Shown piece after piece: positions 1 to 64,000 of a DNA stretch of 64,000 nucleotides (position 1 is the first letter of the stretch; the number at the start of each line of letters is the position of its first letter). Position numbers and translations under genes: made by a program. This DNA is from Spirochaetota bacterium (GTDB lineage Bacteria; Spirochaetota; UBA4802; UBA5550). The notes under the pieces are model-generated. The model saw only the letters and a program-made list of their open reading frames with translations, was not told the DNA's origin and ran no database searches. Where the stretch lies: contig JAGNKX010000001.1 of NCBI GenBank assembly GCA_017999915.1, positions 124,001 through 188,000 of the forward strand, read 5' to 3'.

Positions 1-2023
1 ACCACGCGTCCGACCAGTTGGAGGTGGAGCCGGTTTTGCCGGCGCCCTTCTTGGCATAGCCGCCCTTGATGCGGATCCCCTCGGTGGCTGTACCGCTATC
101 CACGACCTTCATCATGAGCTGCGTCATGATCCAGGCGACGTCCTCGCTGATGACCTGTATCGTGCCGTTCTTGGCTTTCCGGGCGAGGATCTCTCCCACC
201 TCCCGCTCGATATTCGCCACCTCGTTGCCGTCCCGGTCGACCACATAGCGCACGGCAAAGGGAATGACGTCCTTGCCCCGGTTGGCGTAAATTGCGTAGC
301 CGGTGGCCATCTCGAAGGGCGTCAGCTCGGACGTTCCCAGTGCAATAGTCGGGTTCGCGCCGAATTCCGTGGGCGGCACCTTGGTCATCTTCGAGGCGTA
401 GTCTATGATCCTGTCGGGCCCCAGCAGGTCGTAGAGCCTGATCGATATGACATTGATGGAGGCGGACAGGGCGTTGCTCACCGGCACCATGCCGCGGTAC
501 TCGCCCTCGTAGTTGCCCGGTGTCCAGGTGTTGCCGATGGCGTCCACATCGAGGATGGGCGCGTCGGGAAGGTTAGTCTCCGTGGTCACCAGCCTGTTCT
601 CGATGGCGGCGCCGTACACGAAGGGCTTGAAGGACGAGCCGGGCTGCCGCCTGGCCTGGACGGAGCGATTGTACTGGTTCTGGACCTCGAACTTGGAGCC
701 TCCCACCATGGCCTTGATGTAGCTGCTGAAGGGCTCGATGGCGATAATGGCCCCCTCGACGTTCATGACGGAGGAGAGTCCCGTGATCTGGGAATGGTAC
801 GCCTCCAGGGACTTGCTGCATCCCGGCGCCTCCGTGAAGAGGGACAGTATCTCCGCCGCGTCGAGGAGATCGTCGGCCATCGTCTGCTTGAAGGCGCCCT
901 CGCCGTCACGGCTGATCGCAACCGACGGGAGAGGGAAAATCATCCGCAGGCCCTCGAAGGAGTCGATCATGCCCGTTTCCATGGCGATGGTCTTGGTCAC
1001 CGCGCCTTTTACCGAAACCGAGTTCTGCTTCTTCAGGGCGTCTTTTAAAACCCTCTCGGCGATCTTCTGCTCGCGCAGGTTGAGGGTCGTGTACACGCTC
1101 AGTCCGTCGTTGTAGACCATCTCATTGCCGAAGCGCGACACGAGGATCTGCCGCACGTAGTCGGTGAAGTACGGGGCCTTGTCCTGAAACTTCGACCGCG
1201 CCGTCTTGGTCGGATAATCCATGATGATCGATTCGACGAAGGCGGGCCAGAACTCCTCGTAGATGTGGTCCGCCTTTTTCCTGTCGAGGTAACCCTGGTC
1301 AACCATGCGGTTCAGGGTGTCGCGGTTCTTGGCCATGGCCCGCCGCGGGTACTTGATGGGCGACAGGCCGTTGGGACGCGTCGGCAGGCCGGCCAGCACG
1401 GAGCTCTCGATGGCGTTGATATACTTGACGTTCTTGTGAAAGAAGAAGCGCGAGGCGGCGGCGACGCCATGGCACCCGTGGCCGAAATAGATCTGGTTGA
1501 AATACATCTCCAGGATCTCTTCCTTCGTGAAGCGCTTCTCTATCTGGAGCGCCAGGATCGCCTCCAGGGCCTTGCGGCCGAAGGTTCGCTCCCCCGAGGT
1601 AAAGAGCCGCTTGGCCAGCTGCTGGGTGATGGTGGAGCCGCCCTGGGAAATCACCGGCCTGAAGGATTTGATCGAGGCGATGATATTCTTGCCCATGGCC
1701 CGCGCAATGGCAGGCGGTGAAATGCCGAAGTGGTCGTAAAAGTCCTGGTCCTCCGCCGACAGGAAGGCGTTCACCAGGCAGGGGGGAAGGTCCTCGAAGG
1801 ACACGGGATAGCGCCGCTGCTGGAACAGCTCAGCGATCACCTCGCCGTTTACGTCATAGATCCGCGTAGGGATGCTGGGCTGAAAGGCCTTCAGGTTCTC
1901 GATGCCGGAGTAGTTTTTGATCTCGGCGGTGACAAAGCCGAACATGAGCCCCCCCAGGAGGCAGAGGCCCATGAACACCTTCAGTGCGATCGTTTCTATC
2001 TTGAGTAAATCAATCTTTTCCAT
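1..2023 (-). CDS. mrcA: Penicillin-binding protein 1A, bifunctional peptidoglycan synthase (3' end outside window)
   Basis: Polymerises lipid II into glycan strands and cross-links the peptides at the outer face of the inner membrane. About 674 residues are visible. Start ATG at 2023, then one N-terminal membrane helix (about residues 12-32). The GT51 transglycosylase domain shows EDQDFYDHFG at 91-100 (catalytic Glu) and GGSTITQQLAKRLF near 128-141. The transpeptidase domain shows the SxxK box (QPGSSFKPF, near residue 460), an SxN box (SIN) and the KTG box (GKTGSTSN), which lies only a few codons before the window edge. The C-terminal tail is therefore missing here. All expected motifs are intact, so I see no sign of decay. 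A family assignment as class A PBP is secure; 1A versus another class A paralogue is inferred. Confidence 0.93.
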   Translation of the reverse strand, partial: MEKIDLLKIETIALKVFMGLCLLGGLMFGFVTAEIKNYSGIENLKAFQPSIPTRIYDVNGEVIAELFQQRRYPVSFEDLPPCLVNAFLSAEDQDFYDHFGISPPAIARAMGKNIIASIKSFRPVISQGGSTITQQLAKRLFTSGERTFGRKALEAILALQIEKRFTKEEILEMYFNQIYFGHGCHGVAAASRFFFHKNVKYINAIESSVLAGLPTRPNGLSPIKYPRRAMAKNRDTLNRMVDQGYLDRKKADHIYEEFWPAFVESIIMDYPTKTARSKFQDKAPYFTDYVRQILVSRFGNEMVYNDGLSVYTTLNLREQKIAERVLKDALKKQNSVSVKGAVTKTIAMETGMIDSFEGLRMIFPLPSVAISRDGEGAFKQTMADDLLDAAEILSLFTEAPGCSKSLEAYHSQITGLSSVMNVEGAIIAIEPFSSYIKAMVGGSKFEVQNQYNRSVQARRQPGSSFKPFVYGAAIENRLVTTETNLPDAPILDVDAIGNTWTPGNYEGEYRGMVPVSNALSASINVISIRLYDLLGPDRIIDYASKMTKVPPTEFGANPTIALGTSELTPFEMATGYAIYANRGKDVIPFAVRYVVDRDGNEVANIEREVGEILARKAKNGTIQVISEDVAWIMTQLMMKVVDSGTATEGIRIKGGYAKKGAGKTGSTSNWSDAW

Positions 2024-2111
2024 TAGACGCAATTCCTGAAAACACGATTCTTCACAAGCATCCGATTCAAATCAACACAAGACCCTATCAGGGCCATTCT
2101 AATCGGGATGA

Positions 2112-2318
2112 TCACACTTCCTTCCTGATTATCTTTACCAGATGGGCCACCAGGAACAGGATCACGAAGGCTACGGCCACCCATATGAAAATATAAAACA
2201 GGACATGTAAAATGACACCGAGTACTTTTACGACAAAGGGTAATACGTAGAAAAATAACAGAAATAATGACGCCACAATCCCTATATAATAGAAGATCTT
2301 CTTAACTGAGTCATCCAT
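2112..2318 (-). CDS. Small two-helix membrane protein, unknown function
   Basis: 68 residues, starting MDDSVKKIFYY. I chose the ATG at 2318 because AGAGG lies 8 nt upstream; a longer reading from 2354 has no ribosome binding site. Two hydrophobic stretches (about 9-30 and 33-60) followed by a basic end (KIIRKEV) indicate an inner-membrane protein with both ends in the cytoplasm. It lies upstream of the PBP1A gene on the same strand with an 88-bp gap, so cotranscription is possible. I do not recognise a family. Confidence 0.6.
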   Translation of the reverse strand: MDDSVKKIFYYIGIVASLFLLFFYVLPFVVKVLGVILHVLFYIFIWVAVAFVILFLVAHLVKIIRKEV

Positions 2319-2476
2319 AACAACGACCTCTGCAACAGATAAAATATGCACCACTAATTAATTTCACGCCAATAAATCAAATATTTTTTATAAATATTGA
2401 TTTTTTCTTGATTTAATAGCTTAAAAACAAGGCAATCTTGATAACCTTTAAGGTCTCATTATAGCTATAGTAAAAA

Positions 2477-4141
2477 ATGATGCATAAATCCGCCAATCCC
2501 TTCCCCTGGATCATAATCCACCTGGGGTGCGCCATTCTTATCACTCTCTTCCTCATAGCGGCAATAAACCATGTCGGATATGATATCATTGCCATATACC
2601 TCCGGACGTCCCGCCGATCCTACCCTGTTCTGTTCTTCTCCCTCTGCGGCGTGTTCATCATTCTGAACATCCTGCTGTCGGCCCGAGCAGCCGGAGCCTA
2701 TATAAAAAAGAAACGATACATGAGTTTTCGGGCCGCGGCGGCGGTCACTGTCGCCATGGCGGTGATGTTCCTTTCCCTGGCCGAACCATTTCTCAGGATG
2801 CAGCGTCGGCCGGCGAATGCCGCTGAGTCATCGGCACGGGAGCGATTCTGGGCGGCCCTAGGGCCGGTGGTCCAGTTCGGCCCCTTTGTCGACCGGAGGA
2901 CAGATTCGTCCTCCTCCATGGTGATCTGGTACTTTGACCCCTTGAGAAAAGAAGAGCCGGCGATACTGCGCTACGGCAGAAACCCCCTGCCGGCCGCCAT
3001 GGTGTCATTGCCCGAGGCGGCCGGCGACGGAAAGCGCCACGAGTTCCATCTCACCGGGTTGTCGCCGGCCACCCGCTACTACTACCGGGTCCCCGCCTTC
3101 GGTGATACTGTACACTCCTTCATAACGGGCCCGCCTCCCGGGTCCGGCGCTCCCTTCAGTTTCATTGCCGTTGGCGATACCGACAGCTCACGGAAAGGCG
3201 GTTACGGCTACTCCTATCTTGAAAACGTGATGAAGGCGGCAGCCGCAACATACCGGGATCGCGGCCAGGAGCCTGCATTTCTGATACACGCCGGAGACAT
3301 GGTGCGCACCGGGGCAGATATTGACGCGTGGCATCACTTTTTTTCAACGCTCCCCCTGATCGACTCGATACCCATGGCGGTGACCCCGGGAAACCATGAC
3401 TACCTGGTGGACCGGGGCGCCAACTTCCATTACTTCTTCGGACAGCCGGATTATTTTACCGTCGATTACGGCGACGCGCGACTGTTCTTCATCCATCCCT
3501 TTGACGGCCCGGGAACCACCCTGGACGGGCCCGTCATCACCACCGGGAAGGAACAGTACCGCTGGCTGCGCCGGGAGCTGGCCCGCGGCTCCGGCAGGAA
3601 GTGGACCATCGTCGTCATCCACACCCCGATCCTTTCAACGGGAGATTACGGCGTGAACGAGCTCCTGGCGGCCCAGTATCTCCAGCTCTTCAGAGAGCAC
3701 CGGGTCGACCTGGTCATCTCCGGCCATGACCACAACTTCGATTCGTATCACGTTGACGAAAGGGCCGATTGGGGAGGCACCCTTTACATTGTAACGGGAA
3801 CCGGTGGGTCCACCGTCGACTCATACATCATGGATCGTCCGTCACGGCGCTGGCTCCACTGGCGCCATGACAGGAATTCGCCCCATGGCCTGTACCAGCG
3901 CGATCCTTACACCAGGGCCTATCACCGCTACGGTGAGCTTTCCTGGGGTTATACCGACGTTGAAGTTCGAAGCAACGCCCTGTCCGTGTCCTATTACCGG
4001 TGGCTCGATTTGGAATCATTCATAGGAATCACCGGCCAGGACAGACACCGGTGGGACATGGTCTATTTGAGCAATGACGAACTGGCACGGAACAACCTGC
4101 TTCAGGCGACCAGGGTAAAACAAATTGACAAGAAAAAATAA
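2477..4141 (+). CDS. Membrane-anchored metallophosphoesterase (purple acid phosphatase-like)
   Basis: 554 residues. Three N-terminal membrane helices (about 10-35, 48-72, 83-107) precede a fibronectin-III-like segment (about 150-215, with GLSPATRYYYRVPA) typical of purple acid phosphatase-like enzymes. The calcineurin-like metallophosphoesterase domain follows, with the metal-binding motifs in order: GDTDSS, HAGDM, GNHD, a lone His in VVIHTP, and GHDHNFD. The catalytic domain should face the periplasm. The substrate cannot be read from the sequence. It precedes a phosphoglycerol transferase by 39 bp on the same strand, so the pair may act together on envelope phospho-glycans (inference). The ribosome binding site is weak; an alternative start is the second codon region. 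Confidence 0.85.
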   Translation: MMHKSANPFPWIIIHLGCAILITLFLIAAINHVGYDIIAIYLRTSRRSYPVLFFSLCGVFIILNILLSARAAGAYIKKKRYMSFRAAAAVTVAMAVMFLSLAEPFLRMQRRPANAAESSARERFWAALGPVVQFGPFVDRRTDSSSSMVIWYFDPLRKEEPAILRYGRNPLPAAMVSLPEAAGDGKRHEFHLTGLSPATRYYYRVPAFGDTVHSFITGPPPGSGAPFSFIAVGDTDSSRKGGYGYSYLENVMKAAAATYRDRGQEPAFLIHAGDMVRTGADIDAWHHFFSTLPLIDSIPMAVTPGNHDYLVDRGANFHYFFGQPDYFTVDYGDARLFFIHPFDGPGTTLDGPVITTGKEQYRWLRRELARGSGRKWTIVVIHTPILSTGDYGVNELLAAQYLQLFREHRVDLVISGHDHNFDSYHVDERADWGGTLYIVTGTGGSTVDSYIMDRPSRRWLHWRHDRNSPHGLYQRDPYTRAYHRYGELSWGYTDVEVRSNALSVSYYRWLDLESFIGITGQDRHRWDMVYLSNDELARNNLLQATRVKQIDKKK

Positions 4142-4180
4142 ACCTGTCACTGAAACATCATACTGCAAGGAAGAGCCATA

Positions 4181-6076
4181 ATGGAGCTGAAAACCATAAC
4201 CGGCACCCCGGGACGGTGCCGCCAATTTATCCGTGACCGGCTCCCTCTCGACTTCGGATTCATGAGCGGCCTGACAGCCGCGCTCATGGCCTATTTCCTG
4301 TTCATGTTCCAGAGGCGCTACGGTATCAGGCCCTTCGATCTATCCTTTACGTCGGCATTCTACATATGTTACAGCTTCTTCACCGCATTCATAGCCGCAC
4401 AGCTGATCAACCTGGCTTCGCACCGCCTGAGGCCGCTGCGCCTTGCCATGAACATCCTGTTCATGGCCCTCTTCGTGCTGATTCATTCCTACCATCTTAT
4501 CACCCACATACCCCTGGACTCCGGCCTCATCATCGACAACTTTACCCTCGGCTTCTACGGAGAGTCCTGGTATACCATCATCGGGGTCTTTCCGCCGGCA
4601 CTCTTCATCGGCCTCGGCATATTCATTGTTATCCTCCTTATAATCCACTGGAGGAAGGGAATCCTCTGGTCGCCCCGGCACTACCGCAATGGCGGTGTAA
4701 AAACCGCTGTCGCCGCCGCCCTCTATGCCCTGGTCCTGATCCTGCCCCTGCGGACCCATGACGAATTCACCGGCCTGCTGCGGGGTCTCGTGCGCTATCC
4801 CTTCCAGGACCCGATGTCCCATGTCAGCGTCACCGGTTATCCTTATTTGAAGAACTTCACGGCGACGCCGGGATTGCAAAGGGGTGCGGCCAAACCGAAC
4901 ATCATCCTGGTGATGGTCGAATCGTATAACGCCAATGTTATCATGAAAAAAACCCCGGACGGCAGGGAGATAACGCCGGTCTTCAACTCCCTTATCCGCA
5001 GCGGCGTGTACGCCGAGCGTTTTTACGGCAATTCCGTCCAAACCTGCAAGGGCCAGGCCGCAACGCTCCTTTCGGTCATTCCCAGCATCCGCGGAAAGAT
5101 ATTCACTTCCTTTCCGGAACTCTCCTTCAAGGCCCTTCCCGCGATTCTCGGTGATGCCGGGTATGAAACCCTGTTCATGCAGGGGGCGGAAAGCCTCGCC
5201 TTCGATAACACCGAGGCCGTCATGAGAAAGGCCGGCTTCAACGATATTCATTCAGCCTATGAATTCATTACCGATGGGGACAAGGGCCAGGTCTGGGGTT
5301 GGGGCCCCGAAGACAGCCTTTTTTACCGGATATGCCTCAGGCGCATGGATGAGATCCACGGGAAGAACGGCGGGAAGCCGATCTTCGCAACCCTGGCTAC
5401 AACATCCAACCACATGTGGTTCGACCATGTGCCAAAAGACAAGCGCAAGATGTATCCCGATCCCCGGGACATTGCCCAGCGCTACGCCAATTCGATACAT
5501 CTCTCCGACCAGGGCCTGCAGGAACTATTGAAGGGCATTGCCGCGCGTCCCTGGCTGGCGGACACGGTCCTGATCATTACGGGGGACCACAGCTTTCCCC
5601 TGGATGAGCATGGCATTTCGCATAATGAGATCGGCTTCTACGAGGAGCTCTTCCGCACTCCCTTGCTGATCCTCTGGAAGGACCGGCTCCGACCGCGGGT
5701 AATCAACGGGCCCTTTTCCCAGCTTAACATAGCTCCCACGGTCCTGGATATGGCGGGCATAGCCGGAGTAAAGACACATTTTCTCGGCCAGTCACTGCTT
5801 TCCCCCGGAGCTGTACCAAAACCGGTGTACCTTGTCCAGCCCTATAACGGTCAGTACCTTGGCGTGGTGGCCTATCCATTCAAGTATGTACGCCATACCG
5901 AAACAGGCAAAGAATACCTTTTCAATCTACAGCTTGATCCCAATGAAGAGAACAACCTTGTTGGCCGATCAAGCCGGAAGGTATTGGCATTATTACGCAG
6001 GGGACTCCGCGATATTTACGTGAACCAGAAGGTGCTTACCTCGAACAGGCTGTGGCCGCCAGGGAAAGGGGAATAA
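4181..6076 (+). CDS. LtaS/OpgB-type phosphoglycerol transferase (sulfatase superfamily)
   Basis: 631 residues. Five N-terminal membrane helices (through about residue 200) are followed by an alkaline-phosphatase/sulfatase fold. Metal-site motifs are visible: MVESYN (Glu ligand), QTCKGQAATL (the Thr sits where the phosphoryl-accepting nucleophile is in the family), TTSNHMWFD, ITGDHS and a following SHNE. Family members move sn-glycerol-1-phosphate from phosphatidylglycerol onto lipoteichoic acid, or onto osmoregulated periplasmic glucans in diderms; the latter is more likely here. AAGGAAGAGCC precedes the ATG. Same-strand and 39 bp behind the metallophosphoesterase, so a two-gene envelope operon is likely. 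Confidence 0.85.
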   Translation: MELKTITGTPGRCRQFIRDRLPLDFGFMSGLTAALMAYFLFMFQRRYGIRPFDLSFTSAFYICYSFFTAFIAAQLINLASHRLRPLRLAMNILFMALFVLIHSYHLITHIPLDSGLIIDNFTLGFYGESWYTIIGVFPPALFIGLGIFIVILLIIHWRKGILWSPRHYRNGGVKTAVAAALYALVLILPLRTHDEFTGLLRGLVRYPFQDPMSHVSVTGYPYLKNFTATPGLQRGAAKPNIILVMVESYNANVIMKKTPDGREITPVFNSLIRSGVYAERFYGNSVQTCKGQAATLLSVIPSIRGKIFTSFPELSFKALPAILGDAGYETLFMQGAESLAFDNTEAVMRKAGFNDIHSAYEFITDGDKGQVWGWGPEDSLFYRICLRRMDEIHGKNGGKPIFATLATTSNHMWFDHVPKDKRKMYPDPRDIAQRYANSIHLSDQGLQELLKGIAARPWLADTVLIITGDHSFPLDEHGISHNEIGFYEELFRTPLLILWKDRLRPRVINGPFSQLNIAPTVLDMAGIAGVKTHFLGQSLLSPGAVPKPVYLVQPYNGQYLGVVAYPFKYVRHTETGKEYLFNLQLDPNEENNLVGRSSRKVLALLRRGLRDIYVNQKVLTSNRLWPPGKGE

Positions 6077-6091
6077 AACTGCACATTCCTT

Positions 6092-6463
6092 CTACTTAAG
6101 AACCAGCTTCACCTTTGTCCCTGCGGTAAGATGCTCCACTTTCTTACCATTGACCACCATAGAGCTCTTTTCCTCCGTCACCTGTACCACGGCAACGGAG
6201 CCTTTCAGGCTCTTGAGCTTGCCTTCAGCGGCATGAAGCCACCCGGTGGTTTCCATCCCGAATAAATTTTTAGTGAAAAACTTATAGACGCCGAGCGCCG
6301 CCCCTCCATCAATCACAGGCGCGCTGTCAAGCCGGACCGTCACGACCCGGCCAGCTTTCCCGACCACCGTGCCGGTATATTCAATAACCTGTGCGGCACT
6401 ATTCGATCCTATAAGTAAAATGGTAATGATAGATGCTCCGATCAATCCAGATATCATTCTCAT
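6092..6463 (-). CDS. Small exported protein, unknown function
   Basis: 123 residues from ATG 6463, chosen because AGGAG lies 7 nt upstream; the open frame extends to 6532 without a better site. The N-terminus is a signal peptide (MRMISGLIGASIITILLIGSNSAAQ, probable cut after the Ala-Ala). The mature part of about 100 residues is rich in Val, Lys and Gly with alternating hydrophobic residues, consistent with a small beta-sheet protein. No known family recognised. Tail-to-tail with the phosphoglycerol transferase (15 bp apart) and downstream of the 6589-7131 lipoprotein, from which it is separated by a terminator. Confidence 0.65.
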   Translation of the reverse strand: MRMISGLIGASIITILLIGSNSAAQVIEYTGTVVGKAGRVVTVRLDSAPVIDGGAALGVYKFFTKNLFGMETTGWLHAAEGKLKSLKGSVAVVQVTEEKSSMVVNGKKVEHLTAGTKVKLVLK

Positions 6464-6514
6464 ACTATTTCTCCTATGGGTTTTCATCATGGGTCCCGAC
6501 CGATAAATCAAAAA

Positions 6515-6559
6515 GGGCTGTCTTAAAACCACACTCTGGAATGTGATATAAGACAGCCC
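6515..6559 (-). terminator. Rho-independent terminator after the 6589-7131 lipoprotein gene
   Basis: Read on the minus strand: an 11-bp perfect stem GGGCTGTCTTA / TAAGACAGCCC with a 23-nt loop, followed at once by TTTTTGATTT. It sits 30 bp past the stop codon of the lipoprotein gene. Confidence 0.85.
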
Positions 6560-6588
6560 GGAGTTCTCGTGAACTATCGCGCGATAGT

Positions 6589-7131
6589 CTACAGGTTCTT
6601 CTCCACATTGTTCTCGCGGTAAACGATCTTGTCGGGATAAATCTGTATATATTCAAAGGCCTTGAATTTCTTTCCCTTGATGACGGTGTCTTCGCCTAAC
6701 TGGGCCTGAATGAACAAGACCGAGTACGTAGGCTTACCGCCCATGGTGCCGCTGGCCACACCGGGCTCTATGCGGGTCATGGCGGGAAGCTCCACTCCCA
6801 TGACCTTATGCTTTTCATTTATGGTTATGACCGAGGGCATTTCAGGCTTTTCAAAAATGATGCTGTCATTATATTGCAGCAGCGTCCCCTTCTTAAAAAC
6901 ATAGGGGAAGGCCTTGCCGTAATTGATGTCCGCGACGGGCTGGTCCGCCCCCAGCGTAACAGTGGCCAGGAGACCCTTATCCTTCGTCTTAATTGCAGAC
7001 CCGGCGGTAAAGGTGGTGCCCTGAATCACTTCACTTTTAGATAAAACACGTTCATCTCCCTGCTGGCCCCCTTTCTTGCAGGCCATAGCGGCAACCAAGA
7101 CAACAATCGATAAAAGGAATAAACGTTTCAA
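6589..7131 (-). CDS. Periplasmic lipoprotein, unknown function
   Basis: 180 residues. The start is a TTG codon at 7131, supported by a full AGGAGG six nt upstream; no ATG fits as well. Signal peptide MKRLFLLSIVVLVAAMAC gives a lipobox ending AMAC, so the Cys at 18 would be lipidated. The mature protein looks like a beta-rich periplasmic domain and mentions no catalytic motif I recognise. It is followed by a clear terminator (6515-6559), so it forms a single-gene transcript. Confidence 0.75.
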   Translation of the reverse strand: MKRLFLLSIVVLVAAMACKKGGQQGDERVLSKSEVIQGTTFTAGSAIKTKDKGLLATVTLGADQPVADINYGKAFPYVFKKGTLLQYNDSIIFEKPEMPSVITINEKHKVMGVELPAMTRIEPGVASGTMGGKPTYSVLFIQAQLGEDTVIKGKKFKAFEYIQIYPDKIVYRENNVEKNL

Positions 7132-7317
7132 TACAAGCCTCCTTAATAATGTAGTATTATTTCTTAATTATCCATTTTGCACTATTTTATTAATAATTCA
7201 ACAACTTTATAGGATGCATAACACAGATAGTCCCTTGAGATCATAGGGCCGGCATTTCGCGTGTGACGCCTGAAACATCCGCGATGTTACCAAACCGTCA
7301 TGATTACAGAAGTTAGC

Positions 7318-7346
7318 TTGACTGAAAATTAAAAATCTGATATATT
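7318..7346 (+). promoter_or_regulatory. Sigma-70 type promoter of the glycyl-radical enzyme operon
   Basis: TTGACT at 7318-7323 and TATATT at 7341-7346, with a 17-bp spacer. The start codon lies 40 bp further on. Confidence 0.7.
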
Positions 7347-7385
7347 ACATATAAAAGCACAGTTACAGACCGTGGAGGTATGATC

Positions 7386-9896
7386 ATGCAATCGGCAGAA
7401 AAGAGCGCCTTTAAGATAAAAACCCCCAGCGGCCTGTCAGGGCGGGTCCAGTGGCTCCGGGACTATTATTTCCGCGGGGCGGACCGGCCCTGGACCAACG
7501 AACAGACCTCCTGGACCACCGGCGCGCCCTGGGACACGGTGTACAACGAGATGACCTATTACATCGTGCCGGAGACCTACATGCTCCAGCAGACCCTCCG
7601 CTCCTCCTTCAAGCTGGCGGCCCGCGAGGTGAGGCTCGTCCCCGAATTCTGGTCATGGAGCCTGCCGGAGCGCCGGGCCTGGTTCACCAGGGAGGTGATG
7701 GTGAATTATCTGCCGCAAGAGATACTCCCCGGCGACCTCATCGCCGGCGGCCGCTTCAACGTCCAATGCTCTCTCTGCCTCACAAAAGAAGAAAGCGACG
7801 AATTCGACTCGATGATCCTCGGGAAAAAAGGGGCCCGCGCCCTGGTTCAGTGGTTCCATGACCACGGCTACGGCAACGCCGGGGCCACGAGCGGCCACCT
7901 CATTCCGGGGTACGAGCGCGCCCTTCACCTCGGGTGGAAGGGAATCCACGCTGACCTGGTTTCCCGGTTCAACGCCCTGCCGGCGGAAGAGCACCGGGGC
8001 CCCAGGGGAGCCCAGCTCCGGGCCATGATGACGGCAGCCACCATGCCCCGGGACCTGGCCGCGAAATACGCCGCCCTCTGCCGGGACCTGGCGGCGAAGG
8101 AGACAGAGTCGGCTAGGAAACGTGAGCTTGGCCAGATAGCTGAGAATCTCGGCCGCGTTCCCTGGGAGCCGCCGGTCACGTTCTGGGAGGCGGTGCAGGC
8201 CCTGTGGCTTACCCACATGCTCGTCATGAGCGACGAGAACTATCCAGGTCCGGGCGTCTCCTTCGGAAGGATCGACCAGTACCTCCTCCCCTACTGGGAG
8301 CGCTCCCTTGCCGAAGGAATGGACCGGGAATTCGGCAAGGAGATCCTCAGGTGCTTCTGGATCAAGTGCAACCACGCCTACGACGCCATGATTCGGACCG
8401 GCAACAACGGGATCACGGCCGGCTACGGACAGCTCATAACGCTTTCCGGCATGGGGCGGGACGGGAAGGACACGACCAACGATCTCACCTACGCCATGCT
8501 TGAGGTGATCGACGAGCTCTCGCCAATCCTTGAGCCGAAGCCGAACGTGCGCCTCCACAGGCAAAGCCCCGATGACCTGCTCGACAAGGTCATCGATATG
8601 ATCTCCTCAAGCCAGGGGGCGCCCTTTCTCCTGAACTTCGACGAGCGGTCCATGGCGGGCATGATGCTGGAAGGCCGCAGGGGCGGCCTCGGGCACCTCA
8701 TCAACGAGCACGACGTCGCGGACTATGCCCCCGTGGGGTGCCTTGAAAACACCATGGCGGGCAACGACCGCTCCGGCACCGTGGACAACAACATCAATCT
8801 CCTGAAGGCCGTCGAGCTGGCCCTGACCGGCGGAAAGGACCTGCTCCCCCACGTGGATATCATGACCGGCAAGGTCGAAAAGATCCGCAGGGACGGACCC
8901 GATACCGGCGACGCGACACGCTTCACATCCTGGGAGCAGTTCTGGAAGGCCTATCTGCGGCAGACGGCCTATATCATACAAAAATGCGTGGAGGTCCAGG
9001 AAGCGTCCGAATCGGCGCGGGCGAAATTCTTCCGCACCCCCTATCTCTCCTGCCTGGTGAAGGGCTGCGCGGACAAGGGGAAGGACGTGACCCAGGGCGG
9101 CGCCGAGATCAGCTTCACCACCATGGAGGCGGTCACCTTCGCCACCACCGTTGACTCCCTCCTAGCGATCAGGCACCTCGTGTTCGAAGAAAAAAAATGC
9201 ACTATAGCAGAGCTGATACAGGCCCTGAAGGACAACTGGGAAGGCCATGAAGTGCTGCAGGCCCTGGCAAAGAACCGGGCCCCCAAGTACGGCAGGGACG
9301 ACGACAACGCCGACCGCCTGGCCCTCGATGTGATGAAGGCCTGGACCGATGAGACCTGGAAGCATAAGACAAAATCGACGGGACGGCAGTTCAGGCCCGG
9401 CATGCTCTCGTGGAACTACTGGGCCGGCGACGGCTACATCATGGCGGCGAGCCCCGACGGAAGGCCCCGGGGAAAGTTCCTCTCCAACGCCATCTGCCCT
9501 TCCAACGGCGCGGACATCAACGGCCCGTCGGCCAATGCCAATTCCGTGGGCAAGGCCCTGGGGGGAAAAGCCACCGGCGGAGCCGGCGACTGGGGCGGCT
9601 ACCTGAACCTGCTCCCCAACGGAGCGAGCCACACCATCACCTTCAATCCCTCCATGGTGCGCGACCCGGAGCACCGCGGCAAGTTCAGGGCCTTTCTCCG
9701 GGGATACATTGAAAACGGCGGCACCGCCCTGCAGGTGAACATGCTTGACCCGGACGTCCTTCGCGACGCCCAGAAGCACCCCCAGGATTACCGGCACCTG
9801 CTGGTGCGCATCACCGGCTACAACGCCTACTTCGTAACCGTGGGCAAAGAGCTCCAGGACGAGGTGATCGCCCGGCTCAGCCACGCGCGGATGTGA
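7386..9896 (+). CDS. Glycyl-radical enzyme, PFL-like, CxE subgroup (substrate unknown)
   Basis: 836 residues from ATG 7386; GGAGG at 7374-7378 is well spaced for this codon but only 1 nt from the ATG at 7380. Glycyl-radical enzymes use a radical stored on a C-terminal Gly, passed to an active-site Cys, for anaerobic C-C, C-N or C-O chemistry. The radical site is RITGYNAYF (Gly811) and the thiyl Cys is in VGCLENTM (Cys452, Glu454). The C-x-E pattern is the one seen in 4-hydroxyphenylacetate decarboxylase and in the choline lyase/diol dehydratase enzymes, not the CC of pyruvate formate-lyase. After the Glu there is Asn, not the Pro common in dehydratases. The N-terminal region (WTTGAPWDTVYNE, YYIVPETYM) is unusual. 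First gene of a five-gene operon whose third gene is the matching activase. Decarboxylase or lyase activity cannot be told apart by eye. Confidence 0.88.
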   Translation: MQSAEKSAFKIKTPSGLSGRVQWLRDYYFRGADRPWTNEQTSWTTGAPWDTVYNEMTYYIVPETYMLQQTLRSSFKLAAREVRLVPEFWSWSLPERRAWFTREVMVNYLPQEILPGDLIAGGRFNVQCSLCLTKEESDEFDSMILGKKGARALVQWFHDHGYGNAGATSGHLIPGYERALHLGWKGIHADLVSRFNALPAEEHRGPRGAQLRAMMTAATMPRDLAAKYAALCRDLAAKETESARKRELGQIAENLGRVPWEPPVTFWEAVQALWLTHMLVMSDENYPGPGVSFGRIDQYLLPYWERSLAEGMDREFGKEILRCFWIKCNHAYDAMIRTGNNGITAGYGQLITLSGMGRDGKDTTNDLTYAMLEVIDELSPILEPKPNVRLHRQSPDDLLDKVIDMISSSQGAPFLLNFDERSMAGMMLEGRRGGLGHLINEHDVADYAPVGCLENTMAGNDRSGTVDNNINLLKAVELALTGGKDLLPHVDIMTGKVEKIRRDGPDTGDATRFTSWEQFWKAYLRQTAYIIQKCVEVQEASESARAKFFRTPYLSCLVKGCADKGKDVTQGGAEISFTTMEAVTFATTVDSLLAIRHLVFEEKKCTIAELIQALKDNWEGHEVLQALAKNRAPKYGRDDDNADRLALDVMKAWTDETWKHKTKSTGRQFRPGMLSWNYWAGDGYIMAASPDGRPRGKFLSNAICPSNGADINGPSANANSVGKALGGKATGGAGDWGGYLNLLPNGASHTITFNPSMVRDPEHRGKFRAFLRGYIENGGTALQVNMLDPDVLRDAQKHPQDYRHLLVRITGYNAYFVTVGKELQDEVIARLSHARM

Positions 9897-9965
9897 ACCG
9901 CGTGAAATTACCATTCGCGGTTTGGCGATGATGGGCCTCATTTCAACGAAGAGGTTATCCGGCAC

Positions 9966-10502
9966 ATGAAAAAAACACTCAGGCAGAGAATCCTGCTGAC
10001 GCTGATGAACAGGTATATGCTGATTTTCATCAATGTCATACTTGTCAGCATCGTCCTGGCAATCATCATCAATGTGACGGCCATGGTGCTGACCCCGGAG
10101 AATGATACTGACGAAATGATCCACATGTGCAACGGCATAGCGGTCATTCTCTACGGCTTCGGCGTTGCCATCGAGTTCAGGGGGACCCTGATGAGGATAT
10201 TCAACCTCTACCCGGCCTTTGCCTCACCCCTGCAGGAAGAGACCGACAGGATATGCAATTCCTACGGCATCTATTTTCTCCTGCTTGGCCTTGTCCAGGA
10301 AATACTGGTCCATCTCGTTGTCATGCCGCATCGTCTTTTTCATCTGCACGGCAGAGAGGAATACGTTTTTACAATCTGTGTCTTCATACAAACCATCGTG
10401 ACCGTTCTCCTGATAATCCTGACCTGCCGGCTGATCTTGATTTCCAGGATGATCCGGCTTCGGGAAGAACGCGAGACTGAGCCGGAGGAGAGCCAGGACT
10501 GA
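9966..10502 (+). CDS. Four-helix membrane protein inside the glycyl-radical operon, unknown
   Basis: 178 residues with four hydrophobic stretches (about 18-42, 55-75, 93-115, 135-160), a basic N-terminus and an acidic C-terminal tail (REERETEPEESQD). No family recognised. It starts 69 bp after the glycyl-radical enzyme, and its TGA overlaps the ATG of the activase by one base (TGATG), which implies translational coupling. The position between enzyme and activase suggests a role tied to that enzyme, such as substrate or product passage or membrane tethering; this is inference from position alone. Confidence 0.75.
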   Translation: MKKTLRQRILLTLMNRYMLIFINVILVSIVLAIIINVTAMVLTPENDTDEMIHMCNGIAVILYGFGVAIEFRGTLMRIFNLYPAFASPLQEETDRICNSYGIYFLLLGLVQEILVHLVVMPHRLFHLHGREEYVFTICVFIQTIVTVLLIILTCRLILISRMIRLREERETEPEESQD

Positions 10503-11524
10503 TGAAACCCGAAAAATCCGACAAGACTCTGACCGGCACCATCCTCGAGATACAGCGCATGTCCACCGAGGACGGCCCGGGACTGCGGACCACGGTCTTT
10601 TTCAAGGGATGCTCCCTCCGCTGTCTCTGGTGCCATAACCCGGAAAGCATTGACATGAAACCGCAGCTTCACTGGGTGGAACCGCGCTGCATCGGGTGCA
10701 AGCTCTGCATCGAGTTCTGCCCCCACGGGGCCCTGTCCTTTTCGGAGCGGGGCATCGTCATCGACCGCGAAATCTGCAGGGGATGCGGAGCCTGCGCGGA
10801 CCAGTGCCCCTCCACGGCGCTGGAGCTTCTCGGCCGAACCTGGACCGTCGAGGCCCTGGCGGCGGAAGTCATCAAGGACGCTTCCTATTTCGGATCGACC
10901 GGGGGCGTCACCGTTTCAGGGGGAGAAGCCGCCCTGCAGGCGCCCTTCGTGTCGGCATTGCTAAAAGAGCTGAAGGCCCGGGGCATCCATACGGCCCTGG
11001 ACACGAGCGGCCAGTGCAGCCGTGCTTACCTCGACATGGTGCTCCCGTACACCGACCTCGTCCTCTACGATATCAAGGAAATCGACCCGGAGAGGCACCG
11101 CCGGTTCACCGGCAGCGGCAACGAAACGATACTGGAGAACCTCATTCACGTGGCGGGATATATCGGCGCCCGCGTGCTGCCGCGGGAGCTGTGGATCCGC
11201 ACCCCCGTCATCCCCGGCGCCACGGACAACGTGGAGACCGTCACCGCCATCGGCTCTTTCATCGCCCGCGCCCTCGGCGGGTCCGTGTCGCGGTGGGAGC
11301 TATGCGCCTTCAACAACCTCTGCAGGGACAAGTACCGGCGCCTCGGCATGGAGTGGACCTACGGCGGTGCCGGCCTCATCGACCGCGAGACAATGGAGCG
11401 GCTGGCCGGCGCTGCCAGGGCGTCCGGCGTCGATCCCGGCATCGTCCTCTGGACCGGGTCTACCTCTCTGGATGACACGGACAATGACGGCGGAAAAAAC
11501 AGGAAGACCGTACGGGCTTGCTGA
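10502..11524 (+). CDS. Glycyl-radical enzyme activase (radical SAM, with two extra [4Fe-4S] clusters)
   Basis: 340 residues. Cleaves S-adenosylmethionine to make the glycyl radical on its partner enzyme. The radical SAM motif CSLRCLWC (CxxxCxxC) lies in FKGCSLRCLWCHNPES near residues 36-50. A ferredoxin-like insert follows with CIGCKLCIEFC and CRGCGACADQC, as in activases of the non-PFL glycyl-radical enzymes (for example 4-hydroxyphenylacetate decarboxylase and choline lyase activases). TVSGGEAALQ is the SAM-binding GGE motif. Coupled by a one-base overlap to the membrane protein upstream, and almost certainly the activase of the enzyme at 7386-9896. Confidence 0.93.
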   Translation: MKPEKSDKTLTGTILEIQRMSTEDGPGLRTTVFFKGCSLRCLWCHNPESIDMKPQLHWVEPRCIGCKLCIEFCPHGALSFSERGIVIDREICRGCGACADQCPSTALELLGRTWTVEALAAEVIKDASYFGSTGGVTVSGGEAALQAPFVSALLKELKARGIHTALDTSGQCSRAYLDMVLPYTDLVLYDIKEIDPERHRRFTGSGNETILENLIHVAGYIGARVLPRELWIRTPVIPGATDNVETVTAIGSFIARALGGSVSRWELCAFNNLCRDKYRRLGMEWTYGGAGLIDRETMERLAGAARASGVDPGIVLWTGSTSLDDTDNDGGKNRKTVRAC

Positions 11525-11552
11525 TTCAACTAATTCAGACAGGGAGATAGCC

Positions 11553-12398
11553 ATGGCTATGATCAAGGGAGAATTCAACCGGGAAGATATGGCGGCGCTG
11601 GAGCCGAACGAAAAGGTGGCCCTGGTGGCCACGGTCAATCCCGAGGGCCTTCCACACGTGTCTCTACTCACGTCGCTCCAGGCCAATGGTCCGAAGCAAC
11701 TGATCCTGGGCGAGTTCTCCCGGGGGCTCAGCAAGGAGTTCATGCAGGAGAACCGCAACATCGGCTTCCTTGTCATGACCCTGGACCGCCGCCTCTGGCG
11801 CGGCACGGCGCGGTGGACGCACCTCATGAAGGAAGGCCCGGAGTACCGGATGATGAACGAAAAGCCGATGTTCCGCTACAACACCTATTTCGGCATCAAC
11901 ACGGTCCACTACTTCGACCTGGTGGAGACGACGGAGCGTGATGGGCTCCCCCTGGGATCCATCGCCCTGGCGGTCATAAAAACCGCCCTTGGACGGGGCG
12001 GCGCCCGCCGGGCAATCAGCCCGATCCTCAAGCCCTTTGCCCTGTCCATCGTGGACCGCATCGATTCGCTTAAATTTCTCTCATACATCGACGGGGACGG
12101 GTTCCCGCGCCTGGTTCCCCTGATCCAGTGCAGGGCCGCCGACAGCGGAAGGCTCGTCTTCTCCACCGGACCCTACGGCGCCGAGCTCGCCGCAATTCCG
12201 AAAGGATCGACGGTGGCCGTCTTCGCCATGACCATGAAGATGGAGGACATTCTGGTGCGGGGCGTCTACAACGGAACAAGGAGGCACCGCGGCATCCGCC
12301 TCGGTACCATTGACATCACCTGGGCGTACAATTCCATGCCGCCGGTCCACGGACAGATCTATCCTGAAACGGAGCTCAGGCCGGTAACGAGTTTCTGA
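11553..12398 (+). CDS. Pyridoxamine-5'-phosphate-oxidase-fold protein, two-domain, FMN-binding type
   Basis: 281 residues from ATG 11553 with AGGGAG upstream; a longer open frame that starts inside the activase gene is an artefact. The first half has the split-barrel start typical of the family (LEPNEKVALVATVNPEGLPHVSLLT) and the second half repeats the theme (KFLSYIDGDGFPRLVPLIQCRA). Such proteins bind FMN or F420 and act as reductases or oxidases on small molecules. Lies 28 bp after the activase and 1 bp before the next gene, so it belongs to the glycyl-radical operon. Its substrate may be in the same pathway (inference). Confidence 0.78.
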   Translation: MAMIKGEFNREDMAALEPNEKVALVATVNPEGLPHVSLLTSLQANGPKQLILGEFSRGLSKEFMQENRNIGFLVMTLDRRLWRGTARWTHLMKEGPEYRMMNEKPMFRYNTYFGINTVHYFDLVETTERDGLPLGSIALAVIKTALGRGGARRAISPILKPFALSIVDRIDSLKFLSYIDGDGFPRLVPLIQCRAADSGRLVFSTGPYGAELAAIPKGSTVAVFAMTMKMEDILVRGVYNGTRRHRGIRLGTIDITWAYNSMPPVHGQIYPETELRPVTSF

Positions 12399-12399
12399 C

Positions 12400-12843
12400 A
12401 TGGTGCGCATGGCCCTGATCATTGCCCTTCTTGGAGGAAGCGCCGGGTATGTTCCCAAAAACGATCTGGTCCTGACCATCACCATCTACGCCATCGACAG
12501 CCGGAAGCTCTGGACCTATGTTCTTGACACGCGGAGGATTTCCGTGACCCGTCATTTCACCCGGGGCGAGCCTGACCGGGTACTCCTTGAGCGTCCGCTG
12601 ACCCTGCAAGAGATCAAAAAACTGGACCGTTTCCTCGGCCGCTATCCCTTCGACAGCCTGGAAAAATATTATATCAATGAACGCATTCACGGATCCACCG
12701 GAACGGTCTACCATATCAGGATCAACAGGAAAGGGAAGGATTCCTATGTCTTTTACGCCAGGCCCGAATCCCTCCTGGAGCTGAACCGGTTCATCAACAG
12801 GCTCCTGCCCAGGCAGTTCCATCTCTGGGATGACGTGCAATAG
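12400..12843 (+). CDS. Small exported protein at the end of the glycyl-radical operon, unknown
   Basis: 147 residues; ATG one base after the TGA of the preceding gene, so translation is probably coupled. The first 20 residues (MVRMALIIALLGGSAGYVP) look like a short signal peptide or anchor. The rest is a mixed alpha/beta domain with a central RPLTLQEIKKLDRFLGRYPFD stretch (residue run split here for family comparison only). No family recognised. It ends one base before the convergent LysE gene. Confidence 0.6.
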   Translation: MVRMALIIALLGGSAGYVPKNDLVLTITIYAIDSRKLWTYVLDTRRISVTRHFTRGEPDRVLLERPLTLQEIKKLDRFLGRYPFDSLEKYYINERIHGSTGTVYHIRINRKGKDSYVFYARPESLLELNRFINRLLPRQFHLWDDVQ

Positions 12844-12844
12844 A

Positions 12845-13513
12845 TTAGAATCCCAGGTAACCCGCCGCCTTGCAGATAAAGTACCCGATCAGGATGATGA
12901 ACAGGACGATCAGCACAAGGTTCATCCCGCGAAACACCCTGTCCGGTATGTTGTGGTGGATCCGGTGGATTATCATGGCCAGGATGACAAGGTATCCCAC
13001 AAGGCCCGTCACGCCGGAAACGACAAAGACCAGCCTGAGGATGAACGTCGCCTCGGAAAAAAGACCCAGGTCGATAAAGACCTTGAACCCCACGATCCAC
13101 CAGAGGACGATGCTCGGGTTGGTGATGGCGAGGGTGAACCCTGTCATGAACCCGTAGGCATGGTTGTTCTTTTTCGCGTCAGGGCCGCCTTCGACCGCCG
13201 ATGGATGGCCCCGGTACTCCAGGACCGACCGGTAGAGAAGGAACGAAAGGACGGCGGCCCCGAGCAGGTAAAAAACAAGCTGGAACCGGTCCGACATGAG
13301 AACGCCCCCCAGGCCGAAGAGGGTGAGAATTCCGTAAACCATGTCCGACGTGCCCGATCCCAGGGCGATCATGACGGCCGGTTTCCTGAGACCCTGCATC
13401 GCCTTCTTGACGACCTGGAGCTGCACCGCGCCGATGGGAATGGCGGAGAAGAAGCCGAGGACGATCCCGAAGAGAAGGACGATGGCGTAGCTGATCAGGA
13501 TATTGTACTTCAT
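12845..13513 (-). CDS. LysE/RhtB-family exporter
   Basis: 222 residues, six predicted membrane helices, with the family signature near the N-terminus (GFFSAIPIGAVQLQVVKKAM, about 20-39), and a conserved Asn-Pro-Ser (TNPSIVLWW) in the middle. LysE-type proteins export amino acids or related solutes. GGAG lies upstream of ATG 13513. It is convergent with the glycyl-radical operon, with one base between the stop codons; no shared function is implied. Confidence 0.85.
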   Translation of the reverse strand: MKYNILISYAIVLLFGIVLGFFSAIPIGAVQLQVVKKAMQGLRKPAVMIALGSGTSDMVYGILTLFGLGGVLMSDRFQLVFYLLGAAVLSFLLYRSVLEYRGHPSAVEGGPDAKKNNHAYGFMTGFTLAITNPSIVLWWIVGFKVFIDLGLFSEATFILRLVFVVSGVTGLVGYLVILAMIIHRIHHNIPDRVFRGMNLVLIVLFIILIGYFICKAAGYLGF

Positions 13514-13546
13514 CTTTTACTCCGACACCATATAATCCTATTGCCA

Positions 13547-13902
13547 CCTGTCCCCCGGAGGGGGCATGCAGGAATAATTTATAGGCAGCAAAATTTTCAA
13601 CTATCGCTGCATGGTTAATCAATTGTCGTAATACATGCCGATTAGTAGTTACAAAACGGATCTTATGGAAAGATCAACATCAGAATTATCATGCAAATAA
13701 TAATTGTAATAAAATCATACTGATTTAGATTCCAGTGATAGATTAGACTTGTTGCGAAACTGCGTCTCGCGCTCGCAGGGGACCCCCTGCGGGGGGCTTT
13801 TAAGGGGCTACGCCCCTTAGACCCTTTAAAAAACTTAGTTTTGCAACAACTCTATTATATTACCTCTCAGAATTATACCACATGCCCCCTCCGGGGGACA
13901 GG
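13547..13902. repeat. 356-bp segment bounded by a perfect 22-bp inverted repeat
   Basis: The left copy (13547-13568, beginning CCTGTCCCCCGGAGGGGG and ending CATG) and the right copy (13881-13902) are exact reverse complements. Each half also contains its own C-run/G-run hairpin. The enclosed DNA is AT-rich, codes for nothing visible, and contains a second inverted-repeat element (13749-13849). It lies between the divergent LysE and zincin genes. The arrangement looks like a miniature mobile element with another inserted in it. Confidence 0.7.
13749..13849. mobile_element. 101-bp miniature inverted-repeat element (nested)
   Basis: Ends in 13-bp terminal inverted repeats TTGTTGCGAAACT (13749-13761) and AGTTTTGCAACAA (13837-13849), matching at 12 of 13 positions. 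The interior has two G/C hairpins (AGGGGACCCCCTGCGGGGGG region and GGGGCTACGCCCC). No open frame. Sits inside the 13547-13902 inverted-repeat segment. Confidence 0.6.
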
Positions 13903-13922
13903 GGGGTCTTCAGGATAAGTCA

Positions 13923-14279
13923 ATGCGTATGGCGCCAGCGACATTCGAGCGGATGGTCCGCACCATTCACACCGGGGTGATGGAGGCCCTGGACCCCGAC
14001 CTCCGCGCCAGGGCCGAAAAGGTGACCATCGTCATCGCCGACCGGCCTCCCCGGGGCGACGATGACCTCCTCGGCCTCTACGAGGGCATATCCCTTCCGG
14101 ACCGACATATCGACGACATGGAGGCCGTCGCCGACCGGATCACGCTGTTCCGCCGGTCCCTCCTTGACGCGTGTGAAAGCATTGAGGAGCTGCGTGAAGA
14201 AATTCGTATTACCCTGCTCCACGAGCTGGGCCACTATTTTGGATTCGATGAGGACGAGCTCCTCAAACGCGGGTTATGA
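13923..14279 (+). CDS. Zincin-like metallopeptidase family protein (DUF1025 type)
   Basis: 118 residues. The C-terminal part carries the zinc-binding helix HELGHYFGFDED (HExxH near 98-102 with a following Asp/Glu as likely third ligand). The size and the order of elements (FERMV at the start, IVIADRP, LLGLYEGI) fit the small bacterial minimal-zincin family. The substrate is unknown. The start ATG follows AGGATAAGTCA; an alternative ATG is two codons on. Stop lies 17 bp from the convergent HtrA gene. Confidence 0.85.
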   Translation: MRMAPATFERMVRTIHTGVMEALDPDLRARAEKVTIVIADRPPRGDDDLLGLYEGISLPDRHIDDMEAVADRITLFRRSLLDACESIEELREEIRITLLHELGHYFGFDEDELLKRGL

Positions 14280-14295
14280 TCGCAGAGGCGCCCGG

Positions 14296-15438
14296 TCAAT
14301 CGGGCCGCTCGACCACTTTCACAAAGAGATTTATCGTTTTCCGCTGCCGCCACACGGTCAGCTTCAGGGTCTGACCGGGGGTCATCTCGCCCACTATCTT
14401 CAGGAGGTCCATGTACGTTGAGATGTCCCTGTCGTTGATCTTCAGGATGATGTCGCCGACCCTGACGCCGCCTCTCTCCGCCGGGCTTCCCTGGATCACC
14501 TCTCCGATGAAGGCGCCCTGGTTCGATTTGAGCCCCAGCTCCTGCGCGTATTCCTCGGTGATCTGGGCTATGCTCACGCCGATGTAGCCGCGCTTGATCT
14601 TCTTGTGCGTCTTCAGCTGCTCCAGGATCGAGCGGGCCGTATTGATGGGGATGGCGAAGCCGATGCCCATGTAGCCGCCGGTCTGGGAATAGATCATGCG
14701 GTTGATGCCGATCACCTCGCCGTAGATATTGATGAGGGGACCGCCGCTGTTCCCCGGGTTGATGGACGCGTCGGTCTGGATATGGGAGCCTCCCATCATG
14801 TCAACGTCCCGGCGGCCGATGGCGCTCACGACCCCGACGGTGAAGGTCCGGTCAAGGCCGAAGGGATTGCCGATGGCGACGGCCCAGTCGCCCACCTGCA
14901 CCCGGTCCGAATCTCCCAGGTACACGGGCTTCAGTTTCGTCGGCGCGTTTATTTTCAGCAGGGCCAGGTCGGTTCGCTCGTCCGAACCGACGATGGTGGC
15001 CTTGTAGGTCTTTTCATTGATACCCACCGTGACCGTGTCGACGCCGGCCACGACATGATGATTGGTACAGACATATCCGTCCTCGGATATGATGAAGCCG
15101 GAGCCGAGGCCGCGGCGCCGCTCGGTGCGGGGACGGTTGGCACCGCCGCCGAAAAACTCCCTCATGAAGGGATCGTCGAAAAAGGGATTGGGCTGGACCC
15201 GCACCACCTGTTCCGTAGTGATAAACACGACCCGCTCCTTGTAGAGGTTGAAGATCTTCCGGAACGTGTCCTGTATTTCCACCGCCCCCGCGGATTCGGC
15301 TTCCTTGCGGAGGGGGGACTGTCCGATGTCGCCGAAGAGGGTTGAATCGCCCGATTTAAAACAGGAGAACTGGTACAGCGCGAACATGACGGTCAGGACC
15401 GCCAGGGGGACAATAAGCTTAAGTTTTTCCTTCATCAT
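14296..15438 (-). CDS. HtrA/DegP-family serine protease with one PDZ domain
   Basis: 380 residues. An N-terminal hydrophobic segment (about 7-24) acts as uncut signal or anchor, so the protease works in the periplasm on misfolded proteins. The trypsin-like domain has the full triad: His in TNHHVVAG, Asp in ERTDLALLKI and Ser in NPGNSGGPL. One PDZ domain follows (IKRGYIGVSI to the end), so the layout is DegS-like or like other single-PDZ HtrA proteins, not the two-PDZ DegP. AGGAGAGGAAG precedes two tandem ATG codons at 15438/15435. Conserved and intact. Confidence 0.93.
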   Translation of the reverse strand: MMKEKLKLIVPLAVLTVMFALYQFSCFKSGDSTLFGDIGQSPLRKEAESAGAVEIQDTFRKIFNLYKERVVFITTEQVVRVQPNPFFDDPFMREFFGGGANRPRTERRRGLGSGFIISEDGYVCTNHHVVAGVDTVTVGINEKTYKATIVGSDERTDLALLKINAPTKLKPVYLGDSDRVQVGDWAVAIGNPFGLDRTFTVGVVSAIGRRDVDMMGGSHIQTDASINPGNSGGPLINIYGEVIGINRMIYSQTGGYMGIGFAIPINTARSILEQLKTHKKIKRGYIGVSIAQITEEYAQELGLKSNQGAFIGEVIQGSPAERGGVRVGDIILKINDRDISTYMDLLKIVGEMTPGQTLKLTVWRQRKTINLFVKVVERPD

Positions 15439-15522
15439 CTTCCTCTCCTCTGGTATCAGATAAACATTCGGTGCTCTATAGATGATGTTCCCGGCGGCTT
15501 GTCGGGACCATTCGGGCTTCCC

Positions 15523-15717
15523 TTAAAATTCTTTTTTCCTCTGTTTGTTCTCCCGCTCCCTGTCTTTCTCGATTTCCTCACGAAAGATATAACGGTAATC
15601 GTTTGAATCATCGGGATTGATCTGTTCCATCTCGACCTTATTTACCTCGGTCTTTTTCTTGCAGGCGTCAAAACCGAGGATCAGCACCCCGATCATCGCT
15701 ATCTGGATAATACGCAT
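15523..15717 (-). CDS. Very small putative lipoprotein
   Basis: 64 residues from ATG 15717 (AAGGGG upstream). The N-terminus MRIIQIAMIGVLILGFDAC ends in a loose lipobox of the kind tolerated in spirochaetes, followed by KKK. The mature part is highly charged (many Glu, Asp, Lys, Arg) and probably helical. It lies upstream of htrA on the same strand (84 bp), so both may share a transcript. No family recognised. Confidence 0.55.
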   Translation of the reverse strand: MRIIQIAMIGVLILGFDACKKKTEVNKVEMEQINPDDSNDYRYIFREEIEKDRERENKQRKKEF

Positions 15718-15844
15718 GGCACCCCTTTTCCCTGTCACTTGGTATTGATTGATTGAGGTATTTATTCAAGTATTTTTTGGCATAGAGCAAAAAAATGGAG
15801 CCATAAAATTGTAATGCTTCAATATATTACATTTCATATAAAAA

Positions 15845-15964
15845 TGTCATTGCAAGGAGCGAAGCGACAAAGCAATCATGTCATTATTATCACAAATATG
15901 CGAGAAAAGGTATAGTATTTTTCACAATTAAATGCACGATCGCTTCGCTTTGCTCGCGATGACA
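15845..15964. mobile_element. 120-bp miniature inverted-repeat element
   Basis: The left end TGTCATTGCAAGGAGCGAAG continues into CGAC (15845-15868); the right end (15938-15964) is its imperfect reverse complement, reading TGTCATCGCGAGCAAAGCGA on the minus strand. The centre is AT-rich and noncoding. The end sequence resembles the GTCATTGCGAGGAGCGAAGC type of repeat that I know from many unrelated bacterial genomes. Lies alone in a 305-bp intergenic space. Confidence 0.65.
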
Positions 15965-16022
15965 AAAGTAAGAAATAATTCTGATTAAAATTACATACAC
16001 CAACAATAACAGGAGAGATTAT

Positions 16023-16604
16023 ATGATCACACGGATCGACCATGTTGCCATTGCGGTGCGGGACTACGATAGGGCCTATCGTTTTTTTTCAACCCTTCTC
16101 GGCGCGGTGCCCGGCACCAGCAGCCGCGTCGACTCCATGAAGTACCTGTGGCAGAACTTTTCCCTGGGAGACCTGAGCAGGCTCGAACTCCTGACCGCGA
16201 CCGGGTCCGGCAGTTTCCTCGACGGCTTCCTTGCAAAAAAGGACGGGGGAGTCCATCATATCACCATGCAGACGCCGGACATAAAAAAAGCCGCGGCGGA
16301 GCTTGAGCGGAACGGCATTCCCTACTTCGGATACCAGGAGTACGGGGACGCGTGGAAAGAGCTCTTCATACACCCGAACCACGCCTTCGGCGTCCTGATC
16401 CAGATAGCGGAATTTACCGCCGATGACTGGCTCGCGCCGTCCGTGAAGATGCAGGAAGGGAAAAAATTCAAGGTCACCGGGAAAAAAGGCGGCTGCGACC
16501 TGTCTTTTTCCCATCCCGGGGGCGGAACCGTGACCATCACCCTGAGCGCGGAAGAAATGGACCGTTTAGGCAAAGAACTCGTTGACAAATCGTCTATTTC
16601 GTGA
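16023..16604 (+). CDS. VOC-superfamily (glyoxalase-fold) protein
   Basis: 193 residues; AGGAGAG precedes the ATG. The first 130 residues form a vicinal-oxygen-chelate domain with candidate metal ligands His7 (RIDHVAIAVRD), a Glu in SRLELLTAT and a His in GGVHHITMQT, an arrangement like methylmalonyl-CoA epimerase. The extra C-terminal 60 residues (GKKFKVTGKKGG onwards) are unusual and unrecognised. Could be an epimerase, lyase or dioxygenase-like enzyme; activity is not decidable. It overlaps nothing, and a flagellin-like gene follows 35 bp downstream. Confidence 0.8.
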   Translation: MITRIDHVAIAVRDYDRAYRFFSTLLGAVPGTSSRVDSMKYLWQNFSLGDLSRLELLTATGSGSFLDGFLAKKDGGVHHITMQTPDIKKAAAELERNGIPYFGYQEYGDAWKELFIHPNHAFGVLIQIAEFTADDWLAPSVKMQEGKKFKVTGKKGGCDLSFSHPGGGTVTITLSAEEMDRLGKELVDKSSIS

Positions 16605-16639
16605 TACTTTTTAATCAGCAGTGCAGGGAGGGGCGGGCC

Positions 16640-17335
16640 ATGATCATCAAAACGGACGTAAAAAATCTATCTCTGGACAAGGCCGCGTATACCCGGAAAA
16701 CCCCCGATATACCTTTGTACAGGAATATTCATGAGAACACTCCCCCGTCCACGAAGAGCATATCGGACAGGCTCAGCGTAGAACGCTCCCTCGGGGACGC
16801 CCTGAGCATAGCCCAGATGTCTCAGAATGTCATACAAAAAGCCCTTTCCATTTCCTCACGTCTCAAGGGGATTGCCGCCGCTGCGATGGCAACCGGGAGC
16901 GTCAACACGCAGGCGTTGAATGAAGCCCTTAATGATATACGCTCCACCATGGAAGTCTACGGCGAAAAGGTGCCGAGTCCGATGCAGCCCGGCGCAGCGC
17001 CATCGGCAAAAATCATAGAGATCCCCGACATGAGAGGAGCTCTTTCATCGGTCCGCGACATTGCCGGGACCCTGGAAAAAGGCGGCTACAATCAGTCTGA
17101 CAGGATCGATGCCGCCGCCAGAAATCTGAACGAGCTTCTTACAAAATACAGAATTGCCGAGAACAGGATAACGGACATCATGAGGGAAACAGCCGCCGGG
17201 TATGCTCCTGCAACGCCTGCCAGATCCAGAGAACTGCTCGGGCAGATTACTGCCGCGATCACAAGCAATCCGGACTACGCTCTTTCAGTCCAGGGAAACA
17301 TAAATCACACCGTGGCAGAACGGCTCATGGCCTGA
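16640..17335 (+). CDS. Flagellin-like helical protein, unknown role
   Basis: 231 residues from ATG 16640 with GGGAGGGGC upstream; an in-frame extension to 16601 has no ribosome site. Strongly helical. Residues about 35-110 (RLSVERSLGDALSIAQMSQN onwards) resemble the N-terminal flagellin/hook-associated coiled coil, and the last 20 residues (SVQGNINHTVAERLM) resemble the flagellin C-terminal helix. No central domain. It may be a minor filament protein, a secreted homologue or chance coiled-coil similarity; no flagellar gene is nearby. Function is open. Confidence 0.5.
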   Translation: MIIKTDVKNLSLDKAAYTRKTPDIPLYRNIHENTPPSTKSISDRLSVERSLGDALSIAQMSQNVIQKALSISSRLKGIAAAAMATGSVNTQALNEALNDIRSTMEVYGEKVPSPMQPGAAPSAKIIEIPDMRGALSSVRDIAGTLEKGGYNQSDRIDAAARNLNELLTKYRIAENRITDIMRETAAGYAPATPARSRELLGQITAAITSNPDYALSVQGNINHTVAERLMA

Positions 17336-17748
17336 AATGTAATAAGGATCGCCGGGAGATCGCGTTTATTCTAAATCATGCCAAACTGTTCGTTCATCAC
17401 CGCAGATCATATCAAAATTCGGGATGCAACCTTCTGGGAATCCGGATTTGCAACAATTACGGGATCGATGTTCCTCATGAGCGTGAACGCGGTCTGCGAG
17501 ACGCACTCCATATAAAAATTTTAAAAAAAAATAGATTTATCTTGACTTTAAATTAATTTTAATTTACATGATCATAATATAAGGTATTTTTTCTCACCTG
17601 ATAATTCTTGTTACATAAAAAAAGAGATCGTGTAAAACTTGATTGAGTGTTGAAATAATTTCGAGGCAAATTAGGAGCTTCGTTAATTAATACGATGCAT
17701 TTTATTACCGGATCATTGATATATCACAAATACGATTGAACCATAGCG
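17336..17748. other. 413-bp AT-rich intergenic stretch
   Basis: No gene found. A 45-codon frame (17378-17515) has no ribosome site. A possible promoter for the next gene is TTGACT at 17542-17547 with TACATG 17 bp further, weak at the -10. The rest is A/T-rich. Confidence 0.4.
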
Positions 17749-18564
17749 ATGACGAGCAAACAGGGAACACAACCAAACAGACCGCTTCACGATGAATATC
17801 CCCCTATTCATTCTAAAAACAGCAAATCATGCCTCAAAAATAGAGAAATCTCCCCGGACGGAACATCCAGCAGAGCACAGCTTGAATCAATAAGCCGGTA
17901 TTATAATTACCTCGGCGCCACGAAGGATGATCCTTCGCCGCACAAAGACGTAAACGGCTGCTTCGCAGTCCGCCTGGCCCTGTTCTTGATTGAAACAATA
18001 TCGAGCAGGCGTTACGCCCTCGATGATGAAGGCTGTTTGGGCGGCGATTTTTACCGTCACTGCATGAAGTCAGACCGGGACCTGGCGATGGAAATCAACG
18101 ATCCCGACCTGCTCATCATATACATAAAACAGTGTCTCCGCATGATGGATTCCTGCGGCATACTGCTGAGGGACGGAAGTTTCGCGCGGATAAGCGCCCC
18201 TGAGGCATCGGCGGCGACGATATTCCACAGGCTCTTCAACTCCTTCTGGAACAGCACACCGTGGGAAGACCTGTTTCCTTCGGATACGGAATCAGCCCGG
18301 GAACTCAACGCGGTCAGGGCCATTCTCAAGGACCTGCTCCTTCGCCGGCACGCTTCCGTATCCATCGGCACACTGGCAAACGAATTCTTCGAGATGACCG
18401 GTTTCTCCAGCCGGAACAACCTGTTCATGATATCCTTCCTTGATTTCTACTTTTTTACATGGCTCAAACACTTCGGCATGATACGGTATTCGGGCGGAAA
18501 GGACCATGCACCGGTGCGCATTACCGTTACCGACCTTGGAAGAAACTCCCTGAAAACATTTTGA
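17749..18564 (+). CDS. Hypothetical protein, possibly winged-helix at C-terminus
   Basis: 271 residues. The first 45 are polar and probably disordered. The middle has a compact helical region with several Cys, and the last 80 residues (LLRRHASVSIGTLANEFFEM, then MIRYSGG and RITVTDLGRNSL) have the helix-turn-helix plus beta-wing look of a winged-helix domain. No clear ribosome site before ATG 17749; GTG or later starts are possible. It stands alone between AT-rich regions. No family recognised. Confidence 0.55.
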   Translation: MTSKQGTQPNRPLHDEYPPIHSKNSKSCLKNREISPDGTSSRAQLESISRYYNYLGATKDDPSPHKDVNGCFAVRLALFLIETISSRRYALDDEGCLGGDFYRHCMKSDRDLAMEINDPDLLIIYIKQCLRMMDSCGILLRDGSFARISAPEASAATIFHRLFNSFWNSTPWEDLFPSDTESARELNAVRAILKDLLLRRHASVSIGTLANEFFEMTGFSSRNNLFMISFLDFYFFTWLKHFGMIRYSGGKDHAPVRITVTDLGRNSLKTF

Positions 18565-18635
18565 TCTTGACTCCGGATGAACATTTCCATAATCATACCA
18601 GCGGCGGTCTTTAATCAGTCTACTTGAGGTACCAT

Positions 18636-19265
18636 ATGAAAAAATATTGGGTATTTGCAGTGGCTTTACTGTTCGCGGTCTCCTGCGGGAAGTACCACGT
18701 GAAAAATGAAATTAACAATGGATCCGCCCTGGGGAAACTGAAAAAAACCGGCATTATCATCCGCAAGACCCATAACACTCCCATTGCTTTCAAGCTCATT
18801 AAAAAAAACGTGTCCCAGTGGCTTGAGCCGTACAAGAAGGTCAATCAACTGGTGCTCATTGAAAAAACCAGCAAGGCCCTTGACACCGCGATGACGGAAT
18901 CGGAACGATTTCTGCAATTTTCCGGGAAAGGCGACTTCCAGTTTTATCAGACCATCGGCATATTGACTCATTACTTGAATAAAAACAAGGATGAGCTGGA
19001 TAAAATAAAGGCCGAAAACGATCTTGACAGTCTCCTCATATATGAATTGGACGCGGGATATTCGCTGGAACTGCAGTATACCGACTTCGGCTCCATGATC
19101 ATTATCGTCGATAATAACAACAAGATTCTAAGCATGGACCGCCAGTATGATAAATACGAGACCTTTGAGATCGACAAGGATATAATGAAGGAAGAGCTTC
19201 TGGATCTGATAAGCAACCGGCTTATTGATCAAATAACGAAGCTCAAATACGTTAAGGAAAAGTGA
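18636..19265 (+). CDS. Putative lipoprotein, unknown function
   Basis: 209 residues from ATG 18636, with GAGG 6 nt upstream (an ATG at 18624 has no such site). The signal peptide MKKYWVFAVALLFAVSC has a good lipobox (AVSC), so Cys17 is probably lipidated. The mature part is mixed helix and sheet with LLIYELDAGYSLELQYTDFG in the middle, reminiscent of small periplasmic domains. No catalytic motif seen. It ends 8 bp before the 3' end of the convergent tmRNA gene. Confidence 0.7.
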   Translation: MKKYWVFAVALLFAVSCGKYHVKNEINNGSALGKLKKTGIIIRKTHNTPIAFKLIKKNVSQWLEPYKKVNQLVLIEKTSKALDTAMTESERFLQFSGKGDFQFYQTIGILTHYLNKNKDELDKIKAENDLDSLLIYELDAGYSLELQYTDFGSMIIIVDNNNKILSMDRQYDKYETFEIDKDIMKEELLDLISNRLIDQITKLKYVKEK

Positions 19266-19272
19266 GCAACTG

Positions 19273-19625
19273 TGGAGACGGCGGGAGTCGAACCCGCGTC
19301 CTACAATCCAGCCCTACAGCCTCTACATGCTTATCCTGTTCATTTAATTTAAGATATCCCACCGGGACCAGGCACCGTTAGAAATATCCGAGTTCCCTGT
19401 TGTTTCGCCCTCATTCCGGGATCCGAGAAATCGGACTATCCTCTGTTTATGACACTTTCAGCTGCCCCAGAGGAGCAGACCCTCTGAAAGCGTGACAGTT
19501 AATTAAGCTGCCAATGCAAAATTATCGTTTGCACTTACGTTAGATCTGCCATGTTTAACGAGTTGACAGCACACTCGGCATGCAACTGTAAAACTGATAA
19601 TGCAGTCGAAACCAAAATCGTCCCC
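19273..19625 (-). ncRNA. ssrA: tmRNA (ribosome rescue RNA)
   Basis: 353 nt. The 3' end on the minus strand is a tRNA-Ala-like T arm and acceptor (GGGTTCGACTCCCGC followed by CGTCTCCA), with CCA encoded. The 5' end GGGGACG pairs with CGTCTCC. The tag frame begins GCA AAC GAT AAT and encodes ANDNFALAA before TAA TTAA, so tagged proteins would end in (A)ANDNFALAA, the ALAA end being the ClpXP signal. The 5' part has the usual GGTTTCGAC sequence. With SmpB it frees stalled ribosomes. One-piece form, not permuted. Confidence 0.97.
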
Positions 19626-19634
19626 TGCAGGGAT

Positions 19635-19663
19635 AATATATATAAAAACCTAATAAACGTCAA
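19635..19663 (-). promoter_or_regulatory. Sigma-70 type promoter of ssrA
   Basis: Read on the minus strand: TTGACG (19663-19658), 17-bp spacer, TATATT (19640-19635), then 9 nt to the mature 5' end GGGGAC. Confidence 0.8.
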
Positions 19664-19824
19664 TACTTTGTTCAGTTTTTATTGGATGTAAATCATTATA
19701 AAAAAGAAAATTTGTAAGACAAGTGGCCCAAAGGAATACAACCGAATTCGATTTTTCAAGGTTCTCTTGCATAAATAATGAATTTTTCTTTACACTGACC
19801 GGTCCAGACAATAATAATCATCCT

Positions 19825-20334
19825 ATGAAAAACTTTACAATAATCGCCCTCACAATCGTCATATTCACTCTATTTTCATATCATGGTGGCGGCAGTAATT
19901 CCATGGCACCTGCCATAATGGCCGTCGCTGCCGACGCAGCAGAAGGAGAGATGCCCCTCTCATTCAAAAATGTCATCGGCACATGGAGCCTGATGTATTC
20001 GGGAAACTATGGCTATGCCTTCAGCCTCAGCCATAGTTACCGGGCAACGGTTATTCTCTACCTGAACATGGAAATTCTTACATTCAGGGGGGTATATACC
20101 ATTGAAGAAGGGAACAAACTGCGCATCAACATCAACGAGATGAGGGAAGAACACCGTGGCGGCGGAAAGAACAGGGGCTTTGTAAAGGCCAAGTCTTCCT
20201 ATTTCCTTTTCGGAGGATACAAAACCAAGAAAGGCGGGCGGGAAACGCTCTATCTCAAGCCCCTTGCCATCATTATCGACGGCAACAATTCCGAAGGGTA
20301 TTTCGAGCCCCTCATCAAGCTGGCAAAAAGCTGA
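19825..20334 (+). CDS. Small exported protein, unknown
   Basis: 169 residues from ATG 19825, giving a signal peptide (MKNFTIIALTIVIFTLFSYH); a GTG-started reading from 19723 would bury the signal and is unlikely. The mature domain (from about VIGTWSLMYSGNYGYAFSL) looks like a beta-rich lipocalin-like or stress-sensing small domain. No strong ribosome site. Its TGA overlaps the ATG of the following hydrolase by one base, so the two are translationally coupled. Confidence 0.6.
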   Translation: MKNFTIIALTIVIFTLFSYHGGGSNSMAPAIMAVAADAAEGEMPLSFKNVIGTWSLMYSGNYGYAFSLSHSYRATVILYLNMEILTFRGVYTIEEGNKLRININEMREEHRGGGKNRGFVKAKSSYFLFGGYKTKKGGRETLYLKPLAIIIDGNNSEGYFEPLIKLAKS

Positions 20335-21101
20335 TGATTTCAGTAGAAAGCATAACATTCAGCAACAATGTCGGCCGGCGCCTCGCCGGCAGGATATACC
20401 GTGACGACAAAGCCGGAGATACCGGCATCATATTCAGCCACGGACTTTTTTCCAGTAAGGACGGATATAAAATAACCAGGATGGCCGATGACCTCGCCGC
20501 GACGAGCCATCCCCTCATGACCTTCGATTTTTCCTGCGCCGGCGAGTCGGGAGGACCGATATCGGACCTTTCGATCCTCCAGGAAGTCGAGGACCTCGCC
20601 TCGGCCGTGAGCTATTTCAAAGAGCGGGGAATCAAACGCATCCACCTGATGGGCTCCAGCATGGGCGCCGCCGTCTCAATGCTGTACGCGTCACGGAAAG
20701 ATCCCGCGATCGAATCCCTTATGCTCATCGCCGCGCCCGTCGATATTCTGGCCATATTCACCGGCGCCACCGGCATAACCGATCCGTCGACGCTGCCCCC
20801 CGACGGCATGACCTCCGTGGAGGGGATCGGCATCAAAAACGCCTTCTTCCTCGAAATACCGACGATCAACATGGTGGAAGCCATCCGGATGATCGGCGTT
20901 CCGGTCCTTGCCATACACGGCGGCCGTGACGCGGTGGTTGACCCGAAGAATATCGAAATTCTCGAGGACAATCTGGCCACATTCACAAAGACGGTCGTCA
21001 TCGACGACGGCGACCACGAGCTTACGCGGGACAAGGATATACGGTTCATCAGGGACACGGTCGTCGCCTGGCTCGCGGAAGAATACAGTGCCTATGCTTG
21101 A
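20334..21101 (+). CDS. Alpha/beta hydrolase
   Basis: 255 residues. Serine nucleophile in GSSMGA, acid in GGRDAVVD and His in DGDHELT, all in the order and spacing of the alpha/beta hydrolase fold. An oxyanion-hole SHGLFSS is near residue 35. There is no signal peptide, so it is probably cytoplasmic; esterase, lipase or dienelactone-type activity are all possible. Overlaps the small exported protein upstream by one base; a membrane protein follows 24 bp downstream. Confidence 0.88.
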   Translation: MISVESITFSNNVGRRLAGRIYRDDKAGDTGIIFSHGLFSSKDGYKITRMADDLAATSHPLMTFDFSCAGESGGPISDLSILQEVEDLASAVSYFKERGIKRIHLMGSSMGAAVSMLYASRKDPAIESLMLIAAPVDILAIFTGATGITDPSTLPPDGMTSVEGIGIKNAFFLEIPTINMVEAIRMIGVPVLAIHGGRDAVVDPKNIEILEDNLATFTKTVVIDDGDHELTRDKDIRFIRDTVVAWLAEEYSAYA

Positions 21102-21125
21102 TATTGAACGAGGTGCGTCACTGAC

Positions 21126-21509
21126 ATGGTTACGGTTTATTTTCTTATCCTGGGGATCATCCTCGTCTGCATCGGCTCCGTCGAGATGATAGCCCCCCTG
21201 AGGGCCTTCGATTTCTGGAAGGCCTGGGTATCCAGACAGCAGTTTTTCCTGCACGGCGCGCTCCTCATCATCGCCGGCTTTCCCCTCACCATTTACCAGG
21301 GCCCCCTGTCAACGGTCCTTTTCATTTTCGGACTTCTTGCGGTCCTGGCCGGCCCCTTCGTGCTCATCTATCCCGATAAATTCAGGCAGATGTTCCTGGC
21401 CATGGCTGAGGAGATGAAGGATGGCGATCTAAAAAAGATAATCTACGCCGAGGGTTTGCTGAGAATGGCCGTGGGGGCCGTCTGCATCGCCAGTTACCTG
21501 ATACGGTAA
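21126..21509 (+). CDS. Small membrane protein (three or four helices)
   Basis: 127 residues with hydrophobic stretches at about 4-20, 40-56, 60-85 and 105-125, and a conserved-looking amphipathic loop (YPDKFRQMFLAMAEEM). Third gene of the 19825-21509 run on the plus strand, 24 bp behind the hydrolase, so probably cotranscribed. No family recognised with confidence. Confidence 0.65.
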   Translation: MVTVYFLILGIILVCIGSVEMIAPLRAFDFWKAWVSRQQFFLHGALLIIAGFPLTIYQGPLSTVLFIFGLLAVLAGPFVLIYPDKFRQMFLAMAEEMKDGDLKKIIYAEGLLRMAVGAVCIASYLIR

Positions 21510-21540
21510 CGGCCCGGATCCGGACCGGCCAAAAATAACG

Positions 21541-21566
21541 AAGGCGCGGCTCCGGCGCCGCGCCTT
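21541..21566 (-). terminator. Rho-independent terminator after the AsmA-family gene
   Basis: 10-bp perfect G/C stem AAGGCGCGGC / GCCGCGCCTT with a 6-nt loop. On the minus strand it is followed by CGTTATTTTT. It sits between the convergent genes and could also stop the plus-strand transcript. Confidence 0.75.
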
Positions 21567-21591
21567 CCGGTTCTTTCATCCGCGACGGCTC

Positions 21592-23043
21592 TTACCAGAG
21601 CTTGATCTTCCCGGCCTTTTTCAAGAGCTGCTTGCCGCCGTCTTCGATCACCTTCTTGCCCGCTTCTTTTCCCGCTTCCAGCAGAACATCGCCGGCCACC
21701 TGCTTGATGATATCATCGAGCGACCCCAGCGCAGGATGGGTGAGGGTTGCCGTGGGCTTGCCCGTGGTGCCGGCCACCTTGAATTTCATGTAAACCATCC
21801 CATTCTTGTTCAGGAGGGGCTTCATCGCGGCATCTGCTATCTTATCGGGATTGGCGTATTTCTTTGCGCCCAGCTTCTTCAGGCCTGATTCAACCTGTTT
21901 ACGAATGCCGACCTTCACGGCGCTGTTGCGCTCCTTCAGCAATTCAAGCTCGAGGTTCACGTCCAGTTTCTTGGACGCGGTGTTGTAGGCGCCGTCAAAG
22001 AGGAGGCGGCACTCCTTGAGCTTGAGGTTCCCGTTGGAAAGCTTTGCCAGGTTGTTTTTATACCACACGTCCACGTAGGCGAGCTTGGATCCCTTCCACG
22101 ACTGTTTTCCCTTCAGGAAATTGAGGGAATCCCCGATGTACTTGCCCAGGATGTTGTTGCCGGCGATGGTGTTGAAAATCTGAAGCCCCGTGATCACCCC
22201 TTCCGGAGAGCCGGCATGGAGGGATACCTCCGGATCGAGCTTCCGCGTTTTCAGGTCGAAGGGCCGCACGTTGCCGTTCACATCCAGCGTGATATCGAAG
22301 GACTCGACGCTTCCCGACTTGACCGGGCCCATGGTACGTATCCCCATGAAGAGGGTGATCTTGGCGTTGTCTTTTTTATTCAGCTCCTTCGGATCTATGG
22401 CTATGTTGGATACCAGGGCCGTCATTTTGTATATCTGGAACCGCTGGTCAAGCTTTCCGTCGTAGTAGTTGATGGTCCCGTTCTTGAAGCCCACCTCGCC
22501 GATATTGATCGCGACGGGAATATCATCCGCCGTCAACGGTTTTGCGGGCTCTTTCGCCTCTTCGGCCTTCTTTTTCTCCAGCTCTTTCTGCTCCTCCCTG
22601 GTCAGCTTCTTCGGCCTGGTGAGGTCGTCAAAATTGAAGGCGCCGGCCTTGCTCTTCGCGACGTTGACCACCGGCGTGTACAGCACGCACTCCTTCAGCT
22701 GGAACTGCTTTTTCAGCAGCGGCATGAATTTGAGCTTCAGCCGGAGGGCCTCCATGCTGACGAAAACGTCATTGGCCGGGACCGGTTTCCCTTTCAGCGC
22801 TTCAAGCTGTTTTTCAGTCTTGTAGTTGGAAATCGATACCTTTTTCACCTCGATCCCCGATACCACTGAAAGAATGCCCACGTTGATGTCCTGGATCTGT
22901 ACATGACGGTTTAAAGCCTTGATCATCTGGTTCTGCACGAGCTCCTTATTGACGATAAGAATGATTGCAACACTCGCGGCAACGATGAGCAGTATGATGA
23001 AAGCAACGAGTCCGCCCAGTATCTTGAAGATTTTTTTAACCAT
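21592..23043 (-). CDS. AsmA-family envelope protein
   Basis: 483 residues with one N-terminal membrane helix (about 7-30), then a long beta-rich periplasmic part beginning with the AsmA-type NRHVQIQDINVGILSVVSGIE. A highly charged Lys/Glu stretch (about 145-170) interrupts it. Near the C-terminus, KFKVAGTTGKPTATL is the recurring AsmA element. AsmA-like proteins are thought to move or organise lipids between the two membranes in diderms. AAGGAGCGCTGT precedes the ATG. A terminator follows the stop codon. Confidence 0.8.
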   Translation of the reverse strand: MVKKIFKILGGLVAFIILLIVAASVAIILIVNKELVQNQMIKALNRHVQIQDINVGILSVVSGIEVKKVSISNYKTEKQLEALKGKPVPANDVFVSMEALRLKLKFMPLLKKQFQLKECVLYTPVVNVAKSKAGAFNFDDLTRPKKLTREEQKELEKKKAEEAKEPAKPLTADDIPVAINIGEVGFKNGTINYYDGKLDQRFQIYKMTALVSNIAIDPKELNKKDNAKITLFMGIRTMGPVKSGSVESFDITLDVNGNVRPFDLKTRKLDPEVSLHAGSPEGVITGLQIFNTIAGNNILGKYIGDSLNFLKGKQSWKGSKLAYVDVWYKNNLAKLSNGNLKLKECRLLFDGAYNTASKKLDVNLELELLKERNSAVKVGIRKQVESGLKKLGAKKYANPDKIADAAMKPLLNKNGMVYMKFKVAGTTGKPTATLTHPALGSLDDIIKQVAGDVLLEAGKEAGKKVIEDGGKQLLKKAGKIKLW

Positions 23044-23202
23044 ACAGCGCTCCTTACCATGTAGAATCTGGCAGAAAGAATTGTATATCTCCCTCCAGTG
23101 TGAGACGACTTTGTTTATATTTCACGCTGCGCGCCGGGAAATGGTATCCCGGCCCGCGCATTTCTCTCAATTCCAATTCGGCCGTTTCAACGCCGGCCGC
23201 CG

Positions 23203-24195
23203 CTACCATACCACGCCGAAGGTCACACCAGCATTGAACCCGTTATTGAAATAATAGGTGAAGGGGATGTCGATGATGACAGGACCGAAGTTAAGACCCG
23301 GCCCGCAGAATACTTTGGGCAGAAATTTGGTCGGCCCTTTTCCTCCCTGTCTTCCATAGGCGTAGGCCAGCCCCGACCCTGCCAGTGAGCCGTTCGTGAC
23401 AAGTCCCGACGCAGAGTAGTTCATGCGGGAAGACCCGAAGGCGAAGTCGATCCCCACCCCGGCGTGTATGTTAAGGACCCAGAAGAGACGGACGGCCGTG
23501 GACATCTCCAGCGGTATCACATACGATTCCGTCTTCACGAAAAGGGTGAACTCCGGCCTCATGGTATAGCCATTGGACGACATCGAAGGCGCTTTGTAGT
23601 GGAACCTGGTATTGTTACGCTGCCAGTTCAATCCGGCGCCGATGGAGAGACCGCGCCACAGGACAAACTTGACCGGGGGAGACTTCGGCTGAACTATCTG
23701 GTAGTTGAGCATACCGCCGGCGGTGATACCGTTGAATTTAAAATACAGATACGAGTATTTCAGCATGCCGAACTTGGCAGAGATGGTGAAGTCGGCCGGA
23801 AGCTTGATTCCCACATTCAGGGCCCAGGCATTCCAGGCGACCCCGATATACACATCGCCCTCCTTGCGCAGCTGCTTGACCAGTCCCTTGTAATACCCCA
23901 GGTTCGTCGTGGTGGCCGGGACCTGCGCCGCTCCCATGGTGCCCAGCGTAACCGAGACCTTGTCAAATCCCTGGTAGCCCCGCTGGGTCGCCACCGCCGA
24001 GGAATAGGCGCTCGCGTTGGCAAAGCCCTTGACCAGTTTCGCCTGGCGCTGATACGGCAGGAGCGTCTGGTTTATAAACTGCTGAGCGGCTGCATTGTTG
24101 AGTGATGTGGTGCCGTAAATCCATGCCCGCGCATCATTGACGCAAAACATGGTCATGACAGCCGCGGCCATGATGATGATATATCTGTTTTTCAT
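23203..24195 (-). CDS. Putative outer-membrane beta-barrel protein
   Basis: 330 residues from ATG 24195 (a TTG six bases upstream is the alternative, 5 nt after GGAGG). Signal peptide of about 24 residues ending in ARA. The mature part is rich in aromatic and Gly residues with alternating strands (for example VYIGVAWNAWALNVGIKLP and TFGVVW at the end), and ends in an aromatic residue (Trp) as expected for insertion by the BAM complex. No ligand can be named. Single gene with AT-rich DNA upstream. Confidence 0.7.
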   Translation of the reverse strand: MKNRYIIIMAAAVMTMFCVNDARAWIYGTTSLNNAAAQQFINQTLLPYQRQAKLVKGFANASAYSSAVATQRGYQGFDKVSVTLGTMGAAQVPATTTNLGYYKGLVKQLRKEGDVYIGVAWNAWALNVGIKLPADFTISAKFGMLKYSYLYFKFNGITAGGMLNYQIVQPKSPPVKFVLWRGLSIGAGLNWQRNNTRFHYKAPSMSSNGYTMRPEFTLFVKTESYVIPLEMSTAVRLFWVLNIHAGVGIDFAFGSSRMNYSASGLVTNGSLAGSGLAYAYGRQGGKGPTKFLPKVFCGPGLNFGPVIIDIPFTYYFNNGFNAGVTFGVVW

Positions 24196-24451
24196 CTTCA
24201 AAAATCCTCCGTTTCTGAATTTGTTTAATCACGAAATCGATATATATAGTATACTAATATGGAAAAATATAATTCAATAATTTTTTACCGCCATATCTAA
24301 AAATTGGAATTTTCATAATAATTGCAATGAAAAATTCAAATTTTTTCAATGAAAGCGACTCCCATCTTTAAACCCCGCCAATGGCGACCTTTTCTTCGCT
24401 GCAGATTCGCATAAACTGAACGATGCGAATTATTACCGGGCACAAACAAAA

Positions 24452-24477
24452 GGGGCGGCGCCTTGCGGCGCCGCCCC
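24452..24477 (-). terminator. Rho-independent terminator after the thiolase gene
   Basis: Perfect 11-bp stem GGGGCGGCGCC / GGCGCCGCCCC with loop TTGC; on the minus strand the run TTTTGTTTG follows. Stop codon of the thiolase gene is 27 bp away. Confidence 0.85.
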
Positions 24478-24503
24478 CGTTATCTGCCAAATGCGATGCA
24501 ATG

Positions 24504-25706
24504 CTATTTCAGGTTTTCTATCAGCACCGCGGCTCCCATGCCGCCGCCGACGCAGAGGGTCGCAATGCCCCACTGGACATCACGGCGCTTCATCTCATTG
24601 ATGAGGGAGATGGTGATCCGCGCGCCGGTGCAGCCCACCGGATGGCCCAGGGCGATGCCGGAGCCGTTCACGTTGACGATGGAGCGGTCCAGTCCGAGGC
24701 CGCGCTCTACCGATACATACTGGGCGGCGAAGGCCTCGTTGCACTCGAAGAGGCCGATGTCGTCGAGCTTCTTGCCGGTCTTCTTCAGCAGCTTCTGCAC
24801 CGCCGGCACCGGGCCGTAGCCCATCAGGTGCGGCTCGCACCCGGCAATGGCGTTGCCGGCTATGCGGGCCATCGGTTTTTTGCCGAGCTGCTTCGCCTTT
24901 TCCATTGAAGTGATGATCATTGCCGCCGCCCCGTCGTTCAGACCGGAGGAATTCCCCGCGGTAACCGTGCCGGCCTTCTTGTCAAAGGCAGGCTTCAGCG
25001 CTGCCAGGCTTTCCATGGTGATATCCCGGCGGGCGTGCTCATCGGTGGTGAACATCTTGGGTTCGCCTTTCCTCTGGGGTATGGGCACCGGAATGATCTC
25101 GTCCTTGAATTTTCCGCCGTCGATGGCGGCGATCGCCTTCTTGTGGCTCTCGAAAGCCACCTGGTCCTGGTCCTGGCGGGTTATATTGTATTTCTTCGCC
25201 AGGTTCTCGGCGGTCTGGCCCATGATGAAGGCCTCACCGAGGAGCTGGCTTCCGGAGTGGAGGAGCTCCCACATGGAGTCGGTGAATTCGCCGTGGGTGA
25301 GGCGCAGGCCCCACCGGGCGTTGTGGACCACGTAGGGCGCGTTGCTCATCGACTCGCATCCGCCGGCGAGGACGATGTCGGAGTCTCCGGCGATGATCTG
25401 CTGGGACGCGAAGATGGCGGCCTGCATGCCGGAGGCGCACTGGCGCTGGATCGTGGTCGCCGGCACTTCCATGGGGATGCCCGCCTTGAGCGCGGCGGTG
25501 CGCGCCGTGTTGGCCTCCATGCTCGTCTGTACACAGTCACCGAAGATGACATCATCGAGCATGTCCCCGGTAACGCCCGCCCTTTTCATCGCCTCCCCCA
25601 TGACGAGGGCTGCCAGCTGGTATGCCCTGATATCCTTGAGCGATTGGCCGAAGCTCGCGATGGGTGTTCTGCACCCTGATAAGATAACAACCTCTTTGTT
25701 CGACAT
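24504..25706 (-). CDS. atoB: Acetyl-CoA acetyltransferase (thiolase)
   Basis: 400 residues. Joins or splits acetoacetyl-CoA, or cleaves 3-ketoacyl-CoA in beta-oxidation. The nucleophilic Cys90 lies in QRQCASGMQA; the catalytic His lies in ALGHPVGCTGAR and the second Cys in CVGGGMGAA near 382. The length (about 390-400) and the NEAF motif (FECNEAFAA) fit the thiolase family. AGGAGAATTGTT precedes the ATG. Direction in the cell (synthesis or breakdown) is open. No acyl-CoA neighbours; the nearest are at 41-46 kb. Confidence 0.95.
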   Translation of the reverse strand: MSNKEVVILSGCRTPIASFGQSLKDIRAYQLAALVMGEAMKRAGVTGDMLDDVIFGDCVQTSMEANTARTAALKAGIPMEVPATTIQRQCASGMQAAIFASQQIIAGDSDIVLAGGCESMSNAPYVVHNARWGLRLTHGEFTDSMWELLHSGSQLLGEAFIMGQTAENLAKKYNITRQDQDQVAFESHKKAIAAIDGGKFKDEIIPVPIPQRKGEPKMFTTDEHARRDITMESLAALKPAFDKKAGTVTAGNSSGLNDGAAAMIITSMEKAKQLGKKPMARIAGNAIAGCEPHLMGYGPVPAVQKLLKKTGKKLDDIGLFECNEAFAAQYVSVERGLGLDRSIVNVNGSGIALGHPVGCTGARITISLINEMKRRDVQWGIATLCVGGGMGAAVLIENLK

Positions 25707-26015
25707 AACAATTCTCCTGAATGATGATGTGCGTTGAAGATTAACAGAGCCGATAGAGTATTTCTACCCGCCACGGTAACGATATGGCATGATATGCCGC
25801 TTATCCCCTGTTAAATCCAAACAAGCATCATGGGAGTTATATGTCAAGACAGATAGGAGCCCCGGCCGAGGTATTTGCCGGAACCTGACAGGATGTTCTA
25901 TGACCCTGCACGCCCTGGTCTTAGCGCAGACATTTGGACGAAAGCCAGCAGGATCCCAATGATATGGGGGAAACCATCGCGGCCCCCGCCGGAGACGGCG
26001 GGGCTGCTGCGGCGA
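25707..26015. other. 309-bp spacer between clpB and the thiolase gene
   Basis: No gene. A G/C hairpin (25984-26003, stem CCCCGCCG / CGGCGGGG, loop GAGA) lies 13 bp past the clpB stop, but no T-run follows on the minus strand, so it is not a clear terminator. Nothing else recognised. Confidence 0.4.
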
Positions 26016-28598
26016 TCACTTGCCGTAGGTGAGCTTCTTCCCGTCGGAATCGACCTTGACCTTCTGGTCCCCGAGGGATTCGCCGGAAAGGAGCCGCACG
26101 GAGAGCGGATCCAGGAGGTGCTTCTGGATCGCCCGCTTGAGGGGACGGGCCCCGAACTGCGGATCGAACCCTTCCTCGACCAGGAACTCCAGCGCCTTCT
26201 TCGTGAGCTCCAGGGAAATGCCCCGCTCCCTGAGGCGCGCCGCGACCTGGGCCAGCTGCAGCTTGACGATCTCCCCGATGTTGTTCCGGGAGAGCGGGTT
26301 GAATATGATGATCTCGTCCACCCGGTTCAGGAACTCCGGCTTGAAGTGGCCCTTGAGTTCCTGCTCGACGCCGAGCTTCCGCTTTTCGTACGGTATCGAC
26401 GCGTCGCTGATATAGGACGTCCCGATATTGGAAGTCATGATGATGAGGGTGTTCTTGAAGTCGACCACCCGCCCCTTGGAATCGGTGAGGCGTCCCTCGT
26501 CGAGGATCTGCAGAAAGATGTTGAACACGTCGGGGTGCGCCTTCTCGATCTCGTCGAAGAGGACAACCGCGTAGGGACGGCGCCGCACCGCCTCGGTGAG
26601 CTGGCCCCCCTCCTCGTATCCGACGTAGCCCGGAGGAGCTCCGATGAGACGCGCCACCGCGTGCTTCTCCATGTACTCGGACATGTCTATGCGGACGATC
26701 GCCTTTTCGTCGTTGAACATGAACTGCGCCACCGCCTTGGCGGTCTCGGTCTTGCCCACGCCGGTGGGGCCCAGGAAAATGAAGGAGCCGATGGGCCGGT
26801 CCGGGTCCTGGATGCCGGAGCGGGACCGCCTCACGGCGTTCGATATGGCCGTTATCGCCTCATCCTGTCCCACGACGCGCTTCTCCAGAAGCGCTTCCAT
26901 TTTCAAGAGCTTCTCCTTTTCCCCTTCGAGCATCCGCGACACCGGTATGCCGGTCCACCGGGACACCACGGCCGCGATCTCCTGTTCGGTCACCTCCTCC
27001 TTGAGGAGGGTCTTGCCGCCCTGCATCGACTTGAGCTTTTCATTGGCGGCCCCGAGCTGCTTTTCTAAATCTCCGATCTTGCCGTAGCGAATCTCGGCGA
27101 CAAGGTTAAGGTTGCCCTCCCGCTCGGCCCGCTGCTCCTCCATGCGGAGATGCTCGATCTGCTCCTTGATCTTGCGTATCTGGGTGATCACTTCCTTTTC
27201 GTTCTTCCACTGCGCCACCAGGCCGCTCTTGCTCTCGTTCAGGTTCGCCAGCATCTCCTTGATCTTCTCAAGGCGCTCCCGCGACGCCTTGTCCTTTTCC
27301 TTCTTGAGGGCCTCGGTTTCAATCGTGAGCTGGCGCACCTTCCGCTCGATCTCGTCGATCTCGATCGGCATGGAGTCTATCTCCATCTTGATGCGCGAGG
27401 CCGCCTCGTCCACCAGGTCGATGGCCTTGTCCGGGAGGAAGCGGTCAGTGATGTAGCGCTCGGAAAGGACCGCGGCCGCCACGCAGGCCGAGTCGGAGAT
27501 ACGCACACCGTGGTGCACCTCGTACTTTTCCTTCAGTCCCCGGAGGATCGCGATGGTGTCGTCCACCGTGGGCTCTTTGCACAGTACCGGCTGGAAGCGC
27601 CGCTCCAGGGCTTTATCCTTTTCTATATATTTCTGGTATTCGTTGATCGTGGTGGCGCCGATGCAGCGCAGGTCGCCGCGGGCCAGGGCCGGCTTCAGCA
27701 TGTTGGAGGCGTCGACGGCCCCCTCGGCGGCCCCGGCACCCACCAGGGTGTGGAGCTCGTCGATGAAGAGGATCACGTCGCCGGCCGATTCCTCCACCTC
27801 GGTGATAACGGCCTTCAGGCGCTCCTCGAACTCCCCACGGTACTTGGCGCCGGCGATGAGGGCCCCCATGTCGAGGGCGACCAGGCGCTTGTTTTTTAAA
27901 TTCTCCGGCACGTCCCCCTCGACCATGCGGCGCGCCAGGCCCTCCACGATGGCGGTCTTGCCCACGCCGGGCTCGCCGATCAGGACCGGGTTGTTCTTCG
28001 TGCGCCGCGTCAGCACCTGCATGACCCGCCGGATCTCCTCGTTCCTGCCGATCACCGGGTCGAGCTTGTTCATGCGGGCGAGCTTGGTCAGGTCGCGGCT
28101 GAACCGCTCCAGGGCGTTGTACTTGTCCTCGGCGCTCTCGTCGTCGGCGCGCTTCGATCCCCGGATGTCCTTGAGGACCTTCAGGATGTTCTCCCTGATG
28201 AAGCCGTGCTCGTTCAGGATCTTCCGGGCCTTGCCGCTCCCCTTGGAGGAGAGGGCCAGGATCATGTGCTCGGTGCTCAGGTAGTCGTCCTTCAGGCCGA
28301 CCGCCTCGTTCCACGCCTCGTTCAGCACGTCCCTCATCGACGCCGACAGGGCGCCGCCGCCGGGACCCGCCCCGACCTGCCGCGGCAGGCCCTTGACGGC
28401 CTCATCGGCCTCGTTTCTCAAATCGTTCAGGCGCACGCCGATCTTCTGCGCGATGGAGCCGAAGATGCCGCCTTCCTGGTCGATGAGGGCCAGAAGCAGA
28501 TGCTCCGGCTGTATCTCGTAATGATTCATATCGGTGGCTATATTCTGGGCCGTGTTCACGGCCTCCTGGGCCTTCAATGTCAATTTGTCCATTCTCAT
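26016..28598 (-). CDS. clpB: ClpB disaggregase (Hsp104-type AAA+ chaperone)
   Basis: 860 residues from ATG 28598, with GGAGAG 8 nt upstream; a second ATG two codons on also fits. A longer reading starting in the palindrome is not real. ClpB pulls proteins out of aggregates, working with DnaK. Order: N-terminal Clp repeat domain (to about 145), first AAA+ module with GEPGVGKTA and [10 protein letters not shown], coiled-coil middle domain (about 400-530, the ClpB hallmark), second AAA+ module with [17 protein letters not shown] and the closing [10 protein letters not shown]. Full length and intact. Its leader holds a 44-bp palindrome and a sigma-70 promoter. Confidence 0.97.
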
Positions 28599-28624
28599 CT
28601 CAATTACTCTCCAATAAAAATATC

Positions 28625-28668
28625 CGCTCCCGATAGGCGCGCAAGCGCTTGCGCGCCTATCGGGAGCG
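28625..28668. repeat. 44-bp perfect palindrome in the clpB leader
   Basis: Positions 28625-28646 (CGCTCCCGATAGGCGCGCAA then GC) are the exact reverse complement of 28647-28668, with no loop. A partial third copy (GCGCCTATGG) follows at 28671. The element lies between the clpB promoter and its ribosome binding site, so its transcript would fold into a 20-bp class hairpin about 12 nt upstream of GGAGAG. Confidence 0.85.
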
Positions 28669-28748
28669 ACGCGCCTATGGCACACCTTTTCAATTAATAA
28701 TGCAAGGATTAAAAAGCAACAGGAAAGAAACACATACAGGATAGAATA

Positions 28749-28777
28749 AAAATAAAGAAAATTGTTCGGATCGTCAA
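28749..28777 (-). promoter_or_regulatory. Candidate promoter of clpB
   Basis: Minus strand: TTGACG (28777-28772), 17-bp spacer, TATTTT (28754-28749). No CIRCE element is seen. A heat-shock sigma-factor form is not excluded. Confidence 0.5.
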
Positions 28778-28788
28778 GGGGATGTGAT

Positions 28789-28836
28789 AAAAAAACCGAC
28801 GCCCATAAAGGCGGCGCCCATGGCCGACGCCTTTAT
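28789..28836 (-). terminator. Possible terminator after the 28833-29354 gene
   Basis: Minus strand: a 9-bp stem ATAAAGGCG / CGCCTTTAT (28836-28805), then GGGCGTCGG and seven T. The T-run is 9 nt from the stem, longer than usual, so only moderate support. Confidence 0.4.
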
Positions 28837-29354
28837 AGGTTCTTCAAACGCTCTTCAATCATTTTCGCCAGGTTCTGTATATAATGGAAATTCTCGATAT
28901 CATCGACGAAAAGGATGACGCCCAGGTTGTCCTTGGTGAGAACCAGGGCCCTGTCGTTGTTATAACCGGCGAATTCCGTCATCTTTCGGATCTCCCCCTG
29001 GGCGTCCTTCATGGTATTATAAAGGATCATATAGCAGACGATATCATCCCCCAGGGGCGTCTTCTTATTGGTAATGATGGAAACATAGATGCCGGCGATC
29101 TTGCTGTAATCCCCGCCTGGATATATCTTATCGGCTAGGCGCTTGATGGCGGCCCTGTCCATCATCCAGGGATTGTCCTTCAGCGTGCTCCGGTAGGGGC
29201 CGGGGATTGTGCCGTACATGAAGCCTTCCAGTATATCGGAGTTGGTGATTTTTATCATGTCGATGACGTCCAATTTCAACTGGGAGCTCCCCTTCGATTC
29301 GGTTATCAATATCAACGACAGGAGAATACAGGTGGATAATATGGCTTTTTTCAT
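28833..29354 (-). CDS. Exported protein, unknown function
   Basis: 173 residues from ATG 29354 (GGGAG 8 nt upstream); the frame to 29411 lacks a site. Signal peptide MKKAILSTCILLSLILITES. The mature part is a mixed domain (KLDVIDMIKITNSDILEGFM, then TKDNLGVILFVDDIENFHYI near the end). No family recognised. It faces clpB from upstream on the same strand and has its own possible terminator, so it is probably a separate unit. Confidence 0.6.
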   Translation of the reverse strand: MKKAILSTCILLSLILITESKGSSQLKLDVIDMIKITNSDILEGFMYGTIPGPYRSTLKDNPWMMDRAAIKRLADKIYPGGDYSKIAGIYVSIITNKKTPLGDDIVCYMILYNTMKDAQGEIRKMTEFAGYNNDRALVLTKDNLGVILFVDDIENFHYIQNLAKMIEERLKNL

Positions 29355-29577
29355 GGCGGGTCTCCCGATTCTGAATAATTCCGCAGGCCGCAAGATAACG
29401 CACTGCTTCATCTAGTATATCGGAATATCCGGGCGAAGTCTAAAGAATTTTTTTCATGATGCCCCCGGACCGGATAGCCGGGGAGTCGGTCCTGTTCTCA
29501 TTGATAGTTATTGACTTTTTCATCAGCGCCGCGCACACTTCACACACTACTTTTCCGGTTGCCGGAGTAATGGCCCT

Positions 29578-30930
29578 ATGGACAGCACGGATTTCACCCT
29601 GATGAAAAAAAAGTACCGCCTCAATTACATCGCCCGCATCGTATGGAGCGCGGTGATGCTGGCCTTCGTCTATTATAACTTCGGCGGACCGCTCCTTGTC
29701 TTCACCATTACCCATCTTGCCCTCAGCGCCGTCTGGATCGCCCTGGTGGAGTTCGAGTCGCCCCTCATCCTCAACGAGGACCTGCGGTACGTCCGCATCG
29801 CCATGGACGCCTTCCTGTACACCCTGGCCATCTATATCACCGGAGGGGCCTACTCTTTCTGCCTGTTGAGCTACATCATCTTCATCATGCTCACTTCGCT
29901 CTACATCACGAACCGCTACGGGATATTCGCCATCGTGGCGTGCGTGTCATTCTACAACGCCATGCTTTTGTCGATCCACCTGGGGTATCTCCCCCCGGTG
30001 AACATACTTTCCGGCGAGGGCGACGTCCCCGTGAAGACCACCCGCGCCGCCATGCTTATCTCCAATTTCCTGCTGGTTCTCGTGTCGGTCATCATGAACA
30101 GGGTCGCCCATACGCTCTATGCGAACCTCATGGAGAGGACCGAAGAGCTCCAGACCGAGCGAAATCACCTGCGCAACCGCAACGAGGTCATAGAGAACGA
30201 TATGAGGCTCGCGCGCAGGATCCAGGAACAGCTCATTCCCCAGGCGAGTCCCTATCCGTTCATCCGCGCCCTCTACAGGCCAACGGAAGCGGTGGGCGGC
30301 GACTTTTTCGATTTCATCGGATTCCGCAACTCGTCGCGGCTGGGAATATTCGTGAGCGACGTGTCGGGCCACGGGGTCCCGGCCGCCTTCATCACCTCCA
30401 TGATCAAGACCATGATCCTTCAGTCGGGAATGCTGCGAGAGGATCCGGCAGGCCTCCTGATGTACCTCAACGATTTCCTCTTCGGGAAGACGGCTGATAA
30501 TTTCATAACCGCATTTTACGGTATTTACGATCCCGACGCCCGCTCCATGATATACTCCAACGCGGGACACAATCTTCCCTACCTTCTCTCGGCAAACGGC
30601 GTGGGGATGCTGGAGGGAGGGCGATCCATGCCGCTGGCAATCGCCGACAACACCTTCCTCCGCGCCGGCGCCAGTGAGTATCGAAACGCGTCACTTGACA
30701 TGCAGAGGGGCGACCGCGTGATCTTTTACACCGACGGGCTCACCGAGGAGCGCGGTTCAGACGATTCTCCGGACGTTTTTGAGGAGCCGATGGTGACCCG
30801 GCTGCTTCCGGGGGTGCGGGGCTTCTCATGCGGCGCCATCGTCGACAGGATCTACGAGGGCCTGAAGGAATGGAGAGGCTCGGATCGATTCAGGGATGAC
30901 GTGTGCATCATCTGCATGGAGGTTGACTGA
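29578..30930 (+). CDS. Membrane SpoIIE/PP2C-type serine phosphatase
   Basis: 450 residues. About six membrane helices fill the first 185 residues, then a short coiled coil (MERTEELQTERNHLRNRNEV) leads to a SpoIIE-type PP2C domain. Metal-binding residues are visible: VGGDFFDF, VSDVSGHGVPAA, NAGHNLPY, YTDGLTEER and the final FRDDVCIICMEV. In RsbU/RsbP-like proteins such enzymes dephosphorylate anti-sigma-factor antagonists in partner-switching circuits. The membrane part probably senses a signal; its ligand is unknown. No anti-sigma factor is adjacent. Confidence 0.88.
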   Translation: MDSTDFTLMKKKYRLNYIARIVWSAVMLAFVYYNFGGPLLVFTITHLALSAVWIALVEFESPLILNEDLRYVRIAMDAFLYTLAIYITGGAYSFCLLSYIIFIMLTSLYITNRYGIFAIVACVSFYNAMLLSIHLGYLPPVNILSGEGDVPVKTTRAAMLISNFLLVLVSVIMNRVAHTLYANLMERTEELQTERNHLRNRNEVIENDMRLARRIQEQLIPQASPYPFIRALYRPTEAVGGDFFDFIGFRNSSRLGIFVSDVSGHGVPAAFITSMIKTMILQSGMLREDPAGLLMYLNDFLFGKTADNFITAFYGIYDPDARSMIYSNAGHNLPYLLSANGVGMLEGGRSMPLAIADNTFLRAGASEYRNASLDMQRGDRVIFYTDGLTEERGSDDSPDVFEEPMVTRLLPGVRGFSCGAIVDRIYEGLKEWRGSDRFRDDVCIICMEVD

Positions 30931-31013
30931 AGGGACCCACGGCCGAGGTTATCCCGGCGCGATACCGCGGTAGAATTCCCCATCTCCACCATCCGACTCC
31001 CGGCATCTCATGG

Positions 31014-31232
31014 TCAAAGACTCTGGACGCTCTGATATTCAATGGCCGATGCCCGGAGCAGCCTTTCGATATCCCCGGCGTTTTCACTCTTGATTCGCAC
31101 GCAATAGCCGCAATCCGAGCTGAGGTGGCTGGGGACCGGGATCATGGCGTGGGGGAATCCTTTTTTCTTCAGAAGATTTGCAGTCCAGATGGCGTGATTT
31201 GTCGAATGAAAAAGAATGACCGAGTACTCCAT
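31014..31232 (-). CDS. DUF3343 protein (putative Se/S-carrier type)
   Basis: 72 residues, MEYSVILFHSTNHAIWTANL. It has the family signature of a short domain with a CGYC motif (SSDCGYCVRIKS) near residue 41. Comparative genomics has linked DUF3343 to selenium or sulfur use in bacteria, together with YedE and TusA-like proteins. ATG 31232 chosen over 31265, as it starts the domain directly. Last gene of the 34031-31014 operon. Confidence 0.7.
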   Translation of the reverse strand: MEYSVILFHSTNHAIWTANLLKKKGFPHAMIPVPSHLSSDCGYCVRIKSENAGDIERLLRASAIEYQSVQSL

Positions 31233-31343
31233 CGCTCCGTGCCCCTTGAGACAGGATACCTTCATGAATGCGCATCGATACGGCCGCCGCGTCTCCCGCC
31301 GGATGCCCGATGGAAGACACGGCGCGTCGTCACTCGTTGCAGC

Positions 31344-32615
31344 CTAAATTTTTTCAATAAACGCCTCGATCCTGGTCTTCAGCTGCTCCATGTCGCCGGA
31401 AGAATAATCGGTCTCGATGGCCAGGAACTGCATGTTCCTGCTGTCGCACAGGTCCTTCACTTTCTTGGACTCCACGAGGTAGGGAGTGCAGAACTGGAGC
31501 GAATAGTGGATCACCCCGTCGGCTCCGGATGATGCATAGAGGGCGCTTATGTCCTCGATCCGCTCCTTGTTGGGGGTGAAACAGGCGCAGTTGATCTTCA
31601 TGTAGCGGTCGACGATATTGTCAAGAAGCTGATCGACACTGCTCCCCGAGTCTTTCACCGCATTCCTCGTGTTGCGCTCGCCCACGCAGGATTCCTCGGC
31701 CACTATGGTGGCGCCGCTCGTTTCGACGACAAAGGGAACCTTCCAGTTGGGCACCGCCATGGGGCATCCGGAAACGAGGATTTTTTTCGCGCCGGCCTCT
31801 CCGATGGATATCTTTTTCTTGCCGCGCTCTTCCAGCTCATCGCAAAGCTTGGCAACCGAATCGGTGAAGCGCTCGGGATTATCATAAAAAGAGACCTGGT
31901 TGACCAGGAGGGCGTCCCGTCCTGAAATGACGAAGGGGTATTTATACCTGATCGCCGCCAGGCGCTGCAGGACGGCGCGCTTTTTGTTCACTGTCTGTAT
32001 TCCCTTTTTAAGCGACTCGGCGGTGATTTTTCTCCCGGACCTTTTTTCAAGCTCCGCCGTGAACCGCCCGATCTCTTTTTTCCAGAGGGCGCGGTCTGCA
32101 TCGTTTTTCATCTGGGGGATTTCCATCACATAGACGTCCTTCATTTCGCCGAAGATCTCGTAGGCCTTTTTCTTGCCGTCACAGGTGGTCTCTCCCACGA
32201 CGAAATCGGCCGCCTGGGTATAGGGGCAGAGCCTCCCGAGCCTGAAGCCCAGGGACGACTTGATCAGTGCGCAGGTGTTGCGGGGAAGGTATTCCTCGAC
32301 CTTTTCGAAGGCGATCTCGGCGCCGGCGCAGAGTCCGATCTGGACGCCGCCGACGGCGAGGACCAGCTCCTCGGGAACGTACACGCAGAAGGTTCCCACG
32401 ATGATGTTCCCCTTCGCCTTTTCCTCCATTATTTCCCGTATCCTGAGGCCGTGGACTTCCGATACGACAAAATCGAAATATTTCATGCCTTCGGGCCTGT
32501 TTTTCTGCGAAAGAAAAATATCACCGTAGGCCTGGCCAAGAACCGAAAGAAGCTGGTCATGGGATTCGAGGTCCAGTCCCAGTTCCTTCCACATATTTAC
32601 ATATTCACCGCTCAT
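31344..32615 (-). CDS. Double-cubane-cluster-type anaerobic reductase (2-hydroxyacyl-CoA dehydratase family, YjiM-like)
   Basis: 423 residues. Belongs to the HgdB/FldC/BcrC superfamily, whose members carry iron-sulfur clusters and do low-potential reductions. Cys positions on conserved turns: GTFCVYVPEE, LPRNTCALIKSS, RLCPYTQAAD, TTCDGKKKAYE, VSGCPM, EESCVGER. In this superfamily some members hold a [8Fe-9S] double-cubane cluster and need an ATP-driven activator; no activator gene is in this window. The place between TusA and DUF3343 is typical of the YjiM-like subgroup, not of acid-fermenting dehydratases with two subunits. Confidence 0.8.
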   Translation of the reverse strand: MSGEYVNMWKELGLDLESHDQLLSVLGQAYGDIFLSQKNRPEGMKYFDFVVSEVHGLRIREIMEEKAKGNIIVGTFCVYVPEELVLAVGGVQIGLCAGAEIAFEKVEEYLPRNTCALIKSSLGFRLGRLCPYTQAADFVVGETTCDGKKKAYEIFGEMKDVYVMEIPQMKNDADRALWKKEIGRFTAELEKRSGRKITAESLKKGIQTVNKKRAVLQRLAAIRYKYPFVISGRDALLVNQVSFYDNPERFTDSVAKLCDELEERGKKKISIGEAGAKKILVSGCPMAVPNWKVPFVVETSGATIVAEESCVGERNTRNAVKDSGSSVDQLLDNIVDRYMKINCACFTPNKERIEDISALYASSGADGVIHYSLQFCTPYLVESKKVKDLCDSRNMQFLAIETDYSSGDMEQLKTRIEAFIEKI

Positions 32616-32644
32616 GGTTCCTCCTTTTTTTTCGAAGTAGTATA

Positions 32645-32857
32645 TTATTTTAAGGCTTTAATGATGAAATCATCGCCTGCGCTTCGCACTTCAGCCTTCA
32701 TGCCGCTCTTATTCAGGGTCCGCAGCACATTTTCCCGCGCCACATCGCTGCTGACCATTATCTCAAATGAAGAAAGGCCCTCGCTGATCGCCTTGCGGGC
32801 CAGCACAACCGGCTGGGGACATGACAGTCCCCGTGCATCGATCATATGTTCCGACAT
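32645..32857 (-). CDS. TusA-family sulfurtransferase (YedF N-domain type)
   Basis: 69 residues from ATG 32857 with AAGGAGAAAATC upstream. The active Cys lies in ARGLSCPQPVV at about residue 13, the TusA/SirA signature CPxP. It would carry sulfur or selenium as a persulfide or perselenide. YedF proteins linked to selenium usually have a second DsrE-like domain; it is absent here. Lies 29 bp upstream of the double-cubane reductase and downstream of YedE. Confidence 0.88.
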   Translation of the reverse strand: MSEHMIDARGLSCPQPVVLARKAISEGLSSFEIMVSSDVARENVLRTLNKSGMKAEVRSAGDDFIIKALK

Positions 32858-32915
32858 GATTTTCTCCTTGGGTTTTAATGATGCGGACAAATCCGCTCAG
32901 GATTGCTCATTTTTT

Positions 32916-34031
32916 TCAGGCTTTCACCGTCATTTTTTCGCGCATGGTGAATCCTATGATTAGGCAGAATATGATCCCGACAATCACGGCCGCCTGCCCG
33001 TAGAACCCCGGCCCGCCCACTGTCAGGACTTCTTCGATCATGGCGTCAGGTTTGGCAGCAAAGGCCAGGTTATGGGCAAAGGCGGCGCCTGTCACCATGC
33101 CCATTACGAAAACGCCGGCGTCCGCGTCACCTTCGCCGGAAAGAATGAGCTGCCGCCCGGGACAGCCGCCGGCCAGGGCGAAGGCAAGGCCGGCAAGGGT
33201 CATGCCGAGAAAATTCCAGAGATGGTTGCTGTGCGCAACGGGCTGGCCTGTAAAGCCGGGTTTAAACGTGCCGAGAAGGAGGTTCCCGACAAAGGCCGTT
33301 ACGAGTAGGGCCGCCACGCCGCTCATGAGGTGGAAGTCCCTGGCGAGGACAATGTCGCGGATCGAGCCCATGGTGCAGAAGCGGCTGCGCTGCGCTATGA
33401 CGCCGAATACGAGACCGGCCGCGAGGCTTATCCAGAGGCTTGCATGCATGGAACCCGGGCCCTTGGTGCTGGAGAATATGGGCCCGCCCTCGGAGAAGGA
33501 TATGCCGAAGGCATTGAACAGCACCAGGGCCGCCATGAAGGCCGGAAATACCCATCCACTGGCCGAGCGGTTCCCGTAAGACCGTCCCAGGCTGTATCCC
33601 TTGTTCAGGAACAGAACGCCAACGGAGACGCCGCAGGCAAGACCGAGAAGGCCCAGCAACGAGTTGAGATCGCCGCCGGCCAGGCGGAGCAGGGCCCGCC
33701 AGGGACAACCGAGGAACGCCAGGGCTCCGATCATGGCGAAGATGCCGAGGAAGAACCGTATCAGCGTCGATGATCCGGACCTCGGCCTGTATTCCTTCAT
33801 GACAAGGGAAACAATGAAAGAGCCGAGGACGATCGCCGGAATTTCCGGCCGCAGATACTGAACGACATCGGCCCGGTGCAGGCCGAGGGCCCCGGCTATG
33901 TCACGCTCGAAGCAGGCGACGCAGATCCCCATGTTGGGCGGATTGCCGGCCGCCTGCAGCAATACCGCAATAATGCCGATAACAGAGCCGCTAATTATTA
34001 TGCCGATTTTCGAGGACAGAAAGTTTTTCAT
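32916..34031 (-). CDS. yedE: YedE-family membrane transporter (sulfur/selenium)
   Basis: 371 residues from ATG 34031, AAAGGAG 6 nt upstream. About ten membrane helices in two repeats. Signature segments: GICVACFERDIAGALG, FLGCPWRALLR, RSRFCTMGSIRDI and GGCPGRQLILSGEGD, each with the Cys of the YeeE/YedE family. YeeE itself takes up thiosulfate; YedE proteins sit with selenium genes. First gene of the operon; selenate, selenite or thiosulfate cannot be chosen from sequence. Confidence 0.9.
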   Translation of the reverse strand: MKNFLSSKIGIIISGSVIGIIAVLLQAAGNPPNMGICVACFERDIAGALGLHRADVVQYLRPEIPAIVLGSFIVSLVMKEYRPRSGSSTLIRFFLGIFAMIGALAFLGCPWRALLRLAGGDLNSLLGLLGLACGVSVGVLFLNKGYSLGRSYGNRSASGWVFPAFMAALVLFNAFGISFSEGGPIFSSTKGPGSMHASLWISLAAGLVFGVIAQRSRFCTMGSIRDIVLARDFHLMSGVAALLVTAFVGNLLLGTFKPGFTGQPVAHSNHLWNFLGMTLAGLAFALAGGCPGRQLILSGEGDADAGVFVMGMVTGAAFAHNLAFAAKPDAMIEEVLTVGGPGFYGQAAVIVGIIFCLIIGFTMREKMTVKA

Positions 34032-34188
34032 GCAGTGCTCCTTTGATGAACAATTAATCAAGGATTCACGCATCCTATTTTTATGTCAATAATTAATAAT
34101 ATGCATAATAAGCATTTATTTTATAGATAATTATGAGCGGGCATTTCCCCTGGAATATTGGATTCGGCCGGAGGATCATCATAGATTC

Positions 34189-34512
34189 ATGGAGATATGC
34201 TTTTGCTGTCCCTGCTGCTGCATCGCCTTTCGAAATTTCATGCAAATGCCGCGGGAAGTCACAAGGCGCTTCAGGCACACAGGATGGACTGCCTGCGAAG
34301 TGATCGAGTGCGCCCTGTGCGGGAAATGCCTGAAGGTCTGCCCCGTACGGGCGCGGAGCATTGAGAACGACTCTGTCCGGGTCAATGAAGGTTGCATCGG
34401 CTGCGGCATATGCGCTGTTCAGTGCCCACAGAAAGCTATAGCCATGAGGCAGATAGCCCAGATGAAAAATGATATTAAAGACTATTTTGAGGGATTGAGC
34501 CTGGAATTATGA
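34189..34512 (+). CDS. [4Fe-4S] dicluster ferredoxin-like protein with an N-terminal Cys cluster
   Basis: 107 residues. Two [4Fe-4S] motifs: CALCGKCLKVCPV and CIGCGICAVQCPQ, normal bacterial ferredoxin spacing. A further Cys-rich start MEICFCCPCCCIAFRNF precedes them, seen in longer bacterial 4Fe-4S proteins, so this could be a shortened member. Divergent from yedE and next to the FTR-like gene; it might supply electrons to that reductase (inference). No clear ribosome binding site at normal spacing (GGAGG lies 14 nt upstream). Confidence 0.75.
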   Translation: MEICFCCPCCCIAFRNFMQMPREVTRRFRHTGWTACEVIECALCGKCLKVCPVRARSIENDSVRVNEGCIGCGICAVQCPQKAIAMRQIAQMKNDIKDYFEGLSLEL

Positions 34513-34569
34513 CAGGCAATTCAATGCATCCTCAGCTCGGACCCGGCGGAGGCTGAAGTTCCTGGATGC

Positions 34570-35085
34570 CTACATGAAACGCTCAAAACGGTCTTTGTCT
34601 GCCTTGCAGATGGGGCAGACGCCGGGAGGCTCCTCCCGGGCGCAGAGATAACCGCAGACCTTGCAGCGCCACACCGGCAGGCTCAATTCACGGGCAGGGC
34701 CAGCGGCGCCGGCCGATTCCTTTTTCGCCGCCCGTTCCTCCTCCGTCGGTCTCCGCTCCGGTATGGGGGCCAGCTTTTTTTCGCCCCTCGCGATCCTCTG
34801 CGATACGTAGAGGCCGCAGTAACACGCGTCATACTCCTCGAGGTCGCTGTCCCGATAGTCGCAGGGGCAGATGATATCGAGATCATCGGGCTTCCGGCCG
34901 GAGGCGAGGCGGCAGGGGCAGGCACGGTATCCGTATCTCATCTCATTGACAATGAGGCTCCTCACCAGGTCCCTGGTGAATTCCTCATCTGGTCCGAGGT
35001 GGTATCCCGAGGCCTCTGCTTCTTTACGGAGCCTCTGGTAGAGCCTGTCAACGTCTTCGTCGGTGATATTCAGTACCTGCGTCAT
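34570..35085 (-). CDS. Ferredoxin:disulfide (thioredoxin) reductase catalytic domain fused to rubredoxin
   Basis: 171 residues. Residues 1-105 match the catalytic chain of ferredoxin:thioredoxin reductase, with three Cys pairs CPC (56/58), CPC (73/75) and CYC (88/90) that bind a [4Fe-4S] cluster and hold the redox-active disulfide. A linker (about 106-137) leads to a rubredoxin-like domain with CKVCGYLC (141/144/148) and CPIC (157/160). It would take electrons from ferredoxin or rubredoxin and reduce a disulfide. Its ATG overlaps the TGA of the glutaredoxin-like gene upstream (ATGA), so that protein is the natural partner. Confidence 0.9.
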
Positions 35086-35363
35086 TTAAGGAGCCCCCGG
35101 ATCTTTTCCTCGTCAAATCCAACTATGCACTTTTCATTGTTTATTACCAGGGTCGGAAAAGAACACTGGGGATTCCATTGTCGGATGTCATCCTTCACCA
35201 GGGCGTTTTCACCACTCTCCAGGAGATCGACATAAACATAGGAATATTCAATTTTTAACTCATCCAGGAGTGTTCTCGCTTTTTTGCACCAGATGCAGGT
35301 GCTGAGGGCGTACAGAACTATGGAACCTATGTTTTTTCCTTCAACATGGATCAGTTGGGCCAT
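35082..35363 (-). CDS. Glutaredoxin/NrdH-like redox protein
   Basis: 93 residues with the active-site CIWC (Cys23/Cys26) after a first beta strand, a cis-Pro segment (CSFPTLVIN) and a final helix. The ORF has no GSH-binding signature I can read, so an NrdH-type role is plausible. Its stop overlaps the FTR-rubredoxin start, and the nrdD gene starts 475 bp away in the other direction. In a known archaeal case (Methanosarcina barkeri) such a protein passes electrons to a class III ribonucleotide reductase. Extra Cys at 66 and 78. Confidence 0.82.
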
Positions 35364-35838
35364 GAAATGGCTCCTCCTTTTTAGTGTTATATTATCTTTA
35401 ATAAATAAGAATTTTAATATAATCTGTCTACTATAGTAAACTCTTATAAGATATCAATTATTATATCACACACTGCTTTAATTCTTTTAATAGTTTTGCT
35501 GCAATGCTTAATAATCAACGATATTTACCGCCGTCACCGAAGGCGGAGGGGTAAACGTGAGTAATTACAAGTTGTTGTAAAATGTCAAATATTTAACACA
35601 GGTTTATTTTTTGATCAGATCTGTCATCATCGCCATGAATTACAAAAATTTTTTATGGCGACATAATATTTTTAATTGACTTTTTATTATGAGCGGCTAT
35701 ATAAGATTAATAGCAAATTAACTATATTATGTTACATTAGATCATCTCTTCCCGAGACGAGATTTTTTTCATTGTTTTTCCATATTTATTTTATTTTGTA
35801 CATACAAATTAAATCGTATTTAATTCCGGAGATTCTAC
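35364..35838. other. 475-bp divergent regulatory region upstream of nrdD
   Basis: Very AT-rich. Holds a hairpin at 35528-35546 (CCGCC / GGCGG, 9-nt loop, flanked by TTTACC and GGTAAA), then the nrdD promoter at 35676-35705. The long nrdD leader (about 130 nt) contains an imperfect palindrome TAACTATATTATGTTA (35719-35734), only loosely like an NrdR box. Confidence 0.4.
35676..35705 (+). promoter_or_regulatory. Candidate nrdD promoter
   Basis: TTGACT (35676-35681), then TATAAG (35700-35705) with an 18-bp spacer; a TATATA two bases earlier gives a 16-bp spacer. Confidence 0.55.
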
Positions 35839-37872
35839 ATGGCTGACGGTACACAATCCAATTTCATACGAAAACGGGATGGAAGGATAGTCCCTTTCAA
35901 TCCTGAAAAGATAACCGGCGCCATTTACAAAGCCGCCCAGGCGGTAGGCGGCAGCGACCGCACCACCGCCCAGGCCATCTCCGACTCCATAATTGGCATT
36001 CTGACCATCATCTATAAGGACGGCCGTATCCCCACGGTGGAGAATGTCCAGGACCTGGTCGAAAAAATGCTCATCGAGCGGGGCCACGCCAAGGTCGCCA
36101 AGGCCTACATCCTCTACCGGGAGCAGCACCGGAAGATCCGCGAAGGCAAAAGCCTCCTCACCGAGGGACTGGAACTCATAGAAAGCTACCTGGACCGCTC
36201 CGACTGGCGGGTCAACGAGAACAGCAACATGAGCTATTCCCTCCAGGGGCTCAACAACCATATCGCCACCGCAGTAACCGCCAAGTACTGGCTTGAGCGC
36301 ATATACCCGCCGGAGATCCGAAACGCCCATGTCAACTGCGATTTCCATATCCACGACCTGGGGCTCCTCTCAGCCTACTGCGTGGGATGGGATCTGCGGG
36401 ACCTCCTGATACGGGGATTCGGCGGCGTCGCCGGCAAGGTGGAGAGCAGGCCGGCCAAGCATTTCCGCAGCGCCCTGGGCCACGTGGTAAATTTTTTCTA
36501 CACCCTGCAGGGCGAATCGGCCGGCGCCCAGGCCTTCGCCAACTTCGATACCTACCTGGCCCCCTTCATCTGGTACGACAAGCTTTCCTACAATGAAGTC
36601 AAGCAGTGTCTTCAAGAGTTCATCTTCAACATGAACATACCCACCAGGGTTGGGTTTCAGACGCCCTTCACCAACGTGACCCTGGACCTCACGGTGCCGT
36701 CCAACATCGCCGGCGAATACGTCATCATCGGCGGCGAGGCCAGGGAAAAGACCTACGGCGAGTTCCAGGACGAGATGGACATGTTCAACATCGCCTTCGC
36801 CGAGGCCATGTCGGAGGGGGACGCCAAGAACAGGATATTCACCTTCCCCATCCCCACCTACAACATAAGCAGGGATTTCGACTGGGACAACGCCAAGCTC
36901 GACCCGATGTGGGAGATGACCGCGAAGTACGGCATTCCCTACTTCGCCAACTTCATCAATTCCGACATGGACCCGGAAGACGCGCGCTCCATGTGCTGCC
37001 GCCTGCGCCTCGACAACCGTGAGCTCCGCAAGCGGGGCGGCGGCCTCTTCGGCGCCAACCCCCTCACCGGGAGCATCGGCGTGGTCACCATCAACCTGCC
37101 GCGCGTCGCCTATTCCTCGAAGAACGAGGGCGATTTCTTCGAGTCCCTTGAGCGCCTCATGGTCCTGGCGAAGAACTCCCTGGAGATCAAGCGCAAGGCC
37201 CTGGAGAATTTCACGGAGAACAACCTCTACCCGTACACAAAGCACTACCTCTCCGCCATCTACGAGCGGAGCAAGAAATACTGGATCAACCACTTCTCCA
37301 CCATCGGCCTCATCGGCATGAACGAGACGTGCCTCAACATGCTCAACACGGACATCGCCACCATCGAGGGGAAGGAGTTCGCGCTGAAGGTCCTCGACTT
37401 CATGCGCAACCGCATCATGCAGTTCCAGGAGGAGACCGGCAATTTCTACAATCTCGAAGCGACGCCGGCGGAGGGCGTGAGCTACCGCTTCGCCATGCAC
37501 GACCGGAAGCTCTTCAACGACATCAAGACTTCGGGAACACGGGAGCCCTACTACACCAATTCCGTCCATCTGCCGGTGGGGCACACCGACGACCTTTTCG
37601 ACGTCCTCGACCACCAGGACGAGCTCCAGACGAAATTCACCGGCGGAACGGTTGTTCACCTGTTTCTCGGCGAAAAGATCAACGATATCGGATCGGTCAA
37701 GATGCTGGTGAAGAAGATAGCCGAGAACTACTCGCTGCCCTATTTCACCATTACGCCCACCTTCAGCGTATGCCCGGTTCACGGGTATATCCCGGGGGCG
37801 CATAAATTCTGTCCCTACGACCATTCCCAGGACGAGCTTATTGAACACGGTATTGAAGTTGACGGCGCCTAA
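35839..37872 (+). CDS. nrdD: Anaerobic ribonucleotide reductase large subunit lacking the glycyl-radical domain
   Basis: 677 residues. Makes deoxyribonucleotides without oxygen. An ATP-cone allosteric domain fills residues 1-95. The catalytic barrel shows the conserved CVGWDL (Cys181), NMNIPTRVGFQTPF, the CCRLRLDNRELRKRGGGLFG loop (Cys386/387 inside) and GMNETCLNML (Glu496, Cys498). Near the end the metal-knuckle region reads CPVHGY (Cys645, His648) and CPYDH (Cys658, Asp661), where many relatives have CxxC pairs. It then stops, with no RVxGY radical loop. That loop is in the next gene (37977-38141). GGAG precedes the ATG. Not a frameshift: the next gene is in another frame, 104 bp on, with its own ribosome site. 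Confidence 0.95.
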   Translation: MADGTQSNFIRKRDGRIVPFNPEKITGAIYKAAQAVGGSDRTTAQAISDSIIGILTIIYKDGRIPTVENVQDLVEKMLIERGHAKVAKAYILYREQHRKIREGKSLLTEGLELIESYLDRSDWRVNENSNMSYSLQGLNNHIATAVTAKYWLERIYPPEIRNAHVNCDFHIHDLGLLSAYCVGWDLRDLLIRGFGGVAGKVESRPAKHFRSALGHVVNFFYTLQGESAGAQAFANFDTYLAPFIWYDKLSYNEVKQCLQEFIFNMNIPTRVGFQTPFTNVTLDLTVPSNIAGEYVIIGGEAREKTYGEFQDEMDMFNIAFAEAMSEGDAKNRIFTFPIPTYNISRDFDWDNAKLDPMWEMTAKYGIPYFANFINSDMDPEDARSMCCRLRLDNRELRKRGGGLFGANPLTGSIGVVTINLPRVAYSSKNEGDFFESLERLMVLAKNSLEIKRKALENFTENNLYPYTKHYLSAIYERSKKYWINHFSTIGLIGMNETCLNMLNTDIATIEGKEFALKVLDFMRNRIMQFQEETGNFYNLEATPAEGVSYRFAMHDRKLFNDIKTSGTREPYYTNSVHLPVGHTDDLFDVLDHQDELQTKFTGGTVVHLFLGEKINDIGSVKMLVKKIAENYSLPYFTITPTFSVCPVHGYIPGAHKFCPYDHSQDELIEHGIEVDGA

Positions 37873-37976
37873 TGCCGATATATAAACCAGGGAATCCGAC
37901 ATAATTCAGATCCCTGGAGCCTTTCCCTCCCCGTTCGGGAGGAGGTTATTTTTAATTCATATGTGGGAGATGTGCG

Positions 37977-38141
37977 ATGAACAAAAAAGAATTAAAGGTT
38001 CCGGTTGAAGTCTATTCGCGCGTAGTAGGTTATTTCAGGCCTGTGAACCAGTGGAACAAGGGAAAGCAGGAAGAATTCCGCGAAAGAAAGGTCTACCACG
38101 TAGAACAGGCGCCGGTCTATGAATATCAGAGGAATATATAA
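37977..38141 (+). CDS. Stand-alone glycyl-radical subunit of the class III ribonucleotide reductase
   Basis: 54 residues, too short for a usual gene list. Core EVYSRVVGYFRPVNQWNKGK then QEEFRERKVY, which is the C-terminal radical loop and tail of NrdD; the radical Gly is residue 18. The rest (HVEQAPVYEYQRNI) is a short tail. Start ATG 37977 follows GGGAG at 37965-37969, spacing 7; an in-frame TAA at 37953 forbids a longer protein. Its last 23 bases overlap nrdG, whose ATG at 38119 is in another frame. It should dock on NrdD and receive the radical from NrdG, comparable in idea to the GrcA spare part of pyruvate formate-lyase. Here, though, no intact copy exists in the neighbouring nrdD, so the piece is essential for activity (inference). 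Confidence 0.9.
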   Translation: MNKKELKVPVEVYSRVVGYFRPVNQWNKGKQEEFRERKVYHVEQAPVYEYQRNI

Positions 38142-38817
38142 GACATCGCTGATCGACTACCCCGGGAAGATCAGCGCCGTCCTCTTTACCGGCGGATGCA
38201 ACCTGCGGTGCCGGTACTGTCACAACCCGGACCTTGCCGGCAACTGGCAGGAGATGGCCCACTCGACCGACGAGGAGGCAATTGACCTCCTCAGGAAGAG
38301 GAAGAACCTCATCGACGGCGTCACCATTTCCGGCGGGGAGCCCACTCTTTCGAAAGACCTTTTTTCCTTCGTGGAAAAGATAAAAGAGCTCCAGCTGGCG
38401 GTAAAGCTTGACTCCAACGGCCTTCAGCCGGAGGTCCTCCGGAATCTCATAGCCGGCGGCCTCCTTGATTACGCGGCCATTGACATCAAGACCTCCCCCG
38501 AAAAGTACAGGGTCCTGACAAACTCGGACGTCGATTTCAGCTGCATCGCCCGGAGCATCGACATTCTGAGGGCCAGCGGGATCGACTACGAGGTGCGCAC
38601 GACCTGCGTGCCCGCCTATGTCACCATGGATGACCTGACGAGCATCAGGGACGCCATCGGCAGGGTGAAAAAATATTTCCTCCAGCAGTTCCAGAGGGAG
38701 ACGCGGCTCCTGGACCGGTCGTGGGAGATTATCGAGCCGTACCCTGTTGACACGCTTCGCCGGTTCAGGGAATTCATCCTCACCTTTGCGGATCGGTGCG
38801 AGATCCGGGGCATCTGA
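38119..38817 (+). CDS. nrdG: Anaerobic ribonucleotide reductase activase (radical SAM)
   Basis: 232 residues. Generates the glycyl radical using S-adenosylmethionine and one [4Fe-4S] cluster. The CxxxCxxC motif is GGCNLRCRYCHNPD near residues 26-39, and the SAM-binding GGEP follows (TISGGEPTLS). It has no extra ferredoxin insert, unlike the activase at 10502-11524. Starts within the glycyl-radical gene, so translation of both is coupled. Its target must be the Gly in the 54-residue protein. Confidence 0.93.
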   Translation: MNIRGIYKTSLIDYPGKISAVLFTGGCNLRCRYCHNPDLAGNWQEMAHSTDEEAIDLLRKRKNLIDGVTISGGEPTLSKDLFSFVEKIKELQLAVKLDSNGLQPEVLRNLIAGGLLDYAAIDIKTSPEKYRVLTNSDVDFSCIARSIDILRASGIDYEVRTTCVPAYVTMDDLTSIRDAIGRVKKYFLQQFQRETRLLDRSWEIIEPYPVDTLRRFREFILTFADRCEIRGI

Positions 38818-38850
38818 AAGACCGGCTGCCCCGCGGCACGGGCATTACGA

Positions 38851-40326
38851 TTATGCCCTGCTCATGTCGGAGAGGCCCTTGCTGATTTTCACGTGGGTTT
38901 CGCTCCATGCTTCCTTCAGGATTTCCAGCTTCTTCCCCAGAACCCCGCTTTTGTCCAGCGGGCTATTGACAACTTTATATGATGTATCCACAAGGGCGCT
39001 CCTGACAGCGGCGCTTGTGATCTTTACCGATTCTATCAGGTCCCGGGCCAGTTGCCGCGAGATAAACTGCTGGGAGCCCTTCCGGTCCGTGGTCTTGTTC
39101 TTCGGGTGTTCCGATATGTCAAGGGCGGACGCGTACAGCTTTACGAACTGCCGCACGGCGGGGACCATGACCATCATGGGATCAAGGAGCCTGAACGAGG
39201 GCAATCCCTTCTGAAATTCCTTGTTTAAAAAATCGAAGACCAGGATCAGGGAGTTCCGGGCATACTCGGAAACGAACTTGAGGGAAATGTTGAAGGTGCC
39301 CGGAGAGTGAAAGAGGTATCGATCCCTTTCCTCCATGACGAGGTCCACGGGTGAAACGGCCGGATGATGGATCGGCTTTTCAAGGGGGTCCCCCATATAG
39401 CACAGGTCCTCCAGGATACTCACGATGTCCTGGGTCTTCTCCTGGGCCTTGCCCGCCCTGTCTTTCTCCATGGATCGTATCGCATCTAGGGCGCCCTTGG
39501 ACGTGCCGGTATATTGCCTGGACAGCTCCTTGAGGCTCCAGTCGCTGATGATCCCATCAATAATGATGCTGAACTTTTCCGGTGTCATGTTCCGCGAGTG
39601 CGTAATGATGCCCTTGAGACCCATCTGATGAAGCATCTCCATGACCAGGTTCACGATCTCCTTGGCGGCCATGGGCTTGCGATTTATTTTTATATTCATC
39701 TCGAGGCAATAGCCGAGGCTTGCCTTGAAGTTCATGAAGGCCTCGCCGCTCGTCTCGAAGGTATTGTCCCGGGAAATGAGACCGCCCATGATGGAGTTGA
39801 TCCGGTGAAAAAGATAAATGTCATTCACCTCGTTCAGAAAGGCCCGCAGCAACGGTTCCGCACTGTAAAAGAACGTTTTTTCCCATATCCTCAGGTCCTC
39901 TTCAAGCCTCATGGCATGGGTGTTGACTTTCCGCGAATGCCCCGTTGACGCGTATTTCGGATTCTCTTCCTGGTTTTTCTTCTCCTGGTCGGCCATTTCC
40001 TTGCGCAGGGCGTCAATCATAACGGAAAGCCTGTATTTTTCCAGGTAACTCTCGTTGAAAAAAACCAGTATCTCCTGATAGGCATAGGTCTCGCCCCCCT
40101 TGGCGCTGGCAAAGGCCCGTGTCATCCGGTAATACTGCTCCACCTCTCCCGTCATTTCCGACAGATACTTTCTTATGACGACATCGCCTGCCCTGGTTCC
40201 CTTGTCGTACGACAGCTCGGCCAGCCGGTTGATGATATCCAGCAGCTTGTCCCGCTTTTCATCCGCCGACCTGACCTTTCCGCTCAGGTAGGCGCCGGCA
40301 TGGTAGGTGTCGCCTGACTGTCTCAT
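38851..40326 (-). CDS. Hypothetical helical protein, 491 residues
   Basis: No signal peptide and no membrane helix; the sequence is predicted nearly all helical with several Met-rich and Lys/Glu-rich runs (for example AFASAKGGETYAYQEILVFF, then NINR-like segments). No catalytic motif recognised. The start ATG overlaps the stop of the SCP2-like gene by ATGA, so the two proteins are made together, which is the only hint of function. It is convergent with nrdG (33 bp apart). Confidence 0.6.
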   Translation of the reverse strand: MRQSGDTYHAGAYLSGKVRSADEKRDKLLDIINRLAELSYDKGTRAGDVVIRKYLSEMTGEVEQYYRMTRAFASAKGGETYAYQEILVFFNESYLEKYRLSVMIDALRKEMADQEKKNQEENPKYASTGHSRKVNTHAMRLEEDLRIWEKTFFYSAEPLLRAFLNEVNDIYLFHRINSIMGGLISRDNTFETSGEAFMNFKASLGYCLEMNIKINRKPMAAKEIVNLVMEMLHQMGLKGIITHSRNMTPEKFSIIIDGIISDWSLKELSRQYTGTSKGALDAIRSMEKDRAGKAQEKTQDIVSILEDLCYMGDPLEKPIHHPAVSPVDLVMEERDRYLFHSPGTFNISLKFVSEYARNSLILVFDFLNKEFQKGLPSFRLLDPMMVMVPAVRQFVKLYASALDISEHPKNKTTDRKGSQQFISRQLARDLIESVKITSAAVRSALVDTSYKVVNSPLDKSGVLGKKLEILKEAWSETHVKISKGLSDMSRA

Positions 40327-40697
40327 TTTTTCCCGGATAATGACATCATCTCTTTCATGACCCCGGTGAAAGCCAGGGCGAGGTTGGCGTCTCCCTGGAG
40401 CTTCAGGGAGCCGTTCTGGAGGGCGCCCATGAAAGCCTTGTTGTCACCGGAAGCCATGACCTTGAACGCCGTGGCTGCGTCTTTCCAGATCAACGAAATT
40501 TCTGCGCCGGGGAAATCCCCGCCGCTTGAAATGACATCCCCATCTTTAAAGGTAAAGAAACGTCCCCTCTTTCCGTCCTCGGTCCTTATGACGAGGGTAT
40601 AGTTCTTTTCCATAAGCTTCTTTTTAAATTCCGGATATTTTTTCGCGGCCTTTTTTAATTTGGTTTTTAGAATGAACAGCAACAGTGAAAAACGCAT
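40323..40697 (-). CDS. SCP2 sterol-carrier-domain-like protein
   Basis: 124 residues from ATG 40697 with AAGGAGACTGGT upstream. After a short hydrophobic start, the SCP2 pattern appears: LVIRTEDGKRGRFFTF, then DAEISLIWKD-like sheet (here GAEISLIWKDAATAFKVMAS) and GDNKAFMGALQNGSLKLQGD, with the closing helix (LALAFTGVMKEMM). SCP2 domains bind fatty acyl chains, sterols or CoA esters in a hydrophobic tunnel. Coupled by ATGA to the unknown 491-residue protein. Divergent from the acyl-CoA operon at 41014. Confidence 0.75.
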   Translation of the reverse strand: MRFSLLLFILKTKLKKAAKKYPEFKKKLMEKNYTLVIRTEDGKRGRFFTFKDGDVISSGGDFPGAEISLIWKDAATAFKVMASGDNKAFMGALQNGSLKLQGDANLALAFTGVMKEMMSLSGKK

Positions 40698-40906
40698 ACC
40701 AGTCTCCTTACTATTTATAATAACCATAGGCGACCCCTCGGTCTACCGTTTCCATTCTGGTTTTTGTGAAAAATTTAATCAAGTTTATTCAAGTTTAAAT
40801 ATGAAAAAAAGCTCTATTTCCACCCAAAACCGCCATCCGCCAAGGAACTTCCCGGCGGGGGGGCCAAACCTGAGGCCATGCGTGAAAAAAAAATTTATCT
40901 TTTTCC

Positions 40907-40938
40907 TTGACTACCAAACATAACATTGTTACGTTTGG
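40907..40938 (+). promoter_or_regulatory. Promoter with overlapping TetR-type operator
   Basis: -35 TTGACT at 40907-40912, 17-bp spacer, weak -10 TACGTT at 40930-40935. A 25-bp inverted repeat covers it: CCAAACATAACA (40914-40925), one central base, TGTTACGTTTGG (40927-40938), 11 of 12 positions paired. Such symmetry is what TetR dimers bind; the TetR gene is second in the operon. Confidence 0.65.
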
Positions 40939-41013
40939 CTTAATTAAGCCTATGGGCCAACGGTTCAAACACCGCCATAACAACGTACAACTTCACCATA
41001 AAGGAGGACCCCC

Positions 41014-41739
41014 ATGTCAATCGTATCCTGGTCAAAAGATGAAAATGTCGCCATCATATCCATGAACAACGGCGAAAACAGGCAGAACCTCGACTTCGCC
41101 ATAGCGATGAACAAGGCCATTGACGAGATAGTAGCCGATACCTCAGTACAGGCCCTGATCCTCACTTCGAGCGATGAAAAGAATTTTTCCCAGGGGGTCG
41201 ATGTCGCGTGGATGGGCCCGCTGTACATGAAGAAAGACTTTCAGCCGATCAAAGACTTCATGTACAAGATGAATGACGTGTTTAAAAAACTGATGCTCTC
41301 CCCCATGCCGACCATAGCGGCCATCAACGGCCACGCCTTCGGGAACGGCGCCATCATATCCTGCGCCTGCGACTTCAGGTTCATGCGCGCTGACAAGGGC
41401 TTTTTCTGCTTCCCCGAGGTGAACGTGGGAATCCCCCTCCTCTACGGCATGAACGCCTTTGTGAAAAAGGCCGTTCCGATTACCAAGCTCGTGGAGATGC
41501 AGTTCGGCGGAAACCGGTACGGCGCCTCCGAGCTGGAGCAGTTCAACATCATAAAGAAGGCCTGCGCGAACCATGAAGAGCTGATGAAGGAGAGCCTGGC
41601 CTTCGCCAGGACCTTCCAGAAGAAGCGCGGCATCCTGGGCGAGATGAAAAAGCGCATGTACAAGGACGTCATCGATGTCATGGACGCCATGGACGCGAAG
41701 TTCTCCATCGAGCCGGTCTTCCTCATGATCCCGGATTAA
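41014..41739 (+). CDS. Enoyl-CoA hydratase/isomerase family protein
   Basis: 241 residues; AAAGGAGG precedes the ATG. Crotonase fold: NNGENRQNLDFAIAMNKAI start, oxyanion-hole segments SDEKNFSQGVDVAWM and GHAFGNGAIISCACDFRFM, and the usual INGHAFG region. The acid residues expected for hydration (Glu) are not clearly both in place, so isomerase or another crotonase reaction is possible. First gene of the TetR-controlled run. Slightly short compared with 255-260 residues usual for ECH. Confidence 0.85.
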   Translation: MSIVSWSKDENVAIISMNNGENRQNLDFAIAMNKAIDEIVADTSVQALILTSSDEKNFSQGVDVAWMGPLYMKKDFQPIKDFMYKMNDVFKKLMLSPMPTIAAINGHAFGNGAIISCACDFRFMRADKGFFCFPEVNVGIPLLYGMNAFVKKAVPITKLVEMQFGGNRYGASELEQFNIIKKACANHEELMKESLAFARTFQKKRGILGEMKKRMYKDVIDVMDAMDAKFSIEPVFLMIPD

Positions 41740-41789
41740 TACCCGGTGAAAGAACGAAAGGGCCGGGCACACCGGCCGCGGAATAGACC

Positions 41790-42392
41790 ATGAGAAAGAA
41801 CAACAGGGAGCGAATCCTCAAAACGGCCCGGCAGCTCCTCCCCCGCTACGGCTATAACGGCATCTCCATACGCGCCATCGCGGAGAAGGCAAAGCTCACC
41901 ACCGGCGCCATCTACTTCCACTTCAAGGACAAGATGGACATCTACAAGACCATCTGCTTTGAGGCCATCGACATTCTCGCAGGCAATTTCCGCGGACGTA
42001 TGGATAGCAGGAAGACCCCGAGCCAGAAGCTCATTTCAATCTACGATTCGTATATCGACTTCTTTTATAACTACCGTGATCACTACAACATCCTGATGGA
42101 GTACAAGGCGCACTATGACCAGGACGTGAAGGACGACTACATCGAGGTGACGAAGAAGCTGAGCGAGATGTACGATCCGATGGAAGAGACGATCCGGGAG
42201 GGCATGCAGGACGGCTCGTTCAGGGCCATCGACCCCCGCATGCTCTCGGTGCTCCTGATGGCCGTGACCGAGGGGATGCTGCAGCTCAAAAAGCTGGGGA
42301 TTTTCGACTACATGAAAATCACCGACAGCGATTTCAGGAAGTTCATGGGTGACACCATCGGAAGGGGCATCATAAGCGATCGGACCAAATGA
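41790..42392 (+). CDS. TetR-family transcriptional regulator
   Basis: 200 residues. N-terminal TetR helix-turn-helix: RERILKTARQLLPRYGYNGI then SIRAIAEKAKLTTGAIYFHF (about 6-47), the normal signature. The ligand domain is helical and the ligand unknown; a fatty acyl-CoA would fit the neighbours. Likely autoregulates by binding the 40914-40938 inverted repeat. Lies 50 bp after the crotonase gene and 33-40 bp before the first flavoprotein. Confidence 0.93.
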   Translation: MRKNNRERILKTARQLLPRYGYNGISIRAIAEKAKLTTGAIYFHFKDKMDIYKTICFEAIDILAGNFRGRMDSRKTPSQKLISIYDSYIDFFYNYRDHYNILMEYKAHYDQDVKDDYIEVTKKLSEMYDPMEETIREGMQDGSFRAIDPRMLSVLLMAVTEGMLQLKKLGIFDYMKITDSDFRKFMGDTIGRGIISDRTK

Positions 42393-42431
42393 AGGGGACT
42401 TGCAATCATTACAAGAAGCACAGGAGTGTTG

Positions 42432-43418
42432 ATGATGAAAACAAAAATAACCGAAATGTTCGGAATCGAATACCCGATCATCTGCGGCGCCATGATGTGG
42501 CTGTGCAAGCCGAAGCTCTGCGCCGCGGTGTCGAACGCCGGAGGCCTGGGAAACCTCACGGCCGGGAACTATGAGAACGAGGAGCAGTTCCGCGAGGCTA
42601 TCCGGGAGACACGGAAGCTCACGGACAGACCCTTCATGGTCAACGTGACCATTCTCCCCTCGGTGCATATTACCGCCGAGCACCACAAGATGTACCTGCG
42701 GGTCTGCGCAGAGGAAAAGGTGGCGGGCCTCGAGATATCCGGCACGCCCCTGGACAAGGCCGCCGGCAAGGATTACATCGAGATGCTCAGGAAGGCGGGC
42801 GTGAGGCTCTTCCACAAGGTTGGATCCGTGCGCCACGCCGTGCACGCGGAGAAGATCGGCTACGACGGCATCTACGCCGCCGGCATCGAGGAAGGGGGCC
42901 ATCCCCTGAACGATGACGTGACCACCATGGTGCTCACGCCGCGCATCGCCGAGGCGGTAAAGATCCCCGTGGTGACCGTGGGCGGCGTCGCCAACGGACG
43001 CACCATGGCCGCGGCCCTCGCCCTGGGAGCCCAGGGCGTGATGATGGCTACCCGCTTCGTCGCCACGAAGGAGTGCGAGGTCCACGACAACATCAAGCAG
43101 GAGATCGTCCGGCGCCAGGAAAACGAGACGACCCTGATCTGCAAATCCATCGGCCTGCAGGGAAGGGCCATCAAAAACAAGCTGGCCGAGGACGTCCTGT
43201 CCCTGGAAGCGCAGCACGCCGGCCTAGATAAGCTCATCCCCCTCATGTCGGGAAAGCGCGTCAAGGAAGCCTGGGAGACCGGGAACGTCGATATCGCTCC
43301 GATGATGATGGGCCAGTCGGTGGGACTGGTGAAGGACATCCCCACCTGCAAGGAGCTCATCCAGCGCATGGCGGCCGAAGCGAAAGAGGAGATCGAGCGG
43401 GTAAGGAAGATTTTCTGA
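42432..43418 (+). CDS. Nitronate monooxygenase / FabK-like flavoprotein, first copy
   Basis: 328 residues; ATG 42432 or 42435 both follow GGAG (42423-42426). TIM-barrel FMN protein of the 2-nitropropane-dioxygenase group: GIEYPIICGAMMWLCKPKLC at the start, SNAGGLGNL, GYDGIYAAGIEEGGHPLNDD, TVGGVANGRTMAAALALGAQ and GVMMATRF as phosphate-binding loop. The catalytic His of true nitronate monooxygenases is in the AGIEEGGHP segment. Relatives include enoyl-ACP reductase FabK. Given the CoA-linked neighbours, a role on acyl chains is as likely as nitroalkane oxidation. Confidence 0.85.
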   Translation: MMKTKITEMFGIEYPIICGAMMWLCKPKLCAAVSNAGGLGNLTAGNYENEEQFREAIRETRKLTDRPFMVNVTILPSVHITAEHHKMYLRVCAEEKVAGLEISGTPLDKAAGKDYIEMLRKAGVRLFHKVGSVRHAVHAEKIGYDGIYAAGIEEGGHPLNDDVTTMVLTPRIAEAVKIPVVTVGGVANGRTMAAALALGAQGVMMATRFVATKECEVHDNIKQEIVRRQENETTLICKSIGLQGRAIKNKLAEDVLSLEAQHAGLDKLIPLMSGKRVKEAWETGNVDIAPMMMGQSVGLVKDIPTCKELIQRMAAEAKEEIERVRKIF

Positions 43419-43423
43419 ATAAT

Positions 43424-43505
43424 CTCCCCTCCCTTGATGGGAGGGGCCGGGGGAGGGTGAGTGACCCAACACCCCCTCCTCGTTCCTCCCCCATCAAGGG
43501 GGAGG
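43424..43505. mobile_element. 82-bp miniature inverted-repeat element between the two flavoprotein genes
   Basis: Left end CTCCCCTCCCTTGATGGGAG (43424-43443) and right end CCTCCCCCATCAAGGGGGAG (43486-43505) are near-complementary; each end also folds on itself around TTGATGG or CCATCAAG. The end sequence is of a kind I know from many distant genomes. No frame. Lies between gene stop 43418 and the next ribosome site at 43533, so it is in the operon mRNA. Confidence 0.65.
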
Positions 43506-43545
43506 ATGTAATATTGCAACTAAAATCAAACCAGGAGAATATATC

Positions 43546-44580
43546 ATGCAAACGAGAATCACGAAGCTTTTCGGAATCAAATATCCGATCATCCTGCCGG
43601 GAATGAGCTGGATCAGCGTGCCCGAGCTGGTGGCGGCGGTCTGCAACGCCGGCGGCATCGGCTGGCTCGCCACCGGACCGCTCAACACCGATCAGACCAG
43701 GGAATCGATCAAGAAGATCCGCAAGCTTACGAACAAGCCCTTCGGCGCCGGCGCGACCCTGCTCATGCCGGGAGCGCGGGAGAACGCCGAGGTCCTCCTC
43801 GAGGAGCAGGTCCCGGTCATCAACGTGTCCCTCGGGAAATGTGACTGGATCGCCCAGCGCGCCCACAAGTACGGCGGCAAGGTCATCGCCACGGTGACGA
43901 CGGAGAAGCACGCCCTCGCGGCGGAAAAACAGGGCGCGGACGCCCTGCAGGTGACCGGGAACGAGGCAGCGGCCCACGGCAGCCAGGTGACCACTCTGGT
44001 CCTTACTCCGGCCATTGCGAAGATCGTGAAGATACCGGTGGTATCCATCGGCGGGTACGCCGACGGTCACGGACTGGCCGCGGCCCTGGCCCTGGGAGCC
44101 GACGCCATCGGCATGGGCACGCGCCTTTCAATGACAAAGGAAAGCCCGGTCCACGAGACCACCAAGAAGGCCCAGCTGGAAGCGAGCATCGACGACACCA
44201 TCTATTCAAACCGCTTTGACGGGCTCTACTGCCGCGTGCTCAAGACGCCCCAGGCGGAGAAATCGATCAAGCAGGGCATCAACCTGTTCAGGGCCATGGT
44301 CGCGGGACCGCGGATCGCGAAGGAGATGAAGCTGCCGCTGTTCAAGCTCATGCTGGGGATGCTGGCCCAGCCGGAAAACATGATGAAGCTCGCCCACATG
44401 GCCACGGCCTTCGACAAGATCAAATGGGCCACCGAGAAAGGCGACCTGAAATACGGCGTGCACCTGACCGGCCAGATACAGGGACTCATCAACGATCTCC
44501 CCACGGTCAAGGAAGTCATCGAGCAGACCGTCAAGGAAGCTAAAGAAGTATATAAAAAAATGGGAACACAATTGAAATAA
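43546..44580 (+). CDS. Nitronate monooxygenase / FabK-like flavoprotein, second copy
   Basis: 344 residues; AGGAGAATATATC upstream. Same family and arrangement as the copy at 42432: FGIKYPIILPGMSWISVPEL, AVCNAGGIGWLA, QVTGNEAAAHGSQVTTLVLT and SIGGYADGHGLAAALALGAD. The pocket segment holds an AAAHGS where the first copy has EEGGHP, so the substrate probably differs. Duplication followed by change is likely. Same strand, 128 bp behind copy one with the miniature repeat in between. Confidence 0.85.
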   Translation: MQTRITKLFGIKYPIILPGMSWISVPELVAAVCNAGGIGWLATGPLNTDQTRESIKKIRKLTNKPFGAGATLLMPGARENAEVLLEEQVPVINVSLGKCDWIAQRAHKYGGKVIATVTTEKHALAAEKQGADALQVTGNEAAAHGSQVTTLVLTPAIAKIVKIPVVSIGGYADGHGLAAALALGADAIGMGTRLSMTKESPVHETTKKAQLEASIDDTIYSNRFDGLYCRVLKTPQAEKSIKQGINLFRAMVAGPRIAKEMKLPLFKLMLGMLAQPENMMKLAHMATAFDKIKWATEKGDLKYGVHLTGQIQGLINDLPTVKEVIEQTVKEAKEVYKKMGTQLK

Positions 44581-44612
44581 CCTTTCACACGGCAGACCAT
44601 TAAGGAGGATGT

Positions 44613-46616
44613 ATGTTTGACAATCTTTTCAGCCCCATCACCATCAACAAGACCGTTATAAAGAACCGGATAGCCTACCCGTCCCTGGGACTCATGTATT
44701 CCTACGACGGGAACCTGAACGACAGATATTTCAATTTTTATGTCGAGCGCGCCCGCGGGGGCGCCGGCATTGTCACCGTGGGGCCAGTCGGTTTCGATGT
44801 GGTCGGGAGCGGAAAGGTGATCCTGGTCCTCGATTCCGACGACAAGATACCGGCCTACGCCAAACTCGCATCCGCCATCAAACAGGAGGGCTCCCGCTCG
44901 TGGATACAGCTCTTCCACGCCGGCGCCTATTCCTACTCGAAGTTCATGGGAGGGCCCGACCCGATTGCTCCCTCCCCGATTTATTCCAAGTATTCAAAGC
45001 TCGTGCCGCGCGAGATGACGATCGAAGACATCACGGTGGCCCAGGAAGGGTTCGTGGAGGCCGCCCGCCGCGCCAAGGAGGCCGGCTTCGACGGGGTGGA
45101 GCTCATCGGCTCGGCCGGGTACCTGATCACGCAGTTCCTCTCGCCCCTGAAGAACCAGCGCACGGACCGGTATGGCGGAAGCTTCGAGAACCGGACCCGC
45201 TTTCCGCGCGAGATCCTTGAGATGATGCGTGCGAAACTCGGCCCGGACTACCCGATATCCGTCCGCATGGCGGGCAACGATTTCGTGCCAGGGAGCAACA
45301 CCAGCTCGGAAACGCCGGCGATCGCGAAGATGTACGAGCAGGCCGGCGTGGACATGCTCAGCGTTACCGGCGGCTGGCATGAGGCGACCATTCCCCAGCT
45401 TCCCATGGACGCGCCCCGGTCCGTGTTCTCCTACCTCGCCATGAATGTCAAACGGGAGGTTTCTGTGCCGATAAGCGCATCGAACCGCATATCCGATCCC
45501 TACTCTGCCGAGCAGCTTTTGAAAGACGGGTGCTGCGACATCATAAACCTGGGACGGGTGCTCATCGCCGATCCCTACTGGCCGAAGAAGGCCGAGGATG
45601 GCCTGGTGGACGAGATCAGGCCCTGCGTGGCCTGCAACCAGGGCTGCACGGACAGCATCTTCAGCGGCAAGGCGATTTTCTGCATCGCCAACGCCAGGGC
45701 CGGTTACGAGGGCGAGCGCGCCATCGCGAAGACCTCGTCACCGAAAAAGGTGATGGTCATCGGATCGGGTCCCGGCGGCCTGGAGGCAGCGGCCTGCGCG
45801 GCCGAGGCGGGCCACACGGTGGAGCTCTACGAGAAGGCTGACCGGATCGGCGGCCAGCTCTGGATAGCCGGTACGCCGCCCCACAAGCATGAGCTATGGG
45901 AGCTCATCGCCTACTACGACGCCATGCTGGACAAGTACGATATCGAGGTGAACCTCGGTCAGGAAGTGACCGTGGATTTAATAAAAGAGAAAAAACCGGA
46001 CCATGTCATCGTGGCCGAAGGAGCGGAGCCGCTGAAGCCCCGCATCGACGGCATCGACGACCCAAAGGTGGTCTCGGCCTGGGACGTGCTGACCGACGAC
46101 CCGATGCTCGGGACCAACATCGCCGTCATCGGCGGCGGGGCCGTGGGCCTGGAGACCGCCGAGTTCCTGGCGGTCAAGGGCACCCTCACGCCGGAGGCGA
46201 TGCATTTTCTCTTCATGTACGAAGGTGAAACGACCGAGCGGCTCCGCGAGCTGTGCACCCGCGGCACGAAGAAGATCACCGTCTTCGAGATGCTGCCCAA
46301 GGCCGCGGCGGAGGTGGGCCGGTCAACGCGGTGGGTCCTCATGAACGGCGTGAAGCGCTACGGGATCGAAGTCATAACAGGCGCCAAGGTCACGTCGCTG
46401 AAAGGCGGCACGGTCGTGTACGAGCACGGCGGCGCGACCGAATCCCGCCGGTTCGACACCATCGTGAACGCGGTGGGCTCGCGGTCGGTGCGGAAGGTAG
46501 CGGACGCCCTCGCCTCGACCGGCATCCCCTGCACGGTCATAGGGGATGGGGACAAGCCGGCCCGGATCGACAAGGCGATCCATGACGCCTTCCTGGCGGT
46601 CATGAACCTGAAATAG
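44613..46616 (+). CDS. NADH:flavin oxidoreductase, 2,4-dienoyl-CoA reductase (FadH/Old Yellow) type
   Basis: 667 residues, AAGGAGGATGT upstream. Order: FMN TIM barrel (FDNLFSPITINKTVIKNRIA start, VELIGSAGYLITQFLSP), [4Fe-4S] site (CVACNQGCTDSIFSGKAIFC, about 343-362) and a C-terminal FAD/NAD(P)-binding module (VMVIGSGPGGLEAA, about 381-394, and a second nucleotide motif IAVIGGGAVGLETAE). This is the plan of E. coli FadH and of bile-acid flavin reductases such as BaiCD. It would reduce a conjugated double bond of an acyl-CoA or enone. Last gene of the TetR run. Confidence 0.92.
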   Translation: MFDNLFSPITINKTVIKNRIAYPSLGLMYSYDGNLNDRYFNFYVERARGGAGIVTVGPVGFDVVGSGKVILVLDSDDKIPAYAKLASAIKQEGSRSWIQLFHAGAYSYSKFMGGPDPIAPSPIYSKYSKLVPREMTIEDITVAQEGFVEAARRAKEAGFDGVELIGSAGYLITQFLSPLKNQRTDRYGGSFENRTRFPREILEMMRAKLGPDYPISVRMAGNDFVPGSNTSSETPAIAKMYEQAGVDMLSVTGGWHEATIPQLPMDAPRSVFSYLAMNVKREVSVPISASNRISDPYSAEQLLKDGCCDIINLGRVLIADPYWPKKAEDGLVDEIRPCVACNQGCTDSIFSGKAIFCIANARAGYEGERAIAKTSSPKKVMVIGSGPGGLEAAACAAEAGHTVELYEKADRIGGQLWIAGTPPHKHELWELIAYYDAMLDKYDIEVNLGQEVTVDLIKEKKPDHVIVAEGAEPLKPRIDGIDDPKVVSAWDVLTDDPMLGTNIAVIGGGAVGLETAEFLAVKGTLTPEAMHFLFMYEGETTERLRELCTRGTKKITVFEMLPKAAAEVGRSTRWVLMNGVKRYGIEVITGAKVTSLKGGTVVYEHGGATESRRFDTIVNAVGSRSVRKVADALASTGIPCTVIGDGDKPARIDKAIHDAFLAVMNLK

Positions 46617-46621
46617 CCGTC

Positions 46622-47023
46622 CTATTCATAGGCCTGGTACACGACATAGAGGGCGGCGGCTATAACGAGCTCCACGGAAAGGACGAGAATCCAGACCGAA
46701 AAGAAGGGGCGGAAGTGAACGCCGCCGCTGCCGATCGACAGGCCCCATACGAACTTGGAGAGGATTATCCGCAGCACCCAGAAGAAGAACACGACGATGC
46801 TTGCCGTGGCGATGGCTTTCTTCCGGGCAAAGGTGATGAGGCCGATGATCATGATGATCCCGCATATCAGCTCGACAACGCCGAATATGATCTCAAGGTT
46901 GTAATTGTCGTTCAGGGAGAAGACGCTTTCCTGGAGATGCGGAATGACCCCGATGATCCCCAGTACGATGAAGAACAGGCCCAGCGCGAGCCTCATGATC
47001 TTGACGGATACAACTCTGTTCAT
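46622..47023 (-). CDS. Four-helix membrane protein, unknown
   Basis: 133 residues from ATG 47023 (GGAGGCACC upstream); the frame back to 47128 is not used. Four hydrophobic helices, start MNRVVSVKIMRLALGLFFIV, with a short conserved-looking acidic region (FGVVELICGIIMIIGL). No family recognised. Convergent with the flavoprotein gene (5 bp between stops). Confidence 0.65.
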   Translation of the reverse strand: MNRVVSVKIMRLALGLFFIVLGIIGVIPHLQESVFSLNDNYNLEIIFGVVELICGIIMIIGLITFARKKAIATASIVVFFFWVLRIILSKFVWGLSIGSGGVHFRPFFSVWILVLSVELVIAAALYVVYQAYE

Positions 47024-47178
47024 GGTGCCTCCAGATTGTGTGATTGATGGACTGCTTGATCCTGACGTATGATGTCTGTTTATTGCTTTTTCCGTTGAAT
47101 AATGTGCCATAGACTCAATAAAATGCACAAGCTTTTTTTATAATAATAGATGGAGGCTCACGGCAGCAGTCGTAAATA

Positions 47179-47285
47179 GGGGGGCATGGGCCATACCGCT
47201 CGTCCGCCTCGTATAACATCCATGTTGACTCGGCGGAATCGGCAACGTCCATGTCGCCTGCTCGCTGGGATGGCCCATGCCCCCT
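47179..47285. repeat. 107-bp inverted-repeat element
   Basis: Left arm GGGGGCATGGGCCAT (47180-47194) and right arm ATGGCCCATGCCCCC (47270-47284) are exact reverse complements. Interior noncoding. Ends at 47 bp before the pseudouridine synthase start. Confidence 0.65.
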
Positions 47286-47331
47286 CTAAAATTAAACTGC
47301 TACCGGACTCACCGCCACGGATATCGATACC

Positions 47332-48309
47332 ATGCCGGAAGAAACAACCCTTTCATCACGGATCACGCAGAATAGCGCGGGCCAACGGCTCATAGACTTT
47401 CTCTGCGGTCGTTTCAAGTACCACGGCCGCGACCGGTGGATAGAAATCATCACCGAAGGCCTTGTGACCGTCAACGGAGCTTCCTCCGATCCCGGCTATG
47501 CCCTTAAAAAGAATGACACGGTCTCCTATACGGTCGTTCTGCGGGAGCCTCCCGTCGACAGCGCCATCGCGATCATTCATGAGGAAGAGTCCTTTCTGGT
47601 GGCAACCAAGCCGGGAAACCTTCCCTCTCACGCCGACGGCAACTTCATCAAGAACACCTTCATTTACATTCTCCGGCAGCGCATGGCCGGCGGGGGATAC
47701 AGCGGCCCGGTCAAGCTGGCGCACCGTCTGGACAGGGAGACAAGCGGCATCATGGTGGTGGGGAAGACCGACAGGGCCCATCGGAACCTGGCGAGCCAGT
47801 TCGAGGAAGGAACGGTTGAAAAAGAATATCTCGCCGTTGTCCGCGGCCCTGTCTCAGAGGATTCATTCGAAGTGGGAGACGCCATAGGGACCGACGCAGG
47901 AAGCGCCATATCGATCAGGAAAAAGGTGGTCCCCCCCGGAACACCCGGCTCGCGCCCCGCCTTCACCCGCTTCGAGGTGATGGAGCGCTTCGCCGAGGCA
48001 ACCCTGCTTCGCTGCCTGCCCGCAACGGGGCGCACCAACCAGATCAGGGTTCACCTGGACCACGCCGGCCATCCCCTTGTCGGCGACAAGCTCTACGGCA
48101 GGAGCGACGAGCAGTTCCTGGAATTCGTCCGGAGGGCCCGGGCCGGAAAGTTCGAACCCCTTCCCTGGATGGAGGCGCCGCGGCATCTCCTCCACGCGAG
48201 CAGGCTTTCCTTCTGCCATCCCCTTACCGGGGAGCGTCTCACCTTCTCCTCCCCCATGCCGGACGACATGGCGTTATACATGGAAAAAATCAGAAAACCT
48301 CAGGGGTGA
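47332..48309 (+). CDS. RluA-family RNA pseudouridine synthase
   Basis: 325 residues. Residues 15-75 form an S4-like RNA-binding part (IEIITEGLVTVNGASSDPGY), then the catalytic domain with LAHRLDRETSGIMVVGKTD (catalytic Asp in HRLDRETSG), KEYLAVVRG and TGRTNQIRVHLDHAGHPLVGD. Converts uridine to pseudouridine in rRNA or tRNA; which site cannot be said. No clear ribosome site before ATG 47332. Stop codon overlaps the end of the convergent gene at 48300 by 10 bases. Confidence 0.92.
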   Translation: MPEETTLSSRITQNSAGQRLIDFLCGRFKYHGRDRWIEIITEGLVTVNGASSDPGYALKKNDTVSYTVVLREPPVDSAIAIIHEEESFLVATKPGNLPSHADGNFIKNTFIYILRQRMAGGGYSGPVKLAHRLDRETSGIMVVGKTDRAHRNLASQFEEGTVEKEYLAVVRGPVSEDSFEVGDAIGTDAGSAISIRKKVVPPGTPGSRPAFTRFEVMERFAEATLLRCLPATGRTNQIRVHLDHAGHPLVGDKLYGRSDEQFLEFVRRARAGKFEPLPWMEAPRHLLHASRLSFCHPLTGERLTFSSPMPDDMALYMEKIRKPQG

Positions 48310-48743
48310 AACACGGCCACATCGGTGAGCCCGTCAGCGAGGACATAGGCCCGCACGTCAATCTGGAAGATCGCCATCGCAGGCGATTTAAAAAAATCGG
48401 CCAGTCCCGGCAGGCGGTCCGCGTGGTCTTTCAGCCTTCTCGACTTATCCTCGCCGGCGAGCTCGCGAGCCTCTCCCATCGCGGTGATGGCAGCGGTCCG
48501 GCTGAAATCCTTCGGATTGCAGATCCTGCTGTCGATGGTGAGGGAGATGTTAGGGTTTTCCGCCAGGTTGCGGTACTTGGTCGTATCGTTCGGCGTGGCG
48601 AAAAATATCTTTTTCAGGTCGGGGGAATAGGAAAAAGCGACCAGGCTCCCGTAGGGCTGGCGGTCCGCGGCGGTCGCAAGCACCCCCGTCGCCTGCGATT
48701 CGATCATAAGCCGTATCTTGTTCTTCACCGCTTCTTCACGCAT
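48300..48743 (-). CDS. Pyridoxamine-5'-phosphate-oxidase-fold protein
   Basis: 147 residues. A single split barrel: IESQATGVLATAADRQPYGS start, SPDLKKIFFATPNDTTKYRN, with NISLTIDSR and the closing DVRAYVLADG. FMN or haem binding is usual for the family; activity unknown. GAGG lies 4 nt upstream of ATG. Its start overlaps the stop of the DUF523 protein (48736-48743), so translation is coupled to that gene. Not close to the two-domain relative at 11553. Confidence 0.82.
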   Translation of the reverse strand: MREEAVKNKIRLMIESQATGVLATAADRQPYGSLVAFSYSPDLKKIFFATPNDTTKYRNLAENPNISLTIDSRICNPKDFSRTAAITAMGEARELAGEDKSRRLKDHADRLPGLADFFKSPAMAIFQIDVRAYVLADGLTDVAVFHP

Positions 48744-49686
48744 GGTTCCTCAGCTTGAGCTCCAACGGATGCGGATCGAGATAATACTGGCCGGCCAGGT
48801 ATTGCTCCCCCTGTTTCCGCACATGGTGCCTGACAAGCGTAACCGGCACGATAAGGGGAACGAGTTCCCGGCGGTATTGACCGATCACCTCCACGAGCTC
48901 CTTTTTTTCATCGGCTCCCAGGCGGTCCTTGAAATAACCGGCCAGGTGCTCGAGAACATTCGCGTTTTTTTTCACCGTCGACCGGCTTCGGAGGGCTTCC
49001 ATGAAGAGCTCCTCGTATCGGTCCCTGAAGTCCCCTCGGCTCATATCCCCGACCCGGGCCACCAGCTTTCCCAGCTCCTTCTGCTTCGCCGGGCTGTGCG
49101 CCATGAGGAGGTATTTGTGCCGGGCATGAAATTCAATGAGCACGGCCGCTCCCTTGGCGCGGGCGCATTCCTCCTTCCATCGGTCAAAAGCGAAAATCCG
49201 CACGATAAAGTTTTCCCGAAGGTTTATATCATGGAGCCTTCCTTCATCCTCCACCGGCATCCGGGGAAAGCGCTCCATAAAGGCACGCGCGAAAAGGCCC
49301 GCGCCGATTTTCCTTGAATGTCCCGCCCCGTCATACACCTTTACCCGCTCCATGCCGCTTGACGGGGACCCGCTCTTGAAAATGAAACCGCGCAGGTCCG
49401 CTTTTTCAAGCTCGTCAAGCTTCGCGCCTATCCAACGGTTCATCGGCCCTGTCATGTCCCTTCCCGTCTTCTGCGTTACCAGGCGGGGGGCCGAAGGGAC
49501 GCCCGTGAGCCTCATTGCCTCGCGGGGAACTCCGAAACCGGCCTCATACTCAGGGCACACCGGAACGTATTCGACGAAGGTGCCCAGGGTATCAACGAGA
49601 TAACGGTCCAGCTTGTGGCCGCCGTCATAGCGCACCCTTTCACCGAGGAGGCAGGAACTGATACCGACCCTGATCGTGGCGCCCAT
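48736..49686 (-). CDS. DUF523-DUF1722 protein (YbgA type)
   Basis: 316 residues. Residues 1-150 are DUF523, with GISSCLLGERVRYDGGHK, PVCPEYEAGFGVPRE and the three Cys likely to bind metal; residues 175-300 are DUF1722 (EFHARHKYLLMAHSP, AGYFKDRL). The fusion is common in bacteria. A role with tRNA thiolation has been raised for DUF523 proteins; not proved here. Weak ribosome site at ATG 49686. Coupled to the FMN-fold gene downstream by an 8-base overlap. Confidence 0.88.
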   Translation of the reverse strand: MGATIRVGISSCLLGERVRYDGGHKLDRYLVDTLGTFVEYVPVCPEYEAGFGVPREAMRLTGVPSAPRLVTQKTGRDMTGPMNRWIGAKLDELEKADLRGFIFKSGSPSSGMERVKVYDGAGHSRKIGAGLFARAFMERFPRMPVEDEGRLHDINLRENFIVRIFAFDRWKEECARAKGAAVLIEFHARHKYLLMAHSPAKQKELGKLVARVGDMSRGDFRDRYEELFMEALRSRSTVKKNANVLEHLAGYFKDRLGADEKKELVEVIGQYRRELVPLIVPVTLVRHHVRKQGEQYLAGQYYLDPHPLELKLRNHA

Positions 49687-49764
49687 GGACTAAATATACT
49701 TCACCCGCAGGTCCATGACAATAAAATTCGTGATTTTACGGCGAGAGCGGGATGCCGGAGATAA

Positions 49765-51489
49765 TTACCAACGGTCATTGATTTTGAAGAGGAAGCGGAG
49801 CACTGGCATGGCAAGGGGCTTCATCTTTTCGAACGAGGAATAAAGCCATTTCTTTGCCATGATGGCCTCCATGAACTGGTAGGGGATCGACTGGCGGGCT
49901 TTTTCCATGTCATCATGAAGATAATTCAGGTAGTCATATTCGATTTTTCTCATTATTCCGGCCTTGATAAAACGCGAAACGGCGGTTGCCTGCCGGAACG
50001 ATTCCTGTATCGCCTTGACGTCATCGGTCCTGCCCTGATCCAGGTTTCCGCACATTCCCGCGGCCACCAGGGGAACGGTATCCACCGCAGCCCTGAAGGC
50101 GATCTTCATGAGAAACACATCATCGTACTGGCTGATGGCACCGTTCTCATCGTAAAGGTAATCCTTTATCAGCCTGACCGGATAGATCAGCCCGGACGCC
50201 GGCATATTCTGTTTGCCCACAAGACCCGTGCAATAGGTCCTGCTTTCCAGCCGTTCACGCCGTCGCACCAGCGATGGAACCGATCGACCGGAATCGTCCC
50301 ACCGTTCATCGAAGAACTGGACATCGCCGGCGGCCACCATGCTTTCATGGAGAATCTGGGGAAAGTAAGGGAATATCGAGGGCATGACGAAATCTTCACT
50401 CCTGACAAACCAGTAATAGCATTCATCGCCATCGATGTTATTCTTAAGCATTGTCGCGAATGCCGATACGAGCTCAGCATCCTTTCCGCATTGTTGTATG
50501 GCATCGGTTATCCCTATCGAAAGGCCCTGGTATTCCGCCGCCATCAAGGAAAGCTTATCACGGACGCCCCGGTCCTCCCTGTTCAATATCAGGTGCACGG
50601 CAATATCAACGGCACCGGCTGCAACGGCAGCCGCTATCCGCACGGAATCAAGGAAACGCCGTATTGTTTCTTCACGGCGGCCATCCATCATTGTCACCAG
50701 GTGCACTTTTTTCCTTTTCTTGCCGGAGTAGAGCCCGGCCAGCGTCGGCTGGACCCAGTGGGTATAAAAGCATTTCCGGGGATCAGTGCCGATCCTTATA
50801 AGGTAATCAATGGTATTATCTATGCTTATCAGCCCCCGCAGGGTTATGAATGAATGATTGATGAACCGCTTCTTTAAATAGTCGAGCAGTCCCGGTTCAA
50901 TCCTTCCACTGGCATAGACCTCCGCATCTCCGGTTCCTTCATGGATGGCAAAGAGGGCGGAATCTATGGCGCAGACAAGGCCTTTCATGTATGATTCCAT
51001 AACCAGGACAAGGTCGTAACCGTATGTCCCCGCCAGTTCGGAGGGCATGGCGAAGCCGCGCTTTTTACAGTTGCCCACATTGGCAAGAAGAAGGTTCCCG
51101 TCAAGGTGAACCGCCGGATAGGGGCGGATATTGGTCCAGGGAAGGGGCCCATCCCCGGGGTCCTTCACGAACCGAAGGGCCCGGTAATTGAGGGAATCGA
51201 TACCGGCGTTTCCCATGAATGCCCAGTTATCCGCGCCGAATTCCTCGTCCGCATTCCCGATGCTGCAGGCGACCTGCTCACGGATATTTGCCGGAACCAC
51301 GACATCGTCATGGCAGATGAGAGCGTATCCAGCGGGGCAATCGGCGATCACCGAATTGATGAAGGCGTAATAATCGGTTCCGGTTCGCACGCGGGGAGCG
51401 GGAAGTCCCAGCCCGGCGAAAAGGGCCTCTTTTCTCCTCCCTCCATCCTCATCGGGGCAGAGGATATATATTTCGAAATTCTCCTTCAT
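49765..51489 (-). CDS. Large glycosyltransferase-like protein, two Rossmann-like halves
   Basis: 574 residues; start ATG 51489 overlaps the TGA of the GT2 gene (TGATG); a GTG one codon earlier is the alternative. The first half (to about 210) has a family-2-like core with ALICHDDVVVPANI (DD metal-type site) and HLDGNLLLAN. The second half begins at about 265 (KVHLVTMMDGRREETIRRFL) and has YYWFVRSEDFVMPSIFPYFP. No clear match to one named family. Part of the polysaccharide block; probably adds a sugar to surface glycan (inference). Confidence 0.65.
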   Translation of the reverse strand: MKENFEIYILCPDEDGGRRKEALFAGLGLPAPRVRTGTDYYAFINSVIADCPAGYALICHDDVVVPANIREQVACSIGNADEEFGADNWAFMGNAGIDSLNYRALRFVKDPGDGPLPWTNIRPYPAVHLDGNLLLANVGNCKKRGFAMPSELAGTYGYDLVLVMESYMKGLVCAIDSALFAIHEGTGDAEVYASGRIEPGLLDYLKKRFINHSFITLRGLISIDNTIDYLIRIGTDPRKCFYTHWVQPTLAGLYSGKKRKKVHLVTMMDGRREETIRRFLDSVRIAAAVAAGAVDIAVHLILNREDRGVRDKLSLMAAEYQGLSIGITDAIQQCGKDAELVSAFATMLKNNIDGDECYYWFVRSEDFVMPSIFPYFPQILHESMVAAGDVQFFDERWDDSGRSVPSLVRRRERLESRTYCTGLVGKQNMPASGLIYPVRLIKDYLYDENGAISQYDDVFLMKIAFRAAVDTVPLVAAGMCGNLDQGRTDDVKAIQESFRQATAVSRFIKAGIMRKIEYDYLNYLHDDMEKARQSIPYQFMEAIMAKKWLYSSFEKMKPLAMPVLRFLFKINDRW

Positions 51490-52388
51490 CACTCGCCGTT
51501 GCTTATCTTGTTATACACATTGAAGTCCGATATCACTATCCGGTCCCTGTGATTTTTCAGGTTGCGGCGGTATCCCTTCAGGGAACGCGTATCCACCTTC
51601 CGCTTCACCTCTTTGACCGAATCAATGACCTCCTTGATATACCCCGGGGCATATTCGAGACGCTTCAGGATCCTGATGCCCCGGCGCATGCCCCGGCGCC
51701 CCCAGTACTTGTACATGATGTAGATAAAATTCCGCGCCGACCAGAAATATTCGGTGTAATAACGGTACCGGTTGTAGGAAAAATAGTGCCCGGTGAAATG
51801 ATACACCGCCGCGGGCGGATGATACAGCACCCGGTACCCGGAAAGCCATGCCCGCCAGGAGAGGTCCACGTCCTCGACATACATCCAGAAGAGCTCATCG
51901 AATCCCCGTACCTTGCTGAAAAACTCGGAATTCACCAGTATGCAGCATCCCGAGGCCCAGGGGGTCTCACCTGTCTTTTCATCATACCCCTTCGGGTGCT
52001 CATAGGGAAGCTGGCGCGCCTCCACGATCGCCACGGGGCCGCCCTGTTCCATGGCGTTCATGAGCTCATGGATGGCGTACTCATGCATGTATACGTCGGG
52101 GTTGACTATGAGGAAACTGGGGGTCGGATTGACCGTGGCAAAGGCGAAATTATGGGCTTCCCCGAAACCGCAGGGGCTCCCCTTGTTGATTTCATGGACG
52201 CTCACGATGCCCCGCTGCGCGTCACCGGCGTAGAGGCGGTCATTTATGCCGGTGTAATTGACGAGATATAGCTCGATGCCGGATATGCCTTTCTGGAGCA
52301 TGAGCGAGGGAATCAGCCATGATTCCACTGTCTCCATCTCGCCTCTCGATACCGAACAAAAAACTGTTATTCTGTCATTCATGGCCAT
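51489..52388 (-). CDS. Family 2 glycosyltransferase
   Basis: 299 residues. GT2 core: ITVFCSVSRGEMETVESWLI, FLIVNPDVYMHEYAI (the NPD of rhamnosyl-type GT2), PWASGCCILVNSEFFSKVRG and FDELFWMYVEDVDLSWRAW with the EDxDLSWR acceptor motif. Transfers a sugar to a lipid-linked glycan at the cytoplasmic side of the inner membrane. It overlaps the larger glycosyltransferase-like gene. ATG at 52388 or two codons later. Confidence 0.9.
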   Translation of the reverse strand: MAMNDRITVFCSVSRGEMETVESWLIPSLMLQKGISGIELYLVNYTGINDRLYAGDAQRGIVSVHEINKGSPCGFGEAHNFAFATVNPTPSFLIVNPDVYMHEYAIHELMNAMEQGGPVAIVEARQLPYEHPKGYDEKTGETPWASGCCILVNSEFFSKVRGFDELFWMYVEDVDLSWRAWLSGYRVLYHPPAAVYHFTGHYFSYNRYRYYTEYFWSARNFIYIMYKYWGRRGMRRGIRILKRLEYAPGYIKEVIDSVKEVKRKVDTRSLKGYRRNLKNHRDRIVISDFNVYNKISNGE

Positions 52389-52477
52389 GGTATTGTCGTT
52401 TACAGCATACTATGCGATCGGTGTTGGCGCGTTACGAAAATCCTTCCGGTGATCCATTGGTATTAATTCTCTACTAT

Positions 52478-53938
52478 TTAAACGCTGATGGATCTCTTTT
52501 CAACGATATTTTTTATTTCTTTGATAATTTTCCACCTGGTCGATATTCCGTATGTCAGAATATAAACCGTCGTGATCAACGGTAATTTTATAACAAATGA
52601 AATCAAGGACGGTGTCACGTAATAATTGAATGGAATAATGACGACCGCCACACCGACCGTCGCCACAATCGCTCCCTTGAGGGATGACAGCAGCTCCCCG
52701 GCATTTATGTTATAGTTCCTTTTCAAAAAGGGGTAGTAGACGAAGACCTGCAGCGAATAGGCGGCGGTGACCAGGACGGCTACTCCCTCGATATTGAAGT
52801 ATTTCATTACTGGATACAAAAGGGCCAGTTCGGTTATTCCCACGATCAATGTTGATTTAAAAAGAAGTTCCGATTTGCCCACCGCGAGTATGACATTGCC
52901 GATAGGCTCCATGAGGCTCCGTATGATGCCGTAGACGCACAGCACGTTGAATGAAATCAGGGCGGGAAGCCATTGGCCGGTGCCGCGGCCGAGAATGAAG
53001 TACAGAAAATCATAGGAACATGCAAGCATACCGATATTCACGAAAACGCTGAGAAAGCCGACGAATTCCAGGACCTGCAGATACGATTTCTTTATTCCAT
53101 CCCTGTCATGCTGTATTTTCGAGAACGCCGGGAACAGGACATTATGGACGGCGTCCTGCACGATGCCGCAGATTATGGAGCCCCAGTTGTAGGCGAGCGT
53201 ATAAAATCCAAGGACCGCCGATCCCATCACGGACCCGATGATGCCCCTGTCGGCGTTAAAAATGCCGAATATGACGATACCCGACAGGAACAGGTTGCCG
53301 CCGAATCGGGTAAACTCCACGGCTACTTTTCGATCGAAGGCGAACCTGATCCGCACCGGCTTCATGTAATTCAGCAAAATGACATTCACGATGACAGAGG
53401 CTATATTCGCTATGACAATGCTCCAGAACTTGTATCCGTTTATGGCAAGGATGATTGACAGCGCATAATTGACCAGGGCCGTTCCGGTCTGAGGAATGAA
53501 CATCCTCTTGTAATCCAGGTCCCTGGTAAGAAGGCAGTGGGGAATGAAGGCGAAATTGCTGACGACAAAATTAAGCGAGAGAATTATTATCACATCGCTG
53601 ACCGCATCATTGTCAAAAATAAGCTTCGCAAAAGGAGACAGGGCGAAAGCTATGACAAATGCCGCCACACCGATTATAAACTTGAATGTAAAACCGGTGT
53701 ACAGGTCCCCGTCCGTCAGCTCATGTTTCCTGATCACAGCCCTGCTGATCCCGAAATCGCTGAACTGTACCAGGAAATTAATGAAGATCATGCCGAATCC
53801 GATTATTCCGTAATCGTCGGCGGTTAAATTTCTCGCGAGAATTACGTTGGCAGCCGCAGTCAATACAAGGATAAATACTCTCGCCAGGGTATTGTATCCT
53901 ATGCCGGTTATTGTTTTAAGTGTCAGAGAAGTGTTCAT
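52478..53938 (-). CDS. Polysaccharide flippase (Wzx, MATE/MVF-like)
   Basis: 486 residues with about 14 membrane helices and a start MNTSLTLKTITGIGYNTLAR typical of the Wzx/RfbX group. Moves undecaprenyl-linked repeats across the inner membrane for O-antigen or capsule. Weak ribosome site. It lies on the same strand as the glycosyltransferases, so one transcript (53938 to 49765) is likely. The specificity is unknown. Confidence 0.9.
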   Translation of the reverse strand: MNTSLTLKTITGIGYNTLARVFILVLTAAANVILARNLTADDYGIIGFGMIFINFLVQFSDFGISRAVIRKHELTDGDLYTGFTFKFIIGVAAFVIAFALSPFAKLIFDNDAVSDVIIILSLNFVVSNFAFIPHCLLTRDLDYKRMFIPQTGTALVNYALSIILAINGYKFWSIVIANIASVIVNVILLNYMKPVRIRFAFDRKVAVEFTRFGGNLFLSGIVIFGIFNADRGIIGSVMGSAVLGFYTLAYNWGSIICGIVQDAVHNVLFPAFSKIQHDRDGIKKSYLQVLEFVGFLSVFVNIGMLACSYDFLYFILGRGTGQWLPALISFNVLCVYGIIRSLMEPIGNVILAVGKSELLFKSTLIVGITELALLYPVMKYFNIEGVAVLVTAAYSLQVFVYYPFLKRNYNINAGELLSSLKGAIVATVGVAVVIIPFNYYVTPSLISFVIKLPLITTVYILTYGISTRWKIIKEIKNIVEKRSISV

Positions 53939-54123
53939 TGTTTTCCATAAAATCGTAGTTTCATCTGAGAGCTTCCGCGCGTATCATCCCTCACAGGGCG
54001 GTTTCATGACATGTTCATTCCGGGAGTCCGGGGCTCGCGAGTCCCGGCACAAGTCCCGAATACGGAGATCGTACCGGGATACGTATGGAATCGTCTAAAA
54101 GCTGCATCGATGCGTATATGGCA

Positions 54124-54780
54124 TTATTTCTTCCGGGCCACACAGGCAAATTGCATAAAGGCCATGTCTGAGAACATGCCGCGGCATAAGAAATTTACCA
54201 ATCTGAATCTCCAGCTGAAATTGGTCTTGTTGATTCCGGTGACAGACGAGACCGTGTACCCGGCTGATTCAAACAGCGAGACAATGCTCTTTTCAGTAAA
54301 AAATCTCAGGTGGGTATAGTCGAGAATGCCTTCACTCCCATAGGTCCAGTTTTTATGGATCAGCAGGTCTGTCACGACCGGCAGGAATCGTACATTGGGA
54401 ATGGATGACAGGATGATCCCGTCCTTTTTCATCTTGGGTCTGATTTTTATTAAAATATCGATCGGATCGGCCAGATGCTCAAGAAGATCATTGAATACGA
54501 TGCAGTCATAAAAAGCGTCGCTCAGCTTGGGAATTGCCCTGTCGATGTCCTGGTTTATGACTTTATCCAGGTTTTTCCTTGCCCGGAGGGCGGCCCCGCT
54601 GTTTTTTTCTATTCCATGGATTTGGACATTTGGAAGTCTTTCTTTGACAACCCTGCCGAAATTACCCTCGCCGCATCCCACATCAAGTATTGTTCCGCAA
54701 TGGCCCGGAATAAAAACCGCCATTTCGCTCCTGGCCCGCGCGTAGTAATCCTGGCTTTTTAGTACTATATCTCTATTCAT
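54124..54780 (-). CDS. Class I SAM-dependent methyltransferase
   Basis: 218 residues from ATG 54780, giving MNRDIVLKSQDYYARAR; a reading from 54855 adds a non-matching tail. Motif I is ILDVGCGEGNFGRVVKERLP and the acidic residue after beta-2 is in HGIEKNSG; the post-I region is FYDCIVFNDLLEHLADP, as in UbiG/COQ3-like and glycan methyltransferases. Given the neighbours, a methylation of surface sugars is plausible. Separate promoter possible, as 185 bp lie before the flippase start. Confidence 0.85.
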   Translation of the reverse strand: MNRDIVLKSQDYYARARSEMAVFIPGHCGTILDVGCGEGNFGRVVKERLPNVQIHGIEKNSGAALRARKNLDKVINQDIDRAIPKLSDAFYDCIVFNDLLEHLADPIDILIKIRPKMKKDGIILSSIPNVRFLPVVTDLLIHKNWTYGSEGILDYTHLRFFTEKSIVSLFESAGYTVSSVTGINKTNFSWRFRLVNFLCRGMFSDMAFMQFACVARKK

Positions 54781-55083
54781 ACCGGTAACACTTCTTTTTG
54801 CATATACACATATCCGGAATACGCTTGTCTTTTCCCGATATGGTTGACGGTGCATATGGCTGTCTGTGGATTCTTGAAACCATTATACCTACTTGCAACC
54901 AAGATAATGGTCAAGCATCTTTTTTATCAATCGGAATTATTGGGACCATATGTTGAAAACCACACGCCATTAAATTATTCTTTACAATTCCTGTGTTTCT
55001 TGTATTATGAGAGTATCGAAAGACAATCGGGAGAGTATGCCGCCGTAGTAAACGCCTGATATCATAGTTTCAGGACAGCGATT

Positions 55084-55485
55084 ATGACCATCGTCAAATA
55101 CACTCTTCTCTGGATTCCCCTGGTTTTTATCGCAATATGCAACGGGGCGATCCGCGATGTTACCTACAAGAATTCCCTGGGCGACCTCGGCGCGCATCAG
55201 CTCTCCACCCTGACCGGCCTCATCCTCTTCGGGATCTACATCTGGGCTATCGGCCTGAAATGGAGGCTTGAATCGGCCCGCCAGGCCGTCGCGGTCGGGT
55301 GCATATGGCTTGCCCTCACGGTTGCCTTCGAATTCCTTTTTTTTCACTATGTGGCGGGCCATCCCTGGTCTGTCCTTCTAGACGCCTATAACATACTCGA
55401 GGGAAAGGTCTGGGTGCTGGTGCTGATCTTCGTTGCCGTCGCCCCGTACCTGTCCTTCAGGATTCATTCGAAACGGAACAATTAA
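55084..55485 (+). CDS. Small membrane protein, unknown
   Basis: 133 residues with four hydrophobic helices. Start MTIVKYTLLWIPLVFIAICN; the region NGAIRDVTYKNSLGDLGAHQ is well conserved-looking and polar. No family recognised with confidence. Probably cotranscribed with the glycogen phosphorylase 27 bp downstream; a functional tie is not clear. Confidence 0.65.
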   Translation: MTIVKYTLLWIPLVFIAICNGAIRDVTYKNSLGDLGAHQLSTLTGLILFGIYIWAIGLKWRLESARQAVAVGCIWLALTVAFEFLFFHYVAGHPWSVLLDAYNILEGKVWVLVLIFVAVAPYLSFRIHSKRNN

Positions 55486-55512
55486 TACGCCTTCAACATG
55501 AGGGGAACGGCT

Positions 55513-58005
55513 ATGCCCAAAAAAACTTCTACGGGAACAAAGCTTACCACCACCACGAACGAGCTCCAGGGCAGGGACATCGAATCCCTGAAGAAATCAT
55601 TCATCCACCATATGGAATACTCCCTGGCCAAAGACGAGTACTCGGCGACGAAGCACGACCGCTACAAGAGCCTGGCCCTCCTCGCCCGGGACCGACTGGT
55701 GGAGCGCTGGATCGAAACACAGCAATCCTATTACCGGAACGACGCGAAGCGGATCTACTACCTCTCCCTGGAATTCCTCATGGGCCGGGCCCTGGGGAAC
55801 TGCCTGATGAACGAGGGAATTTACGATGAAGCGGGCCAGGCCCTCCGCCAGCTCGGCTATGACCTGGAGGAGCTCCGCGAAACGGAATGGGACGCGGGCC
55901 TCGGGAACGGCGGCCTAGGCCGCCTTGCGGCCTGCTTCATGGACTCCATGGCGACCCTGGGGCTCCCGGCCTACGGCTACGGCATCCGCTATGAATACGG
56001 GATCTTCTTCCAGCAGATCGTGCAGGGATACCAGGCGGAATCGCCGGACAACTGGCTCCGCTACGGCAATCCATGGGAATTCGAGCGTCCCGAAGACCTC
56101 TACCCGGTCAAATTTTACGGCAAGATAAACCAGTACTCCGACGACAAGGGGCGGTTCCGGAGCGACTGGGTGGACGCCGAGGAAATCATGGCCATGGCCT
56201 ACGACACGCCGATCCCCGGATATCGCACCAATACCGTCAACACCATGCGACTCTGGTCCGCCAAGTCGACACGGGATTTCAACCTCGATTTTTTCAACTA
56301 TGGCGATTATCACCTGGCCGTGGCCGAAAAGGACCACTCCGAGATCATTTCCAAGGTGCTCTATCCCAACGACAACGTCATACAGGGGAAGGAGCTGCGG
56401 TTCAAGCAGGAATACTTTTTCGTGTCCGCAACCCTGCAGGATATCGTGCGCCGCTACCGGAAAAACCACGACAACTACGATCAATTCGCCGACAAGGTGG
56501 CCATCCAGCTCAACGACACGCACCCCGCCATCGCCATACCGGAGCTCATGCACATCCTTGTCGACCGGGACGGTCTGGACTGGGAAGAGGCCTGGGAGAT
56601 CACGGTGAAGATCTTCGGCTATACCAACCACACCATTCTCCCGGAAGCCCTGGAACAGTGGCCGGTATCCCTCATCGAGCGGGTCTTGCCGCGTCATATC
56701 CAGATCATATACGAAATCAACCGGCGGTTTCTCGACAGCATCAACCGGGCGTTTCCGAACGACCCGGGCCGCCTTTCCCGCATGTCCATCATCGCCGAAG
56801 GGCCCGAAAAGCAGGTAAGGATGGCGAACCTGGCCATTGCCGGAAGCCATTCGGTGAACGGCGTCGCCGCCCTCCATACCGAGATACTGAAAACCAGCGT
56901 CTTCCGCGACTTTCACCAGATCTGGCCGGAAAAGTTCAACAACAAAACCAACGGCATCACCCAGCGCCGGTGGCTCCGGCTCTGCAACCCGGGGCTTTCA
57001 GCCCTTATATCCTCGCGGATCGGCGAAGGGTGGACCACGGATCTCTATGAGCTTAAAAAGCTCGTCCCCCTGGCTGACGACGCCGCGTTCCGGCAGGAGT
57101 GGCAGAGCGTAAAAGCCGAGAACAAGAAATTCCTGGCATTGTACATCTGGACGCACAACAGGATCAGGGTCAATCCGGACTCGATCTTCGACTGCCATGT
57201 CAAGCGGATGCACGAGTACAAGCGGCAGCTCCTGAACGTGCTCCACGTGATAACACTCTACAACCGCATCACCGGCGGCATGAAGGGATCAGTCGTTCCC
57301 CGCACCATCATCTTCGGGGGAAAATCGGCGCCGGGATACTTTTTCGCGAAACTCGTCATCAAGCTCATCAACGCGGTGGCTGACATCGTCAATAACGATC
57401 CCCGCGTGGGAGAATCCCTTAAGGTCGTCTTTATCCGCAATTACTGCGTATCCAACGCCGAAAAGATCATTCCCGCCGCGGACCTGTCCGAGCAGATATC
57501 CACGGCCGGCACCGAGGCCTCCGGCACCGGCAACATGAAGTTCGCCCTGAACGGGGCCCTCACCATCGGCACCCTGGACGGCGCGAACATCGAGATATGT
57601 GAAGAGGTGGGTGGCGAGAACATATTCATCTTCGGACTGACGGCGGGGGAAGTGGAAAAAATGAAATCGGAATGGTACGATCCCAGGCGCTTCTACGATT
57701 CAAACCCGGAAATCCGCCAGGCCGTGGACATGATCGGCAACGGCTTCTTCTCCAGGGATCAGCCGGACCTGTTCCGCCCTGTCGCGGAGGCCCTCCTTGG
57801 CCGGGGCGACCAGTATATGCGCCTGGCCGACTATGAATCGTATGTTGCCTGCCAGGAACGGGTGAGCAAAACCTTCCTGGACGCCGAGGCCTGGACGCGG
57901 ATGTCCATCCTGAACGTAGCCGCCATGGGAAAGTTCTCCACCGACCGCACCATACGGGAGTACGCCGACGAGATCTGGGGCGTCAAGCAGGTACGGGTGA
58001 AGTGA
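55513..58005 (+). CDS. glgP: Glycogen/alpha-glucan phosphorylase
   Basis: 830 residues from ATG 55513, with GAGGGG 7 nt upstream (the ATG at 55498 has none). Cuts glucose from glycogen as glucose-1-phosphate, using PLP. The PLP Lys is K676 in GTEASGTGNMKFALNGALTI, and the glucan-phosphorylase signature is intact. Active-site segments GNGGLGRLAACFMDS and QLNDTHPAIAIPELM are as expected. No allosteric N-terminal tail of animal type. Full length, so glycogen storage is a likely property of the organism. Confidence 0.97.
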   Translation: MPKKTSTGTKLTTTTNELQGRDIESLKKSFIHHMEYSLAKDEYSATKHDRYKSLALLARDRLVERWIETQQSYYRNDAKRIYYLSLEFLMGRALGNCLMNEGIYDEAGQALRQLGYDLEELRETEWDAGLGNGGLGRLAACFMDSMATLGLPAYGYGIRYEYGIFFQQIVQGYQAESPDNWLRYGNPWEFERPEDLYPVKFYGKINQYSDDKGRFRSDWVDAEEIMAMAYDTPIPGYRTNTVNTMRLWSAKSTRDFNLDFFNYGDYHLAVAEKDHSEIISKVLYPNDNVIQGKELRFKQEYFFVSATLQDIVRRYRKNHDNYDQFADKVAIQLNDTHPAIAIPELMHILVDRDGLDWEEAWEITVKIFGYTNHTILPEALEQWPVSLIERVLPRHIQIIYEINRRFLDSINRAFPNDPGRLSRMSIIAEGPEKQVRMANLAIAGSHSVNGVAALHTEILKTSVFRDFHQIWPEKFNNKTNGITQRRWLRLCNPGLSALISSRIGEGWTTDLYELKKLVPLADDAAFRQEWQSVKAENKKFLALYIWTHNRIRVNPDSIFDCHVKRMHEYKRQLLNVLHVITLYNRITGGMKGSVVPRTIIFGGKSAPGYFFAKLVIKLINAVADIVNNDPRVGESLKVVFIRNYCVSNAEKIIPAADLSEQISTAGTEASGTGNMKFALNGALTIGTLDGANIEICEEVGGENIFIFGLTAGEVEKMKSEWYDPRRFYDSNPEIRQAVDMIGNGFFSRDQPDLFRPVAEALLGRGDQYMRLADYESYVACQERVSKTFLDAEAWTRMSILNVAAMGKFSTDRTIREYADEIWGVKQVRVK

Positions 58006-58013
58006 AGAGACCC

Positions 58014-58994
58014 TTACCGGGAGACCTTGAAGACGGCGTATACACCGTTGTCCCGGTAATGAAAGTAGAGGGTTTTCCTGTCATGGGAGATGGATGGCGC
58101 TTCCACGAAGCCCGACAATGAACCGATACGCTCCGGCGTGCCGAAGGGCTCCCTAAGAAATTTTCTCTTCACCACCAGTATCTCAGGCAGCGAGGTGCAT
58201 TGATTGACGCGGGTGAAGAAGAGCTCGAGTCCGTCACTGCTGATCGAGGGAGCGTACTCGAGGCGGTCTTCGGTATTGACTCTCTTCAAGATCTCCGCGG
58301 AATCGGCGGCAATGTTAAAATCGCCGTTTACCATCCGCGCCATCCCGATATCGGCCTTGTCCGGGACATTGGCCCCCTTAAAATGGGCGCTGGCAAAGTA
58401 GAGCGTGTTACCGTCAGGGTTAATCTCTGCGTCCATGACGATCCATCCGGACGTCATCTTATAGATATTCCCGGGCTGAACATCCAGGTCCAGAACGGCG
58501 CCGTTCAGGAAATTGCCGCTGAAAAGGCTGGTATGGTCATAATCATATCTGCGCTTGGATATGAAATAGAACCGCCCCTCCTGGTCCATGCTGGGAACTG
58601 CGTCAAGGTGCGGTGGATTGCCGTTTGCCCCTTCGATCTTTCCCGCGAAGGTAAAGGTGGCGTCATCGACCCTGCTGGCGTAATACAGGCAGGTATCCTT
58701 TCCGTCGTTAAGGCCGTTGAAGAACAGGTAATTGCCGTCCCGCGTTATGAAAGGCTCCATGGCATGGCCCTCAAATCCGGTGACGGTCACCTTTGTCGGA
58801 CTGCCGAACTCATGGTTGTCCTTTATCGGCTCATGACCCTTCTCGCAGGCCGAGGACACGGATTTGCCTCCGCCCCCGCCGCGATCATGATGGCTGGCGC
58901 AGCGCCAGTAGAACACGCCGATGAGAAACAGGAAAAACAGGAAGCATACACGGTAGAGCATTAATAGTTTTTTGTTCGAGGAATTCATGTTCAT
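58014..58994 (-). CDS. Exported PD40 beta-propeller protein
   Basis: 326 residues from ATG 58994 (a second ATG at 58988). N-terminal hydrophobic helix (MLYRVCFLFFLFLIGVFYW), perhaps a lipobox at the Cys after WR. Several PD40/TolB-like blades: FITRDGNYLFFNG, SMDQEGRFYFISKR, NPDGNTLYFASA, SSDGLELFFTRV and SHDRKTLYFHYR. Such propellers bind proteins in the periplasm or outer membrane. Poly-Gly stretch (RGGGGGK) after the anchor is a flexible linker. Convergent with glgP. Confidence 0.8.
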   Translation of the reverse strand: MNMNSSNKKLLMLYRVCFLFFLFLIGVFYWRCASHHDRGGGGGKSVSSACEKGHEPIKDNHEFGSPTKVTVTGFEGHAMEPFITRDGNYLFFNGLNDGKDTCLYYASRVDDATFTFAGKIEGANGNPPHLDAVPSMDQEGRFYFISKRRYDYDHTSLFSGNFLNGAVLDLDVQPGNIYKMTSGWIVMDAEINPDGNTLYFASAHFKGANVPDKADIGMARMVNGDFNIAADSAEILKRVNTEDRLEYAPSISSDGLELFFTRVNQCTSLPEILVVKRKFLREPFGTPERIGSLSGFVEAPSISHDRKTLYFHYRDNGVYAVFKVSR

Positions 58995-59082
58995 ATATCC
59001 ATCCATATCATAGAGAGCTGTCCCCCAGGACCCTGCGGCTTTCATCATCAGGGCGAAAAATCCCCGATTGCCAAATTAAAGC

Positions 59083-59131
59083 CCCCCCGAATCGGGGGGA
59101 TTGGGGGTCTGAGACAACCCTGTCTTTTTTT
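59083..59131. other. G/C hairpin followed by a terminator-like small hairpin
   Basis: Inverted repeat CCCCCCGAATCGGGGGG at 59083-59099, then AGACA / TGTCT (59112-59125, loop ACCC) followed by seven T on the plus strand. No plus-strand gene ends here, so it may end an antisense or leader transcript ahead of the acetyltransferase gene. Role unknown. Confidence 0.4.
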
Positions 59132-59259
59132 ATGTACAACCGACGGAATATACAAAAAAGCAAGGGAAGCGGCAATAAAATGTTTCACTTTTTTTGATTT
59201 TTTTATTTGACTCGTGATCAATACAAGTTAGCTATACCGAATAACAGGACTTATATGTT

Positions 59260-60390
59260 ATGAATATCGCCACCGGTGAAGACAAACGGCTCCCTTCCCT
59301 GGACCTGTTCCGCGGGATAACCATTGCCGCCATGATCCTGGTCAACAACCAGGGAAACTGGAACGCCGTGTATCCGGCCTTCCGCCATGCCGCGTGGCAC
59401 GGCTGGCTCGGGGCGGATTTCGTGTTCCCCTTCTTTCTCTTTGCCGTGGGCTCGAGCATCCACGTTTCCTTCTCATCGCGCCTCAGGGCCGGCACCGGGC
59501 GGGGAGCCCTCTTTAAGAAAGCAGCCAGGCGCACTGTCATTCTGATCGTGCTGGGGCTTATACTGAACCTTTTCCCATTTTTTAATTTTGAAACACTCCG
59601 CATCCCCGGCGTACTCCAGAGGATCGGTCTCTGCTATTTTTTCGCTTCAATTATATATCTGTATGGGGGTAAGCAGTTGCTGATCTGGATCACAGCGGCG
59701 CTGCTTCTCTTCTACGGCGCCCTTATCCTGTGGGTCACGCCCCAGGGCTTCGGCCACGGCTCCCTGGACCCCTGCTGCAATCTTCCCGGCTTCGTTGATG
59801 GCGCCCTGTTCCCGGGCCATACCTATGAACACGCCCCGGTTCCCGGTTTCGATCCCGAGGGGCTCCTCACGACGATTCCCGCCATTGCCAGCGCCATGAT
59901 GGGAATATTTGCCGCCGCCGCAGCTGAAAGGTCCATGGCCGGGACCCTGCGCCGCTGGATCATCCCCTGCGCGGGGGGCCTTATGGTGGCAGCCGGCATG
60001 ATACTGGACCTGTTCATCCCCATCAACAAGAACCTCTGGACCCCGAGCTATGTTCTCTTCATGGGCGGCCTGGCCTTAATCATTTTCTTTATCTGCCATT
60101 ATCTCTGCGACGTCAGGAGATCCCGCGCGGCTGCGGCGCCCTTCCTGATCCTCGGGAGGAACGCCCTTGCGGCATACTTACTCTCCTCCCTGGCCGGCAA
60201 GGCCATGATATCATTTTACGTGAAATGCCAGGAAGCTCCGATAACCATAAAGAGCTGCATATTTACCCATGTCTTTGCCCCTTGGTTTGAACCGGCGACA
60301 GCCTCTATCCTTTACGCAGCGGCGTATCTCATGCTCTGGTGGGGCTTCATGTACATCCTCTACCGGAAGAAAATTATTGTCAAACTGTAA
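59260..60390 (+). CDS. Multi-pass membrane acetyltransferase (HGSNAT/NagX-like, COG4299 type)
   Basis: 376 residues, about ten membrane helices. Start LPSLDLFRGITIAAMILVNN is the family signature; AAWHGWLGADFVFPFFLFAV carries the conserved His and Asp/Phe. Relatives of heparan-alpha-glucosaminide N-acetyltransferase move acetyl groups across membranes onto amino sugars. In bacteria the role is thought to be on cell-wall or scavenged amino sugars. Ribosome site weak. Flanked by unrelated genes. Confidence 0.85.
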   Translation: MNIATGEDKRLPSLDLFRGITIAAMILVNNQGNWNAVYPAFRHAAWHGWLGADFVFPFFLFAVGSSIHVSFSSRLRAGTGRGALFKKAARRTVILIVLGLILNLFPFFNFETLRIPGVLQRIGLCYFFASIIYLYGGKQLLIWITAALLLFYGALILWVTPQGFGHGSLDPCCNLPGFVDGALFPGHTYEHAPVPGFDPEGLLTTIPAIASAMMGIFAAAAAERSMAGTLRRWIIPCAGGLMVAAGMILDLFIPINKNLWTPSYVLFMGGLALIIFFICHYLCDVRRSRAAAAPFLILGRNALAAYLLSSLAGKAMISFYVKCQEAPITIKSCIFTHVFAPWFEPATASILYAAAYLMLWWGFMYILYRKKIIVKL

Positions 60391-60484
60391 TGGCTTCAAA
60401 GGCTGGATAATAAATTTCCATGTAAATGATCAATTGACAGGCCCCTGGAATTTATTTAGTTTTTTATAATTATAGGGGTATTTT

Positions 60485-60760
60485 ATGAAAAAAATGTTTT
60501 TCATTTACGCACTGGCATTCGTGATTGCAGTATCAGGGACCGTTATGGCCGGCGGCAAGAGGCAGGGTGAGAAGTGTTTCATGGACAATGAATGCTCCTT
60601 CGGGTTGACCTGCACTGACGGCGCCTGCGTGAAGAAAAAAGAATTTGATTTCGGCGGTTCCGGAAAGAACGGCAAGCCGTGCAATATCGACGCCGATTGC
60701 ATCAACGCCGGGAAGTGCGTCGAAGGTACATTCGGCAAAAAGGTCTGCTCGGGAAACTGA
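60485..60760 (+). CDS. Small exported Cys-rich protein
   Basis: 91 residues. Signal peptide MKKMFFIYALAFVIAVSGTV then MAGG. The mature part has seven Cys: GEKCFMDNECSFGLTCTDGA, then CVKKKEF and PCNIDADCINAGKCVEG up to the last Cys near the end (KKVCSGN). Two repeats of the C-x5-C-x5-C-x4-C kind suggest a small disulfide-bonded fold like a dickkopf- or EGF-type module. No family recognised. Needs an oxidising periplasm or export. Confidence 0.7.
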   Translation: MKKMFFIYALAFVIAVSGTVMAGGKRQGEKCFMDNECSFGLTCTDGACVKKKEFDFGGSGKNGKPCNIDADCINAGKCVEGTFGKKVCSGN

Positions 60761-60974
60761 TAGCCGCGGCACCGCATCCTGACGAATAAATTGCTTTGAA
60801 TTTTTAGATTAATGAACGACCATTTATTTACGTATTACCGTTGACATGTTCCGGTCCTGATTTTAAAATAGGCTTGAAGGTGTCTGGACAGACGGTCCGA
60901 TATTTTCGAACCGGACGGGCTCGCATTGCCGGCAGATTGCGCTGCATACAATAATATTAATCCGGGAAAATCAA

Positions 60975-62372
60975 ATGTTCGATTACTTTTTTCATCCCAG
61001 GGGTGTGGCCGTCATCGGCGCGACCGACAGCAATCTAAAAGGGGGCTTTCATATCGTGCGGAACGCCCTGGCCGGCTATAAGGGCGCCCTCTACCCTGTC
61101 AACCCCAAGTACAGGGAGATCCTCGGCATACCCTGCTACCCTGACATTGCGTCAATTCCCGGCAGCTTCGACATGGCGGTCTACTTCATACCGGCGAAAT
61201 TCCTCCCCGAGACCATCCGCGCCTGCGCGTCCAAGGGGGCCCGGGGGATCATCATTGAATCGGCGGGCTTCTCGGAAACCGGTCCCGAAGGAAAAAAGCT
61301 CCAGGAGGATTCCGTGGCCCTGGCGCGGCAGCTCGGTGTCCGCCTCTGGGGGCCCAACTGCATGGGATACCTGGACGGCCATTCCCGCAACGTCTTCTCC
61401 TTTATGTACTCCGACAAGTGGACCACCCTCATGAAGCCGGGCAACGTCGCCCTCATCGTGCAGAGCGGCATGCTCTCGGCCGGGTTCCTTCTGATGATGA
61501 TGGATCGCGGCGGCATCGGCTTCAGCAAGGTCTGTTCTATCGGCAACAAGTGCGACCTGAACGAGACCGAGCTCCTGGAATATCTCATCAACGACCCGGA
61601 AACGGGCGTCATCGGATGCTACCTTGAGTCGATCATCGACGGCAGGAGATTCATGGAGCTGGCCCGCTCAACGGACAAGCCCGTGGTTGTGCTCAAATCG
61701 GGCCGGAGCGATTCCGGCGCGAAGGCGGCCATGAGCCACACCGCGAGCCTCTCCGGCGCGGCAGCAGTGTACACCGGCGCATTCCGCCAGGCGGGTATCA
61801 TACAGGTGTACGACATGCACGAACTCCTGGATATGGTCCGCGGATTTTCCAAGACCGGCGCCTACAGCCCCGGCGGCAAAACCGCGGTCATGACCTTTTC
61901 CGGCGGCGCCGGCATTGTCACCGCGGACCTGCTTGAAGACCGCGGTCTCGGCCTCGCCGACCTGTCGCCGGAAACCATGGCGTCGCTTAAGGAGCTTTTT
62001 CCTCCGTGGATGGAACCGTCCCACCCCGTCGACCTGTGGCCCGCTGTGGAGCAGAAGGGCGCCGCTCCGGTGTACATCGGGGCGGCCGAGGCGATCCTCA
62101 AAGACCCGGCCGTGGATTCCATGATCCTGGAAACCTTCGCCTGGGAGTTCGGCAAGACCGATTACCTCGTCAACATAGGCGAGCTGAAGAAGAAATACGG
62201 CAAGCCCGTGGCGGTATGGCAGATCGGACGGAGCCCGTTGAACGAGCAGTACCGCGCCGTGGCAGAAGACGCGGGACTTCCGGTATTTGAAGAGATCAGC
62301 CGGTGCGCCGCCTTTCTTGACGCGGTCAAGCGCCACTTCACGAAAAAGGACGCGTTGCACCGGACAGCCTGA
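60975..62372 (+). CDS. Acyl-CoA synthetase (ADP-forming) alpha subunit-like, stand-alone
   Basis: 465 residues. Succinyl-CoA-ligase-like order: CoA-binding Rossmann domain (GVAVIGATDSNLKGGFHIVR; GLRGP-like GVRLWGPNCMGYL near 125-140), then two ligase domains (VALIVQSGMLSAGFL and FSGGAGIVTADLLED). The His that carries phosphate in the ACD family is in AKAAMSHTASLSG. The beta subunit (ATP-grasp domain) is not next to it and not fused, so a partner elsewhere or a non-catalytic role is needed. ATG 60975 follows GGGAAAATCAA. Confidence 0.82.
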   Translation: MFDYFFHPRGVAVIGATDSNLKGGFHIVRNALAGYKGALYPVNPKYREILGIPCYPDIASIPGSFDMAVYFIPAKFLPETIRACASKGARGIIIESAGFSETGPEGKKLQEDSVALARQLGVRLWGPNCMGYLDGHSRNVFSFMYSDKWTTLMKPGNVALIVQSGMLSAGFLLMMMDRGGIGFSKVCSIGNKCDLNETELLEYLINDPETGVIGCYLESIIDGRRFMELARSTDKPVVVLKSGRSDSGAKAAMSHTASLSGAAAVYTGAFRQAGIIQVYDMHELLDMVRGFSKTGAYSPGGKTAVMTFSGGAGIVTADLLEDRGLGLADLSPETMASLKELFPPWMEPSHPVDLWPAVEQKGAAPVYIGAAEAILKDPAVDSMILETFAWEFGKTDYLVNIGELKKKYGKPVAVWQIGRSPLNEQYRAVAEDAGLPVFEEISRCAAFLDAVKRHFTKKDALHRTA

Positions 62373-62387
62373 GAAATGCTGGACTGA

Positions 62388-63332
62388 TCAGCGGATTTTC
62401 TGCAGCCAGATGCTACCCCCCGGATTTTTGAATACGAGGGGATACCTTTCCCTTAATTCTTTTTCATACATCGTTTCCAGGAAGGTGTTGAACAGCACGA
62501 TCTTGAAATGCGAGTTGAACTCGAGGAAGGCCCGGAGGAGATACTGCTCGTTCCACGCCCTCCCCTCCTCGATCCACTCCTTCGAATATTCAAAGGGATA
62601 GAAGATGTCATGGAAGTGAATGTACACCCCTGCCCGGAGGGCCGGCAGGATCTCATGAAAGATATAATTCACGTCGCTGTGGATCTTCGAAACATGGGTC
62701 GAATCGATGAAGAGGATGTCGTTTTCACGGAGATCCCTGAAGACTTCCATCGGCACATCCTGCAGACGCCTTTCATGGATCGTTATTTTCCCCATATCCG
62801 ACGGTTTGATCAGGCCCTTCAGAACCTCCGGAAACGGCTCGATAAAAGAGCACTTGATGGCGTTATTGAAAAAAAGCTCATTGGTGTCCAGGGTAACGCA
62901 AGACGAATATCCGGACCCCGCCTCGATGATGGCGGCCGGCCGGATATGGCGGATCATGCAGTAGAGAAAAATCGCGTCGGAATAGCTGTAGGCGCCATTT
63001 GCATAATAATATCTCAGACTGCCGCTCTTTTCATCCGTAAAAGGAAGCTCCCGGTAATAGCGGTCGAATTCATCCAGCAGCGCCAGTTGTCCCGCATCGT
63101 TCAGGTCAATTCCCGGCAGTGTAGAAAGAGGCGCGCTCCAGATCTTATCCCGGTCATTCATGACTTCAACGATGGAGGGGATCGGCGAATAGAAGTGCCC
63201 CGGCGGAACGAACCTGGTAAAGGTGTCCCGTTCCCTGATCAGGTTATCATGCTCAATGATATAGGCTTTGACGACAGGCACCTGTAATAATATTTTCTTT
63301 AAAAGCTTCTCCATGCTGATGCCTTCTTTCAT
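62388..63332 (-). CDS. SAM-dependent methyltransferase-like protein (Methyltransf_24 type)
   Basis: 314 residues; ATG 63332 overlaps the upstream stop by ATGA. Core: AAIIEAGSGYSSCVTLD (motif I, with GSGYSS in place of GxGxG), IKCSFIEPFPEVLK (after beta-2), NDILFIDSTHVSKIHSDVNY (beta-4 with DxTH) and YIHFHDIF. The family sits near glycan genes and often acts on sugars or lipids. Overlap with the membrane protein upstream suggests they work on the same surface molecule. Confidence 0.8.
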   Translation of the reverse strand: MKEGISMEKLLKKILLQVPVVKAYIIEHDNLIRERDTFTRFVPPGHFYSPIPSIVEVMNDRDKIWSAPLSTLPGIDLNDAGQLALLDEFDRYYRELPFTDEKSGSLRYYYANGAYSYSDAIFLYCMIRHIRPAAIIEAGSGYSSCVTLDTNELFFNNAIKCSFIEPFPEVLKGLIKPSDMGKITIHERRLQDVPMEVFRDLRENDILFIDSTHVSKIHSDVNYIFHEILPALRAGVYIHFHDIFYPFEYSKEWIEEGRAWNEQYLLRAFLEFNSHFKIVLFNTFLETMYEKELRERYPLVFKNPGGSIWLQKIR

Positions 63333-64000
63333 CTGACGCCACGGGGCCGTTTACCCGGCGGGATTTTATCAAGAAGCCTGGCCTTGAACTCCGTACTTTT
63401 ATCCTGCCATCGGGGCTCGCGGCTCCTGTCGTATTCGAAATAATAGAGATTGGCCTTTGAATAGAGATCCAGGGCGGCCTCCGGCGTTATAGCAATAATG
63501 TCAGGAACCGGTATTTCATTAATGTCATTCCTTGCATAAACAAATGAAAACATATGACCGCAGCCATAAAGCCATTTTGCTTCAGCCGGATAATAAGCTA
63601 TGGTGGAACCTTTCGGTATCGAGGAGCCCGGCAGGGGCGGGTGCAGCAGCGCTTCGGAATTCAGCTTAAAAGCTTCATCAACGCGGTTCATGTCACGGGA
63701 AAAATTAATGGCCGATAATGTCATCGGCACGATCACGATAATGCACAGAGCGGCCACCGCGACGGTCCTGTTCCTTGCCTTTTCAAGGAGCCGTGAAACA
63801 AACCTGGCATAGAGCATCATGACGGCAACGGCAGGGAGCGCAAAATGCCAGGGTCTGCCGCCGCTGTAGACCGGCAGCATCATGAAGGCGGCAATGAAAA
63901 AAAGCAGCCCGAGTAACTTTCTAATTTCATCACGCTCCTTCCGGATAACGATTATCGCCCCGTAATAGAAAACGGCCGCCAGGACCATCAATCCATAGAT
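63329..64000 (-). CDS. Membrane protein, C-terminal part (GT39/ArnT-like), 5' end outside window
   Basis: At least 223 residues are visible and the frame continues past 64000. Three or four membrane helices (GAIIVIRKERD, LLGLLFFIAAFMMLPVYSGG, LPAVAVMMLYARFV, VAALCIIVIVPMTLSAINF), then a soluble tail of about 120 residues with IPKGSTIAYYPAEAKWLYG and FEYDRSREPRWQDK. The pattern (helices, then a soluble periplasmic end) resembles membrane glycosyltransferases of the ArnT/GT39 class. Stop overlaps the next gene by ATGA. Confidence 0.6.
   Translation of the reverse strand: MYGLMVLAAVFYYGAIIVIRKERDEIRKLLGLLFFIAAFMMLPVYSGGRPWHFALPAVAVMMLYARFVSRLLEKARNRTVAVAALCIIVIVPMTLSAINFSRDMNRVDEAFKLNSEALLHPPLPGSSIPKGSTIAYYPAEAKWLYGCGHMFSFVYARNDINEIPVPDIIAITPEAALDLYSKANLYYFEYDRSREPRWQDKSTEFKARLLDKIPPGKRPRGVR

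Follow-up and report, generated by a model that had tools for sequence, protein, structure and literature searches.

The leader of clpB, a minus-strand gene of the window (the whole stretch of DNA that was analysed, 64,000 nucleotides), carries an exact palindrome of 44 bp without a loop between a promoter-like site and the ribosome site of the gene (Table 1). The identity of clpB was confirmed by the Pfam domains Clp_N, AAA_2 and ClpB_D2-small. Its ATG lies at 28598–28596, the ribosome site GGAGAG at 28612–28607, and a promoter-like match, TTGACG-17-TATTTT, was located upstream. The two arms of the palindrome (28625–28646 and 28647–28668, 22 nt each) are 100% complementary, and among the 13 inverted repeats of the 64-kb window (at least 15 nt, within 150 bases) they formed the sole fully complementary pair. 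With equal bases, the number of 22-nt arms expected by chance is 64,000 x 4^-22, or about 4e-9; the palindrome is far beyond chance.

Table 1. Features of the clpB leader and its palindrome (positions in the window).
Feature	Positions	Strand	Basis or remark
Whole element, loop-less perfect palindrome	28625–28668		Inverted-repeat search
Conserved 28-bp core: foot ATAG, 10-nt half stem, mirror image, foot CTAT	28633–28660		C1:152633-152660 in the genome; positions 1–14 conserved
Left outer arm CGCTCCCG, beyond the foot, copy-specific, pairs with the right arm	28625–28632		
Right outer arm CGGGAGCG	28661–28668		
Partial third half CGCGCCTAT, adjoining the palindrome	28670–28678	+	
clpB, host gene of the leader, not part of the element	26016–28598	-	
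Promoter-like site of clpB	28749–28777	-	TTGACG common to 5/5 congeners

A sequence-only reading of this stretch had described a loop-less palindrome with a partial third copy beside it, placed between promoter and ribosome site and able to form a long hairpin in the transcript. Our analysis bore out this description: the partial third half was recovered, and the leader RNA was predicted to fold at -65.1 kcal/mol, with a z of -6.8 versus shuffles. The accompanying statement that the hairpin is not a T-run terminator proved unsafe, as GATATTTTTATT comes after the stem on the clpB strand and a loose consensus scan called it terminator-like. No Rfam family rose above its gathering score, and the matches were three microRNA models only (E 0.0017–0.036, far under the gathering score). 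A second, imperfect palindrome was seen at 28802–28839 (19-nt arms, 84% complementary, AAAGGCG...CGCCTTT), directly downstream of the hypothetical gene 28833–29411; the sequence that follows it on the minus strand closes with a T run, so this palindrome may be the terminator of that gene.

We then looked at the genome from which the window was taken (G000; G-numbers denote the genomes compared and L-numbers the loci). The core ATAGGCGCNCAAGCGCTTGNGCGCCTAT was found at seven sites with at most three mismatches, and a reversed-pattern control gave 0; at an eighth site (C15), 8 bases were lost at the apex. All eight copies are intergenic by our own reading of the open reading frames, and the seven outside the clpB leader adjoin unrelated genes. 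One longer frame spans the copy at L119, and was read as a shadow frame because the nearest congener retains the end of the gene next to it on the opposite strand. The clpB leaders of all five congeners are without the palindrome, and share the TTGACG and a TTGCATT stretch. At the seven other sites, the neighbouring gene was present in the congener G003 in 7 of 7 cases and the palindrome in 0 of 7. Alignment of L118 with G003 gave a clean gap, the sole exact empty site, the other sites being too diverged for an exact footprint. When empty sites were inspected for arm sequence, a 7-nt AAACCTG was noted by eye only at L119/G003, and similarities at clpB/G004.

Across the order, the core occurred at no more than three mismatches in 12 of 46 genomes, namely 1 of 20 in the same family (G000 itself) and 11 of 26 in other families, a count made with a shorter core. 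The distribution is patchy. An initial search with the ATAG version had found the own genome only, among 198 genomes; it under-counts, because the GAAG version differs by four bases. The foot is ATAG in G000; copies in other families mostly have GAAG or a one-base variant, and GTAG was found in other palindromes of G000 and G027. Exact matches to the core in the genome collection came to 10 stretches, every one of them from a MAG with the name Spirochaetota or Spirochaetes; viral contigs gave 0 matches to the core, and a 30-nt query with the core retrieved nothing from plasmids and phages at E 0.1. At L148 (3941, 3991 and 4041; G035:C46), three copies of the core, spaced exactly 50 bp, form a small tandem cluster that lies in an intergenic stretch or at the edge of genes.

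A link to a transposase was found in a related genome, G022, where the focal palindrome is found both some 120 bp upstream of a Y1 gene and in frame within that gene. The encoded protein scored 86.4 bits against NF047646 (REP-associated tyrosine transposase, NCBI; cut-off 80), and the motifs DHVH, WQ and YVARQ could be recognised by eye. Homologues of this enzyme in the order, of which ten loci were examined, came with palindromes of the same design and enzyme-specific cores, such as GAAGGCGCGATTGG in G032, ATAGGCGACGTTGC in G011 and ATAGGCGCCGATTC in G007. An in-frame internal palindrome was present at five of the ten loci; one locus had masked bases, two were without it, and two held broken genes. 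G000 itself has six Y1_Tnp matches, and the focal core was absent from all six loci. Perfect palindromes built in the same way, but on the cores TAGGGTGGGG and GTAGGGACAG, accompany the Y1 genes at L053 (G000:C24:45261) and L058 (G000:C6:195830), respectively, and that of L058 also lies inside the Y1 reading frame. These two palindromes occur at 6 and 2 places genome-wide, and their arms outside the core differ yet pair. A close homologue of the G022 enzyme was not found in G000 (best match E 2.9e-4), so the G000 copies look orphaned, and present mobility there is a candidate only.

Taken together, these findings make it very probable that the palindrome in the clpB leader is a REP-like mobile hairpin that is non-autonomous and has the double-foot design (ATAG...CTAT), as one suggestion of the sequence-only reading, a mobile palindromic repeat that landed there, had anticipated. 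The mobile reading is supported by the eight intergenic copies with a control of 0, by the patchy presence, by the absence from the clpB leaders of the congeners, and by the L118 gap in G003, and the REP link by the G022 transposase, the ten homologue loci, and the two Y1 genes of G000 with palindromes of like design. REPs are short (20–50 nt), multi-copy and mostly intergenic, and the focal repeat, with 44 bp and eight G000 copies, all intergenic, agrees with this. As in a REPtron, the repeat in G022 lies beside the gene of a REP-associated tyrosine transposase; such an arrangement of the focal repeat was not found in G000. Against the REP-like mobile reading, the foot is ATAG (as in G000) or GAAG instead of the canonical GT[AG]G, eight copies is a low number for REPs, a cognate transposase was not found in G000, a single exact empty site was seen, and the cores differ at three other orthologous places. 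By analogy with the TnpA-REP literature, an HUH/Y1 tyrosine transposase (RAYT, TnpA-REP) would recognise its cognate single-stranded hairpin and move it between intergenic sites. The eight G000 copies, for which no close cognate transposase gene was found there, would then be orphans, one of which would have landed between the clpB promoter and ribosome site after the split from the congeners.

Double-foot REPs are known from subclass 2.4 of TnpA-REP (Quentin et al., 2018, PMC6006769), for which the available part of the source gives a foot and its complement at both palindrome ends, the foot GT[AG]G, the motifs NH[IFV]H, WQ and YIxNNP, and a REP in frame inside the gene between the HuH and Y motifs. 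The focal palindrome likewise has a foot and its complement at both ends, in the same register of a 4-nt foot and a 10-nt half stem, and a palindrome lies in frame inside the transposase gene, here at 5 of 10 loci. In contrast to that description, as far as the available part goes, its foot is ATAG or GAAG, the G022 enzyme has YVARQ for YIxNNP and DHVH for NH[IFV]H, and the family has extra paired arms outside the foot. Because of the different foot and the different Y motif, we do not file the family in subclass 2.4. The proteobacterial REP/RAYT systems (REPtrons; PMC3733652, PMC2817692, PMC8266576), according to the accessible portions of these papers, consist of short intergenic palindromes with an IS200-like tyrosine transposase. 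The focal repeat is similarly short, intergenic, present in several copies and, in G022, transposase-linked, but differs from what those portions describe in being loop-less and perfectly symmetric, in its low copy number, in having no GTAG, and in its copy-specific paired arms. TIRYT elements (PMC3733652, in the portion available) combine Y1 transposase genes with inverted repeats that are unrelated to GTAG REPs, some of them self-complementary, and in these respects resemble our family; however, their TIRs partly share GGGGWSAS, and a fixed core with variable paired arms does not appear in that portion of the TIRYT description. We place this family of uncultured Spirochaetota with the REP/RAYT systems, as a variant marked by its copy-specific paired arms. 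A literature search found no title or abstract start describing REP arms of such a kind, which is not proof of absence in print.

To describe the arms, we used a set of 57 copies taken by a regular expression over the listed best-match loci, not over whole genomes; it leaves out three of the eight own-genome copies (L036, L037 and L123) and includes seven copies with unresolved genome. Most of positions 1–14 from the centre were nearly fixed. Positions 15–22 use all four bases and were paired in 56–84% of copies, compared with 24–30% when arms were combined across copies. At least six of the eight arm pairs formed in 33/57 copies but in only 36/3192 cross-copy pairings, and all eight in 27/57 and 3/3192, respectively. 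The arms, about 8–11 bp long, are thus paired within a copy and different between copies, and 7 of the 8 copies in G000 have paired arms. The other 24 of the 57 copies were without well-paired arms (fewer than 6/8), several of these pairing only to the foot. A partial extra half, like that in the clpB leader, adjoins 12/57 copies, compared with 5/112 control flanks. A comparison of orthologous sites was made under a looser rule (97 palindromes). In three orthologous pairs (L126/L064, L067/L225 and L075/L086; aligned by at least one flank at 73–83%), the core was kept and the arms were different, each still paired. At three other orthologous places (L066/L221, L035/L175 and L135/L232) the cores differ, a difference that may stem from re-insertion or an exchange of cores instead of change in place.

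Three accounts of the paired arms were weighed. We prefer, with somewhat less than even confidence, re-templating in place: the arms would be rewritten during replication by template switching between them, and fast-changing yet complementary arms would follow. This is the weakest step of the proposed mechanism, and we infer it from the three orthologous pairs with the same core and different but paired arms. Template switching makes and keeps perfect hairpins whose stems stay paired through multi-base changes (PMC8794818, as far as the available part describes it). The focal arms are alike in their perfect pairing despite changes; the hairpins of that part of the source were described for RNA genes, in contrast to the mobile repeat with its fixed core considered here.

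A second account, selection for a long hairpin, seems somewhat unlikely. Here the stem would have a structural role in RNA or DNA, for instance as a terminator, an mRNA stabiliser or a protein site, and mutations disrupting it would be purged. The core and the pairing kept at the three orthologous sites would suit this, as would the terminator-like tail of the clpB copy and the T-rich tails, which occur on a side of 12/57 copies, compared with 5/112 control flanks. However, such a tail is absent from 45/57 copies, so that a general terminator function is a weak candidate; arms that use all bases and yet pair perfectly would require numerous double changes; and the presence in the family is patchy.

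Inverted duplication of the target is distinctly unlikely in our estimate. In this account, which does not conflict with the REP reading, an inserting hairpin would use its 3' end as a primer and copy backwards into the neighbouring target DNA. Each insertion would thereby add a reverse complement of about 8–11 nt from the sequence beside it, and the arms would derive from the target. That arms differ between copies, use all four bases and still pair is in line with it, and the tandem duplication of an arm plus half-core in L086 and L135 would fit stalled or fold-back synthesis. Exact GTAGAGACGCGATT copies in G027 (L133 and L214) have 11 and 14 further paired bases beyond the foot, whereas among the cyanobacterial plasmids, of which a search with the GTAGAGACGCGATT core returned 8 records, pairing beyond the foot of the related core was seen in 0 of the 6 fetched. 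If the duplication account were true, this contrast would point to a lineage-specific host or transposase factor. Against it, two G022 copies at different places share a 10-nt arm, which indicates that arms can travel with the core, and the arms have a mild excess of C over G (95 versus 59; the sites are not independent) that is unexpected of random flanks; both observations speak against purely target-derived arms. Moreover, the arms differ at orthologous sites, and at the empty sites compared, sequence divergence was too great for one arm to be recognised as ancestral. The more specific proposal, that insertion of a double-foot REP in the spirochaete order inversely duplicates its own flank by hairpin-primed copying, appears quite improbable, and to our knowledge inverted flank duplication has no precedent as a transposition footprint. 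Pre-existing palindromic targets seem an unlikely source of the arms, since such targets would have to be perfect palindromes of up to about 28–30 bp. The varied arm sequence and the contrast with the cyanobacteria speak for a copying process, and re-templating in place remains the account that we prefer. In G027, four palindromes are of the GTAG type (L133 1968, 4409 and 6338; L214 782); their outermost arm starts with CGT in 4/4, with a variable paired stretch between the CGT end and the GTAG foot, so that the variable part would belong to the element itself.

A clpB-specific operator or RNA switch is highly improbable: the site between promoter and ribosome site and the very stable leader hairpin would suit it, but the seven further copies lie by unrelated genes, 5/5 congeners are without the palindrome, and no Rfam family was scored above gathering. 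The other two possibilities raised by the sequence-only reading, a site bound by a dimeric heat-shock regulator and an RNA element that controls clpB, gained no clpB-specific support. That reading had also proposed a genome-wide count and a comparison of clpB leaders in relatives, with many scattered copies speaking for a mobile repeat and against a regulatory reading; the eight scattered copies therefore remove a clpB-specific role on its own terms. The CIRCE/HrcA heat-shock operator has the consensus TTAGCACTC-N9-GAGTGCTAA; by eye, it was not matched in the clpB leader. For clpB itself the finding is an ordinary one, a mobile repeat in its leader that may affect expression as a by-product.

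The spread of REPs is described as unresolved in the available part of one account (PMC8266576). In the present family, a fixed, transposase-specific core and freely varying paired arms separate the part read by the enzyme from the part that is merely paired. The arms of a given copy may also preserve a record of its origin or repair.

In the congener G002 (L089 1257), a palindrome of another kind, AGAAGGCGAGGATGC/GCATCCTCGCCTTCT, lies between promoter and start of clpB, and this leader also has other repeats, which indicates that the clpB leader in the genus received more than one kind of palindrome. An imperfect, CCTCCC-rich inverted repeat of 38 nt at 43425–43506 of the window looks by eye like an insert in this G002 leader, and another repeat family may therefore be spread in the genus.
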